Below, one piece after another: positions 1 through 23,140 of a stretch of DNA of 23,140 bases. The position numbers and the translations under genes were made by a program. The stretch is from the IMG/VR virus record IMGVR_UViG_3300012954_000091, positions 1 through 23,140 of that record; one strand, given 5' to 3'. The notes under the pieces were generated by a model. It was not told the DNA's origin. It was given only the letters and a program-made list of their open reading frames with translations, and ran no database searches. Positions within the stretch are counted from its first letter, which is position 1. Each line of letters starts with the position of its first letter. The stretch comes from a virus.

Positions 1-1
1 A

Positions 2-343
2 GTAGGCATCAATTCAAGCACTTGGACTATTGTGAGCATTGTGTTCAATAAAACAGGTAACCAAATATTTGGTAGATTGAACGGCACTACTAGAACTGAT
101 GTAGACCCTTACAGCAGTTCGATGAATACCAATGTAAGTGATGTTCGTATGATGCGTAACAGATCAAATGTAAAACTAAATGGACGTATGGCAGAATATT
201 TTCACGTAGCAGGTGCTCCAGGCACAGGTGGAACCGACATCACAGATGTTATAAAAGCAGAAGGTTATATTGCCCACAAGTGGGGATTAGCAAGTAATTT
301 ACCTGTAAGTCACCCATATAAGAACACAGCACCAACAGGATAA
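2..343 (+). CDS. LamG/concanavalin-like tail or appendage protein, C-terminal part (5' end outside window)
   Basis: The reading frame is open to the left edge, so only the last ~113 residues are seen; the GTG at 32 is an internal codon and not a credible start. The segment is Ser/Thr/Asn-rich and ends with a pattern (EGYIAHKWGL, then NLP and HPYKN) that closes many LamG/concanavalin-A-like lectin domains in marine phage tail and fibre proteins. Such domains usually bind glycans, so a role in the tail fibre or another virion appendage is likely by inference. The stop codon overlaps the late promoter of the next gene. Domain class is fairly sure; the exact virion location is not. Confidence 0.6.
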   Translation, partial: VGINSSTWTIVSIVFNKTGNQIFGRLNGTTRTDVDPYSSSMNTNVSDVRMMRNRSNVKLNGRMAEYFHVAGAPGTGGTDITDVIKAEGYIAHKWGLASNLPVSHPYKNTAPTG

Positions 344-351
344 ATATTACT
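341..351 (+). promoter_or_regulatory. Late promoter, leaderless type, for gene at 352
   Basis: TAAATA at 341-346 is followed by five bases ending in T, then the ATG at 352. With T4 late-promoter geometry the first transcribed base is the A of ATG. The upstream stop codon TAA is part of the element. Confidence 0.7.
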
Positions 352-1113
352 ATGAGCACTGAATTAGAAAATAAAAAACAGGCAGTCTTTGAATACGTTC
401 GTACTCTACTTGGCGACGGAATGGTCGATGTAGAACTTGATCCTAAACATTATGAAGTAGGATTAGAAAAGGCACTTGGAAAATACAGACAACGTGCAGA
501 AAACGCTGTTGAAGAATCATATGCAATATTAGAATTCCAAGAAGATACAAACGATTATATTTTACCAAACGAAGTAATTGAAGTTAGAGAACTGTTTAGA
601 CGTTCTATTGGATCTCGATCAGGAGGCGGAGACGGAGGTACATTATTTGAACCTTTCAATCTAGCATATACAAATACCTATCTTTTAAATTCATCACAGA
701 TGGGCGGACTAGGAACTTACTTTGCTTTTGCAGGTTATCAAGAACTAGTAGGTAAAATGTTTGGTAGTTTTATAAATTTTAAATTTGATCCTGTAAGTAA
801 AAAGTTAACAATTATGCAAAGACCTAGATCAGATGAACAAGTGCTTATGCAAATATACAATTATCGTCCGGACTTTAATTTATTAAGTGATCCATATGCA
901 GGACAATGGTTGAAAGACTACACACTAGCAGTATGTAAATATATGCTAGGTGAAGCACGTGGCAAATTCGCAACAATATCTACACCACAAGGTGGTACTT
1001 CACTAAACGGTGATGCACTCAAAGCAGATGCCCAAGCCGAAATGGAGAAATTGGAAATGGATTTGGCAAATTACGTAGATGGTTCTAAACCATTGTCGTT
1101 CGTAATTGGCTAA
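352..1113 (+). CDS. T4-like neck/virion structural protein (gp13-like)
   Basis: A 253-residue protein of a family widely conserved in T4-like marine phages. Recognisable stretches are the N-terminal VELDPKHYEVGLEKAL helix, the KYRQRAENAVEESY segment, LPNEVIEVRELFRR, and the C-terminal YMLGEARGKF plus PQGGTSLNGDALKA segments. I associate this family with the neck / head-tail connector position (gp13 of T4-like marine phages), from memory and not from a search. The protein is soluble, with no signal peptide or membrane segment. Start: ATG directly behind a late promoter element and without a convincing Shine-Dalgarno at the usual distance, so probably a leaderless message. Late expression agrees with a virion role. 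Which neck protein it is remains uncertain. Confidence 0.6.
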   Translation: MSTELENKKQAVFEYVRTLLGDGMVDVELDPKHYEVGLEKALGKYRQRAENAVEESYAILEFQEDTNDYILPNEVIEVRELFRRSIGSRSGGGDGGTLFEPFNLAYTNTYLLNSSQMGGLGTYFAFAGYQELVGKMFGSFINFKFDPVSKKLTIMQRPRSDEQVLMQIYNYRPDFNLLSDPYAGQWLKDYTLAVCKYMLGEARGKFATISTPQGGTSLNGDALKADAQAEMEKLEMDLANYVDGSKPLSFVIG

Positions 1114-1120
1114 AAACTAC

Positions 1121-1149
1121 TTGACTTTCCTATACAATGACTATACAAT
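1121..1149 (+). promoter_or_regulatory. Sigma70-type promoter for dNMP kinase
   Basis: TTGACT at 1121-1126, a 17-base spacer, and TACAAT at 1144-1149 (5/6 matches in both hexamers). The expected start near 1156 lies downstream of the ATG at 1137, which rules that codon out and supports the start at 1179. Confidence 0.75.
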
Positions 1150-1178
1150 TTAGAGATACTTTTAATAAAGGATCTTTT

Positions 1179-1829
1179 ATGATAATTGGTATTTGCGGAC
1201 TTATTGGTTCAGGTAAAGGAACTGTGGCAGACTTCTTAGTCGAGCATCAAGGCTTTACAAAAATTTCATTTGCAGACAAACTCAAAGATGGAGTAGCCAG
1301 TGTATTTGGTTGGGAAAGAGAAATGCTTGAAGGCAAAACTCCTGAGTCACGTGCATGGCGTGAAAAAGTAGATCCTTATTGGAGTACAGAAACAGGTAAT
1401 CCAATTACACCAAGACTGGTATTACAATTATTTGGAACAGATTGTATGCGTAATGGATTCTATGACGGTATATGGGTTAGCCTTGTTAAAAAGCAATTAC
1501 TTGAAAATCCTGAGGGTAAATTTGTTATTCCAGATGTGCGTTTTGAAAATGAAGCAAATATGCTACGTTCAATAGGTGGAAAATTATGGCGTGTAAAACG
1601 TGGTGATGAACCAGAATGGTGGACTATTGCACAGCATCAAATGCGTCAGATTAATAGCAACAAAGGTGCAAAAAATATTGTAGTTGCTCATAAAATGGAA
1701 GAAAACTTTCCTGAAGTACATATATCAGAATGGGCATGGTGTAACGTAGACTTTGATGCTACCATTGAAAACAATGATAGTGTAGAGTTTCTTAAAAATC
1801 GGGTGTTAAGTCACCTTGTTTCCAAGTAA
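1179..1829 (+). CDS. 1: Deoxynucleoside monophosphate kinase (T4 gene 1 type)
   Basis: A 216-residue P-loop kinase. The N-terminus carries the Walker A motif GLIGSGKGT (residues ~6-14), followed by the family segments SFADKLKD, WREKVDPYWS, LVLQLFGTD and VIPDVRFENEA that I recognise from T4-like dNMP kinases. It phosphorylates dNMPs to dNDPs in the cytoplasm to feed phage DNA synthesis. Start: ATG at 1179 has AAAGGA at the right distance; the ATG at 1137 lacks a ribosome site and lies upstream of the predicted transcription start. The gene is a nucleotide-metabolism island between structural genes, with its own sigma70-type promoter, so it is probably expressed early. Its last 38 bases overlap the convergent gene at 1792-2130. 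Confidence 0.88.
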   Translation: MIIGICGLIGSGKGTVADFLVEHQGFTKISFADKLKDGVASVFGWEREMLEGKTPESRAWREKVDPYWSTETGNPITPRLVLQLFGTDCMRNGFYDGIWVSLVKKQLLENPEGKFVIPDVRFENEANMLRSIGGKLWRVKRGDEPEWWTIAQHQMRQINSNKGAKNIVVAHKMEENFPEVHISEWAWCNVDFDATIENNDSVEFLKNRVLSHLVSK

Positions 1830-2130
1830 ATCCTTCTTTGTGTAATATACGCTGACAATTAGCACACACAGTTTTTAGATTACTGTGTCTACAATTCGTT
1901 AGTTTGCTGTCAATATGATAAACAGCAAATTGTTCACTGTGTTTGCTTGTGAAACCACACTTATCGCATTTATCTTTTTGTCTATATCCTAGTTGATACC
2001 ACATAGGTGTACTTGGAGTTCTTCCCCTTGCACACTGTTCACACTTACTTCTATAGTAAGTCTTACGACCCTTCTTATAGTTTACTGCACAGGGTCTACG
2101 GTTACATGTTTTACATAAAGGTCTTGCCAT
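1792..2130 (-). CDS. HNH-like zinc protein, marine T4-like phage family
   Basis: The only gene on the minus strand; 112 residues. Two zinc-ribbon-like Cys pairs are visible: C6-x2-C9 with C30-x2-C33, and C55-x2-C58 with C89-x2-C92. Between the second set lies an HNH-like core: H72-I-D74, then N79, N84-L85, then C89-x2-C92. The His that normally follows the last Cys pair in HNH enzymes is Gln93 here, so nuclease activity is doubtful. I recognise the family (ends in KQGDL-x-PDF) as a common small protein of cyanophages and relatives, without known function. It converges on dNMP kinase with 38 bases of overlap. A leaderless-type late element (TAAATA, five bases, ATG) sits directly before the start on this strand, supporting a real, expressed gene. 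Confidence 0.75.
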   Translation of the reverse strand: MARPLCKTCNRRPCAVNYKKGRKTYYRSKCEQCARGRTPSTPMWYQLGYRQKDKCDKCGFTSKHSEQFAVYHIDSKLTNCRHSNLKTVCANCQRILHKEGFTWKQGDLTPDF

Positions 2131-2141
2131 AACTGTATTTA
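2131..2141 (-). promoter_or_regulatory. Late promoter, leaderless type, for the minus-strand gene
   Basis: Read on the minus strand: TAAATA (2141-2136), five bases CAGTT, then ATG ending at 2130. Same spacing and the same T before the ATG as the plus-strand copies. Chance placement at exactly this distance is unlikely. Confidence 0.65.
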
Positions 2142-2199
2142 CCGCCCTTTTCGGTACCTTTTCCGCCTATTATTATACCGCATTTTTAGTAGAAGTGGC

Positions 2200-2205
2200 T
2201 AAATA
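2200..2205 (+). promoter_or_regulatory. Late promoter for tail sheath (leadered)
   Basis: TAAATA, then TGTTT, and a predicted +1 A at 2211. The leader of about 26 bases holds a strong Shine-Dalgarno (TAAAGGAG) before the ATG at 2237. Confidence 0.65.
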
Positions 2206-2236
2206 TGTTTAAGAACTTAATTAAAGGAGTAACAAG

Positions 2237-3424
2237 ATGGCACTTACATCACCAGGAGTTGAAGTTAGCGTAATAGACGAAAGTTTTTATACGCCAGCCG
2301 CGGCCGCAACGGTACCACTAATTATCGTAGCAACTGCCGCTAATAAGCCAAATGGCGCAGGTACAGGAACAGCACAAGGAACATTAAAATCTAATGCTGG
2401 AACACCATACCTAATTACATCACAAAGAGAATTAACAGAAACATTTGGTAATCCAAAGTTTTATACAGATTCATCTAACAATCCATTACATGGTAATGAA
2501 CTTAATGAGTACGGATTGCAATCAGCATATTCTTTCTTAGGCGTAGCAAATAGAGCATACGTTGTAAGAGCAGATGCTGACCTTGCTGAACTTACAGGTA
2601 GTTCATCTGCACCAGCAGGTACACCAGCAGATGGTACATATTGGTTAGATACAAACGATTCATTATATGGTATATTTGAATGGAACAGAGCAACACAAAA
2701 ATTCACTAACAAGATTCCTTTAGTTCTTAACTCCGCTACACAACTTGTTGGAGATGTTGCAACTGGTGATCCTAAACCAAGCGTAGGTGCAAAAGGTGAT
2801 TACGCTGTAGTAACTGCAAGAATACAAAATGATGTATACTATAAAAATGCAGACAACAACTGGGTCAAAGTAGGTTCTACAACTAGTGCAAACATTGCCG
2901 CTTTAACAAGTGGTGACTCAACATTTAGTTCAGATAGTTGGGCATCTAGTTGGCCAGCAATTCAAGGTACTGTATCAAGTCCAACATTATTAAATGGTCA
3001 AGCACTTATTATTAACGGTACAAGTGTTGTACTTTCAGGTACTACAAACACTGCACTTGCAAATGCAATTAACGGTGCAAGTATCCAAGGTGTTGGTGCT
3101 AAAGTAACAACAACAGGTGTATTAGAAATTTACAGTGATGGAACTTCAAGTTCAGATGGTACTACAGATGATGGTGCTATTGTAATTGAAGATGCAACTG
3201 GAAGTACACTAAAAACACAAACAGGTATTACTGCAACATACTATTCAGGTATGGCAGTACAAATTTCAAAACACTCAAACGTTCCAACATGGAAGTCAAC
3301 AGATACTGTAACAGTAGCAGGAACTTCTAGAAGTGGTATTAAACCAAGTGGAAGTGTTTGGATGAAAACTACTTCACCAAACTTAGGTGCAACATTAAAG
3401 TACAAGTTTGGAACGATAGTTTAG
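2237..3424 (+). CDS. 18: Contractile tail sheath protein gp18, N-terminal part (frame broken near 3391)
   Basis: Starts with the sheath signature MALTSPGVEVSVIDES and contains the family segments TYWLD, GLQSAYSFLG and NRAYVVRADADLAELTG. Sheath subunits polymerise around the tail tube and contract to drive it through the host envelope. This frame remains sheath-like up to GSVWMKTTSPNLGA (codon ending 3391) and then runs into 11 codons of unrelated sequence and a stop. The proper continuation is in the next frame (3391-5622). Restoring one base gives a protein of about 1128 residues, much longer than T4 gp18 (659). A strong TAAAGGAG ribosome site precedes the ATG. Residues ~245-330 form an Ala/Gly/Thr-rich inserted domain. 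Confidence 0.88.
   Translation: MALTSPGVEVSVIDESFYTPAAAATVPLIIVATAANKPNGAGTGTAQGTLKSNAGTPYLITSQRELTETFGNPKFYTDSSNNPLHGNELNEYGLQSAYSFLGVANRAYVVRADADLAELTGSSSAPAGTPADGTYWLDTNDSLYGIFEWNRATQKFTNKIPLVLNSATQLVGDVATGDPKPSVGAKGDYAVVTARIQNDVYYKNADNNWVKVGSTTSANIAALTSGDSTFSSDSWASSWPAIQGTVSSPTLLNGQALIINGTSVVLSGTTNTALANAINGASIQGVGAKVTTTGVLEIYSDGTSSSDGTTDDGAIVIEDATGSTLKTQTGITATYYSGMAVQISKHSNVPTWKSTDTVTVAGTSRSGIKPSGSVWMKTTSPNLGATLKYKFGTIV
3389..3394 (+). other. 18: Frameshift point inside the tail sheath gene
   Basis: The bases read GCAACA. In the upstream frame the sheath similarity stops at the GCA codon; in the -1 frame it resumes at once with AAC ATT AAA GTA. One extra A (AA to AAA at 3391-3392) would join the two frames into an uninterrupted sheath protein. 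No slippery heptamer is present, so a one-base deletion or a homopolymer sequencing error is the simplest reading. Confidence 0.8.
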
Positions 3425-5622
3425 GTGTATGGTCAACAGTGACTACACCAGTTTACAATACAAGAGAAGAAGCAGTTAACACAATTGACTCTACAGGCGG
3501 TACTTTAATTTCCGCAGGTACAATATTTGCTCTTGCAAACTACTCAGGTAGAGGCGGATCAGAAGATAGTACAACAGGTGTTGAAAAGTTAGTTAACTTT
3601 AAATTATACAGAAGAGTAACAAGTTCACCAACAAGTGCAACAGGCATTGAACAAGGTGCAAACCCAACTGTAACTACAGGTTCATTTACAATGGCAGAAA
3701 CAGATAACGGTAGTAACGTTTATCAAACTGCTAAAACTGTAACTGTATCAACAGCAACAGTTGAAGGTGTTGCGTCAGCAATTAGTGCGGCAGGCTTTGA
3801 ACACATTACTGCAACAGTAAGTAATGGTTACCTTTCAATAAGCCATGCATTAGGCGGCGAAATTAAAATTACAGATGCGTCAAGTATTTTACCAAGTGCA
3901 GGATTTACAGCATGGGCACGTTCAGGTGCAGGTGTTGAATCAGGTACTGCAAACTACTACACAGCAGGCGCAGATGATGATCACTCACACATTATTAGTA
4001 ACTGGAAACCACTTGTATACGAAGCAAGTGATAATGCTCCAACAGCAACTCCAGCAGACGGTACACTATGGTACAACACAACATTAGATGAAGTTGATAT
4101 TATGGTACATGATGGAAGCAAGTGGGTAGGTTATTTAAATTACACACCATTAGCGGGTGCAACTGATCCTAAAGGACCGATTGTATCAGCAACTGCTCCA
4201 GCAAAAACTGGCGGACAGTCAGATGGTACTGATCTAGTTGAAGGTGATATTTGGGTTTCAACTGCTGACATAGATGCTTACGGTGCTAAAATTTACCGTT
4301 GGGATAATTCAGCAACTGAATGGGTATTAATTGATGTAACTGATCAAACTACTGAAGATGGAATTGTATTTGCAGATGCACGTTATGGATCAGCAGGTGC
4401 TACAGGCGATACTGCGGCAACTATTGAAGCATTGTTAAGTTCTAACTATGTAGATCCAGATGCTCCAGATCCAGACTTATATCCAAGAGGTATGCTATTA
4501 TGGAACACTAGACGTTCAGGTTTCAATGTTAAGAAATTTGTAGCAAATCAAATTGATATCACAGCAAACAGTGGTAAAAACACACGTTACCTAAGTGAAG
4601 AAATGTCGGCTTATAAAAAAGCACGTTGGATTGGTTGGAACACAACTAAAGAAGACGGTTCAGGATTATTTGGCAGACATGCACAAAGACAAACTATTAT
4701 TGCTGGACTTAAGAGTGCAGTTGATAGTAATGAATTGCTACGTGACGAAGAAACACGTAACTTTACATTGTTAAGTGCTCCTGGTTATCCAGAACTTACA
4801 AGTAACTTAATTGGACTAAACGTAGACAGAGGCTTAACAGGATTTGTTGTTGCTGATACTCCGTTTAGACTACAACCAAATGCAACTTCGTTACAAAATT
4901 GGGGTAACAACACAGCAGGTGCAACTACTGATGGCGAAGATGGAATGGTGTCATACGATGAGTACATGGCGGCGTTTTATCCATCAGGACTAACAACTGA
5001 TGTAACAGGTAAAAATATTGTTGTTCCACCAAGTCACATGATGCTACGTACTATTGCAGTAAGTGATGCTGTATCGTTTCCATGGTTTGCACCAGCAGGT
5101 ACAAGACGTGGTGGTATTAGCAACGCATCAAGCGTAGGATTTATTGATAGCGAAGGCGAATTTAATGCAGTAGCACTAAATGACGGTGTACGTGAAACAA
5201 TGTCCGGAGTTAAAATTAACCCATTAACATTTATTACTGGTAGTGGATTAGTAAACTTTGGTCAACACACAAGAGCAAAAAATGCTAGTTCATTGGACAG
5301 AATTAATGTTGCAAGATTAGTTGCATACTTAAGACGTCAAATGACTCTACTTGCTAAACCGTTTATGTTTGAACCAAACGATAAGATTACACGTGATGAA
5401 ATCAAACAAGCAACTGAAAGTTTATTACTTGAACTTGTAGGTCAAAGAGCATTATATGACTTCCTAGTTGTATGTGATGATACAAACAACACTCCAGCAA
5501 GAATTGATCGCAACGAACTATATGTTGACGTTGCAATTGAACCAGTGAAAAGTGTGGAATTCATTTACATTCCATTACGCTTAAAGAACACTGGCGAGAT
5601 AGCAACTTTGGGCAATCAATAA
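3391..5622 (+). CDS. 18: Contractile tail sheath protein gp18, C-terminal part
   Basis: About 743 residues in the frame after the break. Sheath-typical segments are RGMLLWNTRRSGFNVKKF, the AYKKARWIGWNT region, GLTGFVVADTPFRLQP, MMLRTIAVSDAVSFPWFAPAG followed by TRRGG, and the conserved C-terminal handshake region (INVARLVAYLRRQM to FIYIPLRLKNTGEIA). The N-terminal half holds inserted modules with repeated 'D-G-T-x-W-Y/V' edges (PADGTLWYN; VEGDIWVST; also PADGTYWLD in the upstream part), which probably decorate the outer face of the sheath. A TTG at 3358 in this frame is an artificial start: residues before 3391 do not resemble sheath. Late structural gene; the tube gene follows after 35 bases. 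Confidence 0.88.
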   Translation, partial: NIKVQVWNDSLGVWSTVTTPVYNTREEAVNTIDSTGGTLISAGTIFALANYSGRGGSEDSTTGVEKLVNFKLYRRVTSSPTSATGIEQGANPTVTTGSFTMAETDNGSNVYQTAKTVTVSTATVEGVASAISAAGFEHITATVSNGYLSISHALGGEIKITDASSILPSAGFTAWARSGAGVESGTANYYTAGADDDHSHIISNWKPLVYEASDNAPTATPADGTLWYNTTLDEVDIMVHDGSKWVGYLNYTPLAGATDPKGPIVSATAPAKTGGQSDGTDLVEGDIWVSTADIDAYGAKIYRWDNSATEWVLIDVTDQTTEDGIVFADARYGSAGATGDTAATIEALLSSNYVDPDAPDPDLYPRGMLLWNTRRSGFNVKKFVANQIDITANSGKNTRYLSEEMSAYKKARWIGWNTTKEDGSGLFGRHAQRQTIIAGLKSAVDSNELLRDEETRNFTLLSAPGYPELTSNLIGLNVDRGLTGFVVADTPFRLQPNATSLQNWGNNTAGATTDGEDGMVSYDEYMAAFYPSGLTTDVTGKNIVVPPSHMMLRTIAVSDAVSFPWFAPAGTRRGGISNASSVGFIDSEGEFNAVALNDGVRETMSGVKINPLTFITGSGLVNFGQHTRAKNASSLDRINVARLVAYLRRQMTLLAKPFMFEPNDKITRDEIKQATESLLLELVGQRALYDFLVVCDDTNNTPARIDRNELYVDVAIEPVKSVEFIYIPLRLKNTGEIATLGNQ

Positions 5623-5628
5623 TGGGGA

Positions 5629-5634
5629 TAAATA
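5629..5634 (+). promoter_or_regulatory. Late promoter for tail tube (leadered)
   Basis: TAAATA, then AAACT, and a predicted +1 A at 5640. The leader of about 18 bases contains AAGGAG ahead of the ATG at 5658. Gives the tube gene its own message in addition to read-through from the sheath gene. Confidence 0.6.
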
Positions 5635-5657
5635 AAACTATACAAGGAGCAAATTAG

Positions 5658-6284
5658 ATGGCTATTTCAAGTTTAAGCAAATTTACAGTTCCGTTGGCGA
5701 GTGACCAATCTGCAAGTTCACAAGGCTTGTTGATGCCAAAACTCAAGTATCGCTTTAGAGTGAGTCTTGAAAATTTTGGTGCTGGTGCTCCTAACATTGA
5801 ACTTACAAAACAAGTAATTGATGTAACAAGACCGAATGTAAACTTCGAATCAATTGCAATTGACGTTTACAACTCAAAAGTTTACTATGCAGGTAAACAC
5901 ACATGGCAACCAATTACAATCACAATACGTGATGATGTAAACAACGCTGTGAGTAAGAGTGCAGGTCAACAGTTACAGAAACAATTCGATTTCTTCGAAC
6001 AATCAAGTGCGGCTTCCGGCGTAGATTACAAATTCAAAACAAGAATTGAAATCCTAGACGGTGGTAACGGTGCTAACACACCAAGTGTACTTGAAACATT
6101 TGAACTAGTTGGATGTTTTGTACAAGACATTAACTACAATCAGTTAACATACTCAGATTCAAATCCAGTTGACATTACAATGTCACTGCAATACGATAAC
6201 GCTATCCAAACTAATGGTGCTGGTCAACCAAACGGTATTGGAACTGCTATCGGAAGAACAATTAGAACTTTAGCAACAGGCTAA
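5658..6284 (+). CDS. 19: Tail tube protein gp19
   Basis: 208 residues; T4 gp19 has 163. The position directly after the sheath gene, and family segments such as PKLKYRFRVSLENFG near the N-terminus, DVTRPNVNFE, YYAGKHTWQPITITIRDDV and the C-terminal YSDSNPVDITMSLQYDNAIQ, identify the tube subunit. It forms hexameric rings stacked inside the sheath as the DNA conduit. The ATG is preceded by AAGGAG and a late promoter, and the gene is closed by a strong terminator at 6311-6344, so sheath and tube make one late unit. There are no signal or membrane segments. Confidence 0.88.
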   Translation: MAISSLSKFTVPLASDQSASSQGLLMPKLKYRFRVSLENFGAGAPNIELTKQVIDVTRPNVNFESIAIDVYNSKVYYAGKHTWQPITITIRDDVNNAVSKSAGQQLQKQFDFFEQSSAASGVDYKFKTRIEILDGGNGANTPSVLETFELVGCFVQDINYNQLTYSDSNPVDITMSLQYDNAIQTNGAGQPNGIGTAIGRTIRTLATG

Positions 6285-6310
6285 TATCTAATTAGTAGTC
6301 ATCTGTTTAT

Positions 6311-6344
6311 AAGGCCGGGACGTAAAATATCTCGGCCTTTTTTT
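6311..6344 (+). terminator. Rho-independent terminator after tail tube gene
   Basis: 10-bp stem (AAGGCCGGGA with TCTCGGCCTT, one G-T pair), a 9-base loop, then a run of seven Ts (6338-6344). It ends the sheath-tube unit just before the next late promoter. Confidence 0.9.
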
Positions 6345-6349
6345 ACGAC

Positions 6350-6360
6350 TAAATAATAGT
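6350..6360 (+). promoter_or_regulatory. Late promoter, leaderless type, for gene at 6361
   Basis: TAAATA (6350-6355), ATAGT, then ATG at 6361. No Shine-Dalgarno is present between the upstream terminator T-run and the ATG. Confidence 0.75.
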
Positions 6361-7758
6361 ATGAGCAAAGTAACCAAATTTTTAGGCAATGTAGTAGGCG
6401 GCATTTTTGGCGGTGCTGGAGATATGAGAGATTATCAACATGCGGCAAGATTGTTTACAGATGACTACATGCGTCTTGCACCTAAAGTTGAATTTTTATA
6501 CCATGTTTATTTTGATATTAATAAGGCCGCGGCAAGATCACCAGGTGCAGGTATAGGATGGTCAAAGTCAGAACCTAACATTGAAGTTGGAATGCTTGTA
6601 AAAGCATGTCAAGTACCAGGAGTAAATGTTAATACCGAAGTAAAAAATCAATACGGTAAAAAAACAAATGTACAAACACAAGTACAATATACACCAATTA
6701 ATATTACTTTCCATGATGATAACGTAAACATGGTAAGCGGTATGTGGCAACAATACTTTAAAAATTATTATGCTGATTCTAACTACCCAGATGAACTGTC
6801 TAGACAGCCTGCTTACAATGGCGCGGCAACAAAAAGCGATGGTGGCAGTAGAGGAAAACAAGGAGCAGGTCAAGCACCTTATAGTTTTGGTTATGACAGT
6901 TACACTGCTGGTCATTTCTTTAATAAGATTAGTATCTATCAATTAAGTAGACACAGATTTTTTGAATATACATTAATTAATCCTATCATTAGTAGTTGGC
7001 AAGGTCCGCAACTTAATTCAAGTAGTAGTGCACCAGCAGACAATCAAATGACTTTGATATATGAAGGAATAAAATATGCTGAAGGTAGAGTAAGCAAAAA
7101 CAATCCAGATGGATTTGCACAATTACATTATGATTCAACACCAAGTCCTTTAAGTATACTAGGCGGAGGAAGTGCATCGTTGTTTGGTAACACAGGAGTA
7201 CTTGCTGGAGGACTAGATGTGTTTGGTGACTTAATGGATCCTAACGTAACAAGTAATCCACTTGCACTACTTGGTACAGCAATTAAGGCAAAGAACACAT
7301 ACGAGAATGCAAAAAAATTAACTAAACAAGGTGTTAAAAGTGAGATAACAAGTATTGCAACAGGTGCAATTACAAACACTATTGAAGATACTGTGCAAAT
7401 TGCAGGATTAAACAAAGTAGGACAAACACAAGCAGTAAAAGTTGAAACACAAGACACAGTAGTGGCAAACTCTAAAGATATACAAAATAAAGCAGAAACT
7501 AACACTGTTGAAAATAATAGTTACTTTACTCCAGCAGAAACTGCAAGGTTAAAAGAATTAGGTGTAGCAGAAGGTACAACAGGAGTTGGATCATTCGGCA
7601 ATAATTTAGGAGATGGATCTGTACAAGCATTTCAAAATGCTATAAACAGTGCAAACAATAATATAACATATCAAGCAGGTGATGCTGTACTTCTTAATAA
7701 AAATTATGAGTATGTTCAACGAGGCACATCTGCATTAACAGTTGTACCAGTACAGTAG
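6361..7758 (+). CDS. Tail tube/baseplate-associated protein (gp19/gp48/gp54-like fold, tentative)
   Basis: 465 residues. Residues ~40-250 carry a conserved block known to me from marine T4-like phages: LAPKVEFLYHVYFDIN, VKACQVPGVNVNTEV, QYTPINITFHDDN, FEYTLINPIISSW and a C-terminal HYDSTPSPLSILGGG. The arrangement resembles the tube-fold proteins of T4 (gp19 and its baseplate relatives gp48/gp54), which initiate the tube on the baseplate; this is an inference from pattern, not an alignment. The remaining ~190 residues are low-complexity, rich in Asn, Thr, Ala, Gly and Val. Start ATG is directly behind a leaderless-type late element. Late virion expression is likely; the exact T4 counterpart is undecided. 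Confidence 0.6.
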   Translation: MSKVTKFLGNVVGGIFGGAGDMRDYQHAARLFTDDYMRLAPKVEFLYHVYFDINKAAARSPGAGIGWSKSEPNIEVGMLVKACQVPGVNVNTEVKNQYGKKTNVQTQVQYTPINITFHDDNVNMVSGMWQQYFKNYYADSNYPDELSRQPAYNGAATKSDGGSRGKQGAGQAPYSFGYDSYTAGHFFNKISIYQLSRHRFFEYTLINPIISSWQGPQLNSSSSAPADNQMTLIYEGIKYAEGRVSKNNPDGFAQLHYDSTPSPLSILGGGSASLFGNTGVLAGGLDVFGDLMDPNVTSNPLALLGTAIKAKNTYENAKKLTKQGVKSEITSIATGAITNTIEDTVQIAGLNKVGQTQAVKVETQDTVVANSKDIQNKAETNTVENNSYFTPAETARLKELGVAEGTTGVGSFGNNLGDGSVQAFQNAINSANNNITYQAGDAVLLNKNYEYVQRGTSALTVVPVQ

Positions 7759-7767
7759 GAAAATAAA

Positions 7768-8154
7768 ATGAAAGAAACTTTTTCGAACTTACCATTAGAT
7801 GTTCAAATAAAAAAGAAAGATAGTGCAGAAGACAGTATCTTATATTTTGATTCTTTAAACAAATTAGAACTACAATTTAAAGCAAGTGAAAGTGATGCCG
7901 CAATAGCATTTTTTCAAAAAAGAGGAATGCAAGAAAGTGCGGCAAAAAGTGTAGCATTTATATTTTTAAAACAATGTAAGATAGATGAAGTAAGTCCATT
8001 TGAATTACTTTCACAACTACAAGGCTTAACAGAAACACAACTAGACAATGTACTAGGAGAAATTTTAAACATAAACAGAATAAATGTTTCTGCATTAGGA
8101 ACTAGAAAGCCAGATACTGGAGATAACCCAGCCAAGAGGAACATCATTGCATAA
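7768..8154 (+). CDS. Conserved hypothetical protein, possible baseplate or assembly factor
   Basis: 128 residues, mostly helical, not recognised with certainty. The sequence has an N-terminal acidic/basic stretch (residues 14-23), a central helical region (residues ~35-100) and a C-terminal NPAKRNIIA. There are no membrane segments or catalytic motifs. It starts 9 bases after the previous stop behind a weak TAGGA site and ends in a one-base TAATG overlap with gp4, so it is translated within the 6361-8600 late operon. Location between a tube-type protein and a head-completion protein suggests virion assembly, but nothing in the sequence shows its function. Confidence 0.7.
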   Translation: MKETFSNLPLDVQIKKKDSAEDSILYFDSLNKLELQFKASESDAAIAFFQKRGMQESAAKSVAFIFLKQCKIDEVSPFELLSQLQGLTETQLDNVLGEILNINRINVSALGTRKPDTGDNPAKRNIIA

Positions 8155-8600
8155 TGGCCAAATTAGGAAACTTTGCCCGTGGCAGGTATGAACTAAAAAA
8201 CCCAGAAAAATATATAGGAAACAAAACTCCTAATTATAGATCAAGTTGGGAATGGCATTTTATGAAACTGTGTGATGAACATCCAGCAGTTGCAAAATGG
8301 GCAAGTGAAAGTATAAAGATTCCTTATAGAAATCCGTTAGATGGAAAGTATACAGTTTACGTTCCTGACTTTTTTATTGTGTATGCAAACAGTAAAGGAA
8401 AAACTAAAGCGGAAATAATTGAAATTAAACCAGAGAACCATACAGTCAAAGAACAAGTTGGCAAAAGTGCATACAACCAAGCAAACTATATTAAGAATAA
8501 AGCAAAATGGGAAGCGGCCGCCAAATACTGTAAGCAGTATGGTATCCAATTTAGAGTGGTAACTGAAAAAGATTTATTCCACCAAGGCAAGAGAAGATAA
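8154..8600 (+). CDS. 4: Head completion protein gp4 (PD-(D/E)XK nuclease-like fold)
   Basis: 148 residues, almost the same as T4 gp4 (150). Conserved features are YRSSWEWHFMKLCDEHP (residues ~28-44), IPYRNPLDGK, VPDFF with Asp72, EIIEIKP with Glu90 and Lys92, and KWEAAAKYC near the C-terminus. The E-x-K and upstream D match a PD-(D/E)XK nuclease-type core related to TnsA. In T4 this protein acts after DNA packaging to finish the head before tail joining. The start overlaps the previous stop by one base (TAATG), indicating coupled translation. It is followed by gp16 after 8 bases. Confidence 0.85.
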   Translation: MAKLGNFARGRYELKNPEKYIGNKTPNYRSSWEWHFMKLCDEHPAVAKWASESIKIPYRNPLDGKYTVYVPDFFIVYANSKGKTKAEIIEIKPENHTVKEQVGKSAYNQANYIKNKAKWEAAAKYCKQYGIQFRVVTEKDLFHQGKRR

Positions 8601-8608
8601 GTATTATT
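8598..8608 (+). promoter_or_regulatory. Possible variant late promoter, leaderless type, before gp16
   Basis: TAAGTA (8598-8603), TTATT, then ATG at 8609: the same spacing and the same T before ATG as the other elements, but with one base differing from TAAATA. Confidence 0.4.
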
Positions 8609-9103
8609 ATGACAAAGAAATTAGAAGAATTGTTAGATCTACCTGAAGTTAAAGAAACTATGGAGCAGGTTGAAGAACCAAAAACAGTTGTTGAGGTCAA
8701 AAAAGAAACTGACAACCTTGAGCGAAGTATTGCAGAATTTGATAAAATCTCTGCCGCTTTACCCATGGTAAAAGGACTTGGAGAATTAGCAGATAAAGAA
8801 CTAGATGATCTAGCAGAAAAAGCCAAACAAAGTTATGAAGATCTAATGGACTTGGGCATGAATGTAGAATCTAGATATGCAGGTAGGGTATTTGAGACAG
8901 CAAGTAATATGCTTAAAAATGCCATAGATGCAAAGAGTCAAAAACTAGATAAAAAGTTAAAAATGGTTGAATTACAACTTAAAAAACAAAATTTAGATCA
9001 AAAACAGGGTGATAATGCTGATACAGTGGATGCAGAAGGCTATGTAGTCATGGATCGCAACGCCATTTTAGATAAGATTTTAAACAAGGATCAAGATAAA
9101 TAA
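8609..9103 (+). CDS. 16: Terminase small subunit gp16
   Basis: 164 residues, the same length as T4 gp16. The central coiled-coil core SYEDLMDLGMNVESRYAGRV (residues ~75-94) and the following AKSQKLDKKLKMVELQLKKQ (residues 109-128) match the gp16 family. It forms rings that recognise or hold DNA and regulate the large terminase during headful packaging. The N-terminus is acidic, and the C-terminus ends with GYVVMDRNAILDKIL, a segment common in marine relatives. The large subunit is 2.6 kb downstream rather than adjacent as in T4. Start ATG lies at the leaderless spacing from a TAAGTA element. Confidence 0.82.
   Translation: MTKKLEELLDLPEVKETMEQVEEPKTVVEVKKETDNLERSIAEFDKISAALPMVKGLGELADKELDDLAEKAKQSYEDLMDLGMNVESRYAGRVFETASNMLKNAIDAKSQKLDKKLKMVELQLKKQNLDQKQGDNADTVDAEGYVVMDRNAILDKILNKDQDK
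9097..9102 (+). promoter_or_regulatory. Late promoter for gene at 9122 (leadered)
   Basis: TAAATA overlapping the end of gp16, then AACGT and a predicted +1 A at 9108. A short leader with AAAGGAG follows. Confidence 0.55.
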
Positions 9104-9121
9104 ACGTAGTTAAAGGAGAAT

Positions 9122-9631
9122 ATGATGGCTGACACATTTAAAAAATATCTTGCAGAAGCCGCAAAGCAGTATGACTTTGTAATCAAAGTTGCTGGAGATT
9201 TAGAAGAAGGTTTTGAAGATCAATTGGAAGTAGCATTAAAGAAGTTTGATGTTGCTAATTTATCAGCAGGTAAGAAGACACCAATACAAAGTGTGCCATT
9301 AGATTTCCCACAGTTGACAAATACAGAAGTAACAGTATATGAAACAACTGTAAATTATCCAACTACACAACATGAATTAAGAGCATATCTATCAGGCGTA
9401 CTTAATATGCAAGATGATATGATACGTGTACGTAAACCAGGTGAACCAACAGAAGAATATCAAGCAAGTAGCGAAGACGAAAAGCCATACGAAGATAAAC
9501 TTTTAGATAGTGAATACAAAGACTCACCTGAAGTAGACAAAGACAAATTAGTAACAACTGAAAAAGGTAAAGAGACGTTTTTACAGCAGTTAGCAAAAGA
9601 ACAAAAAGAACGTCATAAAGGAGCAGAATAA
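9122..9631 (+). CDS. Conserved marine T4-like phage protein, possible head-associated protein
   Basis: 169 residues. The N-terminal FKKYLAEAAKQYDFVIKVAGD is of the 'FKxYLxE' type seen at the start of many small virion or head proteins of marine T4-like phages. The middle contains KKTPIQSVPLDFPQLTNTEV and a YPTTQHELRAYL helix, a family I remember from cyanophages and relatives without assigned function. The C-terminal third is strongly charged (Glu, Lys, Asp). Two adjacent ATGs exist (9122 and 9125); AAAGGAG at 9112-9118 fits the second one slightly better. It ends in a one-base overlap with the next gene. Head association is an inference from context. Confidence 0.72.
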   Translation: MMADTFKKYLAEAAKQYDFVIKVAGDLEEGFEDQLEVALKKFDVANLSAGKKTPIQSVPLDFPQLTNTEVTVYETTVNYPTTQHELRAYLSGVLNMQDDMIRVRKPGEPTEEYQASSEDEKPYEDKLLDSEYKDSPEVDKDKLVTTEKGKETFLQQLAKEQKERHKGAE

Positions 9632-10428
9632 TGGCATCACGTGAAATGTATGACGTACTAGAACGTTTGAAAGAATTAGATAAAAAGAATCCTAATGTAA
9701 TTAATGACGCTGTAGATAATACAGAAAAAATGAATCCTCCAGTAGAAGAGGCAAAAAAGAAAATGGTAAAAGATCCTAAGACAGGTAAAATGGTTCCGGA
9801 TTATGCCATAGACGGTAAAGGCAAAGACGATCTTAAAAAAGAAGATGTTAAAGAGTCAATTACAATTAGTGCAGACTCACCAGAAGACTTACCAATGATT
9901 GCACAAATTATGAAACTTGCAGGATTACAGCAAGTATCTCCAGAAATGATGCCAGACAAAGATAATGTTCCAATGATGAAACCAGATGATAACGTAAATG
10001 GTTCACCATGTGGCAGTGAAGATGAAGAAGCAGAAGAAGGTTTTGCAAATTCAATGGGAGATGAAAGAGAAGAACCTACTTACAAAGGTTATGATCCAGA
10101 CTATGCTAAAGACGCAGGTATGGCAACAAGAAAAACCAAAATGATTCCAGCAAACAGTGGAGATAATCCATTGGAATCAATCGAAGATAAATTAAGAACA
10201 GAGTATAAAACTTTTAAAGAAGAACTTTGGAATGCATTATCAGATGGCAAAGAAAGCACAGACGAAGGTAGAGGCAGAGGTAAACTTATGGCAGGACGTG
10301 GCCGTGGTAAACTAATGGCTGGACGTGGTCGTGGTAAAGTAATGGCTAGTAGAGGACGTGGTAAAATGCCAAAAGAAGATATCAAAACAACAGAAGGTCG
10401 TGGACGCGGCAAAGGTAAAAAGAAGTAA
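9631..10428 (+). CDS. Conserved marine phage protein with C-terminal RGRGK repeats
   Basis: 265 residues, hydrophilic. Family segments recalled from marine T4-like phages are ISADSPEDLPMIAQIMKLAG (residues ~78-97) and ANSGDNPLE followed by the LRTEYKTFKEEL helix. The middle is acidic and Met/Pro/Asp-rich. The last ~55 residues are different: four 9-residue units with GRGRGK or SRGRGK cores plus a final EGRGRGKGKKK, giving a very basic Arg/Gly/Lys tail that resembles nucleic-acid-binding AT-hook or RGG tails. Lies between the gp16/9122 pair and another putative virion protein; a DNA-condensing internal head protein is possible but unproven. AAAGGAG precedes the ATG, which overlaps the preceding stop. 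Confidence 0.7.
   Translation: MASREMYDVLERLKELDKKNPNVINDAVDNTEKMNPPVEEAKKKMVKDPKTGKMVPDYAIDGKGKDDLKKEDVKESITISADSPEDLPMIAQIMKLAGLQQVSPEMMPDKDNVPMMKPDDNVNGSPCGSEDEEAEEGFANSMGDEREEPTYKGYDPDYAKDAGMATRKTKMIPANSGDNPLESIEDKLRTEYKTFKEELWNALSDGKESTDEGRGRGKLMAGRGRGKLMAGRGRGKVMASRGRGKMPKEDIKTTEGRGRGKGKKK
10267..10374 (+). repeat. 27-bp coding tandem repeat (four units) encoding RGRGK
   Basis: Units at 10267-10293, 10294-10320, 10321-10347 and 10348-10374 encode GRGRGKLMA, GRGRGKLMA, GRGRGKVMA and SRGRGKMPK. Synonymous changes between units show that the protein repeat is maintained while the DNA has diverged. Confidence 0.9.
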
Positions 10429-10439
10429 GGGGATAAAAA

Positions 10440-10826
10440 ATGGCAACAGTAGCAAGAGTACACGGATCAGGATTATCAACAGCAGGAAATGTTTTTAGTC
10501 CAGGAGCATTCGCTTTTAAAATTTTAGTAAAAATTGCAAACGGTACAGCAGTTGATCTAAGAGGTGAAGATGATGCCATTGACGAAACAGTTGAAGCAAT
10601 TTGTAAAGAAATTAATCCTTTAATTTATTGCACTACTGATGACAACAGTGGTACAATGACTGTAGTAATGGATAACCAAGCAACAGCGGCAGACTTACAA
10701 GCACGTATTAGACTAATTGGTAAAGCGGCAAACTATCCAACTAGCACAGTAACAGCAGTTGGACCAAATACTATTGATACAAGCGGTACATTAGTAACTG
10801 ACGCGGCAACATTAATAGCAACGTAA
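10440..10826 (+). CDS. Conserved putative virion structural protein
   Basis: 128 residues, beta/alpha pattern, rich in Ala, Thr, Val and Asp. It starts MATVARVHGSG, a beginning I recall from a family of small proteins in marine T4-like phages, with a helical DDAIDETVEAICKEI segment in the middle and a Thr/Val-rich C-terminus. There are no catalytic motifs, no signal peptide and no membrane segment. AAGGGG precedes the ATG, 11 bases after the previous stop, and a strong terminator follows at 10848, so this is the last gene of the 6361-10826 late operon. Virion decoration or an internal-head role is a guess from context. Confidence 0.65.
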   Translation: MATVARVHGSGLSTAGNVFSPGAFAFKILVKIANGTAVDLRGEDDAIDETVEAICKEINPLIYCTTDDNSGTMTVVMDNQATAADLQARIRLIGKAANYPTSTVTAVGPNTIDTSGTLVTDAATLIAT

Positions 10827-10847
10827 TTTAAAAATTATAATAGATTC

Positions 10848-10874
10848 AATAGGCGCTCAGGCGCCTATTTTTTT
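10848..10874 (+). terminator. Rho-independent terminator
   Basis: Perfect 9-bp stem (AATAGGCGC with GCGCCTATT), TCAG loop, then a T-run to 10874. Ends the operon and is followed by a late promoter four bases later. Confidence 0.92.
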
Positions 10875-10877
10875 CAT

Positions 10878-10888
10878 TAAATATTCGT
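10878..10888 (+). promoter_or_regulatory. Late promoter, leaderless type, for gene at 10889
   Basis: TAAATA (10878-10883), TTCGT, ATG at 10889. The whole space between terminator and ATG is only 14 bases and has no Shine-Dalgarno. Confidence 0.78.
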
Positions 10889-11227
10889 ATGATTGACTGG
10901 GCAGAATATTTCCAAAAAATAAAACCTGTATGTCCATGGAGTTTAGCGGCATGGAAAAAGAACGAAATTAAAATAGTGGAATGGTCAGGAACATGGGAAC
11001 CTTTAGAAAACAATCAAGCAATAGTATATACATTCAAAGATATTAATCGTAGACGACTGAAAAAACTTTGTAAAAAATTAAATGTAAGTTATGAATATGA
11101 ATGGTTGTGGAGTGAGCCTAATTATGGAAAATTTGCTAGTCCTGTACCTATACTAATACAACAAGATAGACGTAAACTATTTGATTTACGTTATGATCAA
11201 GGTTATTATAACGATATAGAAATATAA
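10889..11227 (+). CDS. Hypothetical protein upstream of the terminase
   Basis: 112 residues, not recognised. Aromatic-rich (eight Trp and many Tyr), with basic stretches (residues ~53-64, INRRRLKKLCKKL) and conserved-looking PVCPWSLAAWKKNEIKIVEW near the N-terminus. No membrane segment, signal or metal motif. It has its own leaderless-type late promoter and is followed after 21 bases by another gene with the same arrangement. Late expression next to the packaging ATPase suggests a morphogenesis role, but that is only context. Confidence 0.7.
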   Translation: MIDWAEYFQKIKPVCPWSLAAWKKNEIKIVEWSGTWEPLENNQAIVYTFKDINRRRLKKLCKKLNVSYEYEWLWSEPNYGKFASPVPILIQQDRRKLFDLRYDQGYYNDIEI

Positions 11228-11237
11228 AATAGTAAAA

Positions 11238-11248
11238 TAAATACTATT
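11238..11248 (+). promoter_or_regulatory. Late promoter, leaderless type, for gene at 11249
   Basis: TAAATA (11238-11243), CTATT, ATG at 11249. No Shine-Dalgarno upstream. Confidence 0.75.
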
Positions 11249-11677
11249 ATGAAGACGGAATACACAAACGCCTTCTTTGAAATAGTATGTGAGACAAAAG
11301 AAACATACGGTTATAACATTCCGATTGAACTTGAGTCTTACATTGTTTACCTTTTGGCAAGTCATTTAGATAAACCAGACTTTATGCCACAACAATCATT
11401 TGCAGAAGCATATCTTAAATTGAAAAGGCCTTACACACAAAACGCAAAACAATTAGGTGATACATGTTTGTTTATAACAGGCGTATTCCCGTCATATGGC
11501 GCTGATAAAGGTTTAGACATACGTTACTATAGCAACATAGGAAAAAGCAGTTATAGCATGGCTAGTGAATGTTTAAATATAGATTTATTTGAAGGTTTAA
11601 GCACACATTTTGATATACTACGTTCATTTATAGATACAAGTATCAATAAACGTAAATCCCCACAAATATTGGGTTAA
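11249..11677 (+). CDS. Conserved hypothetical protein, possible bacterial-type family
   Basis: 142 residues, mostly helical. The central segment KQLGDTCLFITGVFP, then the YGADKGLDIRYYSNIGKSSY stretch, resembles a family of uncharacterised bacterial proteins in which 'GD-x-x-LF-x-x-G-x-FP' is followed by 'YY-x-x-x-G-x-x-[AS]Y'. The likeness is from memory. There are no catalytic residues that I can name. It is a single-gene unit with a leaderless-type late promoter and lies 8 bases before gp17. A host-derived origin or an assembly role are both possible. Confidence 0.68.
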   Translation: MKTEYTNAFFEIVCETKETYGYNIPIELESYIVYLLASHLDKPDFMPQQSFAEAYLKLKRPYTQNAKQLGDTCLFITGVFPSYGADKGLDIRYYSNIGKSSYSMASECLNIDLFEGLSTHFDILRSFIDTSINKRKSPQILG

Positions 11678-11685
11678 ATACTTAT
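11675..11685 (+). promoter_or_regulatory. Late promoter, leaderless type, for terminase large subunit
   Basis: TAAATA (11675-11680), CTTAT, ATG at 11686. It overlaps the stop codon of the preceding gene. No Shine-Dalgarno. Confidence 0.78.
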
Positions 11686-13278
11686 ATGGCACAGAATGCA
11701 AAAAGTCTTGACGGCGTACTTGTTAAAAAAGCACACCAAAGGACTAGATATACAGAAAAAGAAATACAAGAATTACAGTCTTGTGCTCACCCCGACACAG
11801 GCGCAAAATTCTTTATGGATAATTTCTTTTACATACAACATCCTACACAAGGGAAATTAAGATTCAAACCTTTTGAGTTTCAAGAAAGATTAGTAGACTC
11901 ATATCATAGCCATAGATTTAATATTAACATGTTGCCTAGACAAACAGGTAAGTCAACTACGGCGGCAGGTTATCTATTATGGTATGCCATGTTCAATCCA
12001 GATGTAACTGTTCTTATTGCCGCACACAAGTATGCAGGTGCACAAGAAATTATGCATCGTATTCGTTATGCTTACGAAGACTGTCCAGATCATATTAGGT
12101 GCGGTGTAACCTCATACAACAAAGGATCAATGGAATTTGATAACGGCTCACGAATAGTTTCACAGACCACAACAGACAATACAGGACGTGGTATGTCCAT
12201 ATCATTACTATATTGTGATGAGTTTGCATTTGTTAATCCTACTATTGCAAAAGAATTTTGGACTGCAATATCTCCTACACTAGCAACAGGAGGTAAAGCA
12301 ATCATTACTTCAACACCTAACAGTGACGAAGATCAGTTTGCACTTATATGGACAGAAGCAATGAAACGTTTTGATGAACATGGTAATGATACTGAAGTTG
12401 GAATAAATGGTTTCTATGCTTTTTCAGCACATTGGAGTGAACACCCTGACAGAGATGATGCATGGGCCGCTGAAGAAAAATCACGTATTGGTGAAGAACG
12501 TTTTAGACGTGAACACGAATGTGAATTCTTAATCTTTGACGAAACATTAATTAATAGTGTTAAACTTGCAGAACTTGAAGGTACAGATCCATTAAGAAAA
12601 TTTGGTCAAACACGTTGGTATAAAGATATAAATCCAAACTTTACATATGTTGTAAGTTTAGATCCAAGTTTAGGTACAGGCGGAGATTATGCCGCAATAC
12701 AAGTTTTTGAATTACCTAGTTTTGAACAAGTTGCAGAATGGCAACACAATACTTCACCTGTACAAGTGCAAGTTAGAGTACTTGCAGACATAACAAAAAC
12801 TATAATGGAAGATGGTCAACAACGTGGATCTAAATTACCACAAGTGTATTACAGTGTAGAAAATAATACTATTGGAGAAGCAGTATTAGTTGCTATCAAC
12901 GAGTTTGGAGAAGAAAACATTTATGGTATGTTTTTAAGTGAACCAGCACGTAAAGGACATGTACGTAAATTCCGTAAAGGATTTAATACAACACACAAGA
13001 CAAAAATTTCAGCATGTGCTAAATTTAAGCAACTATTAGAGAATGGACAACTTAAGATTAAATCCAAACCTTTAATATCAGAACTAAAGGCATTTGTTGC
13101 ACATGGCACTACATTTGGTGCTAAAACTGGCGAACATGACGATCTAGTAATGAGTACAATGCTTAATATTCGTATGCAAAAGATACTTGCAGACTGGGAT
13201 CCTGCTATATATGAGAAGATGCGTGATGCAGATGCCGAAAGTAGTGTAATGCCCATGCCTGTCTTTATTTCATTCTAG
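11686..13278 (+). CDS. 17: Terminase large subunit gp17 (packaging ATPase-nuclease)
   Basis: 530 residues (T4 gp17 has 610). The N-terminal ATPase shows Walker A PRQTGKST (Lys89), Walker B LLYCDEFAF (Asp178, Glu179) and the coupling motif TSTPNS. The C-terminal RNase H-like nuclease shows VVSLDPSLGTGGDYAAI (Asp326, Asp334), Glu392 in YYSVENN, and HDDLV (Asp485/Asp486). It pumps DNA into the prohead and cuts the concatemer. Both domains look complete, so the shorter length reflects lean termini. A leaderless-type late promoter precedes the ATG. The small subunit gp16 lies 2.6 kb upstream, with three conserved proteins of unknown role and two orphans between them. Confidence 0.95.
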   Translation: MAQNAKSLDGVLVKKAHQRTRYTEKEIQELQSCAHPDTGAKFFMDNFFYIQHPTQGKLRFKPFEFQERLVDSYHSHRFNINMLPRQTGKSTTAAGYLLWYAMFNPDVTVLIAAHKYAGAQEIMHRIRYAYEDCPDHIRCGVTSYNKGSMEFDNGSRIVSQTTTDNTGRGMSISLLYCDEFAFVNPTIAKEFWTAISPTLATGGKAIITSTPNSDEDQFALIWTEAMKRFDEHGNDTEVGINGFYAFSAHWSEHPDRDDAWAAEEKSRIGEERFRREHECEFLIFDETLINSVKLAELEGTDPLRKFGQTRWYKDINPNFTYVVSLDPSLGTGGDYAAIQVFELPSFEQVAEWQHNTSPVQVQVRVLADITKTIMEDGQQRGSKLPQVYYSVENNTIGEAVLVAINEFGEENIYGMFLSEPARKGHVRKFRKGFNTTHKTKISACAKFKQLLENGQLKIKSKPLISELKAFVAHGTTFGAKTGEHDDLVMSTMLNIRMQKILADWDPAIYEKMRDADAESSVMPMPVFISF

Positions 13279-13283
13279 TAGCA

Positions 13284-13294
13284 TAAATAACAGT
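13284..13294 (+). promoter_or_regulatory. Late promoter, leaderless type, for gene at 13295
   Basis: TAAATA (13284-13289), ACAGT, ATG at 13295. No Shine-Dalgarno. Confidence 0.75.
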
Positions 13295-15460
13295 ATGACA
13301 GGATTAGACAGCATAGCAAAGCAGTTATTTGAAAAAATTCGTAGCCGTTTTCCAAAGATTGTAATGGGAGACGAGAATGGCGCACCTACAGCAGATGAAA
13401 GCCAAGCACGTTTTTATGATTTTGACTGGGTAGTAAATGATGAAAATCAAGGTGCTGTTAGTATAAGCATTAGTGAAGGCGAAGCACTAAAGATTTATTA
13501 CAGTCAAAATATGTTAGAAAACTTGCCAGAGCCTATTGAAAATGAGTGGTATAACTTTTTAAAAGAAATGCGTTTCTTTGCAAAGAAGCACATGATGGGT
13601 TTTGATACAAGAGATATAGCAAAGTCAAATTTAGACAAAAGAGATTATCAATACTTGGCAAACAAACAAGTTCAGGAGTCAGCAATGTATGGAACAACAA
13701 AATCTAGTTATGAGGAACTAGACAAAACAAAACTTATTATAAGACACAAAAAAGAAATTACACCAGAACAAGCAGGTGCTAGAACAAGACACATTAGTTC
13801 ATTGTTTATTGAAAATGAAGCAGGTGAACGTTTTAAATATCCTTATGCACATTTAGCAGGTGGAAGAGCAATGGCTCGACACGTTGCCAATGGCGGTCTC
13901 CCTCATGATGACTTTGGAAAACACATTGTTGAAACTTCGTCTAACATTGCCAAACTTACTGCGTTTAAAAGATTCGTAGGTAAGAAAGACTTTATGAACA
14001 CAACTTCAAATGATATAATTGAAGGCAGTAATATTGAACTAGAAAACTTAAGAACGCACATTAAAAAGTTAGCAGGACAAAATTACTATTCAACAACAAA
14101 AGAAAATTTTGCACCTGTTGAAAATACAGACGCTGAATTGGGAGAAGACGTTGTAAACGAACTTACCAATGCATTTACTATTCCACAATTTAATGAAGAC
14201 TTAAAAGATTTATTTCCATTACTACATACTATTCATCAAAAACGTGTTGCAGAAACAACAGTTGATTTAGATGCAGTAGTAAAAGAAGATGCTGACATTG
14301 ATGCAATTTTAGCAAAGCATCCAGAAGAATGGAAACAAGCAAAAGCCGATGGTGGTATTGAATATGGTAATGATTTATATCAAGACCTATTTGATTATTT
14401 TGCTGACTCGGGCGAAATGCCATATGGTACAATGAAAGCAAGAGATGGTGATCCAGACCAATGGATACATGACGAATTAGAATCAATGGGTTACTTTGAT
14501 GATGAACCTGAAGAAAGTATTTTCCCAGAAGAAGAATTCGAAAATTGGGCAGACTCTGTTGTAGACGAAGCCTTAGATAAACAACGTATTGCCATGTTGA
14601 ACAAAATGATTGGCAAAAACCTACCAGTAGGTCCTGATGCAACAAATGCAATAAACAGTCTCAAAGGAATTATTGATGACGAAGGACTTATGAACGAACT
14701 AAAAGATCTAGCAAAAAATGATACAGAGTCATGTGCTAGACCTGCTATCTATCGTTATATTCAAAAAAATAATCCAGAAGCACTAGATGATTTAGATTTT
14801 GGAGATATGAAAAAAGAAGATGACGACACTACAGATGTAACTATTGATAAAGATGGTGCAATGAAACTTGCAGGCGATGAAGAGCCTAAAGATGAAAAAG
14901 CATCTACAGAAGATATCATTGAGTTTGTTCGCTCATTCTATGACAAAGAAACTGGAGCGTTTCCAAAAGGTGAAACTGGCGTTGTTATTTCCGCTAGAAA
15001 ACGTTTTGGCGATTCCGTAGGGGATCTAGTCGAGAAGTTTGTATCCAAACTGTCAGGTAACAAGGTACAAGTTGAAAACGATGAAGATGTAGAAGAAGGT
15101 AGCATTAAGTATATGCATAGTCTAAAAGCAAAAGGTCACAGCGATGAAGAAATAGCAAAAGAGTTAAACATGTCCGCTGACGAAGTTAAAAAGGCTATGA
15201 GCAAGACTAACGAAGTTGAAGAGTCTAGAAAAGCACCTGCAGAAGTTAAGAAATTAATGGCAGGACATACATATACTTGTGAAGATTGTGGTTGTGAAAT
15301 GCATAACTGCAAACCGGATTGCGATTGTAAATATGATTCACATGATGAGATGGGATCATGGTGGAAAGACGAGAATGGCAACGGTATTCCAGATGTTGCG
15401 GAATCAAAAAATGAAGATTTAGACTACATTAAAGACAAATTGGCTAAATTAATTAAATAA
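13295..15460 (+). CDS. Large conserved marine T4-like phage protein with Cys-rich C-terminus
   Basis: 721 residues. The first ~290 residues belong to a family I recognise from cyanophages and pelagiphages without a function: MTGLDSIAKQLFEKIRSRF, RFYDFDWV, a FDTRDIAKSNL segment, SAMYGTTKSSYEEL, LIIRH, and GGRAMARHVANGG followed by PHDDFG. The middle (~330-560) is very acidic. Near the C-terminus are a helix-turn-helix-like segment (residues ~608-636, GHSDEEIAKELNMSADEVKK), a compact Cys/His cluster (C662, C665, C667, H671, C672, C676, C678) likely to bind metal, and a DENGNGIPD loop (692-700) like a calcium-binding EF-hand or dockerin loop. Leaderless-type late promoter; last gene of the structural block. 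Virion component or packaging partner is possible. Confidence 0.75.
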   Translation: MTGLDSIAKQLFEKIRSRFPKIVMGDENGAPTADESQARFYDFDWVVNDENQGAVSISISEGEALKIYYSQNMLENLPEPIENEWYNFLKEMRFFAKKHMMGFDTRDIAKSNLDKRDYQYLANKQVQESAMYGTTKSSYEELDKTKLIIRHKKEITPEQAGARTRHISSLFIENEAGERFKYPYAHLAGGRAMARHVANGGLPHDDFGKHIVETSSNIAKLTAFKRFVGKKDFMNTTSNDIIEGSNIELENLRTHIKKLAGQNYYSTTKENFAPVENTDAELGEDVVNELTNAFTIPQFNEDLKDLFPLLHTIHQKRVAETTVDLDAVVKEDADIDAILAKHPEEWKQAKADGGIEYGNDLYQDLFDYFADSGEMPYGTMKARDGDPDQWIHDELESMGYFDDEPEESIFPEEEFENWADSVVDEALDKQRIAMLNKMIGKNLPVGPDATNAINSLKGIIDDEGLMNELKDLAKNDTESCARPAIYRYIQKNNPEALDDLDFGDMKKEDDDTTDVTIDKDGAMKLAGDEEPKDEKASTEDIIEFVRSFYDKETGAFPKGETGVVISARKRFGDSVGDLVEKFVSKLSGNKVQVENDEDVEEGSIKYMHSLKAKGHSDEEIAKELNMSADEVKKAMSKTNEVEESRKAPAEVKKLMAGHTYTCEDCGCEMHNCKPDCDCKYDSHDEMGSWWKDENGNGIPDVAESKNEDLDYIKDKLAKLIK

Positions 15461-15475
15461 TTTCACAAATTTTAG

Positions 15476-15504
15476 TTGACCTTTTCAGGAAAACTAAATA
15501 TAAT
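15476..15504 (+). promoter_or_regulatory. Sigma70-type promoter for gp32-uvsX-uvsY
   Basis: TTGACC (15476-15481), 17-base spacer, TATAAT (15499-15504, perfect). A CTAAATA overlaps the -10 box, but the downstream bases do not follow the late pattern of T then A at +1, so late use is doubtful. Start expected near 15511. Confidence 0.85.
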
Positions 15505-15510
15505 AGTAGG

Positions 15511-15530
15511 TATGTTGTTAGAGAAACATA
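15511..15530 (+). promoter_or_regulatory. Stem-loop at the 5' end of the gp32 leader
   Basis: TATGTT (15511-15516) pairs with AACATA (15525-15530) around an 8-base loop, beginning at about +1 of a ~63-base leader. AGGAGG (15560-15565) follows 8 bases before the ATG. It could stabilise the message or serve in gp32 autoregulation as in T4; the latter is inference. Confidence 0.45.
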
Positions 15531-15573
15531 TCTACAGCAGGCACATAAAGGCAAAATATAGGAGGCTTAAATT

Positions 15574-16581
15574 ATGGCAACATTAGCAGAGATTCGTGCA
15601 AAGTTACGCGAACAAGAGTCACGCACAAGTGGCAACAACAAACAAAGCGGCGGCGACAACGCAATTTACCCACATTGGAATATGGCAGAAGGTAGCGAAG
15701 CAGTACTTCGTTTCTTACCTGACGCAGATCCTGAAGCGACTTTCTTTTGGAAAGAACGTTTGATGATCAAACTTCCTTTTGCAGGTATTAAAGGACAAAC
15801 TGATTCACGTCCAGTGACAGTAAACGTTCCATGTATGGAAATGTATGGTGAAGCATGTCCAGTACTTCAAGAAGTACGTGGTTGGTTCAAAGATCCATCA
15901 TTAGAAGCACAAGGTAGAAAATATTGGAAGAAACGTTCTTATATTTTCCAAGGCTTTGTAGTAGACAATCCAATTGGTGAAGATACTACTCCAGAAAATC
16001 CAATTAGACGTTTTATTATTGGTCCACAAATTTTCCAAATCATTAAGGGTGCATTAATGGATCCTGAGATGGAAGAACTTCCTACAGATTATGTAAGAGG
16101 TGTAGACTTTAGAATTAAGAAAACATCTAAAGGTGGATATGCAGATTATTCAACTTCACAATGGTCACGTAGAGAACGTGCAGTAACTGAAGAAGAAAAA
16201 ACTGCAATTGATACACATGGATTGCATAACCTTAATGACTTCTTACCAAAGAAGCCATCAGACGTTGAAGTTAAAGTTATCCAAGAAATGTTTGAAGCAT
16301 CTGTTGATGGTGAAGCATATGATCCAGACCGTTTTGGACAGTACTTTCGTGCTCCAGGCATGAGTGCTCCAACTGGTGATCCGAACAAAGGTGCAACTGC
16401 GCCAGCGGCGGCTCCAGCAAGTCCGGCTCCTACTCCAGCACCAGAACCAGTAGCAGAGGCAACACCAGCACCAGTGGCTGAGACTGCAACTGCAACTACT
16501 ACTGCAAGTGCAACAGAAGACAAACCAAGTAGCGAACGTGCTAATGATATTTTAGCAATGATTCGCAACCGTCAACAATAA
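15574..16581 (+). CDS. 32: Single-stranded DNA-binding protein gp32
   Basis: 335 residues (T4 gp32 has 301). The basic N-terminus (MATLAEIRAKLREQE) is the cooperativity domain; the OB-fold core contains IYPHWNMAEGSEAVLRFLPD, KLPFAGIKG, VPCMEMYGEACPVL and RYWKKRSYIFQGFV-like sequence. It coats single-stranded DNA during replication and recombination and works with UvsX and UvsY, encoded next. T4 gp32 binds zinc with one His and three Cys; here only C87 and C95 are evident in that region, so the zinc site seems reduced. After ~residue 265 comes a long Pro/Ala/Thr linker and a short ERANDILAMIRNRQQ tail. Promoter, leader hairpin and an optimal AGGAGG site indicate strong early expression. Confidence 0.92.
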   Translation: MATLAEIRAKLREQESRTSGNNKQSGGDNAIYPHWNMAEGSEAVLRFLPDADPEATFFWKERLMIKLPFAGIKGQTDSRPVTVNVPCMEMYGEACPVLQEVRGWFKDPSLEAQGRKYWKKRSYIFQGFVVDNPIGEDTTPENPIRRFIIGPQIFQIIKGALMDPEMEELPTDYVRGVDFRIKKTSKGGYADYSTSQWSRRERAVTEEEKTAIDTHGLHNLNDFLPKKPSDVEVKVIQEMFEASVDGEAYDPDRFGQYFRAPGMSAPTGDPNKGATAPAAAPASPAPTPAPEPVAEATPAPVAETATATTTASATEDKPSSERANDILAMIRNRQQ

Positions 16582-16590
16582 GGAGTAATC

Positions 16591-17703
16591 ATGGCGAAAC
16601 CATTTGACGTTAGTAAATTTCGTAAGAACCTTACCAAGAGCATTACAGGTCTAGGTATGGGTTTTAACGATCCAACTGACTGGGTTTCGACTGGCAATTA
16701 CGCACTAAATCATCTTATCTCTGGGGACTTCCACAAAGGAATTCCCCTTGGTAAGGTTACAGTGTTTGCTGGCGAATCCGGCGCAGGTAAATCTTACTTT
16801 GCTTCAGGTAACATTGTAAAGGCCGCACAAGATCAAGGTATCTTTGTAGTACTAATTGACTCAGAGAATGCACTTGATGAAAAGTGGTTAAAAGCATTAG
16901 GTGTTGATACTGATGAAAGTAAACTTTTACGTTTATCGATGAGTATGATCGATGACGTAGCAAAAACCATTAGTGAATTTATGAAAGACTACAGATCAGA
17001 TTATGATGCAGTAGATTCAGAAGACAGACCAAAAGTATTGTTTGTTATTGATTCACTAGGTATGTTGCTAACTCCAACTGATGTTGATCAGTTTGGTAAA
17101 GGTGATTTGAAAGGTGATATGGGTAGAAAACCTAAGGCACTTACAGCACTTGTACGAAACTGTGTAAACATGTTTGGTAGTTACAATGTAGGTATGGTAT
17201 GTACTAACCACACATACGCATCACAAGATATGTTTGACCCTGATGATAAAATTAGTGGTGGACAAGGATTTGTGTATGCATCTTCAATTGTTGTAGCAAT
17301 GAAAAAACTAAAACTAAAAGAAGATGAAGACGGTAAAAAGGTAAGTGATGTACGTGGTATTAGAGCCGCATGTAAGGTAATGAAAACACGTTACGCAAAA
17401 CCTTTTGAAGGCGTACAAGTAAAGATTCCATATGAAACAGGTATGGATCCTTACAGTGGATTAGTAGACTTGTTTGAAAAACAAGGAATTCTAACACAAC
17501 AGGGTAATAGACTCAAGTTTGTTAACAGCCGTAACGAGGAAGTTTTACACTATCGTAAAGATTGGACTGGTGAAAACTTACAACTCGTAATGGACGACTT
17601 TTCTAAGATTAGACATAAGTACGATGATAGCGAAGCACCTGAAGAAGGTGACGAAGTTGAAAGTACAATAATCGAGGAAAAAGCAAGTGACGGAAATGAG
17701 TGA
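16591..17703 (+). CDS. uvsX: RecA-like recombinase UvsX
   Basis: 370 residues (T4 UvsX has 391). Walker A GESGAGKS is at residues 61-68, with Lys67 as the phosphate-binding lysine; Walker B is LFVIDSLG with Asp154; the loop segment TNHTYASQDMFDPDDKISGG is typical of UvsX. It forms filaments on single-stranded DNA and catalyses strand exchange for recombination-dependent replication. The C-terminus is acidic (DDSEAPEEGDEVEST), as in other UvsX/RecA proteins. AAGGAG precedes the ATG, 9 bases after gp32. The end overlaps the next gene by 8 bases. Confidence 0.95.
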   Translation: MAKPFDVSKFRKNLTKSITGLGMGFNDPTDWVSTGNYALNHLISGDFHKGIPLGKVTVFAGESGAGKSYFASGNIVKAAQDQGIFVVLIDSENALDEKWLKALGVDTDESKLLRLSMSMIDDVAKTISEFMKDYRSDYDAVDSEDRPKVLFVIDSLGMLLTPTDVDQFGKGDLKGDMGRKPKALTALVRNCVNMFGSYNVGMVCTNHTYASQDMFDPDDKISGGQGFVYASSIVVAMKKLKLKEDEDGKKVSDVRGIRAACKVMKTRYAKPFEGVQVKIPYETGMDPYSGLVDLFEKQGILTQQGNRLKFVNSRNEEVLHYRKDWTGENLQLVMDDFSKIRHKYDDSEAPEEGDEVESTIIEEKASDGNE

Positions 17704-17953
17704 AGACCAACTAATTGATCTTTGGGATATCTTTTCGGAGTATGTCCCAAAGACAAACAAAGAACAGTTAGCAATGCAATATGTTAAATGGTGTCAAGAC
17801 AACGGCGTCGAAGAAGATGTTCTTTATGCTTTAGGAGGTGAAGATCCATACTTAGAAGAAGCAGTGGACGACCTACAAGGCAAAAGACATAAAGATGATG
17901 ACGATGATTGGGACGAAGATCCATATAGCAGTGATAACGAAGAGTGGGATTAA
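17696..17953 (+). CDS. Small acidic protein between uvsX and uvsY (marine T4-like family)
   Basis: 85 residues from the ATG at 17696; a GTG at 17687 in frame would add three residues and is less likely. The N-terminal part (SEDQLIDLWDIFSEYVP, then QLAMQYVKWCQDNGVEEDVLYAL) is helical; the C-terminus is extremely acidic (DDDDDWDED, SSDNEEWD). I remember a comparable small acidic protein following uvsX in cyanophages, with no known function. It overlaps uvsX by 8 bases (ATGAGTGA) and uvsY by one (TAATG), so all three are translationally coupled. An acidic tail could compete for the basic DNA-binding surfaces of gp32, UvsX or UvsY; this is speculation. Confidence 0.75.
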   Translation: MSEDQLIDLWDIFSEYVPKTNKEQLAMQYVKWCQDNGVEEDVLYALGGEDPYLEEAVDDLQGKRHKDDDDDWDEDPYSSDNEEWD

Positions 17954-18408
17954 TGAACTGGTATTCTAGAATTACACAAGACATTGGTAATATTCCTGAT
18001 GCAATTTTGTGGTATGAAAATGAACTACAAGAAGCACGTAAGGAAACTAGATTGTTTGGAAACTTAGAAAAACAGGCGGCAAACTTGCCTGGTATAGTTG
18101 AAGAACGTTTTGGTCAATTACAAGAAATTGAAGCAGTACTAGAATACTTAAACATTGAACTACGTAGAACTAGATCAAAGTTTTTCAAACAGTATTTGGA
18201 AAATTATCAAAGAGCATTAAGCAGTCGTGACGTTGAAAAATATGTTGACGGCGAAGCAGACGTAGTTGACTTTGAAAAAATTATCAACGAGTTTGCTCTG
18301 CTACGTAACAAGTGGTTAGGTGTAATGAAAGGTATTGACATGAAGCAATGGCAAATTACTAACATTACTAAACTACGTGTAGCAGGCATGGAAGATGCAT
18401 CAATTTAA
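17953..18408 (+). CDS. uvsY: Recombination mediator UvsY
   Basis: 151 residues (T4 UvsY has 137), helical and charged. The position after uvsX and the segments IPDAILWYENELQEARKET, ANLPGIVEERFGQLQEIEAVL, LRRTRSKFFKQYLENY and the ALLRNKWLGVMKG helix fit the UvsY family. It loads UvsX on gp32-coated single-stranded DNA. The ATG at 17953 overlaps the previous stop by one base; an in-frame GTG at 17944 is inside the preceding gene and less likely. It closes the gp32-uvsX-uvsY operon, whose end is followed by an inverted repeat and the promoter of the small-RNA gene. Confidence 0.88.
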   Translation: MNWYSRITQDIGNIPDAILWYENELQEARKETRLFGNLEKQAANLPGIVEERFGQLQEIEAVLEYLNIELRRTRSKFFKQYLENYQRALSSRDVEKYVDGEADVVDFEKIINEFALLRNKWLGVMKGIDMKQWQITNITKLRVAGMEDASI

Positions 18409-18418
18409 ATAAGATCAT

Positions 18419-18439
18419 TTTGGACAACTTTTGTTCAAA
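18419..18439 (+). repeat. Short inverted repeat after uvsY
   Basis: TTTGGACAA (18419-18427) pairs with TTGTTCAAA (18431-18439), one G-T pair, three-base loop. It is not followed by a T-run, so it is a poor terminator; it ends 6 bases before the -35 box of the next promoter and may be a processing site or operator. Confidence 0.5.
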
Positions 18440-18445
18440 TAAAGG

Positions 18446-18474
18446 TTGACTTTTATAGCATTATTTGTTATATT
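18446..18474 (+). promoter_or_regulatory. Sigma70-type promoter of the putative small RNA
   Basis: TTGACT (18446-18451), 17-base spacer, TATATT (18469-18474). Start predicted at about 18481, exactly where the closing helix of the RNA begins. No open reading frame with a ribosome site follows. Confidence 0.75.
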
Positions 18475-18480
18475 AGTAAC

Positions 18481-18729
18481 ATAAGCAACAAAGAGTTTAG
18501 CGGCTCGATGTTTATAGTGCAAGGAAGAGGCTCTTACCAGAGGGTCGAACTTGACTAGTTAGGGGTGGTACCCAGGCTTGGTAGTAGAAATACGCTGAGT
18601 CACATCGCTCTACCGAGCGGAACTAGGTTCCTGGGATTCAGACAGGTATCTGCGTCAAAGGGTTGTAGGTGTAACCAAGTCCTACCTATTTTGCTTTATT
18701 TGAAAAGGCGCTTCGGCGTCTTTTCTTTT
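18481..18729 (+). ncRNA. Putative structured non-coding RNA (~220-250 nt), unassigned
   Basis: This gene-free stretch is visibly richer in G and C than its surroundings. The 5' end (ATAAGCAA, 18481-18488) pairs with the 3' end (TTGCTTTAT, 18691-18699, one bulge), enclosing further hairpins: CTCT/AGAG (18531-18542), AACT/AGTT (18548-18560), CCCAG (18571-18575) with CTGGG (18631-18635), CGCTC/GAGCG with UACC loop (18606-18619), GAAC/GTTC (18620-18630), CAGA/TCTG (18639-18652) and GTAGG/CCTAC (18665-18685). These helices are mutually compatible. A sigma70-type promoter starts at +1 of the closing helix and a UUCG terminator follows. It lacks the tRNA, tmRNA and RNase P signatures I know. A stable regulatory or host-mimicking RNA is the best description; function unknown. 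Confidence 0.65.
18703..18729 (+). terminator. Rho-independent terminator with UUCG tetraloop
   Basis: 9-bp stem (AAAAGGCGC with GCGTCTTTT, one G-T pair) closed by a C(UUCG)G tetraloop, followed by CTTTT. Ends the small-RNA transcript and isolates it from the glycan operon. Confidence 0.9.
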
Positions 18730-18767
18730 GACTATTCAAATAAAAAACTTCCCATTATATACGCACA

Positions 18768-18778
18768 TAAATAGTACT
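18768..18778 (+). promoter_or_regulatory. Late promoter, leaderless type, for the glycan operon
   Basis: TAAATA (18768-18773), GTACT, ATG at 18779. No Shine-Dalgarno. Determines the start of the first glycan gene. Confidence 0.78.
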
Positions 18779-19585
18779 ATGAAACAGAAAACCATAGTAC
18801 TAGTAACAGGTGGATTTGATCCTATACACAGTGGTCATTTACATTATTTAGAAGAAGCAAAAAAGTTAGGCGACGAACTTTGGGTAGGACTTAACTCAGA
18901 TGATTGGCTAACACGCAAAAAAGGACAACCGTTTATGCCACTTAATGAACGTGTTGAAATAACAAAAAGACTTTATATGGTTGACGCTGTTATTGATTTC
19001 GACGACAGTGATGATAGTGCATGTGCGGCGATTTTTAAAACAAGAAGTTTAAATTCATTAGATGATAAAATTATTTTTGCTAATGGCGGAGACAGAACTT
19101 GGAAGAACATTCCAGAAATGCTTACATACGGTGACGATCCAGCAGTTGAATTTAAATTTGGTGTAGGCGGAGAACATAAAGCCAATAGCAGTAGTTGGAT
19201 ATTAGAAGAATGGAAACATCCAAAAGTTGAAAGACCATGGGGTTGGTACAGAGATTTGTATACTATCGGTAAAGGTGTTAAAGTCAAAGAACTTGTTATT
19301 GCTCCTGGACAAAAATTATCAATGCAACGTCATTTTAAACGTGCAGAAATGTGGTACGTGCTTAAAGGTTGTTGTAAAGTAAAGACAGAGTTAAATGGTC
19401 ATGTGAATGATGTTACATTGCCACACTTAACAAAAGGTTATGATATTGACAAAGAAGTTTGGCATCAAGGATACAATCCTTTTGAAGAACCATGTCATAT
19501 ATTAGAAGTTCAGCATGGAGATGAATGTGTCGAAACTGACATAGAAAGAAAAGACGTAGACGATAACTACGGAAAAGGATTATAA
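18779..19585 (+). CDS. Nucleotidyltransferase-cupin fusion (cytidylyltransferase-like plus type II mannose-6-phosphate isomerase-like)
   Basis: 268 residues. Residues 1-~145 are a cytidylyltransferase-fold domain with VTGGFDPIHSGHL (HxGH at 17-20) and the LNERVEITKRLYMVDAVIDF region, as in RfaE C-domain or glycerol-3-phosphate cytidylyltransferase. From residue ~150 the protein turns into a cupin: ERPWGWYRDLY (152-), LVIAPGQKLSMQRHFKRAEM and ILEVQHGD match the C-terminal isomerase domain of ManC-type enzymes. In those enzymes the metal loop reads HHHRAEH; here only the first metal His is kept (His185) and the second is Lys187, with Glu190 retained. Likely role: making an activated sugar or polyol for surface glycan. 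The ATG at 18728 in frame lies before the late promoter and is rejected. Confidence 0.82.
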   Translation: MKQKTIVLVTGGFDPIHSGHLHYLEEAKKLGDELWVGLNSDDWLTRKKGQPFMPLNERVEITKRLYMVDAVIDFDDSDDSACAAIFKTRSLNSLDDKIIFANGGDRTWKNIPEMLTYGDDPAVEFKFGVGGEHKANSSSWILEEWKHPKVERPWGWYRDLYTIGKGVKVKELVIAPGQKLSMQRHFKRAEMWYVLKGCCKVKTELNGHVNDVTLPHLTKGYDIDKEVWHQGYNPFEEPCHILEVQHGDECVETDIERKDVDDNYGKGL

Positions 19586-20278
19586 ATGAATACAGTATAT
19601 ATTGGTTACGATTCCAGAGAAAAAATTGCCAGTGATGTATGTGAATACAGTTTACGTCATACTACTGAAGAACCTATTAATATCAAATACCTTAAACTAC
19701 CTGAACTAAGACGCAGTGGTGCTTACACAAGAGAAACAGATGCATTAGGTTCAACAGAGTTTACATTTACAAGATTTTTAATTCCATACTTACAAGACTA
19801 TAAAGGTTGGGCATTATTTTGCGATTGCGATTTTCTTTGGTTAGAAGATGTAGACAAACTACTACAACAACGAGATGACAAATATGCTGTAATGTGTGTT
19901 CATCATGATTATACTCCTAAAGAAGGAACAAAGATGGACGGCAAACAACAGTCTTTATATCCAAGAAAGAATTGGAGTTCAATGGTGTTATGGAATTGCG
20001 AACATCCAAGTAATCAACAAGTTATTCCTAGTATGGTAAACAAAGAAACAGGCAAGTACATGCATCGTTTTAGTTGGTTAAAAGATGAAGAAATAGGTGA
20101 AATTAGTCATGAATGGAATTGGCTAGAAGGTTGGTACAAGGAACCAAAAGATGGAAAACCTAAAGCAATTCATTTTACTGAAGGCGGACCTTGGTTTAAA
20201 AATTGCCAAGATGTAGACTACGCTGACCTGTGGATTAAAAATGCAAACAAAACAGGTACAGAATGGTCTCCGTTGTAG
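19586..20278 (+). CDS. Glycosyltransferase-like protein (DxD type)
   Basis: 230 residues. The N-terminus TVYIGYDSRE and the metal-binding DxD motif in LFCDCDFLW (Asp80, Asp82) match nucleotide-sugar-dependent glycosyltransferases of the GT-A fold; the spacing and the later WNCEHPSNQ, HEWNWLEGWY and HFTEGGPWF segments suggest a GT8-like or related family. It would transfer a sugar from a nucleotide donor, in the host cytoplasm. No membrane segments. ATG follows immediately after the preceding stop with AAAGGA upstream; the 3' end overlaps the next gene by 16 bases. Confidence 0.8.
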   Translation: MNTVYIGYDSREKIASDVCEYSLRHTTEEPINIKYLKLPELRRSGAYTRETDALGSTEFTFTRFLIPYLQDYKGWALFCDCDFLWLEDVDKLLQQRDDKYAVMCVHHDYTPKEGTKMDGKQQSLYPRKNWSSMVLWNCEHPSNQQVIPSMVNKETGKYMHRFSWLKDEEIGEISHEWNWLEGWYKEPKDGKPKAIHFTEGGPWFKNCQDVDYADLWIKNANKTGTEWSPL

Positions 20279-21225
20279 GAATTAAAGGTGCAGTTAAAAC
20301 AGTTCAAGCCTGTTTACAAAAAGGTTTAGCAAAACACGGTGATAGTTTTAAAATCATTGAAAGTTTTGAGGAGCCACATACTGCTGATGCATATATTCAA
20401 ACTAACTTGTTAAAACCTAAAATCAATAACGGTTGGCAAGGACCAATGTATAGGTTTATACGTGATAGTGGTAAACCTTTTTTAGTAAACGAATCTGCAA
20501 GTTTTAGAAGACACCTAGGTTGGACAAGACTAGGGTGGACAAGTTACAAATGGACAGAAGGACAATTTGGTAACGAAAACAGTCCTCCAGATCGTTGGAA
20601 TAAATTTCAAAAAGAAACTGGAATACAATTAAAAGACTGGAAAAGTCGTGGCGATAAAATTATTATAATGGGACAAAAAGAAGGCGACAGCAGTCTTTTA
20701 AATTTATACAAAGAGTATGATAGTTTTTATGATTGGGTTGAACATATAATTTTAGAGATCCAAAAGCATACAGATCGTCCTATATTATTACGACCTCATC
20801 CTAGAAATTTAAGTCGTGGCACTAAACTATCAAACAAACTACAAGCAAAATATCCTAAACTAGATATTAGTGTAAGCGAAAATACAGATAGTCTTGCAGA
20901 CTATTTGCCTAATGAATTAAATCAATGTAAAGCAGACGGCCTATATCAAGACCTACAATCTGCTCATTGTGTAATTACATATAATAGTTTAAGTTCTATT
21001 GAATCTATATGCGAAGGTATACCAACTTATGCTTTTGAAAATGGTAGCATGATTTGGCCCATTAGACAACAAGGTTTAGAAAATATAGAAAACTTAAACT
21101 ATGAAATAGATAGAACACAGTGGTGTAATGATATTGCCTACACACAATGGACACAAAAAGAACATGCCAGAGGTGAAAGTTGGGAACATCTAAAGCCAAT
21201 TATTTTTGGAGATAACAATGCGTAA
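20263..21225 (+). CDS. Capsule-polysaccharide-type glycosyltransferase (tentative)
   Basis: 320 residues. The C-terminal half contains RPILLRPHPRN (residues ~170), then HCVITYNSLSSIESICEGIP near residue 240, the pattern of KpsC/KpsS and other GT-B-like capsule or lipid-linked glycan transferases in which the 'RPHP' and 'S-x-x-x-E-x-x-x-x-G-x-P' motifs form the nucleotide-sugar site. N-terminal part is Trp-rich (HLGWTRLGWTSYKW) and not recognised. The ATG at 20263 lies inside the previous gene; overlap of 16 bases suggests coupled translation. Ends overlapping the next gene by 8 bases. Specific sugar is unknown. Confidence 0.7.
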   Translation: MVSVVGIKGAVKTVQACLQKGLAKHGDSFKIIESFEEPHTADAYIQTNLLKPKINNGWQGPMYRFIRDSGKPFLVNESASFRRHLGWTRLGWTSYKWTEGQFGNENSPPDRWNKFQKETGIQLKDWKSRGDKIIIMGQKEGDSSLLNLYKEYDSFYDWVEHIILEIQKHTDRPILLRPHPRNLSRGTKLSNKLQAKYPKLDISVSENTDSLADYLPNELNQCKADGLYQDLQSAHCVITYNSLSSIESICEGIPTYAFENGSMIWPIRQQGLENIENLNYEIDRTQWCNDIAYTQWTQKEHARGESWEHLKPIIFGDNNA

Positions 21226-22063
21226 ATTTGCTTGTATAACAACATTCAATAAAGACTACTATGACTCAATGGCAAACAAAATGGTAGAAACTTATCTGCA
21301 ATTTTGGCCAGACAATATTCCTTTGTATTGTTACACTGAAGATATGAAACTTCCTATTAGTTCACACAAACTAAAAGAACTTGATGTATACGAAGCATGT
21401 GGTAAACCTTTGCAAGAATATTTAGATTACATTGGTACACACTTTAGTAGAGGCTTTGCATACAAGGCATTTAGTTGGGTACATGCTTGTAGAAACATAG
21501 ACGCAGACACAATCATATACTTAGATGCAGACAGTGTTACGTACAGAGATATAACACAAGAATGGTTAGAACAACAATGTCCTATAGATAATATTGCGGC
21601 TTACATGGGCGTAACAATGAATAAAGGCAAGTATGCTGGTTCTAATATACAACATGCAGACACAGGAATATATTGGTTCAATACCAAACACAACTATGCA
21701 GAAACATTTGTAAACAGATACGAAGACATTTACTTGTCACGAAGTGTTAATGATAGAAACAGATTTCCTAAACCAAACGATGCATATGTATTTGCAGATT
21801 GTGTAATTGATGCAATTAATAACGGAGTAAGTGTTGTTGATTTTCATCCGCAACGTACTGCACACAGTCCACTTAAAGAAACTGTATTAGGCAAATACTT
21901 TAGACACTTCAAAGGTGCTAGAAAAAAGGATCCTAAGATGGACAAGTATATTGAAAAAATTACAACTGGTGCAGAACGTAAAGATCTTGACAAGCAAGAA
22001 AAGAAAAATAAAAAACACGGAAATCTAAAAGAAATGGAAAAATGGTCCAGAGCAAAAGTATGA
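21218..22063 (+). CDS. Glycosyltransferase-like protein
   Basis: 281 residues from the ATG at 21218, which has GGAG at the right distance; the TTG at 21206 is less likely. The N-terminus MRKFACITTFNKDYYDSMA and TIIYLDADSVTY (Asp103-x-Asp105) resemble GT-A glycosyltransferases that use a metal-bound nucleotide sugar. Later segments are HADTGIYWFN and VVDFHPQRTAHSP. The C-terminal ~45 residues are highly basic (KEKKNKKHG-type), perhaps for association with the membrane or nucleic acid. Coupled to both neighbours by short overlaps (8 bases before, 4 after). Confidence 0.75.
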   Translation: MRKFACITTFNKDYYDSMANKMVETYLQFWPDNIPLYCYTEDMKLPISSHKLKELDVYEACGKPLQEYLDYIGTHFSRGFAYKAFSWVHACRNIDADTIIYLDADSVTYRDITQEWLEQQCPIDNIAAYMGVTMNKGKYAGSNIQHADTGIYWFNTKHNYAETFVNRYEDIYLSRSVNDRNRFPKPNDAYVFADCVIDAINNGVSVVDFHPQRTAHSPLKETVLGKYFRHFKGARKKDPKMDKYIEKITTGAERKDLDKQEKKNKKHGNLKEMEKWSRAKV

Positions 22064-22914
22064 AAATAGTTTTAACAGGACATAAAGGATTTATAGGAAG
22101 TCATTATTATGACTATGTAAAATCCAATAACGATGTTACTGCTTACGATAAGAAAAGTGGTGAAAACCTTTGTGATCCTGAAAGAACTTATCAAATGCCA
22201 AACTGTGATGTTGTTGTACATATGGCGGCAACTAATGGTACTAAATTGTTTTATGAAATACCAACAGACGTTGCATTTAACAATACTATTCCTACTTTTA
22301 ATTTGATAAAACGTTATATTAAAACTAATACAAAATTTGTTTTTACAAGCACTTGTGAAATATTCAATGGTGCAATAGATAAAGGATTATACGATGTGCC
22401 AACAGATGAAAACGTACCTATACATTTTGAAGATATTATAAATCCAAGATGGAGTTACAGTATACCTAAAGCATTGGGAGAAAATTTAGTTGCTAACTCA
22501 GGGTTACCTTGGTTAATTATTAGATACTTTAACATATATGGTCCAAGACAAGTAGATCATTTTATAAGTGAATTTGTAGAAAGAGTAAAACAAAAAGAAT
22601 ATTATATTAAAGGCGATGATACTAGAAGTTTTTGTTATATAGATGATGCAATAGAAATGACGCATAATTTAATTGCTAACCACAGTGGACATATTGTTAA
22701 TGTTGGTCGACAAGAAGAAAGTCGCATTAGTGATGTTGCAAAATGTATAATGGATATAATGGGTGTTGATCCTACCAAATTAGAAATACTGCCAAGTCCA
22801 AAAGGTAGTGCTTTGCGTAGATGTCCTGATACAAGTTTAGTACAGAAACTAACAGGATTTGAAAAATATACTTCTTTACAAGAAGGTTTAAAAAAGACAA
22901 TAGAGAGTTTATAA
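22060..22914 (+). CDS. NAD-dependent nucleotide-sugar epimerase/dehydratase
   Basis: 284 residues of the extended SDR family. The Rossmann motif GHKGFIG is at residues 7-13; FTSTCEIFN and the catalytic pair Tyr133-x3-Lys137 (SYSIPKALGE) follow; IRYFNIYGPRQ is the standard segment after the active site; SFCYIDDAIEM and VNVGRQEE are typical of the C-terminal substrate domain. It probably epimerises or dehydrates a UDP-, GDP- or dTDP-sugar; the substrate cannot be told. ATG at 22060 overlaps the previous stop (ATGA); an earlier frame start at 22042 is inside the neighbour. TAATG overlap joins it to the next gene. Confidence 0.88.
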   Translation: MKIVLTGHKGFIGSHYYDYVKSNNDVTAYDKKSGENLCDPERTYQMPNCDVVVHMAATNGTKLFYEIPTDVAFNNTIPTFNLIKRYIKTNTKFVFTSTCEIFNGAIDKGLYDVPTDENVPIHFEDIINPRWSYSIPKALGENLVANSGLPWLIIRYFNIYGPRQVDHFISEFVERVKQKEYYIKGDDTRSFCYIDDAIEMTHNLIANHSGHIVNVGRQEESRISDVAKCIMDIMGVDPTKLEILPSPKGSALRRCPDTSLVQKLTGFEKYTSLQEGLKKTIESL

Positions 22915-23140
22915 TGAAGATAGGAGTTATAGGTTGGGGTGTAGTAGGTAGTGCAATTGGAGAAGGATTTATCATGCTTAATCATGATGTTTCAAAACAC
23001 GATCCAAAGTTTAACACTAAAATAGAAGATGTAATAGATACTGAGATAGTTTTTATCTGTGTACCAACACCATCAGGAAAAGATGGAGAGTGTGATTTAT
23101 CTATTGTAAATGATACTATTGCTACTTTAAAAACTAAAAA
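22914..23140 (+). CDS. UDP-glucose/GDP-mannose dehydrogenase family, N-terminal fragment (cut by window)
   Basis: 75 codons are visible before the window ends. The protein begins MKIGVIGWGVVGSAIGEGF, a Rossmann nucleotide-binding motif (G-x-G-x-x-G), and continues with TEIVFICVPTPSGKDGECDLS, the hallmark of nucleotide-sugar 6-dehydrogenases (the 'VPTP' segment). These enzymes oxidise UDP-glucose, UDP-N-acetylhexosamine or GDP-mannose to the uronic acid form. Last visible gene of the glycan operon; ATG overlaps the previous stop by one base. Confidence 0.82.
   Translation, partial: MKIGVIGWGVVGSAIGEGFIMLNHDVSKHDPKFNTKIEDVIDTEIVFICVPTPSGKDGECDLSIVNDTIATLKTK

Follow-up and report, generated by a model that had tools for sequence, protein, structure and literature searches.

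A structured RNA of the manA type (about 18481-18698) lies on the plus strand of the 23,140-nucleotide stretch of viral DNA analysed here (the window), between two genes of the same strand, as the original prediction had placed it. The upstream neighbour is a uvsY-like recombination mediator (17944-18408; phrog_231, 7e-16), and the downstream one (18779-19585), which is thought to lie outside the RNA unit, combines a cytidylyltransferase-like domain with a mannose-6-phosphate isomerase C-terminal domain (PF01467, 1.8e-15; PF01050, 2.5e-18). The unit opens with a sigma70-type promoter at 18446-18474 (TTGACT-17-TATATT), which has 10 of 12 consensus matches plus a TG extension ahead of the -10 element and sets the predicted +1 at about 18481. 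It is closed by an intrinsic terminator with a UUCG loop at 18702-18725 (GAAAAGGCGC-TTCG-GCGTCTTTTC, then TTTT), the one terminator-like site within 18000-19000, where 0.4 would be expected. Both signals were found as they had been predicted.

The claim that this stretch holds no credible open reading frame is borne out by the collected copies, almost none of which is open in any frame. A 69-amino-acid ORF with a GTG start (18565-18774) was considered as a gene and rejected, being open throughout in two of 40 copies in one frame and in none in the other two. ARAGORN and Rfam returned no tRNA or tmRNA match in the stretch, in agreement with the absence of such landmarks noted before. Small hypothetical coding sequences, probably spurious, are annotated over the manA RNA in AY940168 (PSSM4_169.1, 164884-165057) and in GU071098 (SSSM7_180, 151441-151572).

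Fold and covariation

The fold is closed by two helices. The outer one, P0, pairs AAGCA (18483-18487) with TGCTT (18692-18696); the inner one, P1, pairs ATAG (18514-18517) with CTAT (18686-18689), is near-invariant and paired in 32 of 32 copies, and has as its counterpart in RF01745 the helix marked [[[[[ there. A hairpin on the 5' side (18488-18511), with ACA/TGT and, above it, GAG/CTC, was obtained from the fold, and its ACA/TGT helix covaries from A-U to C-G. The following arm (18520-18553) consists of P2, CAAG (18520-18523) with CTTG (18550-18553), and of P2b, GGCTCT (18529-18534) with AGGGTC (18541-18546), which covaries. The P3 multibranch element (18555-18626) is held by CTAGTT (18555-18560) and AACTAG (18621-18626) and encloses P3a (18563-18573), P3b (18577-18599) and P3c (18606-18619); double changes occur at 6 of 6 pairs of P3 and at 6 of 6 of P3b, and P3c is placed by the fold alone, at a point where the alignment is ambiguous. 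The P5 hairpin (18665-18685), GTAGG (18665-18669) with CCTAC (18681-18685), covaries and is 100% paired.

Folding of the window stretch yields -80.1 kcal/mol (z -2.05 against shuffles), a mildly unusual value that would be weak evidence if taken alone; the case for an RNA beyond chance depends, in our judgement, on the comparison with relatives. The core 16-mer TAGTGCAAGGAAGAGG, invariant among the collected stretches by selection, is present exactly in at least 120 viral contig stretches. In the structure alignment, 32 non-redundant relatives support nine helices within a 42-pair structure, with 98.1% of the cells paired; shuffles reach 82.3%, and slid controls no more than 52%. Covariation, proposed beforehand as the check on such an alignment, was found: changes on both sides occur at 25 pairs and in 199 cells, against 62 in shuffles. 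The support for the 42-pair structure exceeds that of all 500 shuffles and far exceeds that of the slid controls.

P0 had been predicted as a closing helix that coincides with the transcript start, and this claim holds as well: the pairing is real, it closes the fold at the predicted +1, and its counterpart in relatives covaries, with double changes at 4 of 5 pairs, 96% of cells paired, and AU 16 times and UA 15 times at column pair 11/229. The RF01745 match ends inside P0, and the helix was not found in the Rfam match; judged from the extent of that match, P0 seems to extend the published manA model. On this comparative evidence, we regard the RNA in the window as genuine and as strongly conserved among ocean phages.

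Relationship to manA RNA

An Rfam scan of the window at gathering thresholds gave no match, and in a scan with permissive E-values manA RNA (RF01745) is the sole strong match, the next ones being at chance level. The match spans 18498-18695 and the full length of the model (1-192 of 192) with E = 1.7e-11 and 48.1 bits, which is below the gathering score of 55.2. A near-identical contig is matched at E = 5.1e-13, and relatives score above the cut-off: the copy of Pelagibacter phage Mosig, 77.5% identical in DNA to that of the window, reaches 64 bits, and two collected loci reach 56.7 (L170) and 56.4 (L094). In the phage panel, P-SSM4, P-SSM2, P-SSM7 and S-SSM7 score 124-184, contigs with the core of the window type 42-56, and HTVC008M, a more distant phage, 26; S-SM2, S-RSM4 and Syn19 have no RF01745 match, and no phage record has a second match. 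Because the full-length match falls below the gathering score and close relatives exceed it, the window RNA is classed with the manA family as a divergent, homologous branch, and not as a curated member. The proposed covariance-model check has thus led to a known family, seen in E-value mode only, and the earlier description of the locus as an undescribed structured RNA gene stands as to structure, promoter, terminator and lack of an ORF, but not as to its being undescribed.

The conserved, covarying helices of the family are present in the window RNA, whereas the position of a cis-regulatory leader is not found in its branch. Helix order and occurrence in T4-like marine phages are shared with manA RNA, and the manA copies in P-SSM2, P-SSM4, P-SSM7 and S-SSM7 likewise have their own sigma70 promoter just upstream. 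The sequence cores differ (AGUGCAAGGAAGAGG in the window RNA, AGUGACUGAAUAA in manA RNA), and the window RNA is set apart by the extra outer helix P0, the terminator seal and the lack of an mRNA-leader placement. manA RNA was presented as a cis-regulatory mRNA leader by Weinberg et al. 2010 (PMC2864571), a view also taken in PMC9964418 and PMC10665884; the Rfam label is Cis-reg, and the family is listed as a probable riboswitch. No paper describing manA RNA as free-standing was found in the literature, which was covered incompletely, and no reported ligand was found there.

A scan of genome contigs with the core 16-mer gave matches judged mostly to be due to chance, and a search of a phage collection with a relative as query gave no match. 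RF01745 was also searched for in three genome samples of about 370-400 each, drawn from a gammaproteobacterial class, from the phylum of that class and from a cyanobacterial phylum; no match was found, but the positive control was silent as well. Sub-threshold matches were seen in bacterial MAGs, namely L396 and L398 (Neomarinimicrobiota MAG RS350) and L397 (a Woesebacteria MAG), and these are probably phage contigs binned with bacteria.

Transcription signals and downstream genes

Two types of copies are distinguished, the window type (type A) and the cyanophage type (type C). Upstream of the RNA, the sigma70 consensus is matched at 10 or more of its 12 positions in 83 of 89 type A copies (about 4-5% in shuffles) and in 87 of 93 type C copies (2% in shuffles), although many contigs are related and copy counts overstate independence. 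The distance from promoter to RNA is near-constant among the copies of both types, and the enrichment is not a selection effect, since the copies were collected by a pattern that sits outside the promoter. Within 60 nt past the RNA end, 49 of 89 type A copies have a terminator, in the same place as in the window, against 8 of 445 shuffles (1.8%). These terminators are non-homologous, and 39 distinct copies carry 28 different stems; the gp32-linked copies of type A (n = 22) have none, and in type C terminators follow 21 of 97 copies only.

T4-type late promoters have the consensus NATAAATA (PMC2984593), and 6 of 6 such sites in the window are on the plus strand, directly ahead of genes. That of the gene at 18779 (CATAAATA, 18766-18773) has its expected +1 on the ATG. 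TAAATA stands at exactly -11 from the ATG in 7 of the 24 genes of the window, this one included, which would place the late start of the gene at 18779 on its ATG. The seven genes (352, 6361, 10889, 11249, 11686, 13295 and 18779) have no Shine-Dalgarno sequence, a combination that points to leaderless late mRNAs. In related type A contigs this spacing occurs 46 times, where other spacings occur 2-19 times, an enrichment that is not clear in Mosig or P-SSM4. In type A, a late promoter of the form (A/T/G)ATAAATA is located within 130 nt past the RNA end in 56 of 88 copies, against 7% of shuffles; type C has no such enrichment. With early transcription ending near 18725 and late transcription beginning near 18779, as these signals predict, the mRNAs of the sugar gene should not carry the RNA. 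In type C, on the other hand, the scarcity of terminators and the lack of late-promoter enrichment indicate that the RNA and the downstream gene are probably co-transcribed, and a leader role is possible in cyanophages.

The downstream genes (n = 165, some probably spurious ORFs) form 49 clusters, which include tail-fibre-like, other virion-type, cytidylyltransferase-isomerase, rubrerythrin and peroxiredoxin genes. The largest cluster in both branches is gp32, the single-strand DNA-binding protein (41 of 165, no terminators), which is also downstream of the RNA in HTVC008M. This commonest neighbour is seen at loci of both branches and at KC465899 5037-5296, hinting that the placement next to gp32 is ancestral. 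Identical RNA cores stand ahead of different gene families (L020/L021 and L085/L191), and of 79 type C pairs whose RNAs are at least 95% identical, only 5 share the downstream family. In L170, promoter, RNA and terminator are followed by a convergent gene on the opposite strand, a count that comprises this locus and, by matching sequence, L100, several other minus-strand assignments of the next ORF looking spurious. Seven type C copies have a tRNA-Gly or tRNA-Asn 4-18 nt downstream.

Possible roles of the RNA

We consider it reasonably probable that the window RNA is an early, free-standing, trans-acting phage ncRNA of a divergent manA branch. An RNA of about 220-245 nt would be transcribed early by the host RNA polymerase from its own strong sigma70 promoter, its multi-helix fold would close at the transcript ends, and the intrinsic terminator would end it ahead of the next gene, which would use its own late promoter; the RNA would most likely act in trans, binding a protein, a ribonucleoprotein or another target in the infected cell. 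The sequence gives good support to the structure of the unit and to its autonomy, whereas we infer early timing, stability and trans action, the last of these by elimination. The varied neighbours, the convergent gene in L170 and the downstream tRNAs make a dedicated mRNA-leader role unfit, and an RNA gene appears to fit the window's branch better than the Rfam label does. A counter-point is that the gene downstream in the window suits the namesake of the family, mannose metabolism. Phage T4 encodes the stable RNAs C and D, made next to its tRNA genes, and by description these resemble manA-type RNA as phage-coded, tRNA-adjacent RNAs.

It is unlikely, yet worth weighing, that the RNA controls the sugar operon in cis, as a riboswitch or attenuator in which metabolite sensing sets the read-through of the terminator at 18702-18725 into the gene at 18779. 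The annotation of the family, the isomerase domain encoded downstream and the position of the terminator between RNA and gene are in its favour; however, unrelated genes follow identical cores, a convergent gene or tRNAs follow other copies, and the predicted late start coincides with the ATG of the downstream gene. Moreover, the terminators are outside the fold, and no antiterminator pairing was found when their native 5' arms were compared with swapped ones (difference -0.08 +/- 0.43 kcal/mol). In the MFE structures of full transcripts the terminator forms in 39 of 39 cases and coexists with the fold, so that no expression platform mutually exclusive with an aptamer was found. Because the native arms gain no pairing and the terminator forms in all 39 transcripts, this modelled attenuation test speaks against the usual riboswitch platform; it does not address protein-mediated read-through.

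Distinctly unlikely is a dual role, by which the RNA would originally have been the 5' leader of an early mRNA and also have acted in trans, the sealed cassettes keeping the trans function only. The prominence of gp32 downstream in both branches, without terminators, and its downstream position in HTVC008M would agree with it, but in type A gp32 copies the RNA is immediately followed by a late promoter, and many other genes and tRNAs occupy the downstream place. T4 has a replication origin at uvsY, and a T4-type origin transcript or primer would match the adjoining uvsY in the window and the limit of one match per record. This origin role is nevertheless very improbable, as the placement of the RNA relative to genes varies widely, in Mosig and P-SSM4 the GC-skew does not switch where the RNA lies, and a simple R-loop primer is not expected to show strong structural conservation. 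The suggested mimicry of 6S RNA, by which host RNA polymerase would be sequestered, is hardly credible: the two RNAs share a closed terminal helix and a comparable length, nothing more, whereas an Rfam scan that allowed E-values up to 10 gives no 6S covariance-model match, and the RNA has a multi-branched fold in place of the one long hairpin with a central bubble of 6S RNA.

If the free-standing, trans-acting RNA is extended from the window's branch to the family, the chances seem evenly balanced that no manA RNA is a riboswitch and that the family as a whole is a widespread class of structured RNAs which phages encode, express early and use in trans. T4-like phages, with SAR11, cyanobacteria and others among their marine hosts, would then carry each copy as a mobile one-per-genome cassette of promoter, RNA and often terminator. 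The family has counted among riboswitch candidates since 2010, and its cis-regulatory label recurs in papers on cyanophages. Should the branch, and perhaps the family, be free-standing, a ligand search guided by downstream genes would be the wrong experiment, and protein pull-down and trans-phenotype tests would be the direct route. These are open to isolated phages with cultured hosts, such as Mosig with Pelagibacter HTCC1062, and P-SSM2 and P-SSM4 with Prochlorococcus.

Further structured RNAs accompany some copies. In L128 (8651-9210), a glutamine riboswitch (RF01739), a manA-type RNA and a freshwater-2 RNA (RF02980) are located within 560 nt; the first and the last are structured RNAs of the same phages but belong to distinct families, and the terminator separates the manA-type RNA, which comes before it, from freshwater-2, which comes after it at the next gene's late promoter. 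A freshwater-2-like sequence after a late promoter was also seen by eye in several other contigs. In L125, L154 and L168, a second long structured stretch, which has no Rfam match, lies directly 3' of the manA-type RNA; in L125 and L168 it reads ATAGTGTTTTAGTATACAC ... GTGTATACTAAAACACTAT with inner hairpins, and that of L154 is similar.
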